Part shown: positions 1 through 64,000 of the stretch, one piece after another
How positions within the stretch are numbered: the first letter of the stretch is position 1
How the letters are laid out: the number at the start of each line of letters is the position of its first letter
Source: an archaeon
Lineage (GTDB): Archaea; Aenigmatarchaeota; Aenigmatarchaeia; GW2011-AR5
Assembly (NCBI GenBank): GCA_028279825.1
Contig: JANQNA010000002.1
Location: 62,001-126,000, forward strand
Reading direction: 5' to 3'
DNA: 64,000 bases
Translations under genes and position numbers: made by a program
The notes under the pieces: generated by a model
The model's input: the letters and a program-made list of their open reading frames with translations, nothing else
Database searches by the model: none
What the model was told of the DNA's origin: nothing

Positions 1-2
1 AA

Positions 3-932
3 TACAGATCACCACACACGGCAATTGCATTCCAGACAATTGTGACAACAATAATAACCATCATAGCTTTCGGCAGCTACATGTTTTTGCTTTCACTGCT
101 GATTCCTCTTGTTATAATAATGTACACGTTTGTTATGCTGTCTGTGGTTAAACTAAGGATTGATCTGCCCAAGGAAAAGAGATATTTCAACGCACCGTTC
201 CCGAAAACAGGTCCCTTTGTGGTTATAGCGTTTAACCTGATGCTGTTGTACATGTGGCTGACGCAGGTGAACGATGCTGTTTATGTATTCCTGATGGGAG
301 TGATCCTTGTTTTCATAGGCGCACCGCTTTATATTGTGATAAGACTGCAGACAGACAAGAAATTTGTTGAAAGATTCTACGACAAGATATCTTTTATATG
401 GGACTCCGCCTTCAAGGTCTGGTTCGGGAGAGATGAGACGGAAAGAATCATGAAGCACCTGAGGCTGAAGAAAAAATCAACTGTTCTTGATTTTGGCTGC
501 GGATCCGGTAATACAACACTGGCATTATCAGAGGCCGCTAGCGATGGAAATGTTGTGGCTGTGGACGTCAGCAGAAAGCAGATACGCAATGCAATAAAGA
601 AAGTCAAAAATTTTCAATTACCTAATGTCATCTTTGTCAAGGGCGATAAGAAGTTTCCAAGAGGTTCTTTTGATGCAGTCACGGGCGTAGGAGTTTTAGA
701 GCATCTGGATAACCCTCATGCCTATCTGGTTCAGCTGATAAAATCTCTTAGAAAAAGGGGCAAGTTCTACTTTTTGTCTTTTGGCGAGACATTCCTGATA
801 CCCGGCCCGGAATTTTTGTCGAATAATAAAAAAATAAGGGATTTGTTCAAAGACATGAAAGTTGAGATTCATATAAAACGCGAAAAGAAGAGGTTAACGG
901 AATATATCCACATATACGGCGTCAAAAAATAA
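3..932 (+). CDS. APC-family permease C-terminus fused to a class I SAM methyltransferase (5' partial)
   Basis: The reading frame is open to the window edge, so the true start lies upstream; the GTG at 42 is only an internal candidate. The first residues (YRSPHTAIAFQ) and the following three or four hydrophobic helices, with the segment RIDLPKEKRYFNAPFP between them, look like the last helices of an amino acid-polyamine-organocation permease. From about residue 145 (counting from position 42) a soluble domain follows with methyltransferase motif I (VLDFGCGSGNTTLA), an acidic motif II (VVAVDVS) and a post-motif GVLEHL, as in SAM-dependent methyltransferases. Both parts lie in one uninterrupted frame. 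Permease C-termini normally end after the helices, so a cytoplasmic methyltransferase tail is unusual. The substrates of both parts are unknown. The gene abuts the stop of the convergent gene at 933. Confidence 0.8.
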   Translation, partial: YRSPHTAIAFQTIVTTIITIIAFGSYMFLLSLLIPLVIIMYTFVMLSVVKLRIDLPKEKRYFNAPFPKTGPFVVIAFNLMLLYMWLTQVNDAVYVFLMGVILVFIGAPLYIVIRLQTDKKFVERFYDKISFIWDSAFKVWFGRDETERIMKHLRLKKKSTVLDFGCGSGNTTLALSEAASDGNVVAVDVSRKQIRNAIKKVKNFQLPNVIFVKGDKKFPRGSFDAVTGVGVLEHLDNPHAYLVQLIKSLRKRGKFYFLSFGETFLIPGPEFLSNNKKIRDLFKDMKVEIHIKREKKRLTEYIHIYGVKK

Positions 933-1982
933 TTACTGGTTTCTTTGTCTTCCATTGAGACCCTTCAATAATCTTCTGGCTGCTTCTTCTGCCGCTTCCC
1001 TACTTGCAGCCAGACTGTTTAGTACTTCATCAGCTTCTGCGGATTTTCCTCTCTTGCCCTGCTGAATTCTGTAAATATCTTCCATCATTCCCTGTATATC
1101 CGCTCTTTCCGCCGCTTCTCTTGCCCTGTTTATTCCACTGCGTAGAGGTTCCGGCACGGACTCAAGATTTTCGTTTATCTGTGCATCTCTTCTGTCCTGC
1201 AGCAGCTGTCTCTCTCTTTCATCGTACCACCCTGTCGGGTCAGCGTCCGTGGTTGTTAGCCATGTATTTGGCCCGGTCTGAAGTGTTCTTTTTTCTTCCC
1301 CTGGAGGCCTGACTACCCTGGCTTTTGAATGGTCTATGGCAATACCGTTCATGGCATCTCTTAATTCTCTTTGAGTGGGTACCCTGCCGTATATCCTTAC
1401 GACATCCCTGTCTGCACCCGTTTCCTGCAGATAGCCTACGTATCTTTCATAATCATTTGGAGTGAACTGTTGTGCCAATGACAGTCCAAAGGCAGCAACG
1501 TAGCCTTTAGCACCCATTGATCTTAACGCATCCGGGTGGGTTGCCTTACGGAATAATCTTCTTCTAAGCTCTTCAGGTGTATAATCTCCCTTTTCTAGTC
1601 TTCCAGTCATCGTCAGGTGCTCTACAAGTCTATCAAATTCAACGTCAGTTGGTAATGGTACACCTTCAGGGTATTGAGAATCAACAAATGCTCTAAGTGT
1701 TATATCTGTGCCAAAAAGCTCTTCCATTCTTTCTAATTCTCTTTTTCTTACTCCGCCGTTCCTGTATGTTTGGAAATAAGATCTTAGATGACTTACAAGA
1801 TGAGGGCGCTTTGAGGCATACCCTGAATAATCAGCTTCAACACGTTCTGTATAAGATTTTCCTTCAAAAAAGTCATGTACATCTCTACGCAAACCCGGCG
1901 ATACGGCTAATGTGGTCCCGCCGGCAAGTAATGCGGCCCATGCCAGGCCTGATGCGTAACCGGGCCCTTTATGTTGTCCCAT
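933..1982 (-). CDS. Hypothetical protein with N-terminal hydrophobic segment
   Basis: A 349-residue protein of unknown family. I place the start at the ATG at 1982 (MGQHKGPGY) rather than the in-frame ATG at 2003, because a TATA-like TTTAAAAA on the minus strand near 2012 lies about 28 nt before 1982, the spacing of a leaderless transcript. Residues 8-25 (GLAWAALLAGGTTLAV) are hydrophobic and could be a single membrane anchor. The rest is charged, Arg/Glu-rich and probably helical, with an Ala/Glu-rich C-terminal stretch (SREAAEEAARRLLKGL). Its stop codon directly abuts the stop of the permease-methyltransferase gene. I recognise no catalytic motif. Confidence 0.75.
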   Translation of the reverse strand: MGQHKGPGYASGLAWAALLAGGTTLAVSPGLRRDVHDFFEGKSYTERVEADYSGYASKRPHLVSHLRSYFQTYRNGGVRKRELERMEELFGTDITLRAFVDSQYPEGVPLPTDVEFDRLVEHLTMTGRLEKGDYTPEELRRRLFRKATHPDALRSMGAKGYVAAFGLSLAQQFTPNDYERYVGYLQETGADRDVVRIYGRVPTQRELRDAMNGIAIDHSKARVVRPPGEEKRTLQTGPNTWLTTTDADPTGWYDERERQLLQDRRDAQINENLESVPEPLRSGINRAREAAERADIQGMMEDIYRIQQGKRGKSAEADEVLNSLAASREAAEEAARRLLKGLNGRQRNQ

Positions 1983-2109
1983 TGTAATAGTAACAACATG
2001 CATGTTTTTAAAGCTTTTTTGGCTATATTATATCTAAATATACTACTTAGAAGATACAGCTTTTTCCATTTTATTCCTGTATTTAACAACAAAAAACTAG
2101 GTGATAGTT

Positions 2110-3198
2110 ATGGCTAAAATAAACGTCAGTGAAGTCGAAGGCGACATTGACTACAGAGAGGAGATGGAGAAGTTCGGCATAGAAGATATTGACAAGTTTC
2201 TTAGTCAAATGAAAGATCTTCCTGTTATGTACAGGCGTGGCCTGGTTTTTGGCCACAGGGATTTTGAGAAAATATTTGAGGCTATACACCTGAAAAAGCG
2301 CTTCGCGACACTGACAGGTGCAAACCCTTCAAGTTCCCTGCATATAGGCCATAAGCTTTTCCTGGACCAGGCTTTATTCTTTCAGTCACGCGGGGCAGAC
2401 GTCTTCATACCTATATCCGACGATGAAAGTTATGTTTTCAAGAAAACGGAGTCACTGGAAAAGGCTACGCAAAATGCGATGGAAAAGGTAATACCTGATA
2501 TAATTGCCTGCGGGTTCCAGAGAAAAAATACAAATATATTCATATCCACGAAAACTGCCAGGGTCTATGAACTGGCTGTTAAACTGTCAACAAAAGCGAC
2601 ATTTTCGACGATGAAAGCCATTTTCGGCTTTGACAATGAAACCAATCCGGGCGCCATATTCTACGGTGTTACGCAGTCTTCACATATCCTGTTTCCGCAG
2701 CTGGAGGAGCACGGAGGTCCAAGGCCAGTAGTTGTGCCTATTGGTGTAGACCAGGATCCTTACATGAGATTAGTAAGAGATATTGCACAAAAGGTTGGAA
2801 TGGTTAAACCGTCTTCCACTTACCATAAGTTTCTGCCGGGCCTGTTGGGCGGAAAAATGAGCTCAAGCAAGCCGGAAACCTGTATTCTTCTTACAGATGC
2901 TCCTGACGTCGCACGACGGAAGATAATGAGAGCGTTCTCAGGCGGCGGCGCTACGCTGCAGGAGCACAGGGAAAAAGGCGGCAATCCGGATGTTGATGTT
3001 GCTTACCAGTATCTCTTCTACATCTTTGAAGAGAGTGATAAGAAAATAGGCGAAATCAGAGAACAATTCAAGAACGGTTCAATGACTTCAGGCGAGATTA
3101 AGGATTATCTTGCCAAGAAAGTAGAGCGCTTCCTCAAGAGCTATCAGAAGCGCAGAGTGAAGGCAGTAAAGCAAGTGGATAAATTTTTGATAAGGTGA
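2110..3198 (+). CDS. trpS: Tryptophanyl-tRNA synthetase
   Basis: A 362-residue class Ic aminoacyl-tRNA synthetase that charges tRNA-Trp in the cytoplasm. The HIGH motif is visible as SSLHIGHKL near residue 78 and the KMSKS motif as GGKMSSSKPE near residue 249; VPIGVDQDPYMRLVRDIA between them is typical of archaeal/eukaryotic TrpRS. Length fits the family. I choose the ATG at 2110, preceded by GGTGAT at 2100-2105, over the GTG at 2101, which would lie inside that Shine-Dalgarno sequence. Its stop overlaps the GTG start of metG, so the two synthetases are translationally coupled. Confidence 0.96.
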   Translation: MAKINVSEVEGDIDYREEMEKFGIEDIDKFLSQMKDLPVMYRRGLVFGHRDFEKIFEAIHLKKRFATLTGANPSSSLHIGHKLFLDQALFFQSRGADVFIPISDDESYVFKKTESLEKATQNAMEKVIPDIIACGFQRKNTNIFISTKTARVYELAVKLSTKATFSTMKAIFGFDNETNPGAIFYGVTQSSHILFPQLEEHGGPRPVVVPIGVDQDPYMRLVRDIAQKVGMVKPSSTYHKFLPGLLGGKMSSSKPETCILLTDAPDVARRKIMRAFSGGGATLQEHREKGGNPDVDVAYQYLFYIFEESDKKIGEIREQFKNGSMTSGEIKDYLAKKVERFLKSYQKRRVKAVKQVDKFLIR

Positions 3199-5180
3199 TA
3201 AAAGTATTTCCAAATAGGGTAACGGTCACAAGTGCATTGCCGTATGTGAACGGCGTTAAACACTTAGGCAATCTTATTGGATCTATTCTGCCTGCAGACA
3301 TATTCCATAGATTTCTGGATCTCTTTGACGTTGAGAATATCTATATATGCGGAACGGATGACCATGGAACGGCTATAGAGATAGGCGCTGCAAAGGAAGG
3401 GCTGACACCGGAGCAATATGTGAAAAAGTACTATGATATTCAGAGACAAATATATGAAAAATGGAACTTTGACTTCACGCATTTCGGGCAGACATCTGCA
3501 AAAGAGAATCATGAGATAACACAGGAGATCTTCGAGGCTGCCTATGACAATGGTTATGTTGAGAAAGAATCACTTGTTATACCTTACTGTACCAGCTGTA
3601 AAAAATTCCTTCCGGACAGATATACAATCGGTACCTGCCCTGCATGCCAATACGATTCAGCAAAGGGTGATCAGTGTGAAAAATGCGGCAAACTTTTGGA
3701 TCCTGAGGAACTGGTAAAACCAAGGTGTACTGTCTGTAACAAAACAACAATTGAATTTCGCAAGGAAAACCATTTGTTCCTTAACTTTGCCGCTCTCCAG
3801 CCAAAGCTGAAAGAGTGGATCGAAGGTAATACACACTGGCCTGACAATACAAGAAATTTTGCGCTCGGATGGATCAAAGAGGGACTTAGACCAAGGTGTA
3901 TAACCAGAAATCTAAAATGGGGCGTAAAAGTTCCTATGAAAGGTTATGAGCATTTGGTCTTTTACGTCTGGTTTGACGCGCCTATTGGCTATATCTCGAT
4001 AACAAAAGCCGGAGTGAAGGACTGGAAGAAATGGTGGACAGATTCAAGTATCTACCACTTCTTAGGCAAAGACAACGTGCCGTTCCATACAATATTCTGG
4101 CCCGGCACGCTTATAGCGGCAAACAAGAAATACGATCTGCCTCATCATGTGGAAGGTTATGAATACCTGAACTGGGAAGGTGACAAGTTTTCTACATCCC
4201 GCGGTGTTGGGTTGTTTAGTGACGAAGCTCTGGATCTTTTTCCTACGGACTACTGGAGGTTTTATCTTTCTTCAATACTCCCGGAAAGCAAGGATTCCAA
4301 CTTTGACTGGCGCGATTTTCAGTCAAGGATCAATAACGAGCTCATAGGCAACTACGGAAATTTGTTCTATAGAGCAACATTGTTTGTTGAGAAGAATTTC
4401 AACGGTGTAGTACCTGAAGCAGAGTTAGGTGAGGAAGAACACAATCTTCACTGGAAACTTGGCAAGACTATACACAAAGTTGAGGAGCTAGTGAAACAGG
4501 TCAAGCTGAAAGAGGCTTTGAAAGAGATACTGGCATTGGCTTCAGAAACAAACAAATACTTCCAGGACAAGAAGCCTTGGAAGGCGTCAAAAGAAGAACA
4601 GGCTGTTGCGTTGTATACAGCTGTCAATATGTTACAGCCATTGTCAATGCTGCTGAAACCGTTCATACCTGAGACAGCCGGGAAAGCAATAGATTGCTTG
4701 GGCGGCAAACAGGAACTTTCGCAGGACTTTATCGTAGAGCCCGGCCAGAAGATAAAAGCAAAGCTTCTTTTTAAGAAGATTGAAGATGTAGATATTCAAA
4801 AAGTACGTAGATACAAGACCAAGTACATGAAGCAGGACGCAGTAGATACCATAGAAATGGTGAATGATATGATGCCTTTTGAGGAATTCGCGAAAGTGGA
4901 GATGAAGGTGGCTACGATAACGAAGGTTGAGGACCACCCAAAAGCAGACAAATTGTATGTTTTACAGATTGATCTGGGAAAGGAGCAGCGTCAACTTGTT
5001 GCTGGTCTGAAGGGAATCTACAAAAAAGAGGAACTGGAAGGCAAACAGATAATAGTTGTCACAAATCTGGAGCCAAAGGAGCTTCGTGGTGTGAAAAGTC
5101 ATGGAATGCTGCTTGCAGCGGATGACGGTACAATACTTTCTCCTTCTAAAGCCGTGGAAAACGGAATGAAAATTAGGTAA
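3195..5180 (+). CDS. metG: Methionyl-tRNA synthetase with C-terminal tRNA-binding domain
   Basis: A 661-residue class I synthetase that charges initiator and elongator tRNA-Met. The HIGH equivalent is NGVKHLGNL near residue 20 and the KMSKS equivalent is DKFSTSRG near residue 330. A double zinc knuckle occupies about residues 132-180 (CTSC, CPAC, CEKC, CTVC). A C-terminal EMAP/Trbp111-type OB-fold starts near residue 562 (FAKVEMKVATI ... DHPKADKLYVLQIDLG) and is fused here; in some archaea it is a separate protein. The GTG start overlaps the TGA of trpS, and no better start precedes the catalytic core. Confidence 0.96.
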   Translation: MIKVFPNRVTVTSALPYVNGVKHLGNLIGSILPADIFHRFLDLFDVENIYICGTDDHGTAIEIGAAKEGLTPEQYVKKYYDIQRQIYEKWNFDFTHFGQTSAKENHEITQEIFEAAYDNGYVEKESLVIPYCTSCKKFLPDRYTIGTCPACQYDSAKGDQCEKCGKLLDPEELVKPRCTVCNKTTIEFRKENHLFLNFAALQPKLKEWIEGNTHWPDNTRNFALGWIKEGLRPRCITRNLKWGVKVPMKGYEHLVFYVWFDAPIGYISITKAGVKDWKKWWTDSSIYHFLGKDNVPFHTIFWPGTLIAANKKYDLPHHVEGYEYLNWEGDKFSTSRGVGLFSDEALDLFPTDYWRFYLSSILPESKDSNFDWRDFQSRINNELIGNYGNLFYRATLFVEKNFNGVVPEAELGEEEHNLHWKLGKTIHKVEELVKQVKLKEALKEILALASETNKYFQDKKPWKASKEEQAVALYTAVNMLQPLSMLLKPFIPETAGKAIDCLGGKQELSQDFIVEPGQKIKAKLLFKKIEDVDIQKVRRYKTKYMKQDAVDTIEMVNDMMPFEEFAKVEMKVATITKVEDHPKADKLYVLQIDLGKEQRQLVAGLKGIYKKEELEGKQIIVVTNLEPKELRGVKSHGMLLAADDGTILSPSKAVENGMKIR

Positions 5181-5240
5181 AAAGCTTAAAATAAGTCCAA
5201 GGCCAAAGTAAAATAAGGTAATAAACTTGGAGAAGTTTGC

Positions 5241-7811
5241 ATGAAAAGATTGAGCATAGCTTTAGTGTTGTCTGTACTGATTGTTTTTGCCGGTTCTGCT
5301 TATGCAAGTACTCCTATACCGGATGGTCCATGCGACGCCAGTGAATCTGGCAAAGCTGCATGCGCTGCAGCACAAAGTGGACATGCACAGTATGCCACAG
5401 TAGTATGTGATGGTTCTCTGTGGACGGGTGATGGTGGTGTATTTTTAACCAGAGAAGAATGTGTGGCAGATTGTTCCAGTCGATATGGTGCTAACTGCTT
5501 GGATGTGTCACAAACTCCCGGTGGGATTCAGATACAATTTACAGGGAGCCCTGTTACTATAACCCCTCCTGAAACATCTACACTGACATGGTCTGTTACC
5601 GGTGCCGATGTTATTGACATAAGTTCTTTAGGTAACAACCTTCCTCCAACAGGAACAAGGATAGTGAATCCTACAATAACTACCACTTATATTCTTACTG
5701 CAACAAAAGCGGGTGTTACAAGCCAGCAACAATCTGTAACTATACAGATCAGTGAATCTGGAACCGATACCGTCACAGGGGACGGATGCTGTGCTACGAA
5801 GAGCGGCGACACATGGACGTACGCAGTATCTACTGCGGCCGCATGTAATCCAAACGGTGACAATATACTGTTCAGGCCCGGCGGCCAGCCAAGTGCATGC
5901 CAGGCACTAGAAAACCGTATATGTCCTGTTTACTGCCAGGAACAAAGCCGAAGAGGAGGCAGGTGCACAACGGACAGATTCGGAGCATCAAGCCAGGATG
6001 AATTTTATCCAGGCATATGCGACAGCCAGACCCAGGGCTTGACTAAATGGTGCCAGTGTGGTGGTATCGATACATCTGCACAAAGAAGAAATGAGCCATG
6101 CTCAAGTGCATGTTTAACAAGCAACAGGTATGGCGGTTTCGGTGCCTCAGCCTTTGGCAATCCTTTCGGTTCCGGCCAGTCATTGAGTATACCGACAGGT
6201 GTATGTACCGACAACCCGCAAAGTCTTGTAGTAGGGGCAACCATTGTTACACAAACACAGGCAGGTTCTTCATATACGAGACAGCCTTATCCGGCAGTGC
6301 CGGGCGGGTACGGTGATCACGGTTGTGATGCAAGCGAAAGATGCTGGTGCGTCACGTTTGATTTCGGATCATCAACACAATACCAGTCACCGCCTACAAC
6401 GCTGCCTGGTGCAACAATTCCGGGTACGGGATGCACACAAAACTGGTGCCCTCCCGACATGATACAGGATGCCCCGCAGAAACAGCCAAACGACAGGCGA
6501 TGTGATATTGCTGTTAATGCTACAATAGAAGCATCCTTTGGATCAGCCCAGCTTGCCCCGGGTGACGGGGGAGCAACGCAAATAACAGGACTTAGATTAA
6601 TACAGGCAGGCGAGCCTGTTACAATTGTCGGTCACGTGACAAAACTTGCCGATCACTGTGCGGGTTACAGCTTTACATGCAGGGAGCAGAGAGAACTTAC
6701 ATGCGAGGGACATAATAATTATTTCTGGGCAACGTATGAGTACCAGGACTGCCCCAGAGAATTTCCTGAAAAGCTTCATGAAGAAGGAGAAGGGCGAAGA
6801 GCAAACTGGAGAGCAATTGTTGATGCAGTCGGTGTTATAGCTGCAACTGCAACCGGAAACTTCCAGATTGCCGGCATGGCTATGGGTGACATGATGGCTT
6901 CATTTACTACATGCGGGAATGCTGCAAGAGATCCTGCAAACCCACTCCTTGTTGCCGGTGGATCATTGGCTGCAGGAGCCGTGGCAGGACATACTCCCGG
7001 ACAAAATACTCAAACACAGACACAAACACAGGCCACATGTAATGCATTAAATATTCAACAATGCGGGCAAACACCCGGTTGTATGATTCAGGGCACCTCT
7101 TGCGTGCCTGTGGGAACAACCACAACAACACCACCTGCGCCAGCACCTCCTACAACAACACCACCAACACCACCAACACCACCTGCGCCAACACTGACAC
7201 CACAGCAACAAGAATGTATAAATTGTGTCTCCCCTGGCGGTAAATGGTATCATCCAAGCGACGGTTTTTGCTCAACTACTCAACGTTCCGGTGAGCCTGC
7301 TATATGGAATGTAGCGGGTTGTATGGGTATGACTACAGGTGCTGCTACAGCGAACCCAACTTTTAATCTTATTACTGCGTATGTAATGACTGATCCTGCA
7401 TTTAGCATAACAGGAATGCAAACAAGCGGGGGCAGCGAGTCAAGCGGCGGCGGCATGAATCCAATGGTAATGCAGGCTATACAACTTGCAATGTCACAGC
7501 TGCCGGGCTGTGAACTGAAAGATCCATGCTTCTCTGTGTGCAGCAAGGAGTACACACCTCCTGTAGGTCCTGCACCTACATGTAATCGTGGCGGGCCGCT
7601 GATCAGATATGACGAGATTGATTACTTCTGCGGCCTGGGTGATTGCGGACCGTTTGCAGGCAAGGGCGTAAACGTAAAGATAATCGGGCCGAATGGAAAA
7701 ACAGCCATAGATGATATTGTCAAGGCGGGTGCTGACGGTGATTTCAGTTATACATTCAAGGCCCCTGCAGGTGACGGGGAATTCACAGCAATAGTGAGCG
7801 TGCCGAGATGA
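5241..7811 (+). CDS. Large secreted Cys-rich surface protein with Ig-like domain and Pro/Thr linker
   Basis: An 856-residue exported protein of unknown function. A Sec signal peptide (MKRLSIALVLSVLIVFAGSAYA) ends near residue 22. It is followed by Cys-rich segments and an Ig-like strand-rich segment at about 95-175. A long region at about 180-470 has many spaced cysteines, probably disulfide-bonded outside the cell. A Pro/Thr-rich linker lies at about 625-660, typical of glycosylated spacers. The C-terminal part has further Cys pairs (CELKDPCFSVC) and a likely beta domain (KGVNVKIIGPNGKTAIDD), with no membrane anchor, so it may be held by the next two gene products. An AT-rich promoter (GCTTAAAATAAG) precedes it. 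Its stop overlaps the next start by an ATGA. Confidence 0.85.
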   Translation: MKRLSIALVLSVLIVFAGSAYASTPIPDGPCDASESGKAACAAAQSGHAQYATVVCDGSLWTGDGGVFLTREECVADCSSRYGANCLDVSQTPGGIQIQFTGSPVTITPPETSTLTWSVTGADVIDISSLGNNLPPTGTRIVNPTITTTYILTATKAGVTSQQQSVTIQISESGTDTVTGDGCCATKSGDTWTYAVSTAAACNPNGDNILFRPGGQPSACQALENRICPVYCQEQSRRGGRCTTDRFGASSQDEFYPGICDSQTQGLTKWCQCGGIDTSAQRRNEPCSSACLTSNRYGGFGASAFGNPFGSGQSLSIPTGVCTDNPQSLVVGATIVTQTQAGSSYTRQPYPAVPGGYGDHGCDASERCWCVTFDFGSSTQYQSPPTTLPGATIPGTGCTQNWCPPDMIQDAPQKQPNDRRCDIAVNATIEASFGSAQLAPGDGGATQITGLRLIQAGEPVTIVGHVTKLADHCAGYSFTCREQRELTCEGHNNYFWATYEYQDCPREFPEKLHEEGEGRRANWRAIVDAVGVIAATATGNFQIAGMAMGDMMASFTTCGNAARDPANPLLVAGGSLAAGAVAGHTPGQNTQTQTQTQATCNALNIQQCGQTPGCMIQGTSCVPVGTTTTTPPAPAPPTTTPPTPPTPPAPTLTPQQQECINCVSPGGKWYHPSDGFCSTTQRSGEPAIWNVAGCMGMTTGAATANPTFNLITAYVMTDPAFSITGMQTSGGSESSGGGMNPMVMQAIQLAMSQLPGCELKDPCFSVCSKEYTPPVGPAPTCNRGGPLIRYDEIDYFCGLGDCGPFAGKGVNVKIIGPNGKTAIDDIVKAGADGDFSYTFKAPAGDGEFTAIVSVPR

Positions 7812-10800
7812 AGATGAAATACTTTTACATAACAATGATTTTGATAGTTTTACTTACGTCTGTTGCTTATGCAAATTTCCAGTACGGCGGGCGTGGTTGC
7901 AAAGGCAATCAGATATGCGACACTACGAATACATGCGATGCCAACGGCTGTACAACCACCTACGATAACTGCCAGTCATGCGGCGTCACGACGAAATTGT
8001 GCGGGACAACGATAAAAACAGCACAAAACACCTGTGTTGACTCCGGAACGCCTTCCTGTTCGAACGCTGCAGTGAGCTGTCCGGCAGGAAGTGAGGAGAA
8101 CTCCATACCGCATGTTGTACTCACGTTTAATGTTTTCACGAAAAAGAATCTTGTTGTCAACATAACACCGCCAACTCATACGGCACTTGCGGGAACAACC
8201 GTAAATTATAAGGTGTCGATAAAAAACAACAATCCTAAAACACTGAAATTCGGGCTTGGTGCGGAAGTTCCTTCAGGCTGGAGCGTGAGCATGCCGGCTG
8301 AAACTTCCGTGGGACAATCCAGCACCAGGGATGTCGTGATAAGAGTTGCATCAAACGAAACAACAAGCGACGGAAATTATCCTATACTGGTTGGTATATT
8401 CAACGAGGAATTAAGTCTGTTTGGAACTGTCCAGGCGGACTACATTGTTGCTTCACGCGGGGCACCTGGTGTCAACACGACGCCAAGATCACAGGAAGGG
8501 TATCCGGGTGAAACAATTTTCTACAATGTGACTGTCACCAATAACGATCCTACAGGTTTTGACGCAAGTACTATATCGTTAAGGGCGGAAGTTCCAGAAG
8601 GTTTTGAATATGCATTCAATCCAAGAAGCGTCAAACTCCAGCCAGGTGAGGATGGCTCAACCATGCTGGAGGTAACTTCCCCGGAGAATGTAACGGAAGA
8701 AAAGTATGACATAACGATAAACGCAACCATGAACAAACTTCACGGGCTGGACTTTATAGAATACAAGATTACACTTTGCGGAAACAGCGTTTGTGACCAA
8801 GAAGAAGAAAACGTATGCATGCAAGACTGTCCTATAGATCCGTACATAATCTGCAACGGAAGGTGTGACAAGACTGTAGACGATGGTGTTGATTTTACGG
8901 CTGTTGTTTCAGCGACATTCAACAAGCTGATTATATGCAGTAAAGATGCCACGGAAGAAGCCTGCAAGCAGGCGGCAGACCTTGATAATTGCGGTGAAGA
9001 CAGTGCGTGCTTATGCACGGGTGCAAAACAGGGCTCTATGGGCCAGTGCCATCTCCGTTGTGTTGATACGGAGGATGTCTACTACATGTTTGCTGACGGA
9101 CCTCAGGGCATAAGGAGCATAGCTAATTACAGTTATGTTTGCCCGTATGTTGACATGCCTGACTTTTTGAATATGAAAGATGGTTTTGTACAGGCCAGGG
9201 ATGACTACGAAAAGGCAAGGAGTGCTTTGCTGGAGGTAATAAACTCGCCTAATTCGTCAACACAGGAAAAGGCAGAAGGAAGGACATGTGTGGACGGCCT
9301 GGGTGCAATAACTTATGATATTTCTGAGTTCATAAAATACCTTGACGATGTAATAGACTGGCCTGGCATAATCAACACAACAGAAGCAAGATCACTGGCA
9401 CAGCAGTTAACAGGTGATATTGATACAAGATACAACGCGTTCTGCAAGGGAGCTTCAGGGCTTCTGCAGATAGACACGATATCCGCAGCTACCGTAGAAA
9501 AGAACTCTACTGCGTACGTGGATGTTATCGTACAGAATGTCGGCAATACGGTTTACTACGGAATGGTTTCCTGTGATATAACGGGTGCTGTCGGTGAAAG
9601 AGAAACAGTAAACACGTCATGTGCATCAATAGGCGGACAGATGTACAACACGTTCCAGCTGCCTGTTAATGTGTATTCGGCCGGAAAGTGGAGTGCGAAA
9701 TGTAAAGTACAGGGTTCCCTTCTGGATGGGTGCCAGGCATCTACTTTGCATGACGAGAGTACGGGAAACTTTGATGTTTACACCCGCGAGACGTTCATAG
9801 TAGACGTTTCAGGGCAATGCACAAACGAGACGATTGAGTGTACTGTGAGATCGACACGCGGCGGTTGTACAACATGCAAGATAAATGACGTTCCATGCCA
9901 GGGCGTCGGGACTATCAATAACACAGATTACTTTGAGTGCGACCTGCTTCCTCCGGGAACATACACACTTGTCGGATCTGTTCTGGACAGCAGCCAGTGC
10001 TGGCCGATAGAACCTGCAGTGAAAAACACAACTGCCAGGTGTGCAGGATGCGGTGACGGGATAGTGGATATTGGCGAACAGTGCGAGCTGCCTTATACGG
10101 ACAACAGCCAGAGTTGTGTACAGTCACCTTCCATATGCCAGGGCAAGATGTTTGGAATCCGCGACCAGGCTGGATTCTGTGATACAAGCTGCGGGTGCAG
10201 TTACGATGAGTATGATTATGCATGTGTCGCAGGAAAGTGCGAGGCTGAATGTCAGGACGGCGAAACAAGGCTGGTGTTTTTGAACAAGACAGAGGGAACA
10301 TGTTCCTGCACGCAGCAGTGCGGTTCGGGTTGTTCATGGAACTTATGCGATTGTGAGCCTGGAATGGTCTTTATACCATTGGGATTGCCGTCTGTTACTG
10401 TGACACACAGCCCTGCAGCAATAGATCCTGACACGCAGGTTACACTGCTGGCCATAGGTGACAATGCAACAAACGTGGAAATATACGTGGACGGTCACAT
10501 AATAAAGACGTGCAGTGCGCTGCCATGTTCGGTTGGCGCCAACTATGCATCAGGAGTTCACAACTACTACGCGAGAGTTTCGAACAAATTCGGATTTGCC
10601 TCGGATCCTGTGGCAGGGTTGAAAACATTTGTTGTGTCCGGTGATACAACAATAACCGGAGATGGTGGACTGAACACGACTTCTGTGCTGCTGGATGTAA
10701 GCCATACACCTACTGATGTACTTACAAAGTCGGATACGGTTATACTTGCAGCTGTTGCACACGGACCAAACAGCTTCAAGGAAATAAACGTGTTTGTAGA

Positions 10801-12001
10801 CGGATCACTGAGAAAATCATGCCCTAACTATCCGTCTTCATTGCCATGTACTTACAGGTCACCATTTGACGTGGGCTCACATGATTATCACGCAGTTGCC
10901 ATTGACTCCAAGAATAATTTTGTGAGAGACCCTGTAGCCGGCACGAAGACGTTTGTGATAACCGAGCAGACAACAGGGGATACTGATGACGGTGACGATG
11001 ATGACGGAGGTATAGGTCCGCAGCTACCGCCTGGTGTTGAGCCTCAAACAGGTGACGGGTCGTGTTATGCAGAAATTGTGGAGAAGAGATGTACCTACAA
11101 TGATATTTCGAGACGTTATGATATCTATCTTTCAGCTGTATGGGACAATGGAACACATGCACACTGGGAGATTGAAAATAACCTTGGACCAAAACTTTAC
11201 GCCTATGTGTTTAATCACACGGAACAGATGGCCGGTCCGGGACTGAAGAGAATAAAGCTACTGGTTCACAATGCGTCTGATGACAATCTTTGTTTTGTGT
11301 CAAATTCTATATACTGCGGACCTGGAAGTTCAGATGGCAGAGAAGTAGACCTGATATTTGACATCAAGGACAGCGTAGGGTTGGGTAGAACGGACGTGAG
11401 AATGATTGTTGTTCCTTATACGGATATTGACTTTGCTAGAATAGCCACACACGTGGACAGCAGGGCAAATGTTACATTCTTGAGGGCTGAAGGTAACAGA
11501 AGCCAGATAGGAGTCAGCAAGAACAGAGTACAGCTTGACCAGACGTACAATGTTCATACATACAGCACAAGACTGGAGGCAGGAAGAAATATTTCGATAA
11601 TATACAACATGGACATGCAGCAACCTGGACAGTATGACATGTTCTCCCTGGTTAATTACTCAGACAAGGAATTCAGGTTTGAAAAGTCAATAAAGGTCAG
11701 CAGCTGCCCTCAGACATACAGTGTACTGGCAAAAGGTCCTAGCGGCGTGTGCAGGGACTTCTCAACACCTTGTGACGTGCCTGCAGGTTGGGACCAGGTC
11801 CCTGACTGTGACTTTACACCAATAAAACCTATAGAAGGCGAGGACAATACAATGTTGTTGGCACTGGCGGCATTGCTGGTCATACTGCTTGGTGCTGTTG
11901 GATACAAGTACAGGCGAAGAATACGGGAAAGGCTTGGTAACTTAAGAGGAAGCAGAAGGAGAGAGGAACCAACATCAATAGACTTTGAGGCGAGACGATG
12001 A
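7808..12001 (+). CDS. Giant membrane-anchored Cys-rich surface protein with NEW3-like and Ig-like repeats
   Basis: A 1397-residue exported protein with a signal peptide (MKMKYFYITMILIVLLTSVAYA), many cysteines, and a C-terminal transmembrane helix at about residues 1350-1372 followed by a basic stop-transfer segment (KYRRRIRERLG). Two tandem beta domains at about 115-310 resemble NEW3/NPCBM-associated folds (LAGTTVNYKVSIKNNNP; YPGETIFYNVTVTNNDP). A CARDB-like segment (VEKNSTAYVDVIVQNVGN) lies near 560. A CGDGIVDIGEQCE Cys motif sits near 750. Two tandem Ig-like copies are at about 860-1055 (VEIYVDGHIIKTC and INVFVDGSLRKSC, each ending DPVAG-K-TF). The start is the ATG overlapping the upstream stop. 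I infer a wall-spanning structural or adhesive role; no enzyme motif is visible. Confidence 0.87.
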   Translation: MKMKYFYITMILIVLLTSVAYANFQYGGRGCKGNQICDTTNTCDANGCTTTYDNCQSCGVTTKLCGTTIKTAQNTCVDSGTPSCSNAAVSCPAGSEENSIPHVVLTFNVFTKKNLVVNITPPTHTALAGTTVNYKVSIKNNNPKTLKFGLGAEVPSGWSVSMPAETSVGQSSTRDVVIRVASNETTSDGNYPILVGIFNEELSLFGTVQADYIVASRGAPGVNTTPRSQEGYPGETIFYNVTVTNNDPTGFDASTISLRAEVPEGFEYAFNPRSVKLQPGEDGSTMLEVTSPENVTEEKYDITINATMNKLHGLDFIEYKITLCGNSVCDQEEENVCMQDCPIDPYIICNGRCDKTVDDGVDFTAVVSATFNKLIICSKDATEEACKQAADLDNCGEDSACLCTGAKQGSMGQCHLRCVDTEDVYYMFADGPQGIRSIANYSYVCPYVDMPDFLNMKDGFVQARDDYEKARSALLEVINSPNSSTQEKAEGRTCVDGLGAITYDISEFIKYLDDVIDWPGIINTTEARSLAQQLTGDIDTRYNAFCKGASGLLQIDTISAATVEKNSTAYVDVIVQNVGNTVYYGMVSCDITGAVGERETVNTSCASIGGQMYNTFQLPVNVYSAGKWSAKCKVQGSLLDGCQASTLHDESTGNFDVYTRETFIVDVSGQCTNETIECTVRSTRGGCTTCKINDVPCQGVGTINNTDYFECDLLPPGTYTLVGSVLDSSQCWPIEPAVKNTTARCAGCGDGIVDIGEQCELPYTDNSQSCVQSPSICQGKMFGIRDQAGFCDTSCGCSYDEYDYACVAGKCEAECQDGETRLVFLNKTEGTCSCTQQCGSGCSWNLCDCEPGMVFIPLGLPSVTVTHSPAAIDPDTQVTLLAIGDNATNVEIYVDGHIIKTCSALPCSVGANYASGVHNYYARVSNKFGFASDPVAGLKTFVVSGDTTITGDGGLNTTSVLLDVSHTPTDVLTKSDTVILAAVAHGPNSFKEINVFVDGSLRKSCPNYPSSLPCTYRSPFDVGSHDYHAVAIDSKNNFVRDPVAGTKTFVITEQTTGDTDDGDDDDGGIGPQLPPGVEPQTGDGSCYAEIVEKRCTYNDISRRYDIYLSAVWDNGTHAHWEIENNLGPKLYAYVFNHTEQMAGPGLKRIKLLVHNASDDNLCFVSNSIYCGPGSSDGREVDLIFDIKDSVGLGRTDVRMIVVPYTDIDFARIATHVDSRANVTFLRAEGNRSQIGVSKNRVQLDQTYNVHTYSTRLEAGRNISIIYNMDMQQPGQYDMFSLVNYSDKEFRFEKSIKVSSCPQTYSVLAKGPSGVCRDFSTPCDVPAGWDQVPDCDFTPIKPIEGEDNTMLLALAALLVILLGAVGYKYRRRIRERLGNLRGSRRREEPTSIDFEARR

Positions 12002-12417
12002 ATTTACCAATAAAGGTTATAGTAATTGTTGCAGTAGTTGTGATGGTTTTAGTTACTTTGAGCATGTTCTTTATGACATCCACGGGTGGTTCCCTGTCAA
12101 AGGTAGAGGCAGAAAGAATATTCAACACACACTGTGTTGCCTACGTGCAACAGGAATGTGACTGGGATGTTACACGACAGCCGGAATTCTCCGACTATAT
12201 GAGGGCATGTAAAATACTATACGGTGACTACAGAGAGGCTTATTCTTGCCTGTATACATTCTGCCAGGGTTGCTTTGAAACAAGGGATCTAAGATGCGCA
12301 AATCTTTGCCATGTATGTTCAGGGCATGATGCTCTGGGCATAGAACGCAATGCCTGCTGCTCACGATATACAGCGCAGTGCGCAAACAGTGACTTTGACT
12401 GCTCTAATACTTGTTAA
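11998..12417 (+). CDS. Small N-terminally anchored Cys-rich membrane protein
   Basis: A 139-residue protein whose first 28 residues form one hydrophobic helix (VIVIVAVVVMVLVTLSMFFM) preceded by a single Lys, so it is probably anchored N-in/C-out. The outer part has about 17 cysteines in CxxC and CC patterns (CLYTFCQGC, CANLCHVCSG, NACC). The start overlaps the upstream stop as ATGA, making it the third gene of a tightly coupled surface operon. The membrane-proximal segment (HCVAYVQQECDW) resembles that of the small protein at 19636 (ACGQLLEQNCEQ), which also sits beside a giant exported protein. Function is unknown. Confidence 0.82.
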   Translation: MNLPIKVIVIVAVVVMVLVTLSMFFMTSTGGSLSKVEAERIFNTHCVAYVQQECDWDVTRQPEFSDYMRACKILYGDYREAYSCLYTFCQGCFETRDLRCANLCHVCSGHDALGIERNACCSRYTAQCANSDFDCSNTC

Positions 12418-12441
12418 ACCCCCGAAAACAGCAAAAATAGC

Positions 12442-12497
12442 CAATTTCTAAAATTGCACTAATTTTCGAGAATCGCACCAAAAGGGGTATTTATACC
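12442..12497 (+). promoter_or_regulatory. 56-bp conserved promoter element (copy A) with palindromic TATA box
   Basis: This stretch matches 49 of 56 positions of the minus-strand stretch 27637-27582. The identical parts include ACTAATTTTCGA, GCACCAAAAG and the palindromic TATA core GGTATTTATACC (12486-12497). The match stops at the end of the TATA box, as expected for a shared promoter and upstream operator rather than a duplicated gene. Transcription would start near 12518 and run rightwards into a tiny transcription unit. I read the conserved upstream part as a regulator or TFB/BRE-type binding region; which protein binds it cannot be seen. Confidence 0.6.
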
Positions 12498-12519
12498 ACA
12501 ATGTAAGTTATAGCAGGCG

Positions 12520-12605
12520 ATGCAACCTCCTTTCATTGTTCCGGGGACGTGGTCTTACAGTTAAGTTGCACCCAACGGGTTTTGGCTGTTGCGCGAAAGC
12601 GCAAC
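12520..12605 (+). other. Candidate small transcript: 14-codon leaderless ORF or structured ncRNA ending in a GAAA hairpin
   Basis: An ATG at 12520 lies 28 nt after the TATA centre of the conserved element, the leaderless distance. It opens a 14-codon frame (MQPPFIVPGTWSYS) stopping at 12564. The DNA downstream ends in a perfect hairpin, GTTGCGC-GAAA-GCGCAAC, at 12588-12605. An additional pairing between TGCAAC (12521) and GTTGCA is possible. So either a micropeptide or a small structured RNA of roughly 85 nt is made. The next gene has its own TATA box just after the hairpin, so this is probably a separate unit. Low certainty. Confidence 0.35.
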
Positions 12606-12642
12606 ACTCATATTTATCAACTTTTCTTTACTATTTTCTATT

Positions 12643-13998
12643 ATGGAATACGACAAGGAAAAAGGCAAGATGAAATACTATTCTGTTGAAACCCCTAAGG
12701 AAGAGAAACAAAAGATACCACAGTTCAAGGACATATTCTATGATCTTCCTGTGAGTGGAGCTATATCATCTCCCGGTGTCTACCACGAGGGTGTTGTTTA
12801 TTTTCCCTGTCTGGATACATACGTTTATGCTGTTGATGCAACCAGTGGTGAATTAGTGTGGAAGTTTAAAACCGGTGGTCCGAATGCTTGGTGTACACCT
12901 TTGGTTCACAATGATAGAGTATATTTTGGATCTACCGATAGACACTTTTACTGCTTGAATCTGGAAGGTGAACTCCTTTGGAAGAAACACACAGGTGATG
13001 TAATTGTTGCGCCGGCTGTCGGGATAGGAGACAACATATACATCTCCAACGGGGCTGGATATCTTTTCTGCTTTTCCCTGGATGGTGAAGAAAAATGGAA
13101 ATTCAGGATGGGTGACGGTGCAACGTCACCTGTGACGGCTGTTAATGACATGATCTTCATAGGCTCTTATGACGGTCATGTATATGCTTTAGAAGACGGA
13201 AAAATGAAATGGAGATTCAGAACCGGTGAGAGAGTTATTTCTCCTAGCGTATATGATAATGGAATGAGTGTTGTAACAAATGCCAAGAGGAGTTTTGACG
13301 AGATACCTGAAGTTGAAAATCCTCTGCTTTACTGCGCTTCTTATAACAACTATCTTTATGCATTGAACCAGGAAGGCAGAGAGATATGGAAGTTCAACTG
13401 TAACAGTAGTGTACCGGGCGGTATTGGCGGTGAAAACGGCATAATCTATGCTGGTACCATGGACGGCTATCTGCATGCCGTGGATGCTTTCACAGGGATG
13501 AAGAAATGGAGCTTTCTTACAGATGGCATGGTAGTTGGTGGCGCTGAAGTTTCAGGCAAAGATGTTTATGTTGTGTCTATGGACCAGAAACTGTATTGTT
13601 TGACTGAACAGGGCGAAAAGAAATGGGATTTTCTCACGGGCGGCCCGATATCTGCAAGACCGCTTATAGTCGGGGATAAAATATATTTCGGGTCTGCGGA
13701 CAGTTTTCTTTATTGTTTAAACAGAAAAAAACGATCGGTAGAATGGACATTCCAGGTTAGTCTGCCGGCTTCCGATATCTTTGTGAAGAGTGTTGGTGAT
13801 CTTGTTAACGCGTTTATTGAGTATGACAAGAAAATATTCAAGGTCTGGGTTCCCGAAACACAAAAGAGAACCACACAAAGTAATATTTCTCACGGATACC
13901 AAATACCACAGGGACTGCAGTTTGGCGGTGAAATGGCCTACAAGGAAGCTGGTGTATACGGAATGAAGAAAAAGAAGAAGGATCCTTACGATAAATAA
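12643..13998 (+). CDS. Cytoplasmic PQQ-like beta-propeller repeat protein
   Basis: A 451-residue protein made of repeated blades of the PQQ/BamB type: each has a pattern such as YVYAVDATSGELVWKFKTG, VYFGSTDRHFYCLN, IIYAGTMDGYLHAVDAFTGMKKW, about eight copies in all. There is no signal peptide, so unlike BamB it should be cytoplasmic. The start is the ATG at 12643, 26-30 nt after ATATTTAT (12610-12617); an upstream frame extension from 12589 would run through a hairpin and is unlikely. The C-terminus is basic (MKKKKKDPYDK). Such propellers usually serve as protein-binding scaffolds; no PQQ or catalytic residue can be assigned. Confidence 0.86.
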   Translation: MEYDKEKGKMKYYSVETPKEEKQKIPQFKDIFYDLPVSGAISSPGVYHEGVVYFPCLDTYVYAVDATSGELVWKFKTGGPNAWCTPLVHNDRVYFGSTDRHFYCLNLEGELLWKKHTGDVIVAPAVGIGDNIYISNGAGYLFCFSLDGEEKWKFRMGDGATSPVTAVNDMIFIGSYDGHVYALEDGKMKWRFRTGERVISPSVYDNGMSVVTNAKRSFDEIPEVENPLLYCASYNNYLYALNQEGREIWKFNCNSSVPGGIGGENGIIYAGTMDGYLHAVDAFTGMKKWSFLTDGMVVGGAEVSGKDVYVVSMDQKLYCLTEQGEKKWDFLTGGPISARPLIVGDKIYFGSADSFLYCLNRKKRSVEWTFQVSLPASDIFVKSVGDLVNAFIEYDKKIFKVWVPETQKRTTQSNISHGYQIPQGLQFGGEMAYKEAGVYGMKKKKKDPYDK

Positions 13999-14034
13999 TG
14001 GGCCCGACGCCTTGTCTTCAACGAGTTCAGAATA
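13998..14034 (+). repeat. Left boundary of possible tRNA-Lys-associated island (tRNA 3'-end copy plus internal repeat)
   Basis: ATGGGCCCGACG at 13998-14009 is identical to 19427-19438, which covers the 3' end of the tRNA-Lys gene and its discriminator base. ACGAGTTCAGAATA at 14021-14034 is identical to 19410-19423. Both pairs are direct repeats. The first begins right after the stop codon of the propeller gene. The layout resembles an attL site left by integration into a tRNA gene, with the second repeat as a possible arm-type site. Confidence 0.5.
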
Positions 14035-14166
14035 AACCTGTTGCTAATATTTTGTCTTCAGGACTTATAAAACTGCTTTGTTCCTATTAAGTCATGAATT
14101 TAAAAATTAAAAAAAAACTAAACCTTTTAAAGCATTACGCTTCAATTACGAAGCAGGTTGGGTGTG

Positions 14167-16734
14167 ATGAGCAAGAGGCTAATGTTGCTTGCCGTTTCGG
14201 TTGTCGTTTTCTCTATTTCACTTGCTGTATCTGCTGATTCACCTGTGTCTTCTGAGAATTCTATTTATGAACGCGGTTCAAATTACGAAAGAACTTGTGT
14301 TAATGGGATATGTAATCTTGTCATAAGACAGAACGATTACTTTTTTAATGTAAATGGGGAGATGAAATCGATCGATGAAGTAGTTGATCTTACTTTGAAT
14401 GCAACTGGTTTGTATATTGACTGGGAAGATAACTCATTCTACTTGGAACCTTATTTTGTACTTGCTAATGATAGCAATACGGAGTTTAATCATTTGAAAA
14501 GTATTGCACCTACTACAGAGATAAATTCTGTGGTCCAGAAGAAAACTGGTGAAATACGACATGGGTACGTTATTACAATTCCCAATACAATGAAAAATAC
14601 TGTGAAAGCATTTGGTTTCAGAATTAAGGACGATAGACTTGTCGATTCTATTACTCGAGACTCATTGGTTTTTAACATAAGCGAAGGTCAATTTGAATTG
14701 ACATTTTCAGATCTTGTTGCAAAGAACTTTAGTTATGTAATCGATGAAACTGGTGTTTTGATAAGCAATTTTGAAAACAAGACTTTTTGGGATTTGGACC
14801 CTACGATACAGCTTATTGACGAAGATACGGAAAACATGGAAGACTCATTTTCTGGTATAGACGACAACTCAGCTCCAGAGGGTTACGGCTCTTTCGATGG
14901 ACTTAAGGACTTGTATGTTACATATTTGAATGGGAGTAATCAGGATGTGAGTTATAGAACGTATATAATGTTCAATTTATCACCGATACCAAATGGAGTA
15001 ACAGTTATAAATGCGAATCTTTCATTATATAACGAGGAAACCTATGGGACTGCAGATGCTGGGCTGTATCATGTTTATAGTGATGATGTAGGAAAAGCTT
15101 GGAATGAAGGTACCTTGAACTGGACGAATCAGCCTTGCGGAACACATAGGGTTACACCCGTTAATGATACAACAAATTGTAATTCCACAATGTATTTTAT
15201 GACAAAATTGGGTGGATCGGCTGGTGTTTATTATCACTGGAATGCCACGGAGATAGTAAAATACGAAATTGATTCTGAAAACGAAAATATGTCTATTATG
15301 CTGTCTGTAAATTTCACAGCACCAATGTCGTCCAGTATGGGACAGAGGTTTGGAAGTAAAGAGGATACTGGTACGTCCATGGATCCTTATCTTAACATAA
15401 CTTTTGTGGCAGTACCACCCAATCTTTTATCACCTTCTAATGGTTCTGGATTTTCCAGCATTCCTGAATTCAACTGGACATCTTCTTACGGAGCAGATAA
15501 TTACACAATAGAAATATCAACAGATTTTGAATTTGGCTATACAAATTATAGTAATACTGTTGCAGATACAAGGGATCAAGATGTTTCACTTTCCTCAGAT
15601 GGTGCTACATATTATTGGAGAGTTACTACCAATCCAACAAATTTGACAAGTTCGGTTTGGACATTTGGCTATCCCACATGGAACATAACGTTTAATGTGA
15701 CAGGAAGCCAGGAAAATAAACCAAGTTTAGATAACGTTGATATAGCAAGCTGTACTTATGCAACTTTTGATCAAGGCGACGATACCACAAATACTTATGG
15801 ACCTTATTCTTTTCCAAGTGGTACATGGAGTTGTACATTTTCCATAGCTTCTTATTATGATAAGACAGAAATTTTTGTTGTTGATTCAAATAAGATTGTG
15901 AATGTGGTGATGCCCGAGGAAGGTGGTGCAACTTATCAGGAACATACGTGGCTTGAGGCGATATATGATTGTATAGTACTCAAAGATTGTGAACTTTATG
16001 ATTTACTTTTGGAGATAAACGAAACCGTTGGAAATACCTGGGAGCATGTAAAACCAACAGATACGTCTGTTGTATTGGACGAAACAATTGATAGTTTGAC
16101 CCTAAGTTCGACACATAACATAACAATTAATTATACAGTCTATATACCAATAAAGGCTGGATATTCTCTTGGGGATTATCTTCCTGTAAGAATAGGTTTC
16201 TGGTTTTTGGATACGGCAAATGAGAGCTGCTATAATCAGGGTCCACTTCCTACGGATGTAACTGTGGTAGAACCTTACTGTAATCCTATGATGATACAAA
16301 CTATGGGTCCTATGGGATATAACATAAGTTTCCAAGTAGTCTTACGACCTAATATAACAGATGGTACGTACAATATCAAGAGGATAATAGAGATAGATCC
16401 GAATAATGTTTGGATAGGATACGGCCAAGAAGGTATAGGTACAGTGACTGTTGATGGTGCAGGTTCTGGTTACGGCTCTGAAGTTTATCCTATTGATCAT
16501 GAGACTGGCATGGAAACACCAGAGTCAGCAGAAACGATTGTAGAAAATGGAACTACTGTAACAAACATCTACAATACATACAATTATTATACTGCACAAG
16601 GTGAAGAAAATCCAAATGCGATTACGGCTAATGCAATTGCTATGCCTTCTGATACAACAATGTACCTTTTAATTACTATTGTTCTCATTCTGTTGGTTGT
16701 GATATTTTATTTATACACCAAAAAGAAAAAGTAA
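14167..16734 (+). CDS. Exported surface protein with DNRLRE-like and Fn3-like domains and C-terminal anchor
   Basis: An 855-residue protein with a signal peptide (MSKRLMLLAVSVVVFSISLAVSA) and a C-terminal helix (MYLLITIVLILLVVIFYLY) followed by KKKK. The middle (about 230-415) matches the pattern of DNRLRE domains, including YIMFNLSPIPNGVTVINANL and GTLNWTNQPC. A fibronectin-III-like segment follows (PEFNWTSSYGADNYTIEIS ... YYWRVTTNP). Many NxS/T sites suggest glycosylation. The start is the ATG at 14167 with GGTG just upstream; TTG at 14158 is the alternative. Codons end in A/T far more than those of the 5-12 kb operon. The next gene starts 4 nt after the stop, so the two form an operon. Confidence 0.85.
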   Translation: MSKRLMLLAVSVVVFSISLAVSADSPVSSENSIYERGSNYERTCVNGICNLVIRQNDYFFNVNGEMKSIDEVVDLTLNATGLYIDWEDNSFYLEPYFVLANDSNTEFNHLKSIAPTTEINSVVQKKTGEIRHGYVITIPNTMKNTVKAFGFRIKDDRLVDSITRDSLVFNISEGQFELTFSDLVAKNFSYVIDETGVLISNFENKTFWDLDPTIQLIDEDTENMEDSFSGIDDNSAPEGYGSFDGLKDLYVTYLNGSNQDVSYRTYIMFNLSPIPNGVTVINANLSLYNEETYGTADAGLYHVYSDDVGKAWNEGTLNWTNQPCGTHRVTPVNDTTNCNSTMYFMTKLGGSAGVYYHWNATEIVKYEIDSENENMSIMLSVNFTAPMSSSMGQRFGSKEDTGTSMDPYLNITFVAVPPNLLSPSNGSGFSSIPEFNWTSSYGADNYTIEISTDFEFGYTNYSNTVADTRDQDVSLSSDGATYYWRVTTNPTNLTSSVWTFGYPTWNITFNVTGSQENKPSLDNVDIASCTYATFDQGDDTTNTYGPYSFPSGTWSCTFSIASYYDKTEIFVVDSNKIVNVVMPEEGGATYQEHTWLEAIYDCIVLKDCELYDLLLEINETVGNTWEHVKPTDTSVVLDETIDSLTLSSTHNITINYTVYIPIKAGYSLGDYLPVRIGFWFLDTANESCYNQGPLPTDVTVVEPYCNPMMIQTMGPMGYNISFQVVLRPNITDGTYNIKRIIEIDPNNVWIGYGQEGIGTVTVDGAGSGYGSEVYPIDHETGMETPESAETIVENGTTVTNIYNTYNYYTAQGEENPNAITANAIAMPSDTTMYLLITIVLILLVVIFYLYTKKKK

Positions 16735-16738
16735 ACTA

Positions 16739-19390
16739 ATGAAAAATATAATATGGTTTACAATGATCTTGTTTCTATTGCCGTATACCGTTAGTGCTGC
16801 TTATCTAAATGAAGATTCTGCGTGGAGTAATGGTATGACTGGTTCCTTTTGGACTTCGATTATTACGGGTGATATAGATAACGATGGATATAATGATTTG
16901 ATTCAAATAGGTTGCACTGATAGTGTTGCAACTGCCTGTACTGAATATTTAGCCAAGGTTTATGTCAATAATGGAACAAGTTTTGTTGATGATTCGCAAT
17001 GGAGTTCAAACCTTACAGCAGTACATTACGGATCCATAGCTTTGGGTGATATAGACAGCGATGGAGATTTAGATCTGGCGTTGAGTGGATGTCTTAATGG
17101 CGGCGGTAGTGTATCTTCATGTCCAAATGCTGTCGACAGATTTTCCAATATTTATGTCAATAATGGTACGTCTTTTGTTGAAAGTGTTCAATGGAAAGGT
17201 GATATACAGAATACATGGAAAAGTTCATTTGCCTTTGGTGATATTAACCTCGACGGTAAATTAGATCTAATACTCAGTGGTGGTGGGGCTCTTGGAAGGT
17301 CGTCTAATGTATATCTGAATAATGGTACTTCCTTTGTGGAGAGTTCTACATGGCAACAGGAATTGACTGGTGTTTATGGTAGTTCAAGTACACTGGTGGA
17401 TGTTGATAATGATGGGGATTTAGATTTGTTCTTGGTAGGTGATAGTGGCAGTGGCTATATTGCAAGGGCTTACACAAATAATGGAACAAGTTTTGTTGCG
17501 AATTCTTCATGGTATTCAAGCTTGTTGGGTGTGGAGCTTACTTCAACTGTTTGGGGGGATTTTGACAATAATGGTAGAATGGATTTCAGTTTAATTGGCC
17601 ACACAAGTAGTGACGAGCATGAAATATATAACAACACTGGGAGTAGTTTGATTAGTATTAAATCGAGCGTGCCTGCAGGAGATCTAATTGGTATTTTTGA
17701 GGGTACCCAATCATTTGGTGATTATGATAACGACGGTGATTTAGATTTGTTCACATCAGGAGAGGAAAGATATTCAACACTCTATATAAATAACAATACA
17801 TTCGGTGGTTATTTAGATGATCCAGAACCCCAGATATTCAACACTGCATATGGCCCTGGGGCTGTTTGGTCTGATGTGGATAACGACGATGACTTAGATT
17901 TGATTTTGAATGGTTTTGATTATGATCAACAAGTTAATTTGAGATCGTATGTCTATGTCAATAACATAACAACAAAGAATACAGCACCGTCACCACCAGG
18001 AACACTAAGTGCTAACTATTCTAACGGGGTGTTGAATCTTTCATGGTCTGCTGGTTCGGATGCAGAGACGCCTGCACTTGGCTTATATTATAATCTGAGA
18101 GTTGGTACATCTTCTGACGGGCATCAGATTGTTACAGGTGTATATGGCGGCGGCGATGATAACGGTTACTTTGGTAATATGATGCAGCGGAGGAACATAA
18201 TGCTGAACTTGCCCAATCTGAATGGTACGATTTATTGGTCTGTGCAGACTATTGACACAGCATTGAAAGCTGGATCCTGGGCAATTGAAGAGACATATAT
18301 AATAGAGGAACAGCAACAACAACAGGAAGAGAATGATACAGAAGCCCCAAACATAACTATTACTTCTCCTTTGGATGGGTCAACTGTTACGTCTTCTTCC
18401 GTCACGGTATCTGCTGACTTTGTTGATAACAGTAGTGTTACTTGTGATACGAGGATAGATACTGGATCTTGGTATGCAATGAGCATAAGTTACAATACCT
18501 CAAGTTATGCATTTACATTGTCCAATGCCCAATACACAGCTTTCGTGAACTGTACTGACGTGTATAACAACAGCGATGTGAAAAATGTAACATTTACTGT
18601 TAATGTGGTTAGTAATAATGACCCTCCACCAGGAGGTGGTGGATCGCCTGGGGGTGGATCGACGACTACTACAACACCAACAAACACCACTACTACAGAA
18701 GATGTAGTCAGTATTGGTACGGGTGAGATGAAGACGATTGAAGTGGCGAATACAGCTATGAAACAGGTTACGATAAAAGCAGCGAGTTCTGTGAGCAATG
18801 TTCATGTTCAGATCAGCAAAACTACCAAACCAGTAGATCTTCCAGATCTTCCAGAAGATGTCTATGAGTACGTTGAGATTGAAACAGTAAATATAACAGA
18901 CACAGAGGTCGATACAGCTTTCCTTACGTTTAGTGTTGAGAAGAGTTGGATAGATGGAAACAGAATAAACAGGTCTACTGTTAAGCTGAACAGATACGAC
19001 AATGGTTGGCAAAGTCTAAAGACTACTTTGAGAAGTGAGAATGCTACACATATCACATATGAAGCAGAAACTCCAGGTTTCTCATTGTTTGCGATAACGG
19101 GCGAGAAAACAAGTGGATGCGGTAATGGAATACTCGAGACAGGTGAGCAGTGTGACGGAGAATTTAGCGAGAGTTGTATAACTTTCGACTTTGAGAAAGG
19201 TACGTTGAAATGTACAGACTGTCTGTTCGATACAAGTGGTTGTTATATGGAAGAAGCCCCACAAGATGATTATACCTTCGTTGGCGGGGTTGCTGTTATT
19301 ATTCTGGCTGTGATTGGTGGGTATTTGTATTTCAGAAAGCATAAACCAAAGCCTGCTCAGAATACGCAAGCCACACAGACTCCTTCTTAA
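16739..19390 (+). CDS. FG-GAP/VCBS-repeat surface protein with PGF-pre-PGF-like domain
   Basis: An 883-residue exported protein. A signal peptide (MKNIIWFTMILFLLPYTVSA) is followed by about seven FG-GAP/VCBS blades with calcium-binding loops (DIDNDGYNDL, DIDSDGDLDL, DVDNDGDLDL, DYDNDGDLDL), suggesting an integrin-alpha-like propeller. Next come a Fn3-like domain, a Gly/Thr linker (PPPGGGGSPGGGSTTTT) and a PGF-pre-PGF-like domain at about 655-775. A Cys motif CGNGILETGEQCD and a C-terminal helix (GGVAVIILAVIGGYLYF) with a basic tail end the protein. Composition is AT-rich like its operon partner. An adhesion or ligand-binding role at the surface is inferred from the propeller. Confidence 0.88.
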   Translation: MKNIIWFTMILFLLPYTVSAAYLNEDSAWSNGMTGSFWTSIITGDIDNDGYNDLIQIGCTDSVATACTEYLAKVYVNNGTSFVDDSQWSSNLTAVHYGSIALGDIDSDGDLDLALSGCLNGGGSVSSCPNAVDRFSNIYVNNGTSFVESVQWKGDIQNTWKSSFAFGDINLDGKLDLILSGGGALGRSSNVYLNNGTSFVESSTWQQELTGVYGSSSTLVDVDNDGDLDLFLVGDSGSGYIARAYTNNGTSFVANSSWYSSLLGVELTSTVWGDFDNNGRMDFSLIGHTSSDEHEIYNNTGSSLISIKSSVPAGDLIGIFEGTQSFGDYDNDGDLDLFTSGEERYSTLYINNNTFGGYLDDPEPQIFNTAYGPGAVWSDVDNDDDLDLILNGFDYDQQVNLRSYVYVNNITTKNTAPSPPGTLSANYSNGVLNLSWSAGSDAETPALGLYYNLRVGTSSDGHQIVTGVYGGGDDNGYFGNMMQRRNIMLNLPNLNGTIYWSVQTIDTALKAGSWAIEETYIIEEQQQQQEENDTEAPNITITSPLDGSTVTSSSVTVSADFVDNSSVTCDTRIDTGSWYAMSISYNTSSYAFTLSNAQYTAFVNCTDVYNNSDVKNVTFTVNVVSNNDPPPGGGGSPGGGSTTTTTPTNTTTTEDVVSIGTGEMKTIEVANTAMKQVTIKAASSVSNVHVQISKTTKPVDLPDLPEDVYEYVEIETVNITDTEVDTAFLTFSVEKSWIDGNRINRSTVKLNRYDNGWQSLKTTLRSENATHITYEAETPGFSLFAITGEKTSGCGNGILETGEQCDGEFSESCITFDFEKGTLKCTDCLFDTSGCYMEEAPQDDYTFVGGVAVIILAVIGGYLYFRKHKPKPAQNTQATQTPS

Positions 19391-19409
19391 GAGTTGTGCC
19401 TTTCAGCCG

Positions 19410-19438
19410 ACGAGTTCAGAATATGGATGGGCCCGACG
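19410..19438 (+). repeat. Right boundary of possible tRNA-Lys-associated island
   Basis: It contains ACGAGTTCAGAATA (19410-19423) and, three bases later, ATGGGCCCGACG (19427-19438), which runs into the intact tRNA-Lys gene. Both occur at the left boundary (13998-14034). The tRNA copy at this side is complete, as expected where an integrating element restores the target tRNA. Confidence 0.5.
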
Positions 19439-19543
19439 AGATTCGAACTCGCGACATCCTGCTAACCTTTTTGGGAAAAAGCTTAACCAAAAACTCTTCC
19501 CATATTAAGAGGCAGGCGCTCTGCCAGGCTGAGCTACAGGCCC
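19428..19543 (-). tRNA. tRNA-Lys (anticodon CTT) with a 42-nt intron at 37/38
   Basis: On the minus strand a full cloverleaf can be drawn: acceptor GGGCCTG/CGGGCCC with discriminator A, D-arm GCTC...GAGC, anticodon stem CCTGC/GCAGG, T-arm GCGAG-TTCGAAT-CTCGT. The anticodon loop reads CT-CTT-A, then about 42 nt of insert (19464-19505), then A at position 38. Removing it leaves a 74-nt tRNA. The position is the canonical archaeal intron site cut by the splicing endonuclease. No CCA is encoded. Its 3' end is duplicated at 13998. Confidence 0.92.
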
Positions 19544-19635
19544 TTCTCAAAGATAGTTGAAAGTTAGATTTATAAAACTAAGTTTTTGACGCATTACAAA
19601 AATTATAAGTAACACTTTTGCCAAATACTACTTAC

Positions 19636-20019
19636 ATGAGGGTCATTGACTATGGAATCATGGCTGTTGTAGCGGTTGTTTTGCTAGTTGTTGGAATTAT
19701 GCTTCTTCCTTCCGGTCCTACACAGGCTTCTCTGGATGATTCTTATAAACTTGCATGCGGACAACTTTTGGAGCAGAACTGTGAGCAGGCTTCTATTAAT
19801 TCTATAACAGGACTGGAATCAGACAAGACAACGTATACACTTGGTACGCTATGTGCACAGAAGGGCTATACAGATACCGCCAGCTGTGCAAAATCCTGTG
19901 GCTGTGTCAATACAGAGACTGCTTCAACGGATCTCGTTGACATGCCACTTACCGCTTATAGTGACAATCCTGTTACACAGGGTGCTCTGATAGACGAGGG
20001 AGATTTGTTTGAATATTAA
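19636..20019 (+). CDS. Small N-terminally anchored Cys-containing membrane protein
   Basis: A 127-residue protein starting at the ATG at 19636, about 30 nt after ATTATAAG (leaderless spacing); the in-frame TTG at 19618 is the alternative. One N-terminal helix (IMAVVAVVLLVVGIMLL) is followed by an extracellular part with cysteines (ACGQLLEQNCEQ, CAKSCGCVN). Length, topology and the CxxxxxxxC motif after the helix resemble the protein at 11998, and both neighbour a giant exported protein. It overlaps the next gene by 11 nt, so co-translation is likely. A pilin-like class III signal is not clearly present. Function is unknown. Confidence 0.8.
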   Translation: MRVIDYGIMAVVAVVLLVVGIMLLPSGPTQASLDDSYKLACGQLLEQNCEQASINSITGLESDKTTYTLGTLCAQKGYTDTASCAKSCGCVNTETASTDLVDMPLTAYSDNPVTQGALIDEGDLFEY

Positions 20020-23000
20020 ACTGGTTGCATTGATTTTGGTGTTGCTAGGCGGATTTGCTTATGCTAACTGTGCTGAGACTTCTGAATACATAGACGGCAC
20101 CATTGTTACCATGGATTCATGTCGAGATCGTGGTGGTACAGTTGATTTATGCAATGTAAACAGTCCTGGTCAGCAGTGCTGTTATTTCACTTGTGATACA
20201 CCACCTGTCCCGGATACACCTGTGGATACATGTACGGAAGTGGAAGAACCGATTGATCCAACAAACACTGCTATTCAATCTTGTATAAACAGTGGCGGGA
20301 GAGATGGAACTTGCACTAGCAATCCTAATCTTCATTGTTGTTTCAGAAGTTCCTGTGATACAACCCCAAGTACACCAATCACCCAAACACCTGTTACTCC
20401 AATAACGCCTGATGTTTACGATACACCTGTATCTACTGGCTATGGGAATTGTATAAAGGACCCTTTCAAAGAGTATCAGTGTATAAACGTTTTAGATCAG
20501 CAGGAACTGGCAGCATGTGAGGCTGCAGGCAGGTCTACTATAAACGGTTATTGTCCTGGTGCAGAGAACATAAAGTGCTGTATTCCTGACAGCGAGCTTA
20601 GGGAGTACAAACACGTTTATGACTATTCACATGTGATCGACGACGAAGCAGAAGAAGTAGTTAATGGTATCCTGAGAAAACTGGAGAACGAGGAACTGGT
20701 TTCTATAGTAATTGTTACTACAGATTATTTTCCGAGAAAGACACTTGACAGGTATGACTTCATAAACGAAATATATGAGGAAGAAGATCTGCGAAGCTCG
20801 GAAACAAGGGCATTGTTTATTCTTGATGTGAACAGAAGCGATGACATCCTCGTCAACAAAAGTACTCTGCATCTGTCAGCATGCAAAGGGTTTAGAGAAA
20901 AATTATGGCGTATAGCCATGGGCGACGAACATAACAATAAAAGACTGCTTGATGTTGAAACGTCCAAGGGCCAGCGTTACTATGCATCCTTTACAAATTT
21001 AGCAAATGACATATACAATTTTGTAACGGAAAATCCTGCCGGAGCAGTTTGTGCTGATGCTGCATTGACATCGGCAGTGGCAGATTTTGCATTTGCAAGT
21101 GCATTGGGAGCAAACTGGCTTGAACGGACAGCTCTTGCGTGCCAGGAAATGCCTGAACTTTTTGCAAAGGCATTCGAAGCAGCAGATTCACCCGTGAATA
21201 TATTCATTGCGGATGAAACTTGTGACGCACTTCTGCGAAGCGAGATTACAAGACAGATGGATGAAGAATACCAAAGAATTCAGACGGCAATAGGCGATAC
21301 TTACAAAGATGAAAACTACAAGGCTACTGAATACGTGACAAAGGTACCTGCTTGTCATGGTGATGTTGTCGGTAAATACGGTTGTGTAGAACTGGCCTCA
21401 GGTGGATACGACATGAGGCAATGTACTGCTACCGGTGAGGTTGCTATGTCTGCATCAGGAACCGCAAAGGTGGGCGAAAACTTCAACATTGTATCAAGAT
21501 TTGCAGACGACAGGGATGTCACTGTTCACAAAATACACTGGTCTGTTGCAGATCCGAGCGGATACACCATAGCTGCTGGCACAGAGGATTGTACTTCAGA
21601 GATAAATGTTGCTACTGATTTCTGCAACAAATTATTCAATAATATACCGTATGACTGGTCAGGTGCAACTCTATATTATCGTTCAGAAGTCAGATATGAT
21701 TCTGGTTTAATAACCTATACCACTGTGGATACACCAAGTAATGGTGTGCAGTGCCCGCTTGATGAGGATAAATGTTTCAAGATTCTTATACAACCAGCAG
21801 ATTCAAATATAATATCAATTTCAACACCATCCCCATCTGAGCCTGATTACAGGTGGAGAGATGATTCATTTTTTGTCAGCTCTATCGGCAGCAAGGTCCT
21901 GGATATCATTGACCCTTCAAAGATATACCCGACTATTGAAAACTGCAGGGATGAATGTCACATATACTTTGATGGTGAAGGCAAGTGTGCACACCAGGTA
22001 AACAATGTACCTGTTGAGTACGGAACAGATGCATTTCTTGTACATATGACGACGGATATCGACAGAGTCGTGGATAGAAATAATCTGGAGGCAGACCGGG
22101 ATCAGCTAAGCGCAGTCACGCAATGTTACAGGGAATCAGGGCGTAAACTGAGCCACATACTGGAAAGTCCTGAAGTTTGCACAAGTATCAACCAGTACCA
22201 GACTACTGTTTTCAGTTCAATGTTAGTAGGACAGGCGTTCATTTCTAATGCAAGGATACAGGCATTAAGAGATATAGAAGACGGCTGGAATCCTGAGAGT
22301 GTGACTGGCAAGACTTTATGTGATGCTCACTGGGACGCTGCACAAAACATAGAAAGCCGCGTGGCCGTCACAAGCCAGATAAATCTTATTGACAAGATCA
22401 ACGCCTACGGTCTTGTTATACACGCGTGCGGGAACCTTGATGATACTGATGCCAGAAACAGGGTTACGACAGCTATTAGCAAGATCCAGAATGAATACCC
22501 TAATTCAGGATTTATGCGTGGACTCTGGAATTCTGTTGCGTACATGAGCGATCCTATGATGCTGGAGATAATACTGGCAACGACAGCAGTCGCTGTTGTC
22601 GTTCCTGCTGTCGCACCCCCGGCAGTTGCTTCTGCTGTTCACGCGACTATAACAACGTCTTTCCTTGTTCCAATGACGATTCACATGCCAAGCATGACGA
22701 TGGCGTGCATTGACGCCGGTATTAATTCACAGTCATGCGGCGAGGCCACGGCTAATGCTATATTCATTGCTGCCCTGTCCAAGGCTACATGGCATAGCGT
22801 CAAAGGTATGAGAGGCGTCGGTGAAGTGGTTACAACGGCCGATGGAAATATCCTTAAGTTTAAACCGGAGGATTTTGTTGAACTTAGAAAATCGGTTACA
22901 GAGAGGGCTGAATACCTGAGAGGGGAAAAGGAAAGAGCAACTGAAAGGGCAGAAAGACGCGGCTGTGGTCGTGGACCTGTTACAGGTGGTGTTGTTGGGT

Positions 23001-24838
23001 GTGCTCCAGAAGTTTTAGAAGAGGCACAGAGAACTATAGAAAAGATTGATAAAGAACTTGCCATTTTAGAAGAGGCAAGAAAGACGATAGAGGGGCCTAT
23101 GGAGAGTATTGCAGGTGGAATACTAGACCTTGTCAGGCATGCACAGGCAAATTTGTTTTCTCGTGATAGCGCAATGCTGAGCAGCTTACGGGAACAGCTT
23201 CGTTTAAAATATGACATTTTCCCTGAACTCAAAGGCTCGTTGTCAAAAATCGAAAGCGCAATAGCTGAATTTGAGAGGGGAGCTGTCAAGGCAGAGAGAA
23301 CACAAAGAGGTACTGTCGATAAAAGCAAGCCTGAAGTCAGATTAGGCCCTAAGACAAAATCCCGCTTTACTATTCGTGAAATGATAATCGACGATCTTGT
23401 ACTGAAAATACAAAAACACGAAAAATATGTTGATGTAGTCAAAGAGGTTATTGAGAGCAAGGAATTTGAGGTAAAAGTTTCCCAAGCACTTGATAAGGCT
23501 TCAGATTTCTATAGAGAAACCCATGGAATTGATCTTTCATCACATGTTTCAGGTCCTGTTGAAATGGTCGTAGATTATGTTGGTCATGGAGTAACTGCGA
23601 CGGTTTTCAGGGCCAGGATAAAAGCTGGAAGTAAAACAGCTGAAATTACTATAAGAATTACTGATCCGGAGGGAGTTGTACCGGGCATATTTGAATTTAA
23701 TGAAGTAGGACTTCAAGCAGAAATGAAAACAAGACAGCATCTTGCTGAAAAGAACCTGATGGCACGTGAATTTCTCGAAGAACCTATTACTGTGAATAAT
23801 ATGCCTGTTACTATTGGAGAATATGTTCCTGGTATTACTTATTATGATGCTGCATTGATTTTACGTAACTCTAAAGTTGACAGGTTCTTCATTGATTTTG
23901 ATACACGACCAGTTGAACTTTCAAGAGGCGTAGTTAGAAGTGCCCAGGAAAAGTTTCCAGAAATGGATTTATTTAAAGAAAACACTATTGATCCGAGTTT
24001 CTTGCCAGACGTGGAAGTAAAACGACTGGAGCGTGAATTTGCAAGACAATCTACACATGCGGTTGGTGATCTTGTTGGAAGATGGTTCAAGGAAATGACT
24101 ACTGATGGTGAAACTGCTTTTGTACCATTTGATGGCAAAGCTAATAATCTAAAACTATATGTCAGGGATGGTAAACTTGAAGCAAAATATGTTGATCCTG
24201 TTCACCCTCAGGTACCTGATTATAATGCTAGATCTGTTACACCAGAGGGTTTTTCTACTTATAACACTTACTTTAATTTGGTTGAATTCATGAGATATCA
24301 TTTTGGTTTCTGGGAAAAGGGTGAATTCAGGGCAGAGAATTTTGTCAATGACCCAGGAATTATTGGTAGTGCTTTGCAGTATCCCGGTACTTTGAACCAT
24401 TTCATGGAAGGAATGTTGCCTCATATAAAGGGGGTGCAATCTCGCTATGGCGGTAAAACAGCTATTGAGCGCATCACAGAGGTGAGGGATTTCTTTGAAA
24501 GACGTAGACGTATCTTTGATGACTATGTTGCAAGACAAGAAGGAACGGTCCAAGAGTATCAATTAGCTGATCTTACTTCACATGAAGTGTCTCTGGTAAT
24601 GAATAACCGGATTAATGTTGTTACTGCCAGAAGAATAGTTGATATATATGGAAAATACGTGAGAGAGCTTGATCCACTTATAAAAGAACTTCGTGAGAAC
24701 CCCGACTATGTACCTGATTTGAACAGGCCTGGAATCTTTATTGAGGGAGTCATGGAAGAGACTGGCTTCCAATGGACTGATCCATATGAAGTACCTGACG
24801 CAGCTATGGCACATTTCAACTTTGTTCCGATATCGTGA
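20009..24838 (+). CDS. Giant exported protein: Cys modules, TPM-like domain, membrane segment, coiled coil, kinase-like C-terminus
   Basis: A 1609-residue protein starting at a TTG (20009) with GAGGGAG just upstream; a signal peptide (LVALILVLLGGFAYA) follows. Three Cys modules with CC pairs occupy about 20-190. A TPM (TLP18.3/Psb32)-like domain begins near 200 (YDYSHVIDDEAEEVV ... SIVIVTTDYF). An Ig-like region is near 470-560. A hydrophobic stretch at about 850-895 could cross the membrane once or twice. A charged coiled coil runs about 955-1100. The last ~430 residues resemble a protein kinase fold: GHGVTATVFRARI (loop, ~1192), QAEMKTRQHL (helix C Glu, ~1237), D1375-GKAN-N1380 matching the catalytic DxKxxN spacing, and YVDP with D1396 at the DFG place. 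The ATP-site Lys appears as Arg (ITIRI). If the hydrophobic stretch crosses once, the kinase-like part is cytoplasmic. Confidence 0.75.
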   Translation: MNIKLVALILVLLGGFAYANCAETSEYIDGTIVTMDSCRDRGGTVDLCNVNSPGQQCCYFTCDTPPVPDTPVDTCTEVEEPIDPTNTAIQSCINSGGRDGTCTSNPNLHCCFRSSCDTTPSTPITQTPVTPITPDVYDTPVSTGYGNCIKDPFKEYQCINVLDQQELAACEAAGRSTINGYCPGAENIKCCIPDSELREYKHVYDYSHVIDDEAEEVVNGILRKLENEELVSIVIVTTDYFPRKTLDRYDFINEIYEEEDLRSSETRALFILDVNRSDDILVNKSTLHLSACKGFREKLWRIAMGDEHNNKRLLDVETSKGQRYYASFTNLANDIYNFVTENPAGAVCADAALTSAVADFAFASALGANWLERTALACQEMPELFAKAFEAADSPVNIFIADETCDALLRSEITRQMDEEYQRIQTAIGDTYKDENYKATEYVTKVPACHGDVVGKYGCVELASGGYDMRQCTATGEVAMSASGTAKVGENFNIVSRFADDRDVTVHKIHWSVADPSGYTIAAGTEDCTSEINVATDFCNKLFNNIPYDWSGATLYYRSEVRYDSGLITYTTVDTPSNGVQCPLDEDKCFKILIQPADSNIISISTPSPSEPDYRWRDDSFFVSSIGSKVLDIIDPSKIYPTIENCRDECHIYFDGEGKCAHQVNNVPVEYGTDAFLVHMTTDIDRVVDRNNLEADRDQLSAVTQCYRESGRKLSHILESPEVCTSINQYQTTVFSSMLVGQAFISNARIQALRDIEDGWNPESVTGKTLCDAHWDAAQNIESRVAVTSQINLIDKINAYGLVIHACGNLDDTDARNRVTTAISKIQNEYPNSGFMRGLWNSVAYMSDPMMLEIILATTAVAVVVPAVAPPAVASAVHATITTSFLVPMTIHMPSMTMACIDAGINSQSCGEATANAIFIAALSKATWHSVKGMRGVGEVVTTADGNILKFKPEDFVELRKSVTERAEYLRGEKERATERAERRGCGRGPVTGGVVGCAPEVLEEAQRTIEKIDKELAILEEARKTIEGPMESIAGGILDLVRHAQANLFSRDSAMLSSLREQLRLKYDIFPELKGSLSKIESAIAEFERGAVKAERTQRGTVDKSKPEVRLGPKTKSRFTIREMIIDDLVLKIQKHEKYVDVVKEVIESKEFEVKVSQALDKASDFYRETHGIDLSSHVSGPVEMVVDYVGHGVTATVFRARIKAGSKTAEITIRITDPEGVVPGIFEFNEVGLQAEMKTRQHLAEKNLMAREFLEEPITVNNMPVTIGEYVPGITYYDAALILRNSKVDRFFIDFDTRPVELSRGVVRSAQEKFPEMDLFKENTIDPSFLPDVEVKRLEREFARQSTHAVGDLVGRWFKEMTTDGETAFVPFDGKANNLKLYVRDGKLEAKYVDPVHPQVPDYNARSVTPEGFSTYNTYFNLVEFMRYHFGFWEKGEFRAENFVNDPGIIGSALQYPGTLNHFMEGMLPHIKGVQSRYGGKTAIERITEVRDFFERRRRIFDDYVARQEGTVQEYQLADLTSHEVSLVMNNRINVVTARRIVDIYGKYVRELDPLIKELRENPDYVPDLNRPGIFIEGVMEETGFQWTDPYEVPDAAMAHFNFVPIS

Positions 24839-24876
24839 TTTAAATAGCTTTTTGCCAGTCACTTCATAGTGATATA

Positions 24877-25113
24877 ATGGGATCAATGTCCATTAGCGAG
24901 ATCGGTGAATTGCTGGACTCTATAACACATGATGCTGAAAAAGCAAAAGATATAGAAGAAATAGAAGCTGTTTCTAAAAGACTGAGTGAATTCGAGAAAC
25001 GAGTAAACAACGGCAATTATGCTGATAATGAACTTGCAGACATCAGGCGCGGTATAATGAGAGTTGGGACATTTGTGGAGATTCGTAAAATAGAGATTCT
25101 GCAGAAAAGGTGA
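24877..25113 (+). CDS. Small helical hypothetical protein
   Basis: A 78-residue charged protein, probably a helical hairpin (ISEIGELLDSITHDAEKAK ... LSEFEKRVNNG). TTTAAATA at 24839-24846 and GTGAT just before the ATG serve as promoter and ribosome binding site, so it has its own promoter right after the giant gene. Its stop overlaps the GGTGA that precedes the next small gene, so the two are coupled. No family is recognised. Confidence 0.7.
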   Translation: MGSMSISEIGELLDSITHDAEKAKDIEEIEAVSKRLSEFEKRVNNGNYADNELADIRRGIMRVGTFVEIRKIEILQKR

Positions 25114-25118
25114 AGATT

Positions 25119-25388
25119 ATGGATGCTCCAGATTTGATGTACGGAGAAGATATAAGAGCTATACTTGAAGAAGTTGACCAAAGAATTGGCGTTGCTGATA
25201 CTTTGGATGATAGAGCTCAACTTAGGGAAGCATATGATATGCTGTGTGATCTTAATAGAAGATTCAGGGCTCATCGTGATGCTTACTTTTTTGTACTCGG
25301 AGAAGAAACGGCATCCTCGTTTGAAACCCTTATGGAAGAGAAGAGGCAATATGCATTGAAAGTATCTGAGAAATTGAGACTTATTTAG
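25119..25388 (+). CDS. Small helical hypothetical protein
   Basis: An 89-residue acidic, helical protein ([36 protein letters not shown]). The start is the ATG at 25119, four bases after the GGTGA of the Shine-Dalgarno; the GTG at 25110 inside that motif is less likely. It is the second gene of a pair with 24877 and resembles it in size and charge, so the two may form a complex. Its last 8 nt overlap the convergent L37e gene. Confidence 0.7.
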
Positions 25389-25620
25389 TCTTCCGGCCGT
25401 GATGAGAAGTCTTTATCTTCTGCTTTCCTGGAGTCTTGACTTTTCTTGCTTTGCGGTTGATTGGTTTCCATCTCCAATTTTCGTTACGAAGCTTTGCTCT
25501 TGGATAACCGCAAGCTGAACACTTTTTTTTCTGAACGTGGTAACTATGTCTACCACATCTTCGACAACGTATGTGTGTTATCTTGTTATGTTTACCCATT
25601 GAGGGCGTACCCTTTGACAA
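25381..25620 (-). CDS. rpl37e: Large ribosomal subunit protein L37e
   Basis: A 79-residue ribosomal protein with the family signature [10 protein letters not shown] at the N-terminus and a zinc ribbon [20 protein letters not shown]. It binds 23S rRNA. The start is a TTG at 25620 with GGAGAGG six bases upstream; family alignment at MSKGT supports it. The C-terminus carries about 15 extra basic residues ([15 protein letters not shown]) beyond the usual ~60. It lies downstream of the LSm gene, a pairing common in archaea, separated by 43 nt that contain a perfect hairpin. Confidence 0.96.
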
Positions 25621-25638
25621 ACAAATCCTCTCCTTTAT

Positions 25639-25656
25639 GACGTACTAACGTACGTC
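25639..25656. other. Perfect intercistronic hairpin between lsm and rpl37e
   Basis: GACGTAC-TAAC-GTACGTC forms a 7-bp stem with a 4-nt loop. In the minus-strand mRNA it lies after the lsm stop and before the L37e Shine-Dalgarno, so it could be a processing site, a partial terminator or a translational switch. On the plus strand it is followed by TTTTT. Function is not determined. Confidence 0.5.
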
Positions 25657-25663
25657 TTTTTGC

Positions 25664-25888
25664 TTAGTCCCCCTTTTCAGGAGAAACGTATAGTATATTG
25701 TCACCCCGCACAAGGATAGTTCCAAGTTTCTCACTATTCTCTTCAGAAATCTGCTCTGCACTCTCAAGCCACATGTTCAGGTGAAGATCCATAGCTTGTA
25801 GAATACCAGCGATCGTCCCGCCTTTCTTCAGTTTTATGAGAACTCTCTTTCCTTTTGCGTTGTTCAATACGTCTATAGGACGTTCCAT
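25664..25888 (-). CDS. LSm/Sm-like archaeal RNA-binding protein
   Basis: A 74-residue Sm-fold protein. Sm1 is visible as GKRVLIKLKKGGTIAGILQAMDLHLNMW-type sequence and Sm2 as LGTILVRGDNILYV. Archaeal LSm proteins form heptameric rings that bind U-rich RNA and tRNA precursors. The start is the ATG at 25888 because GGGAGGT lies six bases upstream; the longer frame from 25915 would include that ribosome binding site. It is the first gene of the lsm-rpl37e unit and diverges from S8e. Confidence 0.95.
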   Translation of the reverse strand: MERPIDVLNNAKGKRVLIKLKKGGTIAGILQAMDLHLNMWLESAEQISEENSEKLGTILVRGDNILYVSPEKGD

Positions 25889-26002
25889 GCTAAACCTCCC
25901 AAATTTAAAATACAAATATGAATATGAACTTCAAACAACTTTGTTGTTACTCTATCTCTATTTTGCATACATTTAAATAGTTGTTAAATCACTATCGTTG
26001 GT

Positions 26003-26380
26003 ATGACTAAGTGGCTGTTAAAGTCGAAGAGAAAAATAACCGGTGGTCTTAGGAGAAGACATGGCAAGAAAGTAAGGAGACAGAGAGGTCGTGACTATCT
26101 TCCGACAAGAATAGGCGAAGGAAAGGTAAAGACAACGCGCGTTACAGGCGGCAGAGCAAAGAAAGTTGCCCTGTTAGTCAGCACGGCCAATGTATCTGTA
26201 AAAGGCAAGTATCAGAAGACGAAAATTGTTTCAGTAGCGGAAAATCCGGCTGATTCCCAGTTTGTAAGACGTAATATTATAACAAAAGGCGCGATAATTG
26301 AGACAGAACTTGGTAAAGCAAAGGTTACTTCTCGTCCAGGACAGGACGGAACTGTGAATGCTGTTCTTTTGAAAAAGTAA
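26003..26380 (+). CDS. rps8e: Small ribosomal subunit protein S8e
   Basis: A 125-residue ribosomal protein with the S8e signature near the N-terminus (KRKITGGLRRRHGKKVRR) and the C-terminal FVRRNIITKGAIIET block. Length fits archaeal S8e. CATTTAAATAG around 25975 places a TATA box about 28 nt before the ATG, so the mRNA is probably leaderless. It diverges from lsm-rpl37e and forms a small ribosomal locus outside the main operon. Confidence 0.96.
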   Translation: MTKWLLKSKRKITGGLRRRHGKKVRRQRGRDYLPTRIGEGKVKTTRVTGGRAKKVALLVSTANVSVKGKYQKTKIVSVAENPADSQFVRRNIITKGAIIETELGKAKVTSRPGQDGTVNAVLLKK

Positions 26381-26422
26381 AAAAGAAAAGAAATTTAAGT
26401 TAATTTTTTCTATAAGTATTTT

Positions 26423-27408
26423 ATGGATCTTAGCAATAGAGATGTTGAAAATATCCTGAAAAAGTACGATATTGGTAGTCTTCAGAGGTTTACGAGGATC
26501 AAGGAAGGTCTTGTTAATTTCAATTGGAAAATAGTCACAACAAAGGGAAATTTCGTGCTCAGATGTATCCCTGAATTGGTGGAATTGAAGGATTTGCTGT
26601 TTGAACATTTATTTCTTGAGAAACTGAAAAAATCCAGATTTCCTTACGAAATAACATGTCCTATACGCAACCGAAAAAGAGCTACGTATATTGTGTACAA
26701 GAATCGTTATTTCTGGATTTACAAATTCATCGACGGCAAGCATATTAAATTGAACGGAAAAAATATTGTGCAAGTTGCAAAAATGATGGCGATCATACAC
26801 AAGAAATCTTCTGGAATGAATATGAGATATAAAAAACATTGGCCGGACGCCTTTCATCCTGACTGGTTAATAATGGATTTGAAAAAGAAAAAACGATCAA
26901 GGAAAAAAACAAGGTTGACAGGTACTTTGCCGAAAAGATAGATGACATTATAGAGATATTGGAAAAACAAAAAATGCTTTTCACCATAAAAAAGAAGATT
27001 CCCGTACATTCTGATATTATAACCCCAAACATTGTTTTTTCAAACGGCAGACTGAAAGGACTTTTAGACTCAAGTAACGTCTACTTTGATTCAAAAATGG
27101 CAGACCTTTCAAATACCATCGGATTTGAATTTACTGATAGAACTGGTTTGAACTTTAGGAAAGCGCATATTTTTGTCAAGGCTTATCAAAGGCACAACAA
27201 TATATCCAGAAAGGAGATGATGATGCTTCCTTTTATGATGATCATTGTTTCTGCCGCATCGTTTTGGCACTACTACTATTGCTTGAGGTACCAGCCTAAA
27301 AGAAAGGTGAGAATGGGTCATATGGTAACAGAATACAGGAAAACTATGTGGTTCTTCAAGAATCGTGAGAAGCTTCAGAAAACATTTTGTGAGTGGTTAA
27401 AAAAGTAA
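26423..27408 (+). pseudogene. APH/ThrB-like small-molecule kinase, frameshifted
   Basis: Two consecutive frames together make one aminoglycoside phosphotransferase-fold protein of about 327 residues, of the homoserine kinase type II/choline kinase kind. The first part (from ATG 26423) has the N-lobe (EGLVNFNWKIVTTKGNFVLR). The second, in the -1 frame, has the catalytic loop VHSDIITPN (HxDxxxxN) and the metal-binding LLDSSN. The frames can be joined at the A-runs at 26882-26893: adding one A in GAAAAAG restores KKEKTIKEKN and a continuous reading. So either one base was lost in the genome, or it is an assembly/sequencing error at a homopolymer. A canonical slippery heptamer in phase is not seen, so programmed frameshifting is less likely. 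The substrate is unknown. Confidence 0.8.
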
Positions 27409-27469
27409 AAAAAGAAAGCCGGAGACTTCAGGGGAAATGCGGTTTTGTTGATTAGCATTTTTCTCCGGC
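27405..27469 (-). terminator. Hairpin plus T-run terminator of the small Cys-rich peptide gene
   Basis: On the minus strand GCCGGAGA (27469-27462) pairs with TCTCCGGC (27425-27418). An inner pairing of AAATGC with GCATTT is possible. The hairpin is followed by TTTCTTTTTTT. The stem begins inside the last codons of the peptide gene, so the transcript would be only about 150 nt long. Confidence 0.6.
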
Positions 27470-27553
27470 TTCAGCATGATCGTCACAGAGCGTGACTCCG
27501 ACCCCACCGCCATGGAACAAAGTTCCACACGAACCACAAACAATGCATGTCAT
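27452..27553 (-). CDS. 33-residue Cys-rich micro-protein
   Basis: A short frame encodes 33 residues beginning MTCIVCGSCGTLFHGGG and ending HAEAGEKC. It has five cysteines plus two histidines in a CxxCxxC...H...C...H...C arrangement that could hold zinc or an Fe-S cluster. Three independent signals support it: GTGATAAAA directly before the ATG as Shine-Dalgarno, a TATA box in a conserved 56-bp promoter element about 35 nt upstream, and a strong terminator hairpin at its end. It lies convergent to the APH pseudogene. No known family is recognised; metal binding is inference. Confidence 0.6.
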   Translation of the reverse strand: MTCIVCGSCGTLFHGGGVGVTLCDDHAEAGEKC

Positions 27554-27581
27554 TTTTATCACTGATTACCAATGGTCATGG

Positions 27582-27637
27582 GGTATAAATACCTCTTTTG
27601 GTGCAGTTATCGAAAATTAGTACAAATTTAGAAATTA
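27582..27637 (-). promoter_or_regulatory. 56-bp conserved promoter element (copy B) with palindromic TATA box
   Basis: The minus-strand reading matches 49 of 56 positions of 12442-12497, ending in the palindromic TATA core GGTATTTATACC. It drives the Cys-rich micro-protein gene leftwards. Because the TATA core is symmetric, weak transcription to the right is also possible. The two copies share sequence only up to the TATA box, which points to common regulation. Confidence 0.6.
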
Positions 27638-27681
27638 CAGATGTATATAAACTTTAATCGGGAATTATATCTAGTGGTTAG

Positions 27682-28068
27682 ATGAAGACGAAACATTTAG
27701 TTGCTGTGTATATTATCCTGATTCTTTTGACTGTTGGCTATCTTTTCATGGTGGAGAATGTGGCTGCAGGTGAGTTTTCCCTGAATAAAGGCGGCAGGGA
27801 TCTTAAGGTAAGTTTCTATGATTTCACTGTTGTGTTAGTATTCCTGGTTGCTGCTGCGCTCACGGTGATAGCTACAAAGGCATTTGACAAAAAGAATTCT
27901 GACAGGTTATTTTTTGTAGCCAGTGCATTCTTTTTGTTTGCACTGAAATCAGCACTGCTGATTGTGTATAATTTTGTACAGGGTAATTACGGGTATATTG
28001 GTATTTCAATGCAGACACTTGAACTGTTAATCCTGTTATTACTGTTCTTTGCATTATTTAGGAAATAA
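27682..28068 (+). CDS. Four-helix membrane protein paired with a wHTH regulator
   Basis: A 128-residue protein with four predicted membrane helices (VYIILILLTVGYLFMV; FTVVLVFLVAAALTVIA; LFFVASAFFLFALKSALLIVYNF in part; LLILLLLFFALF). A short outside loop carries the segment GEFSLNKGGRDLKVSFYD. It is followed 2 nt later by a tandem winged-helix regulator, so they are co-transcribed. The pairing suggests a membrane sensor or modulator of that regulator, but this is inferred from context only. Confidence 0.75.
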   Translation: MKTKHLVAVYIILILLTVGYLFMVENVAAGEFSLNKGGRDLKVSFYDFTVVLVFLVAAALTVIATKAFDKKNSDRLFFVASAFFLFALKSALLIVYNFVQGNYGYIGISMQTLELLILLLLFFALFRK

Positions 28069-28070
28069 TT

Positions 28071-28598
28071 ATGTTTGGAGACCGACAGCCTCTTGAGCTG
28101 GATGTTCGCAGGCGCATATTCGGCTGCATATGTGACTCACCGGGGCTGCACTTTAGAGAAATTCAAAGAAGGACTAATCTGGCAACTGGTTCTATTGACT
28201 ATCATCTGCACTTTCTGTACAAAAACGGGTTAATTAGGATAGAAAAGGACAAGAGCTATACGAGATATTATCCGTTAACAAAGAACTGGTCTGAAGAGGA
28301 AAAACAAGTTCTGAATGTATTACGCAACAAGAAGATGAGACATATACTGATATTTCTATTAGAGAAGAAGAGGACTACCCCTTTGAAGATATCAAAAGGT
28401 ACTGGCATTTCTTTGTCTACCCTGTCATGGTATCTGAAACAGCTTCAGCAAAATGGTGTGGTTACGCATACAAAAAAAGGAAGATTCAGATACTATAAAA
28501 TCAAAGATCCCAAAACAATAATCAAATACCTTATAGAGCACAAGTCAAGCTTTCTTGACAGCGTTGTAGACAGCTTCATAGAGACCTGGGAGTTCTAA
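28071..28598 (+). CDS. Tandem winged helix-turn-helix transcriptional regulator
   Basis: A 175-residue protein with two winged-helix domains. The first is about residues 10-70 (IFGCICDSPGLHFREIQRRT, GSIDYHLHFLYKNGLI, wing KSYTRYYPL). The second is about 80-155 (HILIFLLEKKRTTPLKISK, LSTLSWYLKQLQQNGVV, wing GRFRYYKI). Such double-wHTH proteins of the ArsR/MarR type are frequent in archaea and bind DNA as transcription regulators. The gene starts 2 nt after the membrane protein gene. Targets are unknown. Its 3' end overlaps a convergent small gene by 23 nt. Confidence 0.88.
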   Translation: MFGDRQPLELDVRRRIFGCICDSPGLHFREIQRRTNLATGSIDYHLHFLYKNGLIRIEKDKSYTRYYPLTKNWSEEEKQVLNVLRNKKMRHILIFLLEKKRTTPLKISKGTGISLSTLSWYLKQLQQNGVVTHTKKGRFRYYKIKDPKTIIKYLIEHKSSFLDSVVDSFIETWEF

Positions 28599-28794
28599 GA
28601 TCAAGTACACGTTTCCGTCTTATTATATTGAGAGCCCTTTCTTCACTTACGCTAAACAAATCCATTACGTAGGTGACATTTTCTTGTGATTCATCATATA
28701 CAATAGTGTCCATTTTTTCTTTTTGTGATCTTCTATGCGCAAAAAACTCAGTATAGTTTTTGCAACCATGATTCCTGCAGGTTCCTCGTGACAT
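28576..28794 (-). CDS. Small hypothetical protein with Cys pair and possible helix-turn-helix
   Basis: A 72-residue protein. The N-terminus (MSRGTCRNHGCKNY) has two Cys and a His that might bind metal, and the middle (VTYVMDLFSVSEERALNIIRRK) is helical. A TATA box TTTTAAAC (28816-28823) on the minus strand lies 25 nt before the ATG, giving leaderless spacing. The same box also serves the divergent DedA-like gene. It overlaps the regulator gene at its 3' end. No family is recognised. Confidence 0.6.
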   Translation of the reverse strand: MSRGTCRNHGCKNYTEFFAHRRSQKEKMDTIVYDESQENVTYVMDLFSVSEERALNIIRRKRVLDLRTPRSL

Positions 28795-28815
28795 TAAAAG
28801 AACATAACAGAAAGG

Positions 28816-28823
28816 TTTAAAAT
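28816..28823. promoter_or_regulatory. Symmetric TATA box shared by divergent leaderless genes
   Basis: TTTAAAAT lies about 25 nt from the ATG at 28845 (plus) and about 25 nt from the ATG at 28794 (minus). Only 50 nt separate the two start codons and no second TATA box is visible, so both genes probably use this one element. Confidence 0.6.
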
Positions 28824-28844
28824 AGCATACAGTAAAGCATTGTT

Positions 28845-29333
28845 ATGGATGCTTCATTTCTGGTGGGACTTGTTGTTACATTGGGGTATCTGGGTATATT
28901 CCTTGCCAGTCTGATAGGCTCGGCTACTATATTTCTCCCTGTACCATCTTTTCTTATTGTGACAGCAGCGGGAACCACAATGAATCCATTGGCTGTCGGA
29001 GTGGTTGCCGGGTTAGGATCAGCAATAGGTGAACTGGTTGGATATGGAATAGGCCGCGGTATTGTTTATGGTAAAGGAAAGGTAACAAAAAAGCAACACA
29101 AATATGCGAAAACGGTTGCCAGATGGTTCTCGGAGAAAAAAGGACCGGTTATAATCTTCTTGTTTGCACTGACGCCTCTGCCAGATGACATAGTCGGTAT
29201 AGTGTGCGGGACGATAAAATATGACTTGAGAAAATTCTTCTTTGCTACGCTTGCTGGTAAGGTAATACTGCACGTGGCACTTGCATATGCGGGTTTGTAC
29301 GGCCTGGAAATTCTAAAGACAGTGTTCTTCTGA
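28845..29333 (+). CDS. DedA/VTT-domain membrane protein
   Basis: A 162-residue membrane protein of the DedA (SNARE-associated/VTT) type, which acts in lipid scrambling or flipping in other organisms. It shows the family pattern of re-entrant helices with conserved Gly/Pro/charged residues: GSATIFLPVPSFLIVTAAG, then a G-rich GSAIGELVGYGIGRG and FALTPLPDDIVGIVCG. The ATG is leaderless with a shared TATA box. It is followed by its own small intergenic region and a secreted protein gene. Confidence 0.88.
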   Translation: MDASFLVGLVVTLGYLGIFLASLIGSATIFLPVPSFLIVTAAGTTMNPLAVGVVAGLGSAIGELVGYGIGRGIVYGKGKVTKKQHKYAKTVARWFSEKKGPVIIFLFALTPLPDDIVGIVCGTIKYDLRKFFFATLAGKVILHVALAYAGLYGLEILKTVFF

Positions 29334-29376
29334 AGTTGCGATAATGTTATATACTGGTTAAAATCATTGTTTAAGC

Positions 29377-32223
29377 ATGAAAACGGGCGTAATTGTCTCG
29401 TTATGCGTTCTGCTGGTTATGGTTACAACTGTTTATGCAGAAAATCAGACTGACCCATGCGATGGCGTTGTATGTTCCCAGCCTTCTACAATTACATGCG
29501 TTGGCAATGATATTGTAACGACTTATTATACAGGAACCTGTGCTGACGGAACTTGTTCATTTACAGAACAACAAAGTTCAACCCCTTGCCATGTAATGAC
29601 AGAGGTATGTCCTGACGGATACCAGGCATCCTGCGACAGAACCTGCAGTACAACCGGTTCAGGAGCTTCCTGTAGTGACTGTACACCATCCTGTGCGGGC
29701 CATGAAACAGCTGCGGTGACAGAATGTGAAACTGGCCAGGAAGAGATGGGAACCTGCGCAAACGGGATGACTTATCTGAAAAAGAAGTGTGAGAACGGTT
29801 TCTGGGTTGATAATGTTGCTTTCTGGGACGGAGAGAAATATACGAACAGTCCTTGTCAAGATCAGACAAATTTCTGTGATACTGCATACTGTGGTACATT
29901 CGACGGAACGTGTCCTGACGGCACACCAGCATCTTGTCCAAAGATATGTGATGAAGCTTCAAGATCATGTTTAGACTGCCAGTTTGATTGTACAGGGCAT
30001 ACAGTGTGTACGGAAGGTGAGATAGAACATCACATGTGTACAGACGGTACACAATATGCAAAATTGGAGTGTACAGGCGGAACATGGGTGGAAATAAACT
30101 ATGTAGATAATCCATGCGGGACCTGTCCTGTTCTTGATTGTGCACCACCACCGGACAATTGCCGGATAGAGCCAAAATGGGAGAACGGTTGTGAAACCTG
30201 TGGGGAAGTTGTTTGCGATCAGACACCAGGACCATGTCCTATGATACATTGTGAAGTGCCTGAAGGCTGCTGGGCGGAACACAGATATGATCAAAACGGA
30301 TGTCAGGTGTGCGGAGAGGTAAGATGTGATAACCAGGCCTGTCCGCCTGACTGTGTTTGTGAACGTGATTCACAGGGAAATATGTACAAGAAATACTGTA
30401 AAGACAAGGCAGATTGTAATAACAACGGCATCTGCGAAGCAGGCGAGGAATATGGATGTAATGATTGTATAGGTGGAGAGGACTGTCCTGTCACGAAAAA
30501 ATGCTCTGACGGGAACCAGATCATGTGCCATCAAACCGAATTTGGCTGCAGATGCGATCCATGTCCATTGCCGGAGAAGGATATTCCTTATGGTTGTAAA
30601 CAGGTAACAGATGACAGGGGATTTGTAAAGGTTATATGTGATAACAGCGGCGTTGAGTGTCCTGACGTGCCGCAGGATGTAAGGATGAGATGCGTTGATG
30701 AAGGCGGTACCCCGATGTTCAATAAGGATCATAGCGGCTGTAACAGGTTCAGATGCGACTTTGGCGGCGGACAGGGAAGATCTTTTGTACCTCAGGCAGG
30801 ATTCCAGGGTGTTTGTCCTTCACCTGAGGAGGTTTTGAGATCACTGGAAAAGTGCAGTGAGCTTGGACTGCCTGGTTTTGTATCATTTGAAAACGGCTGC
30901 AAGATAGGCGTATGTGCGGATCATGACCAGGGAGCAGGCTGTGAGTACTTTTCAAATGAAGACTGGGAAAGGAAAAAAGCAGAATGTAACGCTGATAACA
31001 GAAATGCTATTGATGCTTACGATGAAAACGGCTGCAAATACCCAATATGCGGCGACCAATTCCACTGCATGCGTGAACTGCCAAAAGGAGCATATGATAA
31101 CTGCAACAAAAGAGGCGGTGAGCTTGTGGTCAGACATACTGATATAGGGTGTATTGAATTCAGCCAGTGTGTAACCAGAGGCGATCACAGGAATGTGTAC
31201 GTAGAAGAATTCAGGGGTGAGGCACCTGGTTCTACTGATCTTCTTGCTGTGGCTTTCAAGTTAGAGGAGTTAAGACAGGAGCTTGATAAACTATCAAGAA
31301 AAGCCGATGAGCTTGCTAAGTATTATAATTCTGTCGGGTCAGACGAGGCAAACAGATTCAGACGCGTAGCTGACATGTTTGCTTCTGCTACGGAAAGAGT
31401 TGACGAAATAAGGAGTAAGATCCGGAGTAACGTAGATGACATGACTCCGGACATGGCCCTGGAGATTAAACAGGATTTGAGGTATCTAAAAGAGGTCATG
31501 ATAAAGGACATACTTTACGTCATGCTGAGTTCGGATGAGGAAATAAACGACATAAAATCCGACAAGGTCAAGAATTGTGGCAGAGATGATGAGTGTTTTG
31601 ACAGAGCATTCCGTGTCTGCCAGCCGCTTACATTCAAACCTGATGATCACGGCGGACCTATTGTTGAGGTAACCGGGTTAGAGGGTGATAAATGTGTCAT
31701 GGTAGTCAAGCAGGAAGGTGATCTACCGCCTGGTGTAACAGGACCACTACAAATGGTATGTAAGATAGAGAGGTATTCGTACGGTGTCAGGAATCCGGAA
31801 GAGGACATATTCCCATACTGTGAGGGTAACTTACTTGAGATGATGAAGAAATACGGTACCGAACCACGTGGTGTTCCTGGTGAGTGTGAAGGCGATAATT
31901 GCCGTGAGTATTGTGGTAGAGGTCCTGAAGAAGCGAGGAAGTGTTTAGAGCATATGGGTGATATTATGCCTGACGACGTAAGAGATGATCTGGAACGTAT
32001 CTCAAGAGGCGAGATGCCAAGAGGACCTCCTAGAGACGAGTACAGAGATGATTATCCTAAAGATGATTACAGAGGCGACTACGGAGATGAGCCTTATAGA
32101 AGTGACTACCCTAAGGATGATTATCCTAAAGATGATTACAGCGGATCATGTTCCGGATGTTTAGATAATGGTGTGTGTGATCCAGGTGAATGCAGGGACT
32201 GCAGAGATTGTGGAGGGATATAA
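29377..32223 (+). CDS. Secreted 948-residue Cys-repeat protein
   Basis: A signal peptide (VIVSLCVLLVMVTTVYA) is followed by about 450 residues with dozens of cysteines. Repeated units such as CPVLDCAPPPDNCR...GCETCGEVVC and CPMIHCEVPEGCW...GCQVCGEVRC resemble antistasin/pacifastin/VWC-like disulfide modules. A helical, Cys-poor section (about 610-720, LDKLSRKADELAKYYNS) may be a coiled coil. The C-terminus has tandem acidic/Tyr repeats (DDYPKDDYRGDYGDEPYR) and ends in CLDNGVCDPGECRDCRDC. There is no membrane anchor, but a small lipoprotein gene starts right after the stop and could hold it. Leaderless ATG after TTATATAC. Function is unknown; metazoan-style protease inhibition cannot be assumed. 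Confidence 0.85.
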   Translation: MKTGVIVSLCVLLVMVTTVYAENQTDPCDGVVCSQPSTITCVGNDIVTTYYTGTCADGTCSFTEQQSSTPCHVMTEVCPDGYQASCDRTCSTTGSGASCSDCTPSCAGHETAAVTECETGQEEMGTCANGMTYLKKKCENGFWVDNVAFWDGEKYTNSPCQDQTNFCDTAYCGTFDGTCPDGTPASCPKICDEASRSCLDCQFDCTGHTVCTEGEIEHHMCTDGTQYAKLECTGGTWVEINYVDNPCGTCPVLDCAPPPDNCRIEPKWENGCETCGEVVCDQTPGPCPMIHCEVPEGCWAEHRYDQNGCQVCGEVRCDNQACPPDCVCERDSQGNMYKKYCKDKADCNNNGICEAGEEYGCNDCIGGEDCPVTKKCSDGNQIMCHQTEFGCRCDPCPLPEKDIPYGCKQVTDDRGFVKVICDNSGVECPDVPQDVRMRCVDEGGTPMFNKDHSGCNRFRCDFGGGQGRSFVPQAGFQGVCPSPEEVLRSLEKCSELGLPGFVSFENGCKIGVCADHDQGAGCEYFSNEDWERKKAECNADNRNAIDAYDENGCKYPICGDQFHCMRELPKGAYDNCNKRGGELVVRHTDIGCIEFSQCVTRGDHRNVYVEEFRGEAPGSTDLLAVAFKLEELRQELDKLSRKADELAKYYNSVGSDEANRFRRVADMFASATERVDEIRSKIRSNVDDMTPDMALEIKQDLRYLKEVMIKDILYVMLSSDEEINDIKSDKVKNCGRDDECFDRAFRVCQPLTFKPDDHGGPIVEVTGLEGDKCVMVVKQEGDLPPGVTGPLQMVCKIERYSYGVRNPEEDIFPYCEGNLLEMMKKYGTEPRGVPGECEGDNCREYCGRGPEEARKCLEHMGDIMPDDVRDDLERISRGEMPRGPPRDEYRDDYPKDDYRGDYGDEPYRSDYPKDDYPKDDYSGSCSGCLDNGVCDPGECRDCRDCGGI

Positions 32224-32409
32224 GTGGATAAAAAAGCAATTCTAATGGTTGCGCTGGTGCTAGGTTGCATGGTTTTCATTGGCGGGTGCACTGAACAATC
32301 GACAATAACGTCGGGTGAAGAGGCAACAGAAACCGTCACAAACATAAGTTCTGATATAGAAGACGTCTCTGGCACGCTAGAGGATATAGATGACCTGCTT
32401 GGCGGCTAA
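32224..32409 (+). CDS. Small putative lipoprotein
   Basis: A 61-residue protein from a GTG start directly after the upstream stop, with GGAGGG about 7 nt before it. The N-terminus is a lipoprotein signal (ILMVALVLGCMVFIGGC) with lipobox FIGGC, so the mature chain is only ~40 residues, acidic and helical (TVTNISSDIEDVSGTLEDIDDLL). Co-transcription with the 948-residue secreted protein suggests they work together at the membrane surface. Confidence 0.75.
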   Translation: MDKKAILMVALVLGCMVFIGGCTEQSTITSGEEATETVTNISSDIEDVSGTLEDIDDLLGG

Positions 32410-32433
32410 ATATCTTTTCGGTTAATTCTTTGT

Positions 32434-33018
32434 ATGGACAAAGATGAACTGCTGAAAGAATTAATAAATCTCAAAGTGTTAAAAACTCAAAGAATTATCA
32501 GGGCGTTTGAAGAGGTTGACAGAGCAGAATTTGTTCCTTCAGAACAGACTTCCTGTTCGTATGCTAATTATCCGTTGCCTATAGGTAAAGGACAGACCAT
32601 ATCACAGCCTCTGACAGTTGCTATAATGACTGAGGCACTCGATCCGAAAGGCAAAATACTTGAAGTCGGTGCAGGCAGCGGTTATCAGGCTGCTATACTT
32701 TCCAAACTCTGCGACGAGGTTATAACTTTAGAGATTATTCCTGAGATCTTTGATTTTGCTAAACGGAATCTAAAGGATTACAGGAATGTAAAAGTGGTGA
32801 ATACTGACGGGTCTAAGGGATACGGTGAAACTCTTTTTGACAGAATAATTGTCACGGCTTCCGCGCCTAAGGTGCCGGAACCGTTGCTGAAGCAACTAAA
32901 GAAGAACGGTAAAATGGTTATTCCTGTCGGTGATGAAATGTTCCTAATAGAAAACAATAAGAAGAAGCTACTTGGCTATTTTTCGTTCGTGCCTTTGCGC
33001 GGCGAACACGGCAATTAA
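32434..33018 (+). CDS. pcm: Protein-L-isoaspartate O-methyltransferase
   Basis: A 194-residue class I SAM methyltransferase that repairs isoaspartyl residues in aged proteins. Family marks are RAEFVP, the loop YPLPIGKGQTISQPLTVAIMTEA around residues 45-65, motif I (ILEVGAGSGYQAA), motif II DEVITLEI and FDRIIVTASAPKVPEPLL. Slightly shorter than many homologues (~210). It is followed by a convergent unknown gene overlapping 4 nt. Confidence 0.95.
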   Translation: MDKDELLKELINLKVLKTQRIIRAFEEVDRAEFVPSEQTSCSYANYPLPIGKGQTISQPLTVAIMTEALDPKGKILEVGAGSGYQAAILSKLCDEVITLEIIPEIFDFAKRNLKDYRNVKVVNTDGSKGYGETLFDRIIVTASAPKVPEPLLKQLKKNGKMVIPVGDEMFLIENNKKKLLGYFSFVPLRGEHGN

Positions 33019-33407
33019 GCGGGTCTTCTGTTTTCCCTTGTTGTGAATTTCCTGTCAAACTGTCTTCTTCTCTGTGCAGCTATGTATATGGCAGTCAAGG
33101 CTGTATGCTCCGGCGTACCGGGTTTGTACCTCTTCTCAACCCCTTCCTGACTCGGAGGATGACCATTCATCCCGGTCAGAACCCAGCTGAGTGCGGGTTT
33201 TCTATAGAATGAACTAACAGTTTCCCCTTCCCCGGTTACTTCCTGAATACCTACATAATCTGGTAACCAATTATGCAATCTGTATGCCTGTCTTCGTTTT
33301 CCATTAGAACTTGGCAGGTCTACGACAAAATCGCCGCCTGCGATTTCCATTTCTACAGTTTCTCCACCGGGTATAGTGATTTGTGTTTTTGGTATTTCTG
33401 GTATCAT
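33015..33407 (-). CDS. Hypothetical protein
   Basis: A 130-residue soluble protein, probably beta-rich at the N-terminus (TQITIPGGETVEMEIAGGD) and basic at the C-terminus (AAQRRRQFDRKFTTRENRR). A minus-strand TATA (TTTAAATA, 33431-33438) lies 28 nt before the ATG, which supports expression as a leaderless gene. I recognise no family or active site. Confidence 0.65.
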   Translation of the reverse strand: MIPEIPKTQITIPGGETVEMEIAGGDFVVDLPSSNGKRRQAYRLHNWLPDYVGIQEVTGEGETVSSFYRKPALSWVLTGMNGHPPSQEGVEKRYKPGTPEHTALTAIYIAAQRRRQFDRKFTTRENRRPA

Positions 33408-33430
33408 AGATGATTAGACTATAAACTTTC

Positions 33431-33440
33431 TTTATTTAAA
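33431..33440. promoter_or_regulatory. Symmetric TATA box shared by divergent leaderless genes
   Basis: TTTATTTAAA lies about 27 nt from the ATG at 33463 (plus) and 28 nt from the ATG at 33407 (minus). The start codons are 55 nt apart with no other TATA-like box between them. Confidence 0.6.
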
Positions 33441-33462
33441 CCTAACTATTGATTCTTTCTGT

Positions 33463-34257
33463 ATGATAGATGCACACTGTCACTTGGAAGATATGGATGA
33501 AGACGTAATTAAGGATGCGGAAGAGGACATGGCAGCCGTTGTTACTTCATCGGGTGATCCAAAAGACACTGAAAAGACACTTGCCCTAAGGGACAAGTAC
33601 AGCAATTTCGTTTACGTATGTCTTGGGTTCCATGCAGAAGTAATGGACAACTATACAGATGAACAGATAGAGGAATACATTGGCTATATTAGAGTCAACA
33701 AGGACAAGATAGTCGCGATAGGTGAGGTTGGGCTTGATTATAACTGGACAAAAAAGAAAGAGGATCAGGAAAGATCCAAACAAATCTTCAGAAAGTTTAT
33801 TGATCTTGCACTTGAGCTACAAAAACCTTTGGTCATTCACGCCAGAAACGGAAAGGATAATACAGAGGGAGATGACGATGGGATTAAGCAGACGCTTGAT
33901 ATACTCGTAGAAAAGAATGCTAAGAACGTCATGTTGCACTGCTATTCTGGCAGTGAAGGGCAGATGAAAGATGCCATTAGAAGAGGCTGGATGATTTCTA
34001 TAGCCACGGTCGTTTGTAAGAGTATGAAGCATCAGAGACTGGTAAAACTAATTCCTTTGGAACAACTGTTGCTGGAGACGGACGCACCATGGCTGGATCC
34101 GGATGAACCTTCAGGATCTTCAAAACTTACAAACCGTCCATGGAAGATAGAGAAAAGTGCGGCAGTCATAGCGGAAAAAATGGACATAACAAAGGAAGAA
34201 GTGTTACATAAGACGGAAGCGAATGCTACAAGGTTCTTTTCTATACGCGATATCTGA
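33463..34257 (+). CDS. TatD-family metal-dependent hydrolase/DNase
   Basis: A 264-residue TIM-barrel amidohydrolase-type nuclease. The metal ligands are visible in order: DAHCHLED (HxH, residues 3-5), GEVGLDY (Glu, ~93), VIHARN (His, ~126), MLHCYSG (His, ~158) and LLLETDAPWL (Asp, ~207). Length fits the family. TatD proteins are Mg-dependent 3'-5' exonucleases and act in DNA repair or quality control. Leaderless ATG from the shared TATA box. Confidence 0.93.
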   Translation: MIDAHCHLEDMDEDVIKDAEEDMAAVVTSSGDPKDTEKTLALRDKYSNFVYVCLGFHAEVMDNYTDEQIEEYIGYIRVNKDKIVAIGEVGLDYNWTKKKEDQERSKQIFRKFIDLALELQKPLVIHARNGKDNTEGDDDGIKQTLDILVEKNAKNVMLHCYSGSEGQMKDAIRRGWMISIATVVCKSMKHQRLVKLIPLEQLLLETDAPWLDPDEPSGSSKLTNRPWKIEKSAAVIAEKMDITKEEVLHKTEANATRFFSIRDI

Positions 34258-34305
34258 GCTGCATCTACAAAATCTTTATATACCATATCTTTGGAACAAT
34301 CCAGT

Positions 34306-37300
34306 ATGGGAAGGGGTATTGCAATATTATATGTGGGACTTTTGCTTATTCTGATTGTTGGAACCTCTGCTTATGCAGATGACTGCGACCAGGCATGCAG
34401 CGATGCCGAATCAGCAGCACAGCAAGCGGCCAGTGACGCAGAGTCAGCAGCACAGCAAGCGGCCAGTGACGCAGAGTCAGCGGCACAGCAAGCGGCCAGC
34501 GACGCAGGATCAGCAGCACAACAGGCTGGATCTGACGCAGAGTCAGCTTCTCAACAATCTGAAAGTGATGCAGCCTCGATAAAACGACAGAAAGAGAGTG
34601 ATGCCGAATCAGCAGCACAGCAAGCGGCCAGCGATCTTGAGTCTTTTGTCCAGCAAGTGGAAAGTGACCTGAAGTCCAAGATAAGGGAAACCAGGGGCAG
34701 AAATGCAAGACTTGATGTTGTAAGTGAAGTTGAAAACGGTGAAATGGTTCAAAAAGTAAAATTCAGGGGAACCGGAGTTGAGTCACAGTTTGAATTGGAG
34801 AGCGTAGAGGATGGTGCGGCCAGAGTCAGACTTTCGGACGGAAATTATCAGGATATTGACGTTATGCCAAGTACTGCTTTCAGGATTGCAATGCAAAGAC
34901 TAAAGAGCCAGGACCTGGATATACAACTGCAGGAATCCGGGGATATAGCGGCTGTTTATGTTGCCAAGGCAGACAAGACGGTAAAACTTTTGGGACTATT
35001 TGACGTGCAGCATGACCTGGAAGTTACAGTAAATGCTGAAAACGGGGATATCGAGTTTGAGACACCATGGTGGTGGTTCCTTGTACAGGAAGTCGACGAG
35101 ATAAGTGATTTGGATTTACAGCTGATAAAACCGATACAGGATATTGTTCTGGTTAAGAATGAGATAAAAACAATCAACTTGGATAACTATTTTCTGAATG
35201 CTGAGAGTTATTATTTTCTTGATGCAAATAACGTGAAGCTTGATATAAACGAGGCTATGCTTACTATTTTCCCTGATACGAACTGGGTAGGAACAACTTC
35301 CGTGAAAATTGTTGCTAACAGAGAAGACGACAGCCTGGCAACAACTTTCAACGTAATAGCAACCGAGGATAATGTTACCGTTCAGACAGTCCAATACGAA
35401 GCCGTTTTAAACGAGCCTGTCAGATGGAAGAAAAAGGTAAGCCTGGACGGAACAGAAAGGATAACGCTGAAGCTGCCGAAAAGTTCCGAGAACATTGCTG
35501 CCAAGAGTGACGTAGGACCGGTGAATATACTTTCACAGAGAGACACCAATGATGATATTGAAATTGACATAGAGGATGATAACTACGAGGTTGAATACTA
35601 TACAGAAGCGCCTTCTTCCGTTGAGGAGGACATATCAGAAGGTAAAAAAAGAATAACTATTGTCGGATCTGAAGAGGTTCATTATACAGACATTCTTGCG
35701 TTCCAGAGGCTGCCTATGGAGGTCCCGGCAGATTCCGTCAGGCTATTCCACATCAAAGACGGGAGAACAGAAGTGCAGCTAGATAAATATGACGTTAATG
35801 AGAATGGTCTTGTTGATTATGTTGAATGGATAGTTCCTATGTTAAGCAATGAGACATATGAGCTGGAATTTGATATACTTAACATTCAGTCATACCCAAC
35901 TGTCGGAGGAAACTGGACGGTCGTGTTCAATACAACCGGAACAGCCAACCTTACGATCTCGGCCATAAACGGTACCACTTACGGAGGGGATCTTACACCT
36001 CTTGAGTTGAGATGCGGCAACAATGCCAGGTCTTTCTCATGGCAGGGCAACATTGTTGATTATACGGACTGGGAATGCGGTGAACTTGGTTTCTGGACTG
36101 TCAAGGTACTTACAACCGGGGTTCACATACAGGAATTCAACTTTGGCGGCCTGATCGGGCACGCTTACAATTTCGCTTCCGAAAATATATCATTTGTGCC
36201 ACCTACACCTTTGAACAACTCTGCTCAAAATGAGAACTGGATATTTGTCAATATATCCTCACAGGAAAACCTTAATGATTCGTTGCTGGAATGGGGAAAC
36301 TCTTCCGGTTATTTTAACCTGTCAATGTCAAGTACATCTGCTGTGAACTGGTACAGGAATATGACTTCCCTGGAAGAGGGTAGCTACGATTTCACGGTCT
36401 GGGCACAAAATGGCACGGTAAACGTTACGGTCTGGATCCAGAGCGTGAGAAGATTTGTGACGCTGGACTTTACCCCTCCGACTGTGAGCATAGATTATCC
36501 TCTCAATACGACATACAACATAAACGTGAGCCAGCTTGACTATACCAGCAGCGGCGTCTATTGCTGGTACTCTACGGACGGTGGTGCAACAAACTCTTCA
36601 GCTATCAGCTGCCTGACAGACTTCACCGACGTTAATAGTGCAGAGGGATCAAATACGTGGACTGTATATTCAAATGACTCGGCCGGCAACATCAACTCAT
36701 CAAGTGTGTCATTTTTCAAGGATACAGTAAATCCGGAGATATCCTTCAGCGGAGGAACACCTGCTGATTATGCCAGTCTTTCACAGGATTATGTATATGT
36801 CAATGTGTCTTTCAACGAAGCTGATCTGGGTAACGTTACGTTCTACATTTACAACGAAGGAGGCCTTGTGGATTCAGAGACCTACACAACGGCAACTTAT
36901 TCAGTAAACTGGACGGGTCTTGATGACGGTGTCTATAATTATGAAGTGAATATGACAGATGCTGCCAGTAATGAGAACTCAACGGGCAGAAGGTTCATAA
37001 CCCTTGATACTACACTTCCTGTAATTACATTTTCATGCTCCAAATATTCCCTGGCTTTGCGCGAGGCACTCAGCTGTTCGTGTTCTGCCGTGGATAACAT
37101 TGACCAGAATCCTGTCGTAACTTATACTGTTAATCCTTCAACCTCAAAGGTTGGTGCCTTTGACACAATGTGTGTAGCAGTTGACCAGACCGGTAACGCC
37201 GACTCAAAGACACTTGAATACAAGGTGTCAGTAAGGAGCGAGGGATACCCTGATTATTCTGTGTCTTCCGAAAAGCTTGAGGAGGGCTATGACAGGAAGC

Positions 37301-37761
37301 TGCGCAAGAACTGGAAGATGAATTTCAAGGTCGAAGAAGACACGCATACACTACTGGTCAAGGATGTCGGGAAAAACAGTGTCCAGATAGTTGTGTCATC
37401 TGATCCGCAGGAAGCTACACTGACTGTGGGAGAGGAGAAACTCTTTGAGCTGGACGGCGACAATTATTATGACGTTTCTGTTAAGCTGAATTCTTTAGAG
37501 GATTCATGGGCTGACCTGACCGTCAAGTCTGTCCACATTGAGATAGAAGTAATACCGGAGGTACCTGAAACACCACCGACACCTCCCGTAACACAACCAC
37601 CTGCAACAGAACCAGTTATAGAGACGACTCCAGAAGAAACAAAGTATGAATGGAAGTGGGAAGATCTGATCATAGTCATTGTCATAATACTGATATTCGT
37701 ATTTCTTGCCAAATCCGGCTGGGAAAGACATCTGTGGAAACAGAAAGCACAGAAGATTTAG
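34306..37761 (+). CDS. Surface protein with 11-residue repeats, Ig-like domains and C-terminal anchor
   Basis: An 1151-residue exported protein starting at the ATG at 34306, 28 nt after a TTTATATA box; TTG at 34291 is unlikely. A signal peptide (GIAILYVGLLLILIVGTSAYA) is followed by nine 11-residue repeats (consensus SDAESAAQQAA), a hendecad pattern expected to form a coiled-coil stalk. A long beta-rich region follows, with Ig-like domains near 700-1000 (FTPPTVSIDYPLNTTYN; VNPEISFSGGTPADYASL). Then come a Pro/Thr linker (PETPPTPPVTQPPATEP) and a helix (LIIVIVIILIFVFLA). A structural or adhesive surface role is inferred. It converges with the minus-strand gene, overlapping 4 nt. Confidence 0.86.
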   Translation: MGRGIAILYVGLLLILIVGTSAYADDCDQACSDAESAAQQAASDAESAAQQAASDAESAAQQAASDAGSAAQQAGSDAESASQQSESDAASIKRQKESDAESAAQQAASDLESFVQQVESDLKSKIRETRGRNARLDVVSEVENGEMVQKVKFRGTGVESQFELESVEDGAARVRLSDGNYQDIDVMPSTAFRIAMQRLKSQDLDIQLQESGDIAAVYVAKADKTVKLLGLFDVQHDLEVTVNAENGDIEFETPWWWFLVQEVDEISDLDLQLIKPIQDIVLVKNEIKTINLDNYFLNAESYYFLDANNVKLDINEAMLTIFPDTNWVGTTSVKIVANREDDSLATTFNVIATEDNVTVQTVQYEAVLNEPVRWKKKVSLDGTERITLKLPKSSENIAAKSDVGPVNILSQRDTNDDIEIDIEDDNYEVEYYTEAPSSVEEDISEGKKRITIVGSEEVHYTDILAFQRLPMEVPADSVRLFHIKDGRTEVQLDKYDVNENGLVDYVEWIVPMLSNETYELEFDILNIQSYPTVGGNWTVVFNTTGTANLTISAINGTTYGGDLTPLELRCGNNARSFSWQGNIVDYTDWECGELGFWTVKVLTTGVHIQEFNFGGLIGHAYNFASENISFVPPTPLNNSAQNENWIFVNISSQENLNDSLLEWGNSSGYFNLSMSSTSAVNWYRNMTSLEEGSYDFTVWAQNGTVNVTVWIQSVRRFVTLDFTPPTVSIDYPLNTTYNINVSQLDYTSSGVYCWYSTDGGATNSSAISCLTDFTDVNSAEGSNTWTVYSNDSAGNINSSSVSFFKDTVNPEISFSGGTPADYASLSQDYVYVNVSFNEADLGNVTFYIYNEGGLVDSETYTTATYSVNWTGLDDGVYNYEVNMTDAASNENSTGRRFITLDTTLPVITFSCSKYSLALREALSCSCSAVDNIDQNPVVTYTVNPSTSKVGAFDTMCVAVDQTGNADSKTLEYKVSVRSEGYPDYSVSSEKLEEGYDRKLRKNWKMNFKVEEDTHTLLVKDVGKNSVQIVVSSDPQEATLTVGEEKLFELDGDNYYDVSVKLNSLEDSWADLTVKSVHIEIEVIPEVPETPPTPPVTQPPATEPVIETTPEETKYEWKWEDLIIVIVIILIFVFLAKSGWERHLWKQKAQKI
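34399..34695 (+). repeat. Nine tandem 33-bp repeats encoding hendecads
   Basis: Units of 33 bp encode SDAESAAQQAA-like 11-mers. Units 1-3 are nearly identical in DNA, units 4-6 diverge, and unit 7 again matches unit 1 at the DNA level (GATGCCGAATCAGCAGCACA), which points to recent duplication or conversion. Units 8-9 keep only the period. Confidence 0.9.
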
Positions 37762-38435
37762 ACTTTATGTTTAGTGTTTTTTATTACTCTGAACAAACCC
37801 TCGATTGCTTCTTCCATATATCCTGCTTCTATTAATGCCGTTTTCTTTTCAATATCGTCCATCGGGGTTCTTATTATTTCCCTTATTTTCGTTCCCGATA
37901 TGTTTTCCATGCGTGGCATTTCTGAATGTACGATCTTTAGACCAGAATCACTAAACTTCTTCAGTTTCTTGTTGCTCCATCCTCCATATGTGTTTACGAG
38001 ATTGGGTACTCTTTTGTCCAAGGTCCATTTGTCTTTTGTTATCTCAAATGGAGAGAAATCATATCTTGTTTCCGGAATTCCCAGTTTTTTGAACAGAGAG
38101 CGAAATATCTCCACCCGTTCTTCGTAAGTGAAAGGATTATTAATGGTCTTGCTTCTGTGTGGGGACTCTTGTGCATCAGTTTCTGTTAAGTATGGATTGG
38201 TTATCAGTATCATAACTTTTTCAGCTATTATGAATGCATTCGAGATGTATGTTTGAAAATGACTTTTGTGTAACGGTGGCTGGAATCTTCCATGTACTGT
38301 TATTTCAGGTATCCGGAATGCTTTGAATTTGTCAAGATCTAATTTCATGTACGTTATTTCGATGTTTTTCACAGGCTTTTTCTCGAGAATTTCTCTTAAC
38401 AGACTTTGACTAACCATGTTAATGCACTCACACAT
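37758..38435 (-). CDS. Nicotinamide-nucleotide adenylyltransferase-like protein
   Basis: A 225-residue nucleotidyltransferase of the HIGH superfamily that would make NAD from NMN and ATP. The ATP site is GRFQPPLHKSH near residue 50 (usual form GRFQPFHxGH; here a one-residue insertion and Ser replace the usual spacing). The C-terminal ISGTKIREI matches the ISxTxxR motif. About 45 residues precede the core, longer than archaeal NadM (~170). The first ATG (38435) overlaps the prf1 stop; the ATG at 38417 is a possible alternative. It is the last gene of valS-prf1-this. Substrate is inferred; a related adenylyltransferase is possible. Confidence 0.82.
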   Translation of the reverse strand: MCECINMVSQSLLREILEKKPVKNIEITYMKLDLDKFKAFRIPEITVHGRFQPPLHKSHFQTYISNAFIIAEKVMILITNPYLTETDAQESPHRSKTINNPFTYEERVEIFRSLFKKLGIPETRYDFSPFEITKDKWTLDKRVPNLVNTYGGWSNKKLKKFSDSGLKIVHSEMPRMENISGTKIREIIRTPMDDIEKKTALIEAGYMEEAIEGLFRVIKNTKHKV

Positions 38436-39606
38436 GATATCTAAGCAAACCGCCTACTCCGCCTAATTCCAGAAATTGTTTGCCTTCGCGCGTGTCTGAA
38501 GAAACTACAATCAATGCGCTCCCGAATTGTTCTGCTATCTCTTCAAGGTGCTCTGCAATTTCCTTTTCACCCATTATGCTGAATCCTTTTTCACTTGCTT
38601 TCATATCCGAGAATATGACCTTGCTTTCCTGGGTCTGGCTGTTGAATAATTCATAGACCTTTGTCTTGCAGTTTTCACTGACGATTACCTTGTCAACCGC
38701 TCCTGCTTCCATTTTCTTGATTACCTCTTCAACTCCGTAAACCGCTTTTCCATGAGGTTTTTGTAATTCCGTTAAAAAACTCTGGAGAAGCTTCTTTTCT
38801 TTGGTTACTTCTTCCTCCTTCAGAAGCAGATCAGCCTTTTCTATTGTTTCCTGAAGACCAAATTCTCCCGTGTAGCTCGTGTCAATTATTCCTATAACCT
38901 TTTTCTTCACATCCGTATGCAGATAATCTTCCTTCATGAACATTTCCTTTATCGGACCGGAGCCGGAAACCATGATACCCAGAACTTCCTTGTGCTCTTC
39001 GAATACTTTATTGGAAGCTTCGCCAACCTGCTTTAACCAGTCGTTAAGCATGCCTTCACGGACACGAGAGAAACGTTGAGAACTTTGTCCGCCGGCACGT
39101 GTTTTGCCGGGTACAATAGAATCGAAGTGAACCACCGGTTCAAGTTTTTTTCCTTTCAGGAAGGCGATATCAGCTTCACTCTTATCGAGACAAATGATAC
39201 CATAAATCTGCTTTTCCTTGACCATGTCTTCCAGAGGCTCTAAAACAAAGTTCTGGTCACACCAGTACATCTTTACCTTTATTTCTTCAGGAGGATCAAC
39301 AACCCATAACTGAATATCTGTTGTGCCTTCCTTCTCGGATACATTACCGGCAAAGAGGGCAACACCTAACTCCGGTGTTTTCTTGTAATTCTGAAGCTGA
39401 CGCAGTATCTTGTCGAGTGCAGATGTCACATTCTTACGGACAGGCTTGGACTTGATATTTTCTGCCGTGCTCTGCTCGTTGCGTAGCTGATTGGAAATCT
39501 CGTGAATGTTCGCACCTACGGGTACGTATACTGTGACTAATTCAGTGTGACGGCCTTTTATCGCTGCCAGTTCCTTTATCGTCTTCTTTAATGCTATTTT
39601 TGACAT
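38428..39606 (-). CDS. prf1: Peptide chain release factor aRF1
   Basis: A 392-residue archaeal/eukaryotic class I release factor. The stop-codon recognition motif NIKS is present near residue 50 (AENIKSKPVRKNV) and the hydrolysis motif GGQ near residue 170 (TRAGGQSSQRFSR). The C-terminal domain is complete. The ATG lies inside the last codons of valS and its own stop overlaps the next gene, so this is a tightly coupled translation operon. Confidence 0.97.
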   Translation of the reverse strand: MSKIALKKTIKELAAIKGRHTELVTVYVPVGANIHEISNQLRNEQSTAENIKSKPVRKNVTSALDKILRQLQNYKKTPELGVALFAGNVSEKEGTTDIQLWVVDPPEEIKVKMYWCDQNFVLEPLEDMVKEKQIYGIICLDKSEADIAFLKGKKLEPVVHFDSIVPGKTRAGGQSSQRFSRVREGMLNDWLKQVGEASNKVFEEHKEVLGIMVSGSGPIKEMFMKEDYLHTDVKKKVIGIIDTSYTGEFGLQETIEKADLLLKEEEVTKEKKLLQSFLTELQKPHGKAVYGVEEVIKKMEAGAVDKVIVSENCKTKVYELFNSQTQESKVIFSDMKASEKGFSIMGEKEIAEHLEEIAEQFGSALIVVSSDTREGKQFLELGGVGGLLRYHV

Positions 39607-41945
39607 GAAAACTCACCATAGTTTAGTTTTTCTATTTTGTGCGTGGCTATCAGATCCTTTTCGATAACCCTGAATTTTTCCGGTATTGTCGTTGCGCTTA
39701 GCGCAGACTTTAATGAAAGCCCGTTGTCCTTTTTGAACTTCCATATCCTGCTGTTCAGATCCATCAGGTCTTCTTTTGTAAAATCCGTAAACGGATTCAC
39801 GTTTGCCGGTTTAGGGAATTTTGATATATGAATATCTTTGTCCCGCAGGTCTTTATAGAGCTTTGAAGTGATAAATGGAATAATCGGACACAACAGCTTC
39901 AGCAAGGTGTCCAGACAATAGTGTAATGTATATAGAGCAGCCTGCTGTTCGCTTTTCGTGAATTTATCCTCCTGGTTGTACGCACGGTTCTTTACCAGCT
40001 CTAAATAATGAGAGGCGAATGTTTCCCACAGGAAATTCTTCAGGAGCACAGCCGGGTTATGGAAATCATACTTTTCATAGTGCTTTTTTGAGTAGTCAAC
40101 AAGCTTGTTCATCTCGTCAACAATCCACATATCCAATGGCTGGTATCGGGCTTCACCCGTGTAGGGAAACATTGAGATGAAACGTGACACGTTCCACAGC
40201 TTTGTCAGAGTTTTCGTTGCGCCTTCTATCCTCTGGAATGAACACTTCAGATCACTTTCAGTTATGTTGCCCTCAACAGCGCACCATAATCGAAACGGTT
40301 CAGCACCGTATCTTTCCAGTATTTTGTGAGGATCAATGACGTTGCCCAGGCTTTTGGACATTTTCTTTCCCTTTTCGTCGACAACATGATGATGTATCCA
40401 GACAACTTCAAAGATTGGTTTGTCAATGAGAAGTTTTGCCTTTAGCAAGGTGTAATACAACCAGGTACGCACTATTTCTTTTCCCTGCGGTCGCAGGGTA
40501 CATGGCGGTTTGAAATCATCTGTACCATATTTTAGAATGTGCAACGGTGAGTTAGATGAGTCAAACCATGTATCCAGGACCCGTTCCTCTCCTTTGGCTT
40601 CTTTGCCACACTTTTTGCACTTTTTCTTCTCCTTCCACGGCTGCACGTACTTGCCTTTTTCACCAACAATGATTTCACCGCATTCACAGCGCCATAAAGG
40701 AACTTCTGTGGCATAATATCTCCTCCTGGATATTGGCCAATCAATACTTACGGAATCAATCCAGTCCAGTAAAATCTGACGGCTTCGCGGTGCAAAGAAG
40801 TTTACTTTCTTGGCTATTTCCTTCATTTCACCTTTTAGGTGAACCTGTTTCAGATAAAGCTCGGGCATTGAGATAAATTCAACAGGGTCTTTTGAACGTT
40901 CGCATATAGGCGTTCTATGTGCCATCTTTCTCTGTTTGACAAGCAAATCATGTTTCTTTAATTCATTTATTACCTTTTCCCTGGCTTCTTTGACCTTCAA
41001 ACCCTCCAGAATACCTGCATTCTTGTTCATTTTACCGTCTTTGTTAATGGCTATTACAGGTTCTAGTTTCATCTCGCGGAAGAACCGGATATCTGTCTGA
41101 TCACCCATGGAACACATCATCATTAGCCCGGTTCCTTTTTCCATGTCCGCGTAAGGATGGGCCTTTATCGGGACTTCCTTGTTGAATACAGGTGTCATGG
41201 CTGTTTTCCCCTCGAGATATTTATATCTCGTGTCCTCAGGATTGTAGACAATCATTGCACACGTACAAATTAACTCAGGACGAGTTGTGCCTATAATTAT
41301 TTCTTCGTCAGTCTCGCGTACACGGAACCGTATATCGTTGAATGTAGAAGGCAAATCAGCATACTCTATCTCCGCGTCGGCTATTGTTGTTCCACAGCCG
41401 GGACAGAAGTTGTTTATCCGTTCGTCCTCGTATATGAGTCCCTGGTTCCACAGGTCAATGAAAGTTGCCTGCGTTAGTGCACGATACTCTGGTGAGTCGG
41501 TGAGATACATATCACCTGGCTTGGGTCCGACATTCCATGAGTTGAAGCTTATACCCAACTGAAGAAACGAGTCGATTGATTCACCACTTGCCTCTTCCAG
41601 GAGCTTCTTACATTTGTCAATGAATTCTTCCCTTGGTGTATCCACAACAGAAATATTGAATCTTTTTTCAGCGGCCATCTCGATGGGTAAACCATTACGG
41701 TCCAGGCCTAACGGAAATAAAACAGAATCACCCATCATCCTGTGGAACCGCGCGAACATGTCCATTATTGTATATGTGGTTGCGTGTCCTATGTGTACAG
41801 GTGTGTTAACGTAAGGCGGCGGTGTATCTATTGAGAACACTTTGCCCTTTTTCAAGAATTTATAATCCTTGTGCTTCTTCCAGTTCTCGAAAATCGGCTT
41901 TTCCATATCCTTAGACCAATTCTTGTCTTCGATTTTAGATTCCAT
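39594..41945 (-). CDS. valS: Valyl-tRNA synthetase
   Basis: A 783-residue class Ia synthetase. HIGH is seen in PPYVNTPVHIGHATTY near residue 48 and KMSKS in KGKKMSKSLGNVIDP near residue 520. The editing domain has the ValRS-type GTTRPEL rather than the IleRS WTTTPWT, and zinc-binding Cys pairs occur twice (CPGCGT; CECGE...CKKCGKE). RTPICERSKDPVEFISMPE is typical of the archaeal ValRS subgroup. It is short and lacks the long C-terminal coiled coil of bacterial ValRS. GAGGT just before the ATG supports the start. Two hairpins lie upstream. Confidence 0.92.
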   Translation of the reverse strand: MESKIEDKNWSKDMEKPIFENWKKHKDYKFLKKGKVFSIDTPPPYVNTPVHIGHATTYTIMDMFARFHRMMGDSVLFPLGLDRNGLPIEMAAEKRFNISVVDTPREEFIDKCKKLLEEASGESIDSFLQLGISFNSWNVGPKPGDMYLTDSPEYRALTQATFIDLWNQGLIYEDERINNFCPGCGTTIADAEIEYADLPSTFNDIRFRVRETDEEIIIGTTRPELICTCAMIVYNPEDTRYKYLEGKTAMTPVFNKEVPIKAHPYADMEKGTGLMMMCSMGDQTDIRFFREMKLEPVIAINKDGKMNKNAGILEGLKVKEAREKVINELKKHDLLVKQRKMAHRTPICERSKDPVEFISMPELYLKQVHLKGEMKEIAKKVNFFAPRSRQILLDWIDSVSIDWPISRRRYYATEVPLWRCECGEIIVGEKGKYVQPWKEKKKCKKCGKEAKGEERVLDTWFDSSNSPLHILKYGTDDFKPPCTLRPQGKEIVRTWLYYTLLKAKLLIDKPIFEVVWIHHHVVDEKGKKMSKSLGNVIDPHKILERYGAEPFRLWCAVEGNITESDLKCSFQRIEGATKTLTKLWNVSRFISMFPYTGEARYQPLDMWIVDEMNKLVDYSKKHYEKYDFHNPAVLLKNFLWETFASHYLELVKNRAYNQEDKFTKSEQQAALYTLHYCLDTLLKLLCPIIPFITSKLYKDLRDKDIHISKFPKPANVNPFTDFTKEDLMDLNSRIWKFKKDNGLSLKSALSATTIPEKFRVIEKDLIATHKIEKLNYGEFSCQK

Positions 41946-41961
41946 TTCAGTACCTCATGAT

Positions 41962-42015
41962 ACCCTGCTATGATATTTTAACAATAAAGAAGCAGGGTGC
42001 TAGATCACTCTAGCA
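41962..42015. other. Two adjacent inverted repeats upstream of valS
   Basis: ACCCTGCT (41962-41969) pairs with AGCAGGGT (41991-41998) around an A/T-rich 21-nt loop. TGCTAGA-TCAC-TCTAGCA (41998-42015) is a second perfect 7-bp hairpin sharing one base with the first. They lie between the glycosyltransferase stop and the valS start, both on the minus strand. They could be a terminator of the former, a leader structure of valS, or an operator. Confidence 0.5.
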
Positions 42016-42120
42016 ACAGCTAAACCACTACGTAGACATAATCAACAGATTTTTTATTATGTTCTGTGGGGTTTACCTTCATAGAAATAATTGTATGTGC
42101 AATACTTATATACGGAATCC

Positions 42121-43020
42121 TTATGCCGGTTTTTCTATGCTTTCTGTTATCGGATCCAGTACAAATCCTGTATCCAGTACAACTGATTTCCTTACGATAT
42201 CTCTCACAGGCCTCAATAATCTTTTTACGGGCTCTGGTAAGAACGTGTGCGGTCTTTTAATCATCTCCGCGTACATTTCCATCCTGGGTTTTCTGTGCTT
42301 CCCGTAAAAGTAGGCCCTATCAGATGGTATTTGACCGCTTTGAAGATAATCACCGGTTACGCTGTTGTCGTGATTTCTGTAATAATGCAAGACTTTCGGG
42401 ACCAAAACAATTTGTCCTGGTTCAAGTTGCTCCAAGACTCTTACAGTGAAGTCCCTGTCTTCTCCATAACCCAAATTTTCGTCAAACAAACCAACTTCAT
42501 CCAGAAGACTTTTTCTCAACATGAGTCCTTGATGGGGAAAGTCAATACTCCATGCACCTTTTAATCTATTTGCTGCTTCTTTTGGGATTTCTGTGCCAAC
42601 ACCTTTCTCTATACATTTTGGCTGCATATGAGCATCACATACACCCATCCATGAATATACTGCCATTGAATCTTCTATTGCCCCTACCTTTTCCCTTATG
42701 TTATCGGGGTGGTGCATATCATCAGAATGAAGAAATGTCACAAGCTCTACTTCTGGCATGTTATCGAGCATGGATATGCCGTGATTGAGTGCCGTAGATG
42801 CTCCTACTTTTTGTCCAGGAGTTCTTTCCCGTCTGTTATATATTATTCTTTCATCCGTATAACGACCAACTACTTCTGGTGTGCTGTCTGTTGATCCGTC
42901 ATCAACTACTATATATCTAAAATCTTCGTATGTTTGAGCAAGTACACTACGCATTGTTTTTTCCAGTAATCCATTATCCCCACGATTATACGTAGGTGTT
43001 ATTATAGCCACTTTTGCCAT
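42121..43020 (-). CDS. Family 2 glycosyltransferase
   Basis: A 299-residue GT-A fold transferase. The N-terminus has the nucleotide-sugar site AIITPTYNRG and VVDDGSTD, the DxD-like HSDDMHH near residue 97, and YGEDRDFTVRVLE near residue 190, the ED acid motif of GT2 enzymes. No membrane helix is present, so it acts at the cytoplasmic side. TTTTTAAAC 25 nt before the ATG gives a leaderless start. A likely role is glycan synthesis for the many surface proteins here, but the sugar is unknown. Confidence 0.92.
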   Translation of the reverse strand: MAKVAIITPTYNRGDNGLLEKTMRSVLAQTYEDFRYIVVDDGSTDSTPEVVGRYTDERIIYNRRERTPGQKVGASTALNHGISMLDNMPEVELVTFLHSDDMHHPDNIREKVGAIEDSMAVYSWMGVCDAHMQPKCIEKGVGTEIPKEAANRLKGAWSIDFPHQGLMLRKSLLDEVGLFDENLGYGEDRDFTVRVLEQLEPGQIVLVPKVLHYYRNHDNSVTGDYLQSGQIPSDRAYFYGKHRKPRMEMYAEMIKRPHTFLPEPVKRLLRPVRDIVRKSVVLDTGFVLDPITESIEKPA

Positions 43021-43053
43021 AACCAGAAATTTTTCGAAATGTTTAAAAAGTGA

Positions 43054-43848
43054 TTATTTTTTGTATTTTGTTACCTGAAGTGTTTTAAGGTCAACAGTCA
43101 TGAAATCTTCGGCATGAATTGTCTTTACTTTCACAGCATCCTGGACTATCTTTTCCTGTTTCCACATATTTGATCTTAACATCCAGAGATTCAGGTGAGA
43201 AATAATTATCAAATCTGGCTTGTCTTTCATGGCATTTACCAGTTTTATCAGATTATCTATGCTCATGTACTTGTGTGGCTGCGGGTTCTGGCCCTTGGGT
43301 ATGATTACATTGGCTATCAGAACGGTACAACCATCGAAGTATTTTTCCATGCCCCTAAAGTAAGAACCGTCAGAAGTGTAGCCAACATCAATGTTTTCGG
43401 CTCTGATTCGAAAACCTACGGTCGGGTCATAGTGATCGGCCTTTGTGACGTTAATTTCCACATCATTTATCTTTACTTTGTCACCTGCCTTCACGGCGTG
43501 GACTTTTGATTTTCTCTGGTGAAAAACAGATATACAAGGAAAATAATCAACTTTTGATTTTGTGACTTTCTTGTCCTTGACGCAGTGCTGTTCTGCAATG
43601 AGAAATGGTTTTTCTATTGCATCCAAGTATGCATTAGCATCTGTACAGTGATCCGGGTGTAAGTGAGACACTAAAACACCGTTCATCTTTTCAGGCTGGA
43701 ATCCCAAATGAATCGCGTGGTATAAAGAACCCGGTCCCGGGTCGACTACGAACTTTGTTCCAAGATCAAAGAGCATACCACCTGTCTTTCTTACCTGTGT
43801 GGCCATCATCCTGCTTGATCCGCCTGAACCGAGAAATGTCAATTTCAT
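43054..43848 (-). CDS. MBL-fold metallo-hydrolase
   Basis: A 264-residue metallo-beta-lactamase-fold hydrolase. The zinc motif HLHPDH lies near residue 61, preceded by the typical FLGSGGSS start and VVDPGPG. Later ligands appear as DHYD (~138) and ISHLNL (~220). The sequence resembles the RNase Z/PhnP-like branch but lacks features that would fix the substrate. Leaderless ATG with ACTTAAAT ahead. Confidence 0.88.
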   Translation of the reverse strand: MKLTFLGSGGSSRMMATQVRKTGGMLFDLGTKFVVDPGPGSLYHAIHLGFQPEKMNGVLVSHLHPDHCTDANAYLDAIEKPFLIAEQHCVKDKKVTKSKVDYFPCISVFHQRKSKVHAVKAGDKVKINDVEINVTKADHYDPTVGFRIRAENIDVGYTSDGSYFRGMEKYFDGCTVLIANVIIPKGQNPQPHKYMSIDNLIKLVNAMKDKPDLIIISHLNLWMLRSNMWKQEKIVQDAVKVKTIHAEDFMTVDLKTLQVTKYKK

Positions 43849-43879
43849 AGAAAAGAATATTCACGGAAGAATTTAAGTA

Positions 43880-44119
43880 TTATGCGAAACCCTTTTTTGC
43901 TATTTCTTTTTTCATTTCGGTAAGATCGACAGGTTTCTCAAGCCAGAATCCGCCTGTCATGGGATCTCCACCTGGCAACGAATAGCTCTCTGTGTTTGTA
44001 GGCTGCGAAATCCTTTTTTCTGAGGTAAGTTTGAATAAACCTATTTCATAAGGTCTAAGTAGCTGTGTAGTTGCACCATCTTTTGTTCTGAAGAATAATG
44101 CACCCTGGTATTGTAACAT
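43880..44119 (-). CDS. Small hypothetical protein
   Basis: A 79-residue protein from the ATG at 44119 (MLQYQGALFFRTKDG), chosen because CATAAATATG lies about 26 nt upstream; the longer frame from 44137 would start inside the promoter region. The promoter sits on the end of the methyltransferase gene. No family recognised; the middle is rich in Ser/Thr/Pro/Gly. Confidence 0.65.
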   Translation of the reverse strand: MLQYQGALFFRTKDGATTQLLRPYEIGLFKLTSEKRISQPTNTESYSLPGGDPMTGGFWLEKPVDLTEMKKEIAKKGFA

Positions 44120-44143
44120 AAGAATACCATATAGCAAACATAT

Positions 44144-45229
44144 TTATGCTTTTTTCAGGATGAGCAGACTCTCTCTCAGAACACCTACTTTCTTTGTTCT
44201 GTCCTTTAAAGCAAAACGTTTATTTAGGACGAACACCCTTTCAACTTCAAAACCAGCTTTGCTGGCCAGCCAGCACGTAAGAAAGTCACTTTCTATTTCC
44301 TTGTCAATGTAGGCATTGCCTATGACTATAGCAAGATTTGCACCTGGTTTGCATACTCTATGCAACTCTTTGAGCACTTTTTCCATGTCTTCAAAATATT
44401 TCTCTTCCGTGTTCTCCAGAAATGACCTCATCGGTGTTACGTTTCTCAGCTTCATGAAGTAGTCTTCTATTGCATAAAGTTTGGTATAATCAATATTGTT
44501 CAGATATGGCGGTGACGTGATCACAGCATCTATGCTCTCGTCAGCAATGTCCATTTTTCGTGAATCACACTGCATGATATTTACTTTGCCGGTTAGTCTT
44601 TCAGATTCAACGTCCTTGAGCATTCTGTACACGATACGACGGAACAAATGACGTAGCGGCGGTGTTGGGTGCTTCTTCATCTTTATTACACCACCGTCTT
44701 TCCAGGCGTAGCTGACCTTTATGGACGCGTTTAGCAATGCTAAAGTGAAGAAGTCTTTATTCTCTATACGGTTTATGCTGCTAATGAAGAAAGCAATATC
44801 GTTAAGCGCATATTTGTTAATCATTTTTCTCATGATTTTCGGGAATTCCATGTCTACTTTTCTGTATTTCCCGCGGAATAGTATCTTTGCTTCTTTCCGA
44901 AGCTCCTCTGCATCATACTTGGATGTTTTTACCTTAGAAGCGAATATGGCTGTAGGAAGTACATCTAATCCTACAGAATCAATACCTTTCTGACTGCAGG
45001 CTACCAAGGTTGTTCCGGAGCCGCAGAAGGGGTCTAGAACGACGGAGCTTTGCTCCGTATTGAACATCTCTAACAGCTTTTCTACAAGTTCTTTTGCGAA
45101 ACCTTCCTTGTAGTAGAACCAATTGTATATAGGTAGGGTCTTGTTTGGTACGAATGTTGCCAGCTCACGCCATTCTGGCTGCTCAACTACCTTGTGTGTA
45201 AGTTCTTTTCGAAATTCCTCGTATTCCAT
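44144..45229 (-). CDS. Orphan site-specific DNA methyltransferase (N4-cytosine type)
   Basis: A 361-residue methyltransferase with the SAM motif DPFCGSGTT near residue 65 and the catalytic TSPPYLNNIDY near residue 238. TSPPY favours N4-cytosine over N6-adenine methylation, and the motif order (FxGxG first, PPY later) fits the alpha class. No restriction endonuclease lies nearby, so it may be a solitary regulatory methylase; a nucleic-acid methylase acting on RNA cannot be fully excluded. TTTAAAAAC lies 25 nt before the ATG and is shared with cmk. Confidence 0.87.
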   Translation of the reverse strand: MEYEEFRKELTHKVVEQPEWRELATFVPNKTLPIYNWFYYKEGFAKELVEKLLEMFNTEQSSVVLDPFCGSGTTLVACSQKGIDSVGLDVLPTAIFASKVKTSKYDAEELRKEAKILFRGKYRKVDMEFPKIMRKMINKYALNDIAFFISSINRIENKDFFTLALLNASIKVSYAWKDGGVIKMKKHPTPPLRHLFRRIVYRMLKDVESERLTGKVNIMQCDSRKMDIADESIDAVITSPPYLNNIDYTKLYAIEDYFMKLRNVTPMRSFLENTEEKYFEDMEKVLKELHRVCKPGANLAIVIGNAYIDKEIESDFLTCWLASKAGFEVERVFVLNKRFALKDRTKKVGVLRESLLILKKA

Positions 45230-45249
45230 GTCAAGTTTTTTGATGTTAT

Positions 45250-45259
45250 GTTTTTAAAC
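45250..45259. promoter_or_regulatory. Symmetric TATA box shared by the DNA methyltransferase and cmk
   Basis: GTTTTTAAAC lies about 25 nt from the ATG at 45229 (minus) and about 26 nt from the ATG at 45280 (plus). It is the third case in the window of divergent starts about 50-55 nt apart with one visible TATA box. Confidence 0.6.
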
Positions 45260-45279
45260 GACGCTCACCAGTGATAATT

Positions 45280-45804
45280 ATGGTAGTTATTGTGATATCG
45301 GGCAAACCCGGTGCAGGTACGTCTACAGTTGGTAAACTTGTTGCTAAAAGACTGAAACTGAAACATTTTTCTACTGGCGACTACTATAAGAGAAAAATCG
45401 CCAAAAGTAAGAGCCATTCTGTCAAGGCGTTGGCAACCAAAGAAGGTTCTTCAAAAACATCGCATAAAGCTATTGACAAAATGCAGGCTGATCTGGCCAG
45501 GAAGGGAAATATTGTCATAATAAGCAAGCTTGGAATAAAGATGGTGAAAAATGACTTTTCTGTCTGGTTAAATGCAGGTATAGAAACAACAGCAAAGCGT
45601 ATGGCTAAGCAGGAAAAGATACCCCTAAAAGAAGCAAGAAAACTGATAAAGGAAAGATATGCTAACGAAAGAAAGATGTTTAAAAAGATTTATGGATTTG
45701 ACACATTTTCTCAGGAACGCATGGCTGATTTAGTGATAAACACGAGCAACAAGACACCTAAAAAGATTACTGACACAATTATCAAGAAACTAAAAGATCT
45801 ATAG
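45280..45804 (+). CDS. cmk: Cytidylate kinase (archaeal type)
   Basis: A 174-residue P-loop nucleoside monophosphate kinase. The Walker A motif is SGKPGAGTSTVG and the sequence around KHFSTGDYYK matches archaeal CMP kinases, which phosphorylate CMP/dCMP. Length fits. The ATG at 45280 lies after GTGAT; the in-frame GTG at 45271 is inside that signal. A perfect hairpin begins at the stop codon and separates cmk from the tRNA-Ala gene. Confidence 0.9.
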   Translation: MVVIVISGKPGAGTSTVGKLVAKRLKLKHFSTGDYYKRKIAKSKSHSVKALATKEGSSKTSHKAIDKMQADLARKGNIVIISKLGIKMVKNDFSVWLNAGIETTAKRMAKQEKIPLKEARKLIKERYANERKMFKKIYGFDTFSQERMADLVINTSNKTPKKITDTIIKKLKDL

Positions 45805-45820
45805 AAGCACGTAGTGCTTC
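45804..45820 (+). terminator. Hairpin after cmk (GAAGCAC family)
   Basis: GAAGCAC-GTA-GTGCTTC forms a perfect 7-bp stem starting at the cmk stop codon. The same stem, one base pair longer, occurs at 55825-55843. No T-run follows, so it may be a processing signal as well as a terminator. Confidence 0.5.
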
Positions 45821-45830
45821 ATACGGTCGT

Positions 45831-45934
45831 GGGCTCGTGGTCTAAGCAGACTGACGACGTACGTCGTCTGTGGACATTGGAATGATATCGCCTTCGCAAG
45901 GCGGGGACTCCGGGTTCGACTCCCGGCGAGTCCA
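45831..45934 (+). tRNA. tRNA-Ala (anticodon CGC) with a ~30-nt insertion in the D-loop
   Basis: Acceptor GGGCTCG/CGAGTCC with discriminator A, anticodon stem TCGCC/GGCGG with loop TTCGCAA (anticodon CGC), variable GGACT, and T-arm CCGGG-TTCGACT-CCCGG are all intact. The D-arm reads GTC-TAA, then about 30 extra bases (45846-45875), then the normal TTGGAAT-GAT. The insert contains the 16-nt palindrome GACGACGTACGTCGTC. Without it the tRNA is 74 nt, matching the tRNA-Ala(GGC) at 47343. A noncanonical archaeal tRNA intron is the likely explanation. Confidence 0.85.
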
Positions 45935-45970
45935 TACGAACTTTAAAAAAGTTCGATCAAAGGTGATAAT

Positions 45971-46540
45971 ATGGAAATCAAGGAAATCGTGGAGTTTGCA
46001 AGAAAGATATTCGTAGATAATGAGATGCAGTGGTTTCTAAAGACACATATTGAGTACGTAGATAAACTGGCTGTACAGCTGGCTGAAATTAAGAATGCCA
46101 ATAAAGATGTAATAAGACTGGCTGTCTGGCTGCATGATATCGGGCATCGCAATAACGGTGTTGCTGAAGATCACCATATACAGAACAGCAAATTTGCTGT
46201 GAAACTTCTGACGGAAAAGGGTTTTGACGCTGATACCGTGAAAGCGGTAGAGCATTGCGTTCTGACGCATAGATGCATGGATGATTATAAGCCAGAAACG
46301 CTGGAAGCGAAAGTATTGGCGAGTGCTGATGCCATGTCGCATATAGACAATTTTTCTGCTATGCTTTGCGCAGTTTTTGTTATAAAGAAACTTACAGTTC
46401 CGGAGGCTTATGAGTGGCTGAGCAAGAAAATTGACCGTGACTGGAACAAAAAAATACTGCTTCCTGAAGGAAAGGAAATCGTAAAGGAAAAATACGAGGA
46501 AGTATGCGCCATTTTGGACAAAATGAAGAAAGATAAGTGA
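45971..46540 (+). CDS. HD-domain phosphohydrolase
   Basis: A 189-residue metal-dependent phosphohydrolase. The HD motif is in VWLHDIGHRN near residue 54, with a preceding His (KTHIEYV) and later H/D residues (VEHCVLTHR; ASADAMSHID) as in the family. The substrate may be a nucleotide or phosphorylated metabolite. GGTGAT lies 4 nt before the ATG. The next gene follows 4 nt after the stop, an operon with the alpha/beta hydrolase. Confidence 0.88.
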   Translation: MEIKEIVEFARKIFVDNEMQWFLKTHIEYVDKLAVQLAEIKNANKDVIRLAVWLHDIGHRNNGVAEDHHIQNSKFAVKLLTEKGFDADTVKAVEHCVLTHRCMDDYKPETLEAKVLASADAMSHIDNFSAMLCAVFVIKKLTVPEAYEWLSKKIDRDWNKKILLPEGKEIVKEKYEEVCAILDKMKKDK

Positions 46541-46544
46541 TAGT

Positions 46545-47315
46545 ATGGAAAAGATATCGTTTAACATCGGTGACCAGAAGATAGTGGGGCTGCTGCAGAA
46601 ATCGGACTCTAAGAAGGGTGTAATACTCCTTCACGGATTTACCGGTGACAAAGATACAGCCGAAGCCGGGGCTTATCCTGTCCTAGCGGACAAATTGCAC
46701 GAGGAGGGTTTTAACGTTCTCAGAATTGATTGCCGTGGAACGAAAGATAGTGATGGCAAATTTGAGGATATGACATTTGATACAGAAGTTGAAGATCTAA
46801 AAAGATCTATAGAATATATGAGAGGAGCAAATGACAGAATAGCTGTTGTTGGTGCTAGTTTTGGTGGGGCTGTTGCACCACTGGCGTATGCGGACAACAT
46901 GGACTGTCTGGTGCTTTGGTACCCGCTACTCTACCCGACGGAGTCACAGCGATTTGAGTCGTTGAAATCTATAGAAAGTAAATTCGAGAGGGACGGTAAG
47001 GCAGTTGTTTCTAGTTCTAATACCGGTGAGAATTTTACTATGGGAAAGACCCTCTATGATCAATGGAAAACAATAGAACCATCGAAAAAACTTGTAGAGA
47101 TAAAATGTCCCGTCTTGATTGTAAGTGGTACAAATGACCAGGCGATTTCTATTGAAAATGTTAACAGGGCTATGAATGAGTTAAAGTCAGAAAAGAAGGT
47201 CGAATTCGTTGATGATTCATACCATTGCTGGAAAAACGAAAATGATGAGGTTGTTGATTCTTACAGAGAACAGGCAGTGAAAGCTACAGTGGAGTGGATC
47301 AAGAAGTGGCTATAA
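46545..47315 (+). CDS. Alpha/beta-fold serine hydrolase
   Basis: A 256-residue hydrolase with the triad visible: nucleophile in VGASFGG near residue 105, acid in VSGTNDQAI near residue 202, and His in DDSYHCW near residue 226; the oxyanion segment is LLHGFTGD. It resembles cytoplasmic esterase/acyl-hydrolase members. Co-transcribed with the HD protein. The substrate is unknown. Just before its stop, a TATAAATAAAG box (47311) drives the following tRNA-Ala. Confidence 0.9.
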   Translation: MEKISFNIGDQKIVGLLQKSDSKKGVILLHGFTGDKDTAEAGAYPVLADKLHEEGFNVLRIDCRGTKDSDGKFEDMTFDTEVEDLKRSIEYMRGANDRIAVVGASFGGAVAPLAYADNMDCLVLWYPLLYPTESQRFESLKSIESKFERDGKAVVSSSNTGENFTMGKTLYDQWKTIEPSKKLVEIKCPVLIVSGTNDQAISIENVNRAMNELKSEKKVEFVDDSYHCWKNENDEVVDSYREQAVKATVEWIKKWL

Positions 47316-47342
47316 ATAAAGAGGCATTTTGTATTTACTCAA

Positions 47343-47416
47343 GGGCTCATGGTCTAATCTGGAATGACGCGTGCCTGGCAGGCATGAGGCTCCGGGTTCA
47401 AATCCCGGTGAGTCCA
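47343..47416 (+). tRNA. tRNA-Ala (anticodon GGC)
   Basis: A 74-nt cloverleaf: acceptor GGGCTCA/TGAGTCC, discriminator A, D-loop with GG, anticodon stem CGTGC/GCATG with loop CTGGCAG, T-arm CCGGG-TTCAAAT-CCCGG. There is no intron and no encoded CCA. TATAAATA about 30 nt upstream acts as promoter. A hairpin with TGAACCC/GGGTTCA follows. Confidence 0.94.
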
Positions 47417-47426
47417 CTTGAAGATT

Positions 47427-47442
47427 TGAACCCTTGGGTTCA
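47427..47442 (+). terminator. Hairpin after tRNA-Ala(GGC)
   Basis: TGAACCC-TT-GGGTTCA is a perfect inverted repeat 10 nt after the tRNA; with a usable loop it folds as a 5-6 bp stem. It may end the tRNA transcript or lie in the leader of the next gene. Confidence 0.4.
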
Positions 47443-47459
47443 TCCTTGGAGTGTTTTGA

Positions 47460-47789
47460 ATGAAACTACCGACTGAAATAATAGGAGATGATTTTGAACT
47501 GCGTGTCGATATGGCTGGAGTTAGTTACTCTAGTGGAAAAGGCAGTGTTTCTATTACCTACGGTGAAGATGGTTTGCTTAGATACTCTTTTGGACGCGAT
47601 GCTGTGGATGAACTGTATGCACTTCTGGAATCAAGATCTAATTTGAGAGTTGTAGAAGATGTGACACCTTATAGTCCAGATCCTGATAAGACTGATGATT
47701 TTACAACGGATGGGGATGTCGATCACATAGTAAAGGTACTTAGGATTGCTGGCTGGATGGGTATGTCACAAGAACATCGTAAAATGTAA
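47460..47789 (+). CDS. Hypothetical protein
   Basis: A 109-residue acidic protein with a beta-rich N-terminus (FELRVDMAGVSYSSGKGSV) and a helical segment (AVDELYALLESRSNL). The ATG follows GGAGTG. The next gene has its own TATA box (GTTATAAAC, 47792). No family recognised. Confidence 0.65.
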   Translation: MKLPTEIIGDDFELRVDMAGVSYSSGKGSVSITYGEDGLLRYSFGRDAVDELYALLESRSNLRVVEDVTPYSPDPDKTDDFTTDGDVDHIVKVLRIAGWMGMSQEHRKM

Positions 47790-47820
47790 CAGTTATAAAC
47801 CTTGATGGGAATGTATTCAA

Positions 47821-48186
47821 ATGAAGTTTACGCGTGCCAAGGCATTCAAGAAATCCAAACATGGTATTAAGCTTCACGTTTACAATTCTTACAACCAAGT
47901 CCCTCAGGCTAATACATCTGTTGTTTCTTGTGGCGGTGGCCATTTTCAGGAATTCTATGACAAGAAGAGCACTTTCATATATTATGTCATTGAAGGAAAA
48001 GGAACTTTCTATCTTAATGGCAAGCCAACTAAAGCAAAGGCGACAGATCTTATTGTAGTAAAACCTAAAACGAAGTTGTATTACCTCGGTAAAATGAAGT
48101 TACTTCTGACGGTAGTTCCTTCATGGCAGGCAAAGAATGAAGTGCATATTAGGTATATTGATAGGCCAAAAAAGAAGAAAAAATAG
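47821..48186 (+). CDS. Cupin-fold protein
   Basis: A 121-residue small beta-barrel. The cupin pattern is visible as YYVIEGKGTFYLNGK followed by a G/D-containing turn (KATDLIVVKPKTKLYYLG). The usual metal-binding HxH of motif 1 is not clear; SCGGGHFQEF supplies one His. So it may bind a sugar or act as a sensor instead of a metalloenzyme. The tail is KKKKK. Leaderless ATG. Confidence 0.78.
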   Translation: MKFTRAKAFKKSKHGIKLHVYNSYNQVPQANTSVVSCGGGHFQEFYDKKSTFIYYVIEGKGTFYLNGKPTKAKATDLIVVKPKTKLYYLGKMKLLLTVVPSWQAKNEVHIRYIDRPKKKKK

Positions 48187-48189
48187 CAT

Positions 48190-48387
48190 CTAGTAGTCAG
48201 TGAAGTCAGATCCGAAATTTCTTAAGAACCGTCTGAACTCACTGTCGTATATTGAATCACACCATTTTTTATTTTCGGGAGATAGGCTTTCGTATTCACG
48301 TGACGTCCAATACGCATCTCCGTATCTATCAATCATAGTGTTTATTTTTCTTAAAACTTCAGGTCCGTTTTCCCAATCATCTTGCAT
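48190..48387 (-). CDS. Small hypothetical protein
   Basis: A 65-residue acidic protein rich in Trp/Tyr (YGDAYWTSREYESLSPENKK). GAGGTG lies about 10 nt before the ATG on the minus strand, which favours a real gene. It is convergent with the cupin gene, 3 nt apart. No family recognised. Confidence 0.6.
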   Translation of the reverse strand: MQDDWENGPEVLRKINTMIDRYGDAYWTSREYESLSPENKKWCDSIYDSEFRRFLRNFGSDFTDY

Positions 48388-48501
48388 TCTTCCACACCTC
48401 TGTTATTACTTAATAGTTGTTATACATATGATTGGTCTTATATATAACCCACCCCCTTGTGTAGGGGAATATTTATATTTGTGTTATGACAATAGTGTAT
48501 T

Positions 48502-49251
48502 ATGAAAGAACTGAAGGTTATGGAAGATGTTGGGTTTACCAAGAACGAGAGTGTTGTTTATTTTGCCTTGCTGAGGAATGGTGTTTTGACTAGCGGCGAA
48601 ATTCTGAAGAAATCGGGTATTAATTCCGGTAAGATTTATGAAATTCTTGAGAGGCTGCAAGACAAGGGTGTTGTGAGTGAAACAACCATCAATAACGTGA
48701 GACACTTTGCGGCTGCTCCACCATCACAAATCCTCAAGTACATAAGAAACAAACAAGATGAATTAAAAAAAGACGAGAAAGATATTGTTGCTCTTTTACC
48801 ACAACTCCAAAAAATGATGAACATCTCGAAGCAACAGGCTCTTGTCAGGGTGTACACAGGTTACCGTGGAATAGAAACTGCTATGGATCAATTATTGAGT
48901 GGTATGAAGCCCGATGAAGAAATTCTTGGAATGGGATCCACAAAATTTATCCATGGTAGAACCAAAAGATTTTGGAATAGGTATACTAGGATAAGAGTTG
49001 GGAAAAAGATTCGGACTAGAATGTTGTTTTCTGAAAGAACTGATTACTACAAGGATTATAAAAAAACTAGATATAGCAAATCAAGATTTCTTAATACGAT
49101 TACACCCGTTACTGTCTATGTTTATGGAAAAGATAATACACTGATCTTTAATTATGAAGATCCACCTTCATGCATTTTGATCAATGACAAAGGAACGGCT
49201 GATTCATTCAGGAATTTTTTTGAACAACTCTGGTTAATTGCGAAGAAATGA
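48502..49251 (+). CDS. TrmB-family transcriptional regulator
   Basis: A 249-residue regulator with an N-terminal winged helix (FTKNESVVYFALLRNG, SGEILKKSGINSGKIYEIL) followed by a coiled linker and an effector-binding region (MGSTKFIHG, RTRMLFSERTDYY), the layout of TrmB proteins that control sugar or central metabolism genes in archaea. The ATG is leaderless after ATATTTATA. Immediately upstream of that box, CCCC-TTGTGTA-GGGG (around 48451-48465) is an inverted repeat that could be an autoregulatory operator. No transporter gene is adjacent. Confidence 0.88.
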   Translation: MKELKVMEDVGFTKNESVVYFALLRNGVLTSGEILKKSGINSGKIYEILERLQDKGVVSETTINNVRHFAAAPPSQILKYIRNKQDELKKDEKDIVALLPQLQKMMNISKQQALVRVYTGYRGIETAMDQLLSGMKPDEEILGMGSTKFIHGRTKRFWNRYTRIRVGKKIRTRMLFSERTDYYKDYKKTRYSKSRFLNTITPVTVYVYGKDNTLIFNYEDPPSCILINDKGTADSFRNFFEQLWLIAKK

Positions 49252-49287
49252 TCAAACTTTATATTAATCGATAAGGAGGTATTACAT

Positions 49288-49722
49288 ATGAAGCATCCCA
49301 ACAGAGAGATAATGCAGAAAACTATTGCTCTTGCGAAGAGAAAGAAAATGGTTGGTTCTCTGATTGTTAAAGGAGATAAAATACTTGCGAGGGGCTGGAC
49401 CACTGTTTATGAAGATCAACTTCCGTTCACACACGGGGAGATAAACGCTATTAAGAAGGCCTGTAAGAAGTTGGGGTCTTTCAATTTGTCTGGTTGTTGG
49501 CTTTATACAACCTACGAGCCGTGTCCCATGTGCGCAGCTGCATCTGTTTGGGCAAGATTAGATGGTATTGTGTATGGTGCCAGTATGAAAAAGAGAAACA
49601 AGGTCTACACACAACGTATATTTATCCCATGTAAGACAGTACTAAAACACGGCACACCTAAACTGAAACTTCATGAGGGATTTATGCGCAAAGAATGCGA
49701 AAAACTACTTCTTTTGAAATGA
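49288..49722 (+). CDS. Zinc-dependent nucleoside/base deaminase
   Basis: A 144-residue CDA-superfamily deaminase. The zinc site is THGEINAI (His ligand, catalytic Glu) and PCPMCAAAS (two Cys ligands), as in guanine deaminase, CMP/dCMP-type and TadA-type enzymes. Archaea normally lack TadA for tRNA wobble, so a free base or nucleoside substrate is more likely. AAGGAGGT directly upstream is the strongest Shine-Dalgarno in the region. It follows the TrmB regulator by 36 nt and may be co-transcribed with it. Confidence 0.9.
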   Translation: MKHPNREIMQKTIALAKRKKMVGSLIVKGDKILARGWTTVYEDQLPFTHGEINAIKKACKKLGSFNLSGCWLYTTYEPCPMCAAASVWARLDGIVYGASMKKRNKVYTQRIFIPCKTVLKHGTPKLKLHEGFMRKECEKLLLLK

Positions 49723-49788
49723 TGATACAATTGGTCTACACACAAAGCGATAGTTTTGTTTTTTAACCATTTTTACTAGTTTTATTAT

Positions 49789-50412
49789 ATGAGGATGGAT
49801 AATCTCGACACTACGAAATACCCCAAACTTCATCATGAGTGCCTAGAAAAGGAATTGAAACTGGCTTTGGATTTTGTGGCTGGTTCAACGAGCCTCCTGG
49901 ATGTTGGTTGCGGCAATGGTAGAGCAGTTCCTGATTTTGCTCCTATTGTAAAAGAATATGTAGGTATCGACATAAACAAAGAATTCATTGAACAGGCTGA
50001 AAAGTTGACTGAAACTTTTGGTAACGTTAGATTTATACAGGCAAATGCGGAGAAACTATTGGATATTTTCCCAAGAAACAGCTTTCAAAGGGCAGTTGCC
50101 TTGTGGAATACTGTGGCTTGTGTAGAAAATGAAGTGGAATGTCTTAGGCAGTTATACTCTGTGGTTAGTGAGGGTGTATTTTTCACTGTTAACATAAAGG
50201 GCACACTTTTATCCAGAAAGGCATACTACGATAAGTTAGGGATTAAATATATGATTGATGACAAAACCGAGGCTATTTTTTCCAAGGAATGGGGTCAAGT
50301 GAAGGCGTACTCGAGAGAAGAATTAGAAAATCTTATCAATCACTCATGTTTCAAAATCTCTGAGATAAAGACTATAGATAATCTTTTGTTTGCAGTTTTT
50401 CTTGTAAAATAA
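49789..50412 (+). CDS. Class I SAM-dependent methyltransferase
   Basis: A 207-residue methyltransferase. Motif I is LLDVGCGNGRAVPDF near residue 37, motif II YVGIDINKEF, and then ANAEKL and ALWNTVACVEN. The C-terminal part has a helix-strand cap. Substrate unknown. Compact size suggests a small molecule or a wobble-type RNA substrate. The ATG is preceded by an AT-rich promoter. Confidence 0.87.
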   Translation: MRMDNLDTTKYPKLHHECLEKELKLALDFVAGSTSLLDVGCGNGRAVPDFAPIVKEYVGIDINKEFIEQAEKLTETFGNVRFIQANAEKLLDIFPRNSFQRAVALWNTVACVENEVECLRQLYSVVSEGVFFTVNIKGTLLSRKAYYDKLGIKYMIDDKTEAIFSKEWGQVKAYSREELENLINHSCFKISEIKTIDNLLFAVFLVK

Positions 50413-50460
50413 CCAAAATATGGCTTATATATCTTATGAATTGAGTATTATTGTGGTGGT

Positions 50461-51348
50461 ATGAAGCTGAAACGGAAAAGAGTTGTCAAAAAGAACGGAA
50501 AACCAAAAGGCGTGCAGAAGGTTCTGATTGTAGCCAAGCAGAACAAGGTGGGTATAGCTGCAGCTAAAAAGGTTGAGAGATTGCTCAAAAACAAGGTAAA
50601 AGAGATTCATGTTGACAATTCTACTGCTCTGAAAATGCGTAGGAGAGGTGCTACGATACGTAAGTTCCGCGGCGACCTTGTTATCACGCTGGGTGGTGAC
50701 GGGACTTTTCTTTGGACGGCACACAAAGTTAACGTGCCAATTCTGCCTGTAAAACTGGAAGGACAGGGATTTTTGTGTTCTTGTAACTTAAAACAGTTTA
50801 CTGACAATCTTGACAAAATTCTGAAAAAGGACTATGAGATTGTGGAAAGAATGAGACTTAATTGCAGTAAAGTCACAAAGGGCAGACTTGCCAAATACAT
50901 GAAAAGTATACATGGGGATTATCCGCTGGCGTTGAATGAGATAGCTTTCGCAAGAAAACGTCCTTCAAAAATACTTGCCATTGAATACAAAATAGATGAT
51001 GTTGTCTTTGACATGATCGGTGACGGTGTCATGTTTTCGACACCTTCCGGTTCAACAGCTTATCATTCCTCGGCAGGCGGAGCCATGATTGACCCTTCTC
51101 TTAGCGTGATAAGTATTGTTCCTTTGTATCCGTTTTTCTCTAAGGTAAAACCAAAGATAATTCCACATGACAAGAAAGTGGAAGTTACTGTGAAGAACGG
51201 TGACTGTGCTCTGGTGATAGACGGTCATGGCGGGGACTATGTAAAGAGGAACACAAAGTTTGTTATAGAGACAACAAAACCTGTAAAAGTTGTCAAGATC
51301 GTTGAACAAAATTTCTATGAAAAAATCAGAAAGGGTCTGATGGCATGA
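50461..51348 (+). CDS. nadK: NAD kinase
   Basis: A 295-residue ATP-NAD kinase that makes NADP. The signature GGDGT is in VITLGGDGTFLW near residue 79, the NE motif in LALNEIAFAR near residue 160, and the STPSGSTAYHSSAGG block near residue 197. The N-terminal 20 residues are very basic (KLKRKRVVKKNGKPKG), an addition. A TATA box CTTATATAT precedes it. The next gene overlaps its stop as ATGA. Confidence 0.94.
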   Translation: MKLKRKRVVKKNGKPKGVQKVLIVAKQNKVGIAAAKKVERLLKNKVKEIHVDNSTALKMRRRGATIRKFRGDLVITLGGDGTFLWTAHKVNVPILPVKLEGQGFLCSCNLKQFTDNLDKILKKDYEIVERMRLNCSKVTKGRLAKYMKSIHGDYPLALNEIAFARKRPSKILAIEYKIDDVVFDMIGDGVMFSTPSGSTAYHSSAGGAMIDPSLSVISIVPLYPFFSKVKPKIIPHDKKVEVTVKNGDCALVIDGHGGDYVKRNTKFVIETTKPVKVVKIVEQNFYEKIRKGLMA

Positions 51349-51581
51349 GGCCAGCTGAAAGCCTTGTAGATTCGTTGTGCCGTTCGGCGGCTTACTATGA
51401 AAAAGACGGATGTAAGGCATTCCAGGAAGTCGATCTCTATACTGGGGTTGATGGCATTGCCAGAGACGAAGGAAGAGATACACTACGTGTTTATGCAGAA
51501 GCCTGTCAGATACTTAGAAAATCTGGCTGGCAGAGAATGAGAATAGCGGGTCAGGAATGCTGGGCTACGATGGAAATATAG
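51345..51581 (+). CDS. Small hypothetical protein coupled to nadK
   Basis: A 78-residue protein starting with the ATG that overlaps the nadK stop, which is the main reason to trust it. It has a helical N-terminus (ESLVDSLCRSAAYYEKDG) and resembles an uncharacterised small domain (RVYAEACQILRKSGW). Three Cys are present, without a clear metal motif. Function unknown. Confidence 0.65.
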   Translation: MRPAESLVDSLCRSAAYYEKDGCKAFQEVDLYTGVDGIARDEGRDTLRVYAEACQILRKSGWQRMRIAGQECWATMEI

Positions 51582-51624
51582 ATAGAATTCTTTTGGTTGA
51601 GCTTTTCTTTTTAAGAAAATGTTA

Positions 51625-51711
51625 TGGGATGGATGAGATTTGAACTCATGACCTCTACGTATCTGATAGCTATTATCAGCGTAGTGCTCTACCAAACTAA
51701 GCTACCATCCC
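51625..51711 (-). tRNA. tRNA-Ile (anticodon GAT) with a 13-nt intron at 37/38
   Basis: On the minus strand: acceptor GGGATGG/CCATCCC, discriminator A, D-arm GCTT...GAGC, anticodon stem CTACG/CGTAG, T-arm ATGAG-TTCAAAT-CTCAT. The loop reads CT-GAT-A, then 13 nt (51661-51673), then A. In the precursor CTGATA pairs with TATCAG of the intron, the central helix expected for a bulge-helix-bulge splice site. The spliced tRNA is 74 nt. Confidence 0.92.
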
Positions 51712-51765
51712 GTTCAGTTAGACTTTATGTGCATAGTTTATATATTTGTGTTAAATGTCTTTCTA

Positions 51766-51960
51766 ATGGACTTTCATTCAGAAATGACGAGGCTATTTCT
51801 ACATGCGATATCCGTGGATGGGCCAAAAAGACAGATCTTTGGGGAGACGATGTATGAGCTTCTTGATAGACATGCACCCTACATGCCTGCTGAAGATTAT
51901 AGATTTTACAAATGTATACTGGAAGGGTTTGAAAACGGCAGTACGAATGGGACACACTAG
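51766..51960 (+). CDS. Small hypothetical protein
   Basis: A 64-residue protein (MDFHSEMTRLFLHAISVDG) starting at the ATG at 51766, 26 nt after TTTATATAT; the longer frame from 51727 would start before that box. Helical, acidic, no recognised family. It follows the tRNA-Ile promoter region on the other strand. Confidence 0.6.
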   Translation: MDFHSEMTRLFLHAISVDGPKRQIFGETMYELLDRHAPYMPAEDYRFYKCILEGFENGSTNGTH

Positions 51961-52004
51961 CATTACAGAATCAGTCTTTTAAGGATTTCGTATTTACTCT
52001 GATT

Positions 52005-52598
52005 ATGTACACCAAAGTAGTAACATTATTTGTGCTGTTTATAGCATTCAGCACCGTGGGATATGCAGGTAGTTTCCACAATACTTACTACACGGGACCT
52101 ATGGCATACAGCTACGGGTCTGCTTACGGTTACACACAGAATTCGGCGTTCAATTTTGACTATGTTGGAATGAGCCAAAGACCTGTTTTCACGGTTCCGC
52201 AGAGATCACCATCCTCATTCAATTTCGCTTACACAGGACTGAATAGGGCGCCTGTGCTGGAGACTCCCCAGAGATCACCGTCAACAGTCAATATTAACGC
52301 ACAGCCAATGGACTTTACACCTGATTTTTCCAGAAGTGTTTCACCTTCAAGTTTCAGATTCGATGCGTTTACTCCAATACAACCTAATCTGGGCCAGAGC
52401 AGATCATTTGGCAATATCAATCTAAACCTTCAGGCACGTCAGATTCCTCTTGGATCAGGTGGGTTCTTCGGCGGGGCTTATCATTTCTCATATTCAAGGC
52501 CAATTTATGCTACGCCTTCCAGAGCTTTGTTTGACACACAGGCAGAATTCGGGTTTTACGGACCTTATTACCATGAAGCACCAAGCATCTACGGCTAA
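52005..52598 (+). CDS. Secreted low-complexity Tyr/Phe/Ser/Pro-rich protein
   Basis: A 197-residue exported protein with a signal peptide (VVTLFVLFIAFSTVGYAG). The mature part is rich in aromatic residues, Ser, Pro and Asn and contains two imperfect ~30-residue repeats (FNFDYVGMSQRPVFTVPQRS and FNFAYTGLNRAPVLETPQRS). No Cys. It may be a disordered or beta-type surface fibre component, but that is inference. The next gene starts 24 nt downstream. Confidence 0.78.
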   Translation: MYTKVVTLFVLFIAFSTVGYAGSFHNTYYTGPMAYSYGSAYGYTQNSAFNFDYVGMSQRPVFTVPQRSPSSFNFAYTGLNRAPVLETPQRSPSTVNINAQPMDFTPDFSRSVSPSSFRFDAFTPIQPNLGQSRSFGNINLNLQARQIPLGSGGFFGGAYHFSYSRPIYATPSRALFDTQAEFGFYGPYYHEAPSIYG

Positions 52599-52622
52599 AA
52601 AGATTTCTGGTATCTGATAATT

Positions 52623-53375
52623 ATGAGGAGAACAGACAAAATTACAGTGCCTGCAGCACAGTATGAATTTGCTTTTGTGGATAGAGACGGACGTACTTAT
52701 GAGAGAACCTATCACAGAGATGCTTACAGGCTTCAGTATCGTATAGGTCTTGTTCCTTATTCTGACGTTATCATGCCCGGAGGTGGGTGGAGGCTGTCTA
52801 CCGCTGCAGAGGAACTGGCCATTCAGTTATATCAAAGGAAACCTCTAAATGCAAAAGAATTCCAGGATGTTCTTAAGCCAAACAGATTACAGGTAACGGA
52901 TACTGTGCTAAGGGCCATACCGGGATGGGAAGGCGGCAAAAAACAGATACTGCCGGATTCCAGAAAATACTCACCAAGACAAGTGCTTGAGAGAGGAAGG
53001 GATATTGGTTATTGCTGGGTTCCGGAGGGTGGTTCAAGGAGTGTACCCAGAGGACCTAGAGATGAAATCTGGAACAGACTTGCCGGAATTCCAAGGATTA
53101 CTAATGAGGGACTTGTGCAGTCTCATGATACTTGTTTTGATTTTGGCCTAAGATTTGAAGAATCAGATCATTTTACCGGTGAATTTGACTTGGTAGTCGA
53201 GAGAGGTCTTCATACACAGCCTCTTGCAAAGGGCAGAAAGGTTGATTTCCGACCCACCAAAAGATGGATCGGTATATACGCAGATTCAACACCTTTGGAT
53301 GCAGCTGAAGCAAAGATATTTGCCCGTTTTGGGCGTCTTGTGAAGGGAAGAACTCCTGAAATCAGAAAATTTTAA
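52623..53375 (+). CDS. Hypothetical soluble protein
   Basis: A 250-residue mixed alpha/beta protein with no signal peptide or membrane helix. Notable segments are DKITVPAAQYEFAFVDRDG at the N-terminus and DIGYCWVPEGGSRSVP near residue 125. I recognise no family. It is probably co-transcribed with the secreted protein upstream, since only 24 nt lie between. Confidence 0.7.
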   Translation: MRRTDKITVPAAQYEFAFVDRDGRTYERTYHRDAYRLQYRIGLVPYSDVIMPGGGWRLSTAAEELAIQLYQRKPLNAKEFQDVLKPNRLQVTDTVLRAIPGWEGGKKQILPDSRKYSPRQVLERGRDIGYCWVPEGGSRSVPRGPRDEIWNRLAGIPRITNEGLVQSHDTCFDFGLRFEESDHFTGEFDLVVERGLHTQPLAKGRKVDFRPTKRWIGIYADSTPLDAAEAKIFARFGRLVKGRTPEIRKF

Positions 53376-53521
53376 GCCTTAAATAGTTAATTTCTCAATT
53401 ATTTCTTGCTCTCATGATAGAAGTTTAGTTAGCTTCTCGGTATACAAGGCCGAACACGGAGTGTTGCGGCGTGTAATACGTGTTACGAACAAAGGAAAGG
53501 CAGTACTTGGAGGACTAGAGA
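53376..53521 (+). promoter_or_regulatory. Promoter and ~100-nt leader of the ribosomal protein operon
   Basis: CTTAAATAG near 53380 is a TATA-like box, so the L3 mRNA should carry a leader of about 110 nt, unusual in a window where most isolated genes look leaderless. The leader can form AGAAG/CTTCT and GTAA-TACGTG-TTAC hairpins and ends in GGAGG before the L3 ATG. A ribosomal-protein autoregulatory site is plausible. No tRNA or known riboswitch is seen. Confidence 0.5.
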
Positions 53522-54457
53522 ATGCCTAAGAGAACAAGACCTAGAAGAGGATCATTACAATTTTGGCCCAGGAAAAGGGCGAAAAAGATAGTCCCACGAA
53601 CATCTCACTGGCCTAAGAGAGATGCAAAGCTGCTCGGTTTTGCAGGCTGGAAAGCCGGCATGACACACGTACAATATATCGATCAGAATAATAAGTCACC
53701 AACTTATGGTCGATCTATTTCCAAGGCAGTAACCGTCTTGGATGCTCCTTCTCTCTTTGTTGCTGCAATTCGTTTCTATTCTTCTTCTGTCATTGGCGAA
53801 AAATGGGCAAAAATGCCAAAAGGTATGAAACTCAAGATTAAAACAGGTAAAGATAACGTTCCTGAGAAATATAGTGATATTAGACTGCTGGTTGCAACAC
53901 AGCCTTCAAAGAGCGCGATGAGGACAACAAAGAGCGATGTCTTTGAGATTGGCCTTGGCGGTTCAAAGGAAGAAAAACTAAAATATGCGGAATCTGTTCT
54001 GGGAAAAGAAATAACAGCAAAGGATGCTTTCAAACCTGGTGAATATATAGACGTATCAGGTGTCACAAAAGGTTACGGGTTCATGGGACCTGTAAAGAGA
54101 TTCGGTATCAGGATTCAAACAAGAAAAGACCAGCAGATGCATAGACACACTGGTTCTATAGGCGGGTGGAAGCCAAGAAAGGTTGACTGGAGAGTTCCTC
54201 TGCCGGGTCAGTACGGGTTTTTTACGAGGACAGAATTCACGAAAAAGATTGTTCTAATAGAAGATGATGCTGCAAAGATAACACCAAAGGGCGGCTTTGT
54301 TGGTTATGGTTTACCAAAGAGTTCGTTTATATTAATAGAAGGATCAGTTCCTGGTCCAAGGAAACGATTAATCAGGATAAGAAAGGCTATCAGAAGTACA
54401 AAAACAATTCCTGCAGATGTTAAGCATATTTCACTGCAGAGTAAACAGAGGAAATAA
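53522..54457 (+). CDS. rpl3: Large ribosomal subunit protein L3
   Basis: A 311-residue ribosomal protein of the archaeal/eukaryotic L3 type, an early assembly protein near the peptidyl-transferase centre. Typical blocks: RPRRGSLQFWPRKRAK, GFAGWKAGMTHV, DVSGVTKGYGFMGPVKRFG and MHRHTGSIGGWKPRKV. GGAGG lies about 10 nt before the ATG. It is the first gene of the operon; no S10 precedes it. Confidence 0.97.
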   Translation: MPKRTRPRRGSLQFWPRKRAKKIVPRTSHWPKRDAKLLGFAGWKAGMTHVQYIDQNNKSPTYGRSISKAVTVLDAPSLFVAAIRFYSSSVIGEKWAKMPKGMKLKIKTGKDNVPEKYSDIRLLVATQPSKSAMRTTKSDVFEIGLGGSKEEKLKYAESVLGKEITAKDAFKPGEYIDVSGVTKGYGFMGPVKRFGIRIQTRKDQQMHRHTGSIGGWKPRKVDWRVPLPGQYGFFTRTEFTKKIVLIEDDAAKITPKGGFVGYGLPKSSFILIEGSVPGPRKRLIRIRKAIRSTKTIPADVKHISLQSKQRK

Positions 54458-54459
54458 TT

Positions 54460-54693
54460 ATGGTAGTTGGAGCATATGCTGTTATAGAAAAAAGCGGAGG
54501 CGAATTGTTCTTTGTTTTTAATCAACCTGGTACGGTAGAGTCACTGAGGAAATCAACAAGGAACATAAATGAAGGTGAACGTGTGATAGGTCCATATTTT
54601 GACAGAAGTTCTGAAGTGGCAATGGGTTTCGTAGAAGCTACTGTGAATGCCATGAAAAAATTGGGCTATTTAGGTGATAATCATGAAAGCTAA
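54460..54693 (+). CDS. Small hypothetical protein inside the ribosomal operon
   Basis: A 77-residue protein between L3 and L4, starting 2 nt after the L3 stop and overlapping L4 by 11 nt. It has a beta-type core (YAVIEKSGGELFFVFNQPG) and a helical end (AMGFVEATVNAMKKLGYLG). It is not one of the ribosomal proteins normally found here, and I recognise no family. Tight packing implies co-translation. Confidence 0.7.
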   Translation: MVVGAYAVIEKSGGELFFVFNQPGTVESLRKSTRNINEGERVIGPYFDRSSEVAMGFVEATVNAMKKLGYLGDNHES

Positions 54694-55468
54694 AATGTAT
54701 GATCTAGAGGGAAACGCAGCGGGAGAAGCTGAGCTTCCGGCAGTTTTTGCGACTGCGGTCAGACCTGATGTGATCAAAAGAGCCGTGTTTGCACAGCAGA
54801 GCAAAAGAATTCAGCCGTACGGATCAGATCCCCTGGCTGGTATGAGATCTTCAGCTCACTATCATGGTAACAGGCATTATCGCTTTAGAATGATGAACCG
54901 TGAGATGTCGAGACTGCCTAGAATTCATGGTAAGGTAGGATACATGGCATGGAGAGCAAGAATCACGCCTCATGCAGTGAAGGGTAGAAAAGCTCATCCG
55001 CCTAAAGCGGAGAAGATATGGACACTGAAAGTGAACAAGAAGGAAAAGATTTTGGCAATTAAGTCTGCACTGGCAGCTTCGGTAGTTGAAACTCTACTCA
55101 AGATAAGAGGACATTCCTCAAACTCACCGGTTGTTTTTGTTGATAATTTTGAAGACCTGAAAACAACAAAACAGGTAACAACGCTTCTAAAGAAAATTAT
55201 TCCAAAGGAATTGGAAAGAGCAGAAAAGAAAAAGGTACGTGCAGGTAAGGGAACAATGAGAGGAAGGCGTTACAAGAAAAGAAAGGGCGTTTTAGTTATT
55301 GTTTCAAAGAACTGTGCAGCTATCAAGGCATCCCGAAACATACCGGGCGTTGATGCTGTATCTGTAAAGGACCTGAACGTTGAACTGCTTGCACCAGGTG
55401 CACAGGCAGGAAGACTTATAGTTACAACAAAGCAGGGCTTACAGGCTCTGGAAAAGAGGTTTGATTAA
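54683..55468 (+). CDS. rpl4: Large ribosomal subunit protein L4
   Basis: A 261-residue L4/L1e protein. The signature SSAHYHGNRHYRFRMM and the long loop region that lines the exit tunnel (GYMAWRARITPHAVKGRKAHPP) are present, as is the C-terminal NVELLAPGAQAGRL. The ATG at 54683 follows GGTGAT; the GTG at 54674 is inside that signal. Confidence 0.97.
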   Translation: MKAKMYDLEGNAAGEAELPAVFATAVRPDVIKRAVFAQQSKRIQPYGSDPLAGMRSSAHYHGNRHYRFRMMNREMSRLPRIHGKVGYMAWRARITPHAVKGRKAHPPKAEKIWTLKVNKKEKILAIKSALAASVVETLLKIRGHSSNSPVVFVDNFEDLKTTKQVTTLLKKIIPKELERAEKKKVRAGKGTMRGRRYKKRKGVLVIVSKNCAAIKASRNIPGVDAVSVKDLNVELLAPGAQAGRLIVTTKQGLQALEKRFD

Positions 55469-55469
55469 A

Positions 55470-55814
55470 ATGGCTGAAGCAAAAAAGAAAGAAATTAAGA
55501 AAGAGAAGTCGAAGAAAGAAAAGAAAAAGGCTCCTGAGATACAAAAGCCATTTGTTGAACCATTTGACGTGATCAAGTTTGTGCTTATGACGGAAAAGTC
55601 AGTCCGCGCGGTAGAAACACACAACAGACTTGTGTTCATTGTCAGAAGAACATCAAAGAAGAAGGAGATAAGAAATGCAGTCGAGAATGCTTTTCAATCT
55701 CCGGTCACAAAAGTTACAACATTGATTGACCAGTCCGGAAGGAAAAAAGCCTTTGTGAAGTTTGCTAAAGAGGGCGCAGCAGGAGATATTGCAATTAAGC
55801 TGGGAATTATCTAA
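55470..55814 (+). CDS. rpl23: Large ribosomal subunit protein L23
   Basis: A 114-residue L23/L25 protein at the tunnel exit, which contacts SRP and translocon. The core is FVLMTEKSVRAVETHNRLVF ... IRNAVENAF. The first ~25 residues are an added Lys/Glu-rich tail (AEAKKKEIKKEKSKKEKKK). The ATG at 55470 starts one base after the L4 stop. Confidence 0.96.
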   Translation: MAEAKKKEIKKEKSKKEKKKAPEIQKPFVEPFDVIKFVLMTEKSVRAVETHNRLVFIVRRTSKKKEIRNAVENAFQSPVTKVTTLIDQSGRKKAFVKFAKEGAAGDIAIKLGII

Positions 55815-55824
55815 TAAGGTAACT

Positions 55825-55843
55825 GAAGCACCTTTGGTGCTTC
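55825..55843 (+). other. Perfect hairpin between L23 and L2 (GAAGCAC family)
   Basis: GAAGCACC-TTT-GGTGCTTC has an 8-bp stem and follows the L23 stop by 10 nt; TTTCG follows. The stem matches the hairpin at 45804-45820. Inside a co-transcribed operon it may be an attenuator or RNA-processing site. Confidence 0.5.
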
Positions 55844-55867
55844 TTTCGCCTAACGAGAGGGATAACA

Positions 55868-56539
55868 ATGGGTAAGTTATTGAGGCAACAGAGAAGAGGA
55901 AAGGGTTCGCCCAGATATAGAGCCCACACTCACAGGCACATAGGCAAGCCAACCTACAGTGAAACAGAGGGTGAGGGTGTTGTTGTCAATATTAAGCACG
56001 CAACAGGAAGGCTGACGCCTACGGCTGTTGTTGATTACAAGGGTAAAAGAAAGTTGATGCTGCCAGCAGACGGCATGTTTATCGGGCAAAAAGTTGATAT
56101 GATAAAAGAACTGAAGAACATTCCGGAAGGTACAAAGATCTTCAACATTGAGTTAAATCCCAGAGACGGCGGAAAACTTTGCCGCTCATCGGGGGCATTT
56201 GCAACTGTTGTATCAAAGACAGCGGACAAATGTATTGTGTTGCTGCCTTCCAGAGAAAAGAAGGCACTGTCAACCAGCTGCCGGGCGACAATGGGTATTG
56301 TTGCCTCTTCAGGACGTACGGATAAACCATTCAGAAAGGCCGGTACAAAACACTTTGCAATGAAGGCACGCGGAAAACTTTATCCACGTACTTCAGGTGT
56401 AAGCATGAATGCAGTAGACCATCCATTCGGCGGCCAGACAAGACCTGGTAAACCCAAGACTGTGTCGAGACACATGCCGCCTGGTAAGAAAGTCGGTAGC
56501 ATTTCCGCTAAAAGAACCGGTAAGAGGAAGAAGGGATAG
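55868..56539 (+). CDS. rpl2: Large ribosomal subunit protein L2
   Basis: A 223-residue L2/L8 protein. It has the conserved core with [17 protein letters not shown], which includes the His essential for peptidyl transferase-associated function, and [29 protein letters not shown] precedes the ATG as Shine-Dalgarno. The C-terminus is basic ([11 protein letters not shown]). Confidence 0.97.
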
Positions 56540-56541
56540 TT

Positions 56542-56928
56542 ATGGCAAAACAATATACATTCAGGGGGAAAACTTTGGAAGAGTTACAGGCAATGAACCT
56601 GGAAGAGTTTTCAAAGTTGCTTAAGTCAAGACAGCGAAGGGCATTGTCACACGGACTTCCAAAACAGCAGAAGAAACTCTTGGAGAAAATCAGAAAGAAA
56701 GGCAAGGACAAAATGATAAGGACGCATTCAAGAGAGATGATCATACTTCCGGAAATGGTTGGTGCAAACCTGGCCGTTCACAACGGAAAGGAGTTTGTAA
56801 GAATAGTAATAAACGAAAGCATGCTTGGTCACAGACTTGGTGAATTTTCACAGACAAGATCAAAAGTTTCCCACAGTTCACCTGGGCTTGGTGCTACACG
56901 ATCGTCAAAGCATGTGCCATTGAAATAG
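56542..56928 (+). CDS. rps19: Small ribosomal subunit protein S19
   Basis: A 128-residue S19/S15e protein. Family blocks: FTYRGK-like start [29 protein letters not shown] and the C-terminal [19 protein letters not shown]. Starts 2 nt after the L2 stop. Confidence 0.96.
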
Positions 56929-56944
56929 TAGAGGTATTATATCC

Positions 56945-57688
56945 ATGAAGCAGACATTTGAACCGAAGCACAGTTATGCAAGGGCATTTGGGGTAAACAT
57001 GAGAATATCTCCAAAGTCAGCCCAGCTAATCTGCAAAGTTATCAGGAACAAGCCTCTCACAAGGGCAAGAAGGCTTCTGGTTGATTTAGATGCGAAGAAG
57101 AGGAATCTTGACGGCAAATATTATTCAAAGACGGTTAAAGAAGTTTTGAGCCTTTTAAACAGCTGTGAAAAGAATGCAGCATTCAAAGGACTGGAAGCGG
57201 AAAAACTTTTTGTCAACGCTTCTGCACACAAGGGATCTAACCTGAGACGGAGAAGAAGAAAAGGTGCATTCGGATCTACTCTGAAGAACACGAACATGGA
57301 AATTCTTCTGGTGGAGAGAGGAAAGGCTAATGTGACAAAGAAGAAAGTAAAAGAACAGCTCAACAAGAAGAGTGATGTTGAAAAGCAGATCAAGAAAGAT
57401 GAACAAGAGGTTAAAAAGGAACTTGGCAAGCTAAAAGAAGAGCAAAAAGTCCTGAAACACAAGGTTGACAAGACGGTAGGCGGTCATCTTGAAAAGAAAG
57501 ATAAAACCCTGGAGAAAGAGCTAAGGGAAGAGAACGAAGAGCTCAAAGAGGAAATCAAGGAGCTAAAAGAAGAGCAGAAGGAAATGAAAGAGGATGTTAA
57601 AGAGGAAGTCAAAAAAGATAAAAAAGAAGTCAAAAAACTTGAGGAAGACGATAAGAAAATAAAGAAAGACATGGGCGTGAAAAAATGA
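56945..57688 (+). CDS. rpl22: Large ribosomal subunit protein L22 with long coiled-coil extension
   Basis: A 247-residue protein. Residues 1-130 are normal L22/L17 (ISPKSAQLICKVIRNKPLTR; VNASAHKGSNLRRRRRKG). The remaining ~115 residues are an almost pure Lys/Glu coiled coil (EENEELKEEIKELKEEQKE) with few other residue types, not part of the known family. L22 lies at the tunnel exit, so the arm could reach out from the ribosome. Its stop overlaps the S3 start (ATGA). Confidence 0.95.
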   Translation: MKQTFEPKHSYARAFGVNMRISPKSAQLICKVIRNKPLTRARRLLVDLDAKKRNLDGKYYSKTVKEVLSLLNSCEKNAAFKGLEAEKLFVNASAHKGSNLRRRRRKGAFGSTLKNTNMEILLVERGKANVTKKKVKEQLNKKSDVEKQIKKDEQEVKKELGKLKEEQKVLKHKVDKTVGGHLEKKDKTLEKELREENEELKEEIKELKEEQKEMKEDVKEEVKKDKKEVKKLEEDDKKIKKDMGVKK

Positions 57689-58431
57689 AAGAGAGACTAT
57701 TCATACAGAAATCAAAAGAGCATGTGAAGCTGGAAGAATTTATCAGGAAACAGTTTAATCAGGCAAAGGTAGGAAGCATTGATGTTCAGTACACGCCTGT
57801 TGTTACAAGAATAATCCTGTACACAACAACCCCTGGTTTGATAATAGGGAGCGGCGGTGAAAGAATAAAAGAGACTGTGGAGCTTCTGAAGAAGACATAC
57901 GGAATAGAAAATCCGCAGATAGATGTCCAGAAGATAGATAATCCTGATATTGATCCTAACATAGTCGCACAGAGCATTGCAGCTTCACTTGAGAACGGTG
58001 TGAACTTCAAGAAACTTGGCAACTACCATCTTCAGCGCGTTATGGATGCAGGTGCAATCGGCTGCGAGATAGTTGTATCAGGAAAATTATCCGGACAGAG
58101 GGGAAGAAGAGAACGTTTCATTGCCGGCTACCTGAAAAAGTGCGGCGAGACCGCTAACAGGGATGTTGCAAAGGGATTTGCGCTGGCCAATCCAAGGCTG
58201 GGGAACATTGGCGTGACTGTCAGTATAATGTTGAAGCATACGGAGCTTGCACTGAACATTAGCGAGAAAGCCACAGAACAGGAAGCAGAAGTTGTGGCAG
58301 AGCAGGTGGCTGAAGAGGTAAAAGAAGAACCAAAGGAAAAGGTTGAAGAGGAGATAAAGGAAGTTGTAGAGGAGACAACTCCTAAGGAAGAGGTTGGTAC
58401 GAGTGGCAATACTGAAGATGAAAAAAGTTAA
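57685..58431 (+). CDS. rps3: Small ribosomal subunit protein S3 with acidic tail
   Basis: A 248-residue S3 protein. The N-terminal KH domain has the loop LIIGSGGERIKE near residue 55, and the C-terminal domain has VVSGKLSGQRGRRERFIAGY. From about residue 200 it carries an acidic Glu/Val tail (VAEEVKEEPKEKVEEEIKE), which is an extension. Overlaps L22 and L29. Confidence 0.96.
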   Translation: MKERLFIQKSKEHVKLEEFIRKQFNQAKVGSIDVQYTPVVTRIILYTTTPGLIIGSGGERIKETVELLKKTYGIENPQIDVQKIDNPDIDPNIVAQSIAASLENGVNFKKLGNYHLQRVMDAGAIGCEIVVSGKLSGQRGRRERFIAGYLKKCGETANRDVAKGFALANPRLGNIGVTVSIMLKHTELALNISEKATEQEAEVVAEQVAEEVKEEPKEKVEEEIKEVVEETTPKEEVGTSGNTEDEKS

Positions 58432-58621
58432 GGAACTTGATAGTAAAGAACTTGCTGAAAAGCTTAGAGAGATGCAGCTAGAGCTGTCAAAGGAGATGGC
58501 CTCCAGCGAGATTGGCGGAAGTGTCAAGAATCCTGGAAGGATCGGAGAAATAAGACGGACTATAGCAAGGATCAAGACAGAAGATGCAGCAAGAAAAACA
58601 AAAAATGGGAGGGGTGAATAG
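58418..58621 (+). CDS. rpl29: Large ribosomal subunit protein L29
   Basis: A 67-residue helical hairpin protein (ELAEKLREMQLELSKEM; PGRIGEIRRTIARIKT) that sits next to L23. The ATG at 58418 lies within the S3 3' end, a 14-nt overlap; frames starting earlier have no homologous sequence. Confidence 0.94.
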   Translation: MKKVKELDSKELAEKLREMQLELSKEMASSEIGGSVKNPGRIGEIRRTIARIKTEDAARKTKNGRGE

Positions 58622-58626
58622 CAGCA

Positions 58627-58929
58627 ATGGTATGTCCCAAGTGCGGGTTACCTCAAGAGCTCTGTATTTGCGAAACAATAGCAAAAGAAACTCAAAAGAT
58701 CAAGATCGATAGGGTACAGAAACGATACGGTAAGCACATGACTATCATAAGAGGAATTGACAACAGCAAAATTGACGTCAAGAATCTTATGAAGAAACTG
58801 AAGTCGAAGCTTGCCTGTGGCGGAACGTACAAAAACGACGAAATTGAGTTGCAGGGAGATCACAGAGAGCGTGTACGTGAGCTTTTGGTCAAGGAAGGTT
58901 TCCCGAGGGAAATAATAGAAGTCTCGTAA
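58627..58929 (+). CDS. Translation initiation factor aIF1 (SUI1)
   Basis: A 100-residue SUI1-domain protein that monitors start-codon pairing on the small subunit. The core is HMTIIRGIDNSKIDVKNLM ... KLACGGTYKNDEIELQGDH. The N-terminus has CPKCGLPQELCIC, a short zinc-binding motif found in archaeal members. Its place between L29 and Rpp29 is the usual archaeal order. Confidence 0.95.
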   Translation: MVCPKCGLPQELCICETIAKETQKIKIDRVQKRYGKHMTIIRGIDNSKIDVKNLMKKLKSKLACGGTYKNDEIELQGDHRERVRELLVKEGFPREIIEVS

Positions 58930-58953
58930 AACTTTTCGAGGAGTAAAAAAGTG

Positions 58954-59220
58954 ATGGAAATGCGCAGTGCGGAAAATATACTGAGACACGAACTCATAGG
59001 ACTGGAGTGCAAAGTCCTGAGAGCGAAGAATAAATCACAGGAAGGTTTGAAAGGAAAGATTGTGGACGAAACCATGAAAAATATCATAATTGACGGGAAG
59101 ACCATACCGAAGTCTGGAAGCATTTTCCGGATAAAGCTCGACAAGACTGTGGAGGTCGATGGTAACTTCCTTGTTGCAAGGCCCGAGGATCGTATAAAGA
59201 AAAAGGTGAAAAAATGGTAA
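58954..59220 (+). CDS. rnp1: Ribonuclease P protein component 1 (Rpp29/POP4)
   Basis: An 88-residue Sm-like RNase P subunit involved in tRNA 5' maturation. The family core GLKGKIVDETMKNIIIDGK is followed by the PKSGSIFRI strand and VDGNFLVARPEDRI. Starts at the ATG at 58954 (GTG at 58951 possible) after GAGGAG. The 3' end overlaps S17. Confidence 0.93.
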   Translation: MEMRSAENILRHELIGLECKVLRAKNKSQEGLKGKIVDETMKNIIIDGKTIPKSGSIFRIKLDKTVEVDGNFLVARPEDRIKKKVKKW

Positions 59221-59543
59221 AGAAAAATATCGGAGTAGAGGCAAAGGCGCCAAAAGAAGATTGTGGTAGTGCTAAATGCCCTTGGCACGGACACACGAAG
59301 ATACGCGGACGTACCTTCACTGGAATAGTTATGTCATCAAAAGGTGCAAACACTGCAATAGTTCAGTGGAACTACTACACATTTGTGCCTAAGTACGAGA
59401 GATATGAGAGAAGAAAAACAAGAATAGCTGCTCACAATCCAAAATGTATATCAGCAAAAATCGGTGATACTGTGATGATAGGAGAATGCAGGTCACTTTC
59501 AAAGTCAAAGTCATTCGTGATATTCGAGAAGGTGGAACAATGA
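59214..59543 (+). CDS. rps17: Small ribosomal subunit protein S17
   Basis: A 109-residue archaeal/eukaryotic S17/S11 protein (CPWHGHTKIRGRTFTGIVMS; FVPKYERYERRKTRIAAHNP; IGECRSLSKSKSFVI). The ATG overlaps the Rpp29 end by 7 nt, and its stop overlaps the L14 start. Confidence 0.96.
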   Translation: MVKKNIGVEAKAPKEDCGSAKCPWHGHTKIRGRTFTGIVMSSKGANTAIVQWNYYTFVPKYERYERRKTRIAAHNPKCISAKIGDTVMIGECRSLSKSKSFVIFEKVEQ

Positions 59544-59941
59544 AAGGATTAACATCAAACGTAACAAAGCCATTGCCGCTTGGTGCACAGCTGATATGTG
59601 CAGACAATTCGGGAGCCAAAGTATTGGAAATAATAGCCGTACGCGGATATCATGGTAAAATGAGACGGTTGCCGAGGGCTGGTGTGGGTGATGTCATAAT
59701 TTGTTCAGTCAAGAAGGGTAAAGAAAAGGTAAGGAAGACTATCGTTTATGCTGTTATTGTTCGTCAAAAGAAAGAGTATATGAGATTTGACGGAACGCGT
59801 GTCAAATTTGCTGATAACGCGGCTGTGGTTGTGAATCCAAAGACTTTCGAGCCAACAGGTACGGAAATAAGAACCGTAATCGCTAAAGAAGTCGTCGAGA
59901 GGTTCACGCCAATAGGAAAGATAGCAAGTTCGGTGTTGTAA
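59540..59941 (+). CDS. rpl14: Large ribosomal subunit protein L14
   Basis: A 133-residue L14/L23e protein with the signature GAQLICADNSGAKVLEII and the C-terminal EIRTVIAKEVVERF. The start is the ATG at 59540, overlapping the S17 stop as ATGA and following AAGGTGG; the longer in-frame extension lies inside S17. Confidence 0.96.
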   Translation: MKGLTSNVTKPLPLGAQLICADNSGAKVLEIIAVRGYHGKMRRLPRAGVGDVIICSVKKGKEKVRKTIVYAVIVRQKKEYMRFDGTRVKFADNAAVVVNPKTFEPTGTEIRTVIAKEVVERFTPIGKIASSVL

Positions 59942-59942
59942 A

Positions 59943-60137
59943 ATGGAACTAAGTGAAGAACAAATTGCAAAATTACGCAGAATGAAGGATGCAAGGGATA
60001 GTGATGTGACTCATGGTATAGTGTTTGAAAGTGATAAACACGGTGAAACATATATTGTCGATTCAAAGATAGAAATTTGGAGATATGCACTCGGATGTTC
60101 GGTAGTAGGTTTGAATTATGGGACTGTTAAGCTTTAG
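59943..60137 (+). CDS. Small hypothetical protein inside the ribosomal operon
   Basis: A 64-residue protein between L14 and L24, starting one base after the L14 stop. N-terminal helix (SEEQIAKLRRMKDARD) and a beta-rich rest (HGETYIVDSKIEIWRYALG). L14 and L24 are normally adjacent, so this is an insertion into the operon. The next gene's Shine-Dalgarno overlaps its stop. No family recognised. Confidence 0.7.
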   Translation: MELSEEQIAKLRRMKDARDSDVTHGIVFESDKHGETYIVDSKIEIWRYALGCSVVGLNYGTVKL

Positions 60138-60146
60138 GTGATTATG

Positions 60147-60533
60147 ATGAAAGAATTTTCAATAAAATGGGTGTCGAGTAAGCAACCAAGGAAGCAGAGG
60201 AAATACAGAGCGAACGCTCCGACTCACGTGAGAAGAAAGATGGTGTCTGCACACCTGGATAAGACGCTGAAAGCCCAGTACAAGAAACGTTCAATGCCTG
60301 TGAGAAAGGACGATGAAGTTAAGGTTATGCGCGGAGCGTACAAGGGCAAGAGGGGTAAGGTAACGAGAGTTAACCTAAAGAAACTGAAGGTTTATGTTGA
60401 CAATGTAAAAATCAAGAAAGTGTCAGGCCAGGAAGTCGAGGTTGCAATTGATTCAAGTAACCTTGTAATAACAAAGCTTGGCGCCGATGATGTAAGGAGA
60501 AGAAAATTCCAGAAGAGGAAAGGTGAAAAATAA
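60147..60533 (+). CDS. rpl24: Large ribosomal subunit protein L24
   Basis: A 128-residue L24/L26 protein with a KOW motif (DDEVKVMRGAYKGKRGKV) and the archaeal N-terminus (SSKQPRKQRKYRANAPTHVRRK). Preferred start is the ATG at 60147, 4 nt after GGTGAT; ATG 60144 and GTG 60138 are alternatives. Its stop overlaps the S4e ATG. Confidence 0.95.
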   Translation: MKEFSIKWVSSKQPRKQRKYRANAPTHVRRKMVSAHLDKTLKAQYKKRSMPVRKDDEVKVMRGAYKGKRGKVTRVNLKKLKVYVDNVKIKKVSGQEVEVAIDSSNLVITKLGADDVRRRKFQKRKGEK

Positions 60534-61210
60534 TGGCAATAACGAAAAGATTTACGATACCAAGGTTCTGGCCTCTGGAGGTCAAGGCAAAGAAGTATGC
60601 GATAAGTCCCACTCCGGGACCTCATACAAAGAGCCACTGCATGCCTCTTGGTGTGATAATCAGGGACGTTCTGAAACATTCGAGAACCCTGAAGGAAACA
60701 AGACAGATCCTTAATACCGGTACCATAAAGATAAACGGTGCCGTACGGAAGTCATATGCATTTCCAGTTGGCCTGATGGATGTTGTTGAGATGGACGGTG
60801 AATTTTACAGGGTTGTCCCGTCAAAGGCAGGACTGAAACTTGTTCCAGTGAAGGATGCTGACACAAGACTGTCAAAAGTCAGGAACAAATCTCATATTCA
60901 CAAGAAGAGAATACAGCTGAGCCTTCACGATGGTACAAACATACTTGTTGACAAAGAGGATTACAAGACAAGTGATGTTATTGTTCTGGATACCAAAACG
61001 AAGAAGATAAAGGAAGTCATAAAATTCGAGAAGGGTGCTATGGCTCTTGTTACTGACGGTCATAACAGAGGAGTGCAGGGTAATATTGAAAACATTGACA
61101 GAAAACTGAGAACGGTTTCACTGAAGAACGACACCGGCAGTTTTCTGGTTCCACTGAGATACGTATTTGTTATTGGACGTGATAAACCTGTTGTCAATGT
61201 TGGTGAGTGA
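60533..61210 (+). CDS. rps4e: Small ribosomal subunit protein S4e
   Basis: A 225-residue archaeal/eukaryotic protein. It has the N-terminal S4e block (KRFTIPRFWPLEVKAKKYA), an S4-like RNA-binding part (RQILNTGTIKINGAVRKSY) and a C-terminal KOW segment (ALVTDGHNRGVQGNIENI). Slightly short for the family (~235-245). Overlaps L24 by one base. Confidence 0.95.
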   Translation: MAITKRFTIPRFWPLEVKAKKYAISPTPGPHTKSHCMPLGVIIRDVLKHSRTLKETRQILNTGTIKINGAVRKSYAFPVGLMDVVEMDGEFYRVVPSKAGLKLVPVKDADTRLSKVRNKSHIHKKRIQLSLHDGTNILVDKEDYKTSDVIVLDTKTKKIKEVIKFEKGAMALVTDGHNRGVQGNIENIDRKLRTVSLKNDTGSFLVPLRYVFVIGRDKPVVNVGE

Positions 61211-61211
61211 A

Positions 61212-61703
61212 ATGGGAATGAGAGATGTTAAGATAGAGAAGATCACACTGAACATGGGATGTGGCTCTAAAACGCCAATAGATAGTGCCACCTTTGTTCT
61301 GAAGAACCTGTCAGGCGGCAAGGTTGTGGTTACAAAAACAAGGAAGAGGTCCACCTTTAACGTCCCAAAGAACAAGGCAATTGGCTGCAAGATTACGATA
61401 AGAAAGAACACAAAACCGTTTTTGAAGAGACTTTTCGAGGCAAAAGAAAACAAATTGAAACAGGCAAGCTTTGATAACACCGGTAACTTTTCCTTCGGTG
61501 TTAAAGAGTATATTGACGTTCCGGGAATGGAGTATGAACCAAAGATAGGCGTGCTTGGTTTTGATGTTTGTGTTACACTTGAGAGACCGGGTTACAGAGT
61601 GAAGAGAAAAAGACTTCCGGGCAAGATAAGCAAAACGCACCTGATAAAGAAGGAAGATGCTATTGATTTCGTAAAAAAGGAATTTGGAGTTGAGATTGAA
61701 TGA
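61212..61703 (+). CDS. rpl5: Large ribosomal subunit protein L5
   Basis: A 163-residue L5/L11 protein (KITLNMGCGSKTPIDSA; RSTFNVPKNKAIGCKITIR; GIKEYIDVPG-like VKEYIDVPGMEYEP), which contacts 5S rRNA. The ATG at 61212 follows GGTGAG and starts one base after the S4e stop. Overlaps the next gene by ATGA. Confidence 0.95.
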   Translation: MGMRDVKIEKITLNMGCGSKTPIDSATFVLKNLSGGKVVVTKTRKRSTFNVPKNKAIGCKITIRKNTKPFLKRLFEAKENKLKQASFDNTGNFSFGVKEYIDVPGMEYEPKIGVLGFDVCVTLERPGYRVKRKRLPGKISKTHLIKKEDAIDFVKKEFGVEIE

Positions 61704-61996
61704 AACTGGTAAGAGATAAAATACCGGAAATGATGCTGAAGGAAGGTAAGTCTGTTGAGATACGCAAAGCAAGAGGAAGGGAATACGAGTTTATGTTGTT
61801 AAAGATGCTGCAGGATGAGACGGAGAAGTTTTTAAGGGACAGAACAGCAGAGAACATTTCGGATATACAGAGTGTTCTAATGCATATAGCTGAGGTCCGT
61901 GAAATAAAATGGGAAGAAGTTGAAAAGATAATGGAAATGAAAAACGGTGAGAAAGGCGGTTTTGGAAAGAGACTGATATTGGAGGCGTCTAAGTGA
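61700..61996 (+). CDS. MazG-like house-cleaning NTP pyrophosphohydrolase-type protein
   Basis: A 98-residue all-alpha protein beginning [11 protein letters not shown], the hallmark of the phosphoribosyl-ATP pyrophosphohydrolase-like/MazG group, with acidic helix pairs ([26 protein letters not shown]) that would bind Mg. It lies between L5 and S14 and overlaps both by 4 nt (ATGA and GTGA), so it is an integral operon member, though not a ribosomal protein. The nucleotide substrate is unknown. Confidence 0.82.
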
Positions 61997-62151
61997 GGCA
62001 AAAATTAGTAAAGAGGAAACAGGGTAAAGGAGCAAAGAAATGTTACAGGTGCGGCTCAATGAAAGGCGTGATACGCAAATACAAGCTGCTTTACTGCCGA
62101 AGGTGCTTCAGAGAAGTTGCAACGTCACTTGGATTCAAAAAATTGAGTTGA
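61993..62151 (+). CDS. rps14: Small ribosomal subunit protein S14 (zinc-binding type)
   Basis: A 52-residue protein from a GTG start overlapping the upstream stop, with GGAGG 8 nt before it. The zinc ribbon is CYRCGS...[10 protein letters not shown] (CxxC-x14-CxxC) and the C-terminus SLGFKKLS is typical of S14/S29. Position before S8 is the usual spc-type order. Confidence 0.95.
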
Positions 62152-62155
62152 TAAT

Positions 62156-62542
62156 ATGAGACATGATTTGTTGGCAGATGCATTGTATGTGATAAATAAC
62201 GCGGAAAAGATAGGCAGGAAGACGTGCAAGATTCCAGCGTCTAAACTACTGAAAGAAGTGCTTATGGTTATTCAGAGAGCCGGATACATCGGCAGCTTTG
62301 AATTCGTTGACGACAGAAAATCAGGGGAGTTTGTACTGGAACTTGTGGGCAAGATAAACAAGATACGTGCGATAAGACCGAGATTTCCTGTGCCGAAAGA
62401 TGAGTTTGAGAAGTGGGAAGCAAGATACTTACCGGCAAGAGATTTTGGTCTGTTGATAATCTCAACACCAAAAGGTGTTATGAGCCAGAAAGAGGCAGAG
62501 GAACAGGGAATCGGGGGAAGACTACTTGGATATGTCTATTAG
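62156..62542 (+). CDS. rps8: Small ribosomal subunit protein S8
   Basis: A 128-residue S8/S15a protein. Start [18 protein letters not shown], middle [17 protein letters not shown] and C-terminal [19 protein letters not shown] are diagnostic. Starts 4 nt after the S14 stop. Confidence 0.96.
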
Positions 62543-62550
62543 GTGATTGT

Positions 62551-63099
62551 ATGGAGAAGTTTGCTGATATACCAGAAGGCGCGGAAGTGACCATAGAGAA
62601 CATGAAGGTTACTGCAAAAGGCTCAGTCGGCGAGCTGACAAGAGATTTTGAGGATCCGAGATATGTAGGATTGATAAAGATAGAAAAAGAAGACTCGAAA
62701 GTTAAGGTGTCAACAAAGGAAGGAAAGAAGATGGGTGCTGTTGTAGGCACGGTTGCAGCTCACATAAGAAACATGCTTATCGGTGTCAGCATTGGTTATC
62801 AATATTCAATGAAGATAACGTATACACACTTTCCCATGACTGTTACATTGTCAGGGGACAAGATAGAAGTGAAGAACTTCTTTGGTGAAAAAAACATAAG
62901 ATACGCGAAGGTTGTTGGAAACGTGGAAGTCAAGATTGAGAAGGATCTGGTAACAATAACAGGTGCTGATGTCGAGCAGGTTGGCCAGACGGCTGCCAAC
63001 ATCGAGAGGGCCACAAAACTTGTTAAAAGAGATAGAAGGATCTTCCAGGATGGAATATATCTGACGGAGCGCAGGCTCAAGAACGGGGAGAATGTATAA
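62551..63099 (+). CDS. rpl6: Large ribosomal subunit protein L6
   Basis: A 182-residue L6/L9 protein with two related halves (VTIENMKVTAKGSVGELTR; GYQYSMKITYTHFPMTV; RRIFQDGIYLTERR at the end). GGTGAT lies 4 nt before the ATG at 62551; the longer frame overlaps S8 and is not homologous. Confidence 0.96.
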   Translation: MEKFADIPEGAEVTIENMKVTAKGSVGELTRDFEDPRYVGLIKIEKEDSKVKVSTKEGKKMGAVVGTVAAHIRNMLIGVSIGYQYSMKITYTHFPMTVTLSGDKIEVKNFFGEKNIRYAKVVGNVEVKIEKDLVTITGADVEQVGQTAANIERATKLVKRDRRIFQDGIYLTERRLKNGENV

Positions 63100-63101
63100 T
63101 T

Positions 63102-63590
63102 ATGTCAAAGAGATTCAAGACCCAGGATTCACATCGTTACAAGAAACTTGGAACAAGATGGAGGAGACCTGTCGGCTGGCAGAGTAAGATGAGAAAGAAG
63201 AAGGGCGGAGCAGGATTAAAGGTATCAATAGGCTATGGAACACCTGGAAAACCACTACCTGTTGTAGTAAGAACGGAAGCGGATCTTACAAAAGACTGCA
63301 AGAGCGGGATACTGATAGCGTCGACTGTTGGCGCGAAGAAAGCTAAGATGCTTGCAGAGAAAGCAGCGGAGCTCAATATTGTCATATTAAACCGAAAGAA
63401 AGTCAAGAGAGCAAAACGCGTGGAAAAAAATATTCAGAAGAATAAAGAAAAGAAAATCAAGGAAGAGAAAAAGAAGAAAGAGGAAGAGAAGAAGGCGGAA
63501 GAAGCCAAGAAAAAGGCAGAGCTAGATGCAAAGAAGACATCCAAGGAGAAGGCAGCTGAAGCGCCTTTGAACCCTAAGGGGGGTAAATAA
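63102..63590 (+). CDS. rpl32e: Large ribosomal subunit protein L32e with Lys/Glu-rich tail
   Basis: A 162-residue protein. Residues 1-105 are L32e (FKTQDSHRYKKLGTRWRRP; KVSIGYGTPG). The last ~55 residues are a charged Lys/Glu/Ala helix (KEKKIKEEKKKKEEEKKAE), an extension similar in kind to those on L22, L23 and S3. Its stop overlaps the next ATG. Confidence 0.95.
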   Translation: MSKRFKTQDSHRYKKLGTRWRRPVGWQSKMRKKKGGAGLKVSIGYGTPGKPLPVVVRTEADLTKDCKSGILIASTVGAKKAKMLAEKAAELNIVILNRKKVKRAKRVEKNIQKNKEKKIKEEKKKKEEEKKAEEAKKKAELDAKKTSKEKAAEAPLNPKGGK

Positions 63591-63742
63591 TGTTCATAGA
63601 TTTCGGAAACGGCAAATGCCCTATGTGCGGGGACTTCGGCAGGGAAGTAGAACAGGTAATTCACTGCATTAAGTGCCAGGCCTCATATGACGGGTTTTGG
63701 CTGCTGAGTGACGGAGAGGACAGGGAAAAAGACTGGAATTGA
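63590..63742 (+). CDS. 50-residue zinc-ribbon protein
   Basis: A short frame (MFIDFGNGKCPMCGDFGREV) with two CxxC pairs (CPMC and CIKC, 15 residues between) that fit a zinc ribbon, and a hydrophobic/acidic end (DGFWLLSDGEDREKDW). The ATG overlaps the L32e stop (TAATG) and its own TGA overlaps the upstream L19e start candidate, so it is tightly built into the operon. It is not a standard member of the cluster; a ribosome-linked or RNA-binding role is a guess from context. Confidence 0.75.
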   Translation: MFIDFGNGKCPMCGDFGREVEQVIHCIKCQASYDGFWLLSDGEDREKDWN

Positions 63743-63747
63743 TGAGT

Positions 63748-64000
63748 ATGGATTTGAAATCACAAAGGAAAGTTGCTGCGAAACTGCTTAAGTGCGGTGA
63801 AAGGAGAGTATGGATGGATCCGGCAAGGTCGGCGGACATAAAGGAAGCTATAACGTCCGCTGATGTACGGAGGCTTATCAGGGATGGTGTTATTGCAGCA
63901 AATCCCAAAAAGGGTATCAGCAGCTTCCGCAAGAAGAAGATTGCTGCCCAGAAGAAAAAGGGCAGAAGAAGGGGAACCGGGTCTGTGAAGGGTAAGAAAG
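63748..64000 (+). CDS. rpl19e: Large ribosomal subunit protein L19e (3' partial)
   Basis: The first 84 residues are visible before the window ends. MDLKSQRKVAAKLLKCGERR and VWMDPARSADIKEAITSADV match the L19e N-terminus, and the Arg/Lys-rich loop (KKKGRRRGTGSVKGKK) follows. I use the ATG at 63748; the ATG at 63742, in frame and overlapping the upstream TGA, would add Met-Ser. Confidence 0.94.
   Translation, partial: MDLKSQRKVAAKLLKCGERRVWMDPARSADIKEAITSADVRRLIRDGVIAANPKKGISSFRKKKIAAQKKKGRRRGTGSVKGKK

Follow-up and report, generated by a model that had tools for sequence, protein, structure and literature searches.

The window, a stretch of 64,000 nucleotides, contains a gene for a giant exported protein whose C-terminal part carries residues with the spacing found in protein kinases. 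Since these residues are present and their spacing is above chance, residues 1180–1440 are best read as a divergent kinase-like domain, and the region 1181–1440 probably has a kinase-like fold. That the complete protein is a receptor (pseudo)kinase, with the caveat that it might be a pseudokinase, is our preferred but tentative interpretation; at present it is a well-defined orphan candidate and not an established receptor kinase. If the kinase-like fold is true, the gene encodes one of two things: a receptor (pseudo)kinase of an archaeon in which, as in eukaryotes, the ectodomain comes first and the kinase last, or a kinase-like effector within exported proteins. In both cases the DPANN archaea, tiny organisms that are thought to live on other cells, would put the kinase fold to a new use.

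The host genome (978 kb, 91% complete) belongs to an uncultured aenigmatarchaeon related to GW2011_AR5; its uL2 protein is 68% identical to that of GW2011_AR5 and 51–68% identical to those of other Aenigmatarchaeota. The giant gene carries the sequence GAGGGAG approximately 4 bases upstream of its start codon. Its start overlaps by 11 bases with the upstream ORF, for which a Pfam search gave no match, and the two genes are probably co-transcribed. Neither of the two small downstream ORFs could be assigned to a family, and a search of the phylum gave no relative of the second one. Further upstream an intron-containing tRNA gene is located on the minus strand (19428–19543), which scores 54.5 bits with Rfam and was missed by ARAGORN at its standard setting. 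Downstream, at 26423–27408 on the plus strand, an APH-family phosphotransferase gene is found in two ORFs (172 and 149 amino acids), which weakly match the start and the end of the APH family in Pfam; this is probably a frameshifted gene or a pseudogene.

Features of the giant gene and its immediate neighbours (positions in the window; residues are those of the giant protein)
Feature	Position	Strand	Description
Small exported protein, 133 aa	19618..20019	+	N-terminally anchored, Cys-containing; TM 8–30, deltaG −2.38
Giant ORF	20009..24838	+	single uninterrupted frame, 1,609 aa, TTG start
Signal peptide, residues 1–22 (..GGFAYA/N)	20009..20074	+	sequence; deltaG −0.77
Three Cys modules, residues 20–200	20066..20608	+	18 Cys; CC pair in each module
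TPM domain, residues 203–280	20615..20848	+	Pfam PF04536, E 2.6e-5, 24.7 bits (cut-off 22.1)
Remaining ectodomain, residues 345–845	21041..22543	+	no known family; exported-like composition, P up to 0.99
Hydrophobic zone, residues 850–926	22556..22786	+	includes C900/C910; 850–869 only (marginal) membrane candidate
Charged helical stalk, residues ~960–1110	22886..23338	+	composition; interrupted by Gly-rich loop with C986/C998
Kinase-like region, residues 1181–1440	23549..24328	+	residue spacing; element order in low-confidence models
C-terminal helical tail, residues 1441–1609	24329..24838	+	predicted helices
Small ORF, 78 aa	24877..25113	+	starts 38 bases downstream of giant gene
Small ORF, 92 aa	25110..25388	+	GTG start; overlaps preceding 78-aa ORF

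The signal peptide, the Cys modules and the TPM-like domain had all been proposed in the initial annotation and were recovered here, the last as a Pfam match above the cut-off, which makes the protein a TPM-domain protein. The proposed Ig-like region receives no support from Pfam and is plausible by eye only. The predicted coiled-coil segment corresponds to the charged stretch, which is predicted to be helical and has a K/R/E/Q content of 42% in residues 960–1030. At the C-terminal end, residues ~1441–1510 could complete a kinase C-lobe.

The residues with kinase-like spacing are located where they had been placed before. A glycine-rich loop of the type GxGxxxxV is present (G1192-H-G1194-VTAT-V1199; G-loop 1192–1200). 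The beta3 lysine of the VAIK motif is absent; 17 residues past V1199 the sequence reads ITIR with R1216 instead, as expected from the suggested exchange of Lys for Arg at the ATP site. The candidate for the helix C glutamate, placed from sequence only, is E1238 (or E1232), for which the distance fits, and the hinge GEYVPG is found at 1270–1275. The catalytic loop D-x4-N is present (D1375-GKAN-N1380), with the His and Arg of the HRD motif missing. The Asp of the DFG motif, D1396 in YVDPVH, follows 16 residues past N1380; the Phe and Gly are missing. Because the beta3 Lys, the HRD His and Arg and the DFG Phe and Gly are all missing, the region is more likely to be a pseudokinase or a phosphotransferase distant from the Hanks group than a regular protein kinase. 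On three counts, the beta3 Lys, the completeness of the motifs and detection by profiles, the protein does not qualify as a member of the kinase family, though its fold may be that of a kinase.

The complete spacing pattern was found in none of 3,000 shuffled versions of the giant protein, and a loose pattern (G-loop...DxxxxN...D) in 10 of 3,000, approximately 0.3% per protein of this kind. We also scanned 2,086 archaeal ORFs of at least 100 amino acids (450,206 amino acids, all loci fetched at that time). Here the loose pattern occurs in the giant protein, whose locus is present in three copies, and otherwise in nine ORFs, all of them from loci obtained in the searches with Pfam Pkinase and APH or duplicates of these. 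The patterns were composed after the sequence had been read, and thus the figures from shuffles and ORFs are not clean probabilities; the specificity is still good.

Searches against Pfam, NCBIfam, PHROGs, PADLOC and PDB sequences gave no kinase match to the C-terminal region. Profiles of aenigmatarchaeal Hanks, Bud32 and APH proteins, which were home-made, small and partly short, gave no signal above shuffled sequences with hmmsearch and hhalign. Two single-sequence AlphaFold models (492 and 272 amino acids) reached a pLDDT of 42–43. At this low confidence both have strands and helices in the order known from kinases: beta1–3, a poorly predicted alphaC, beta4–5, alphaD, an insert, alphaE and beta6–8. 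With these two models (pLDDT 42–43), Foldseek gave no kinase match that could be relied on, and none of the E values fell below 0.001; matches to chains of PI3K complexes, dsRBD, Hsp70 and others were dismissed as meaningless. Thus, the kinase-like domain of the initial annotation stands on its residues, the Lys-to-Arg exchange and the spacing above chance, with no backing from profiles, PDB or structure, and the structure prediction and fold search proposed to check it yielded the element order without a trustworthy match.

An explanation that does without a kinase is that the spacing is coincidental and residues 1181–1440 are an orphan alpha/beta domain in a surface protein that evolves fast, and we regard this as quite conceivable, though short of even chances. 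The profile and fold searches, which lend the kinase no support at all, argue for it, as do the patterns defined post hoc, the several missing motif residues and the fact that a loose match is expected in roughly three of a thousand shuffled versions of one such protein. It accounts poorly for several canonical spacings and the element order agreeing within one stretch, and for the restriction of the loose pattern elsewhere to ORFs from kinase-family loci.

The membrane topology was analysed with a Hessa-type deltaG scale that was calibrated on neighbouring proteins in the same run. Residues 850–869 are the sole internal membrane candidate with a deltaG of +1.16 kcal/mol. For comparison, four exported proteins encoded nearby have C-terminal anchors at −1.75 to −5.18, and nothing below +2 is found in two aminoacyl-tRNA-synthetase-like proteins. 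In the window and 20 other stretches of the genome, 22 proteins have their best segment between 0.9 and 2.0, and therefore the value of 850–869 is not diagnostic. Since the hydrophobic zone extends to approximately residue 926, the number of crossings may be anything from none to three. Of the single membrane crossing considered previously, the hydrophobic segment is present, as a marginal candidate for a TM helix. A stretch rich in K and R (K925, K932, R935) directly follows the hydrophobic zone.

A composition classifier based on 359 proteins of the same genome (cross-validated: 92% for exported, 97% for cytosolic proteins) reads most of residues 20–844 as exported, with P(exported) of 0.89–0.99 for residues 395–844. 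For residues 845–1219 the value drops to 0.01–0.07; residues 1220–1609 are ambiguous, with 0.16–0.56 for the kinase core. The TPM domain, which is certainly exported, obtained only 0.29–0.52, showing that the classifier cannot decide compact folds. Past residue 850 only four Cys are found, as two close pairs (C900/C910 and C986/C998) that look like disulphide loops from their spacing in the sequence. The last 611 residues (999–1609) contain no Cys; the mean Cys content of the cytosolic-type proteins encoded here is 1.2%. As to the proposed location of the kinase-like part inside the cell, the composition favours the inside for 845–1219 and is ambiguous for 1220–1609, and the Cys pairs point in the opposite direction.

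With tblastn, the 155 further genomes searched in the phylum, among them three of the same genus (82–87% complete), yielded no relative of residues 1118–1609, and neither did protein searches of genome, viral, phage and plasmid collections. One weakly matching locus (L008; 36% over residues 1135–1206) was dropped as a relative; the match overlies a helicase-like ORF. Only the Cys module and the TPM domain of the giant protein have relatives in the phylum, and the protein is a species-specific exported surface protein. The third Cys module (142–194) shows 36–39% identity to exported enzymes of sister species. In an alignment of Cys module and TPM domain (A1), identities to the first member are 25–42%, with 26% for the window protein. 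The Cys-TPM proteins of the same genus are exported and carry a YkuD L,D-transpeptidase domain, an SLT transglycosylase domain or a DUF1615 match. In AR5, their genes are located approximately 4 kb from eS8 on the opposite strand, near the equivalent position of the giant gene. A TPM-like region (TPM only) also leads a more distant protein with peptidase M64 and SLT domains, and regions with weak TPM support lead peptidase C25 and amidase_3 proteins.

The Cys-TPM relatives end in varied, often wall-active domains, which suggests that the N-terminal modules belong to exported enzymes with variable C-termini and makes an exported enzyme a serious rival to the receptor. According to this explanation the protein is a modular enzyme or effector with a constant Cys-TPM N-terminus and an exchangeable catalytic C-terminus, and the kinase-like domain acts outside the producing cell; it might act at the surface or be delivered into a partner cell instead of signalling inward. 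Extracellular wall-active domains at the ends of the relatives, the gene position in AR5, the C-terminal position of the catalytic domain, the paired Cys past the hydrophobic zone, the poor quality of this zone as a membrane anchor and the small ORFs directly behind the gene are all consistent with it. A precedent is given by secreted archaeal peptidoglycan hydrolases that kill bacteria, which are known by experiment (PMC12352652). As in polymorphic toxins, the protein is long and exported, with common N-terminal modules, C-terminal domains that are swapped among its few family members, and small genes behind it; in contrast to these, it has no recognised family among the pre-toxin, secretion and immunity families searched. 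Further points against an exported enzyme or effector are the cytosol-like composition past residue 845 and the absence of ATP outside the cell, unless the domain is delivered. Altogether, we consider an exported enzyme or effector rather unlikely. A more far-reaching version is that a DPANN archaeon uses a family of exported Cys-TPM proteins with exchangeable catalytic C-termini against neighbouring cells; the giant member would be a kinase-fold effector, the hydrophobic zone and the helical stalk would deliver it across the partner's membrane and the small downstream proteins would be protective. This appears quite improbable.

For a receptor (pseudo)kinase, the ectodomain would bind or sense something on the surface or wall of the cell, tethering in the membrane would fall to the hydrophobic zone, and the residues past ~930 would be located in the cytoplasm. 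Here, 1181–1440 would form a very divergent kinase-like fold that kept the Asp and Asn of the catalytic loop and the metal-binding Asp, with beta3 Lys replaced by Arg. This region might bind nucleotide as a weak kinase or as a pseudokinase switch and relay a surface signal inward. The spacing above chance, the element order of the models, the drop of the classifier after residue 845, the K925/K932/R935 stretch, the lack of Cys in 999–1609 and the occurrence of TM-anchored kinases in archaea and in the phylum argue for the receptor. The lack of a kinase family, profile or PDB match, the low pLDDT, the missing Lys, HRD and DFG residues, the marginal membrane segment, the ambiguous classifier values in the kinase core and the disulphide-like Cys pairs argue against it.

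The Sulfolobus islandicus kinases SiRe_0101 and SiRe_2056 have TM domains (PMC5682000). In the Aenigmatarchaeota, two Hanks-type kinases (L056, 894 amino acids; L061, 531 amino acids) have the kinase at the N-terminus, followed by an apparent TM segment (by eye) and a C-terminal part that is TPR-like or extracellular. An N-terminal kinase followed by a TM segment is the order of bacterial PknB. The earlier statement that membrane receptor kinases of this build are not established in archaea is therefore too strong as regards membrane kinases, with the restriction that L056 and L061 put the kinase at the N-terminus, whereas the candidate of the giant protein is C-terminal. What the giant protein would share with these four proteins is a kinase-fold domain combined with a membrane segment; they have recognisable Pkinase domains, whereas the giant protein has no profile match and no beta3 Lys. 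A Cys-rich ectodomain followed by a C-terminal kinase-like domain would be new to the Aenigmatarchaeota. With its signal peptide and ectodomain the protein follows the same order as eukaryotic receptor (pseudo)kinases (signal peptide, Cys-rich ectodomain, hydrophobic segment, C-terminal kinase-like region), but it has no sequence kinship with them, its crossing is a candidate only, and HRD and DFG are incomplete.

The aenigmatarchaeal Cys-TPM enzymes (L096 of AR5, L103 and L130) share the Cys module and TPM domain with the giant protein but have a YkuD, SLT or another wall-active domain at the C-terminus, where the giant protein has its kinase-like region; a kinase-like end was sought in the giant SLT proteins of the relatives and not found. 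Large exported proteins with wall-active domains of bacterial type (SLT, YkuD and amidase_3, often several per protein) are encoded at L096, L103, L104, L127, L130 and L164 in the Aenigmatarchaeota, and are possibly an anti-bacterial arsenal. L164 contains what by eye look like SLT, amidase_3 and M23 domains. SLT matches are present in 19 of 40 related genomes, and one related genome contains an open frame of 3,646 amino acids with an SLT domain (G030:C6, L168).
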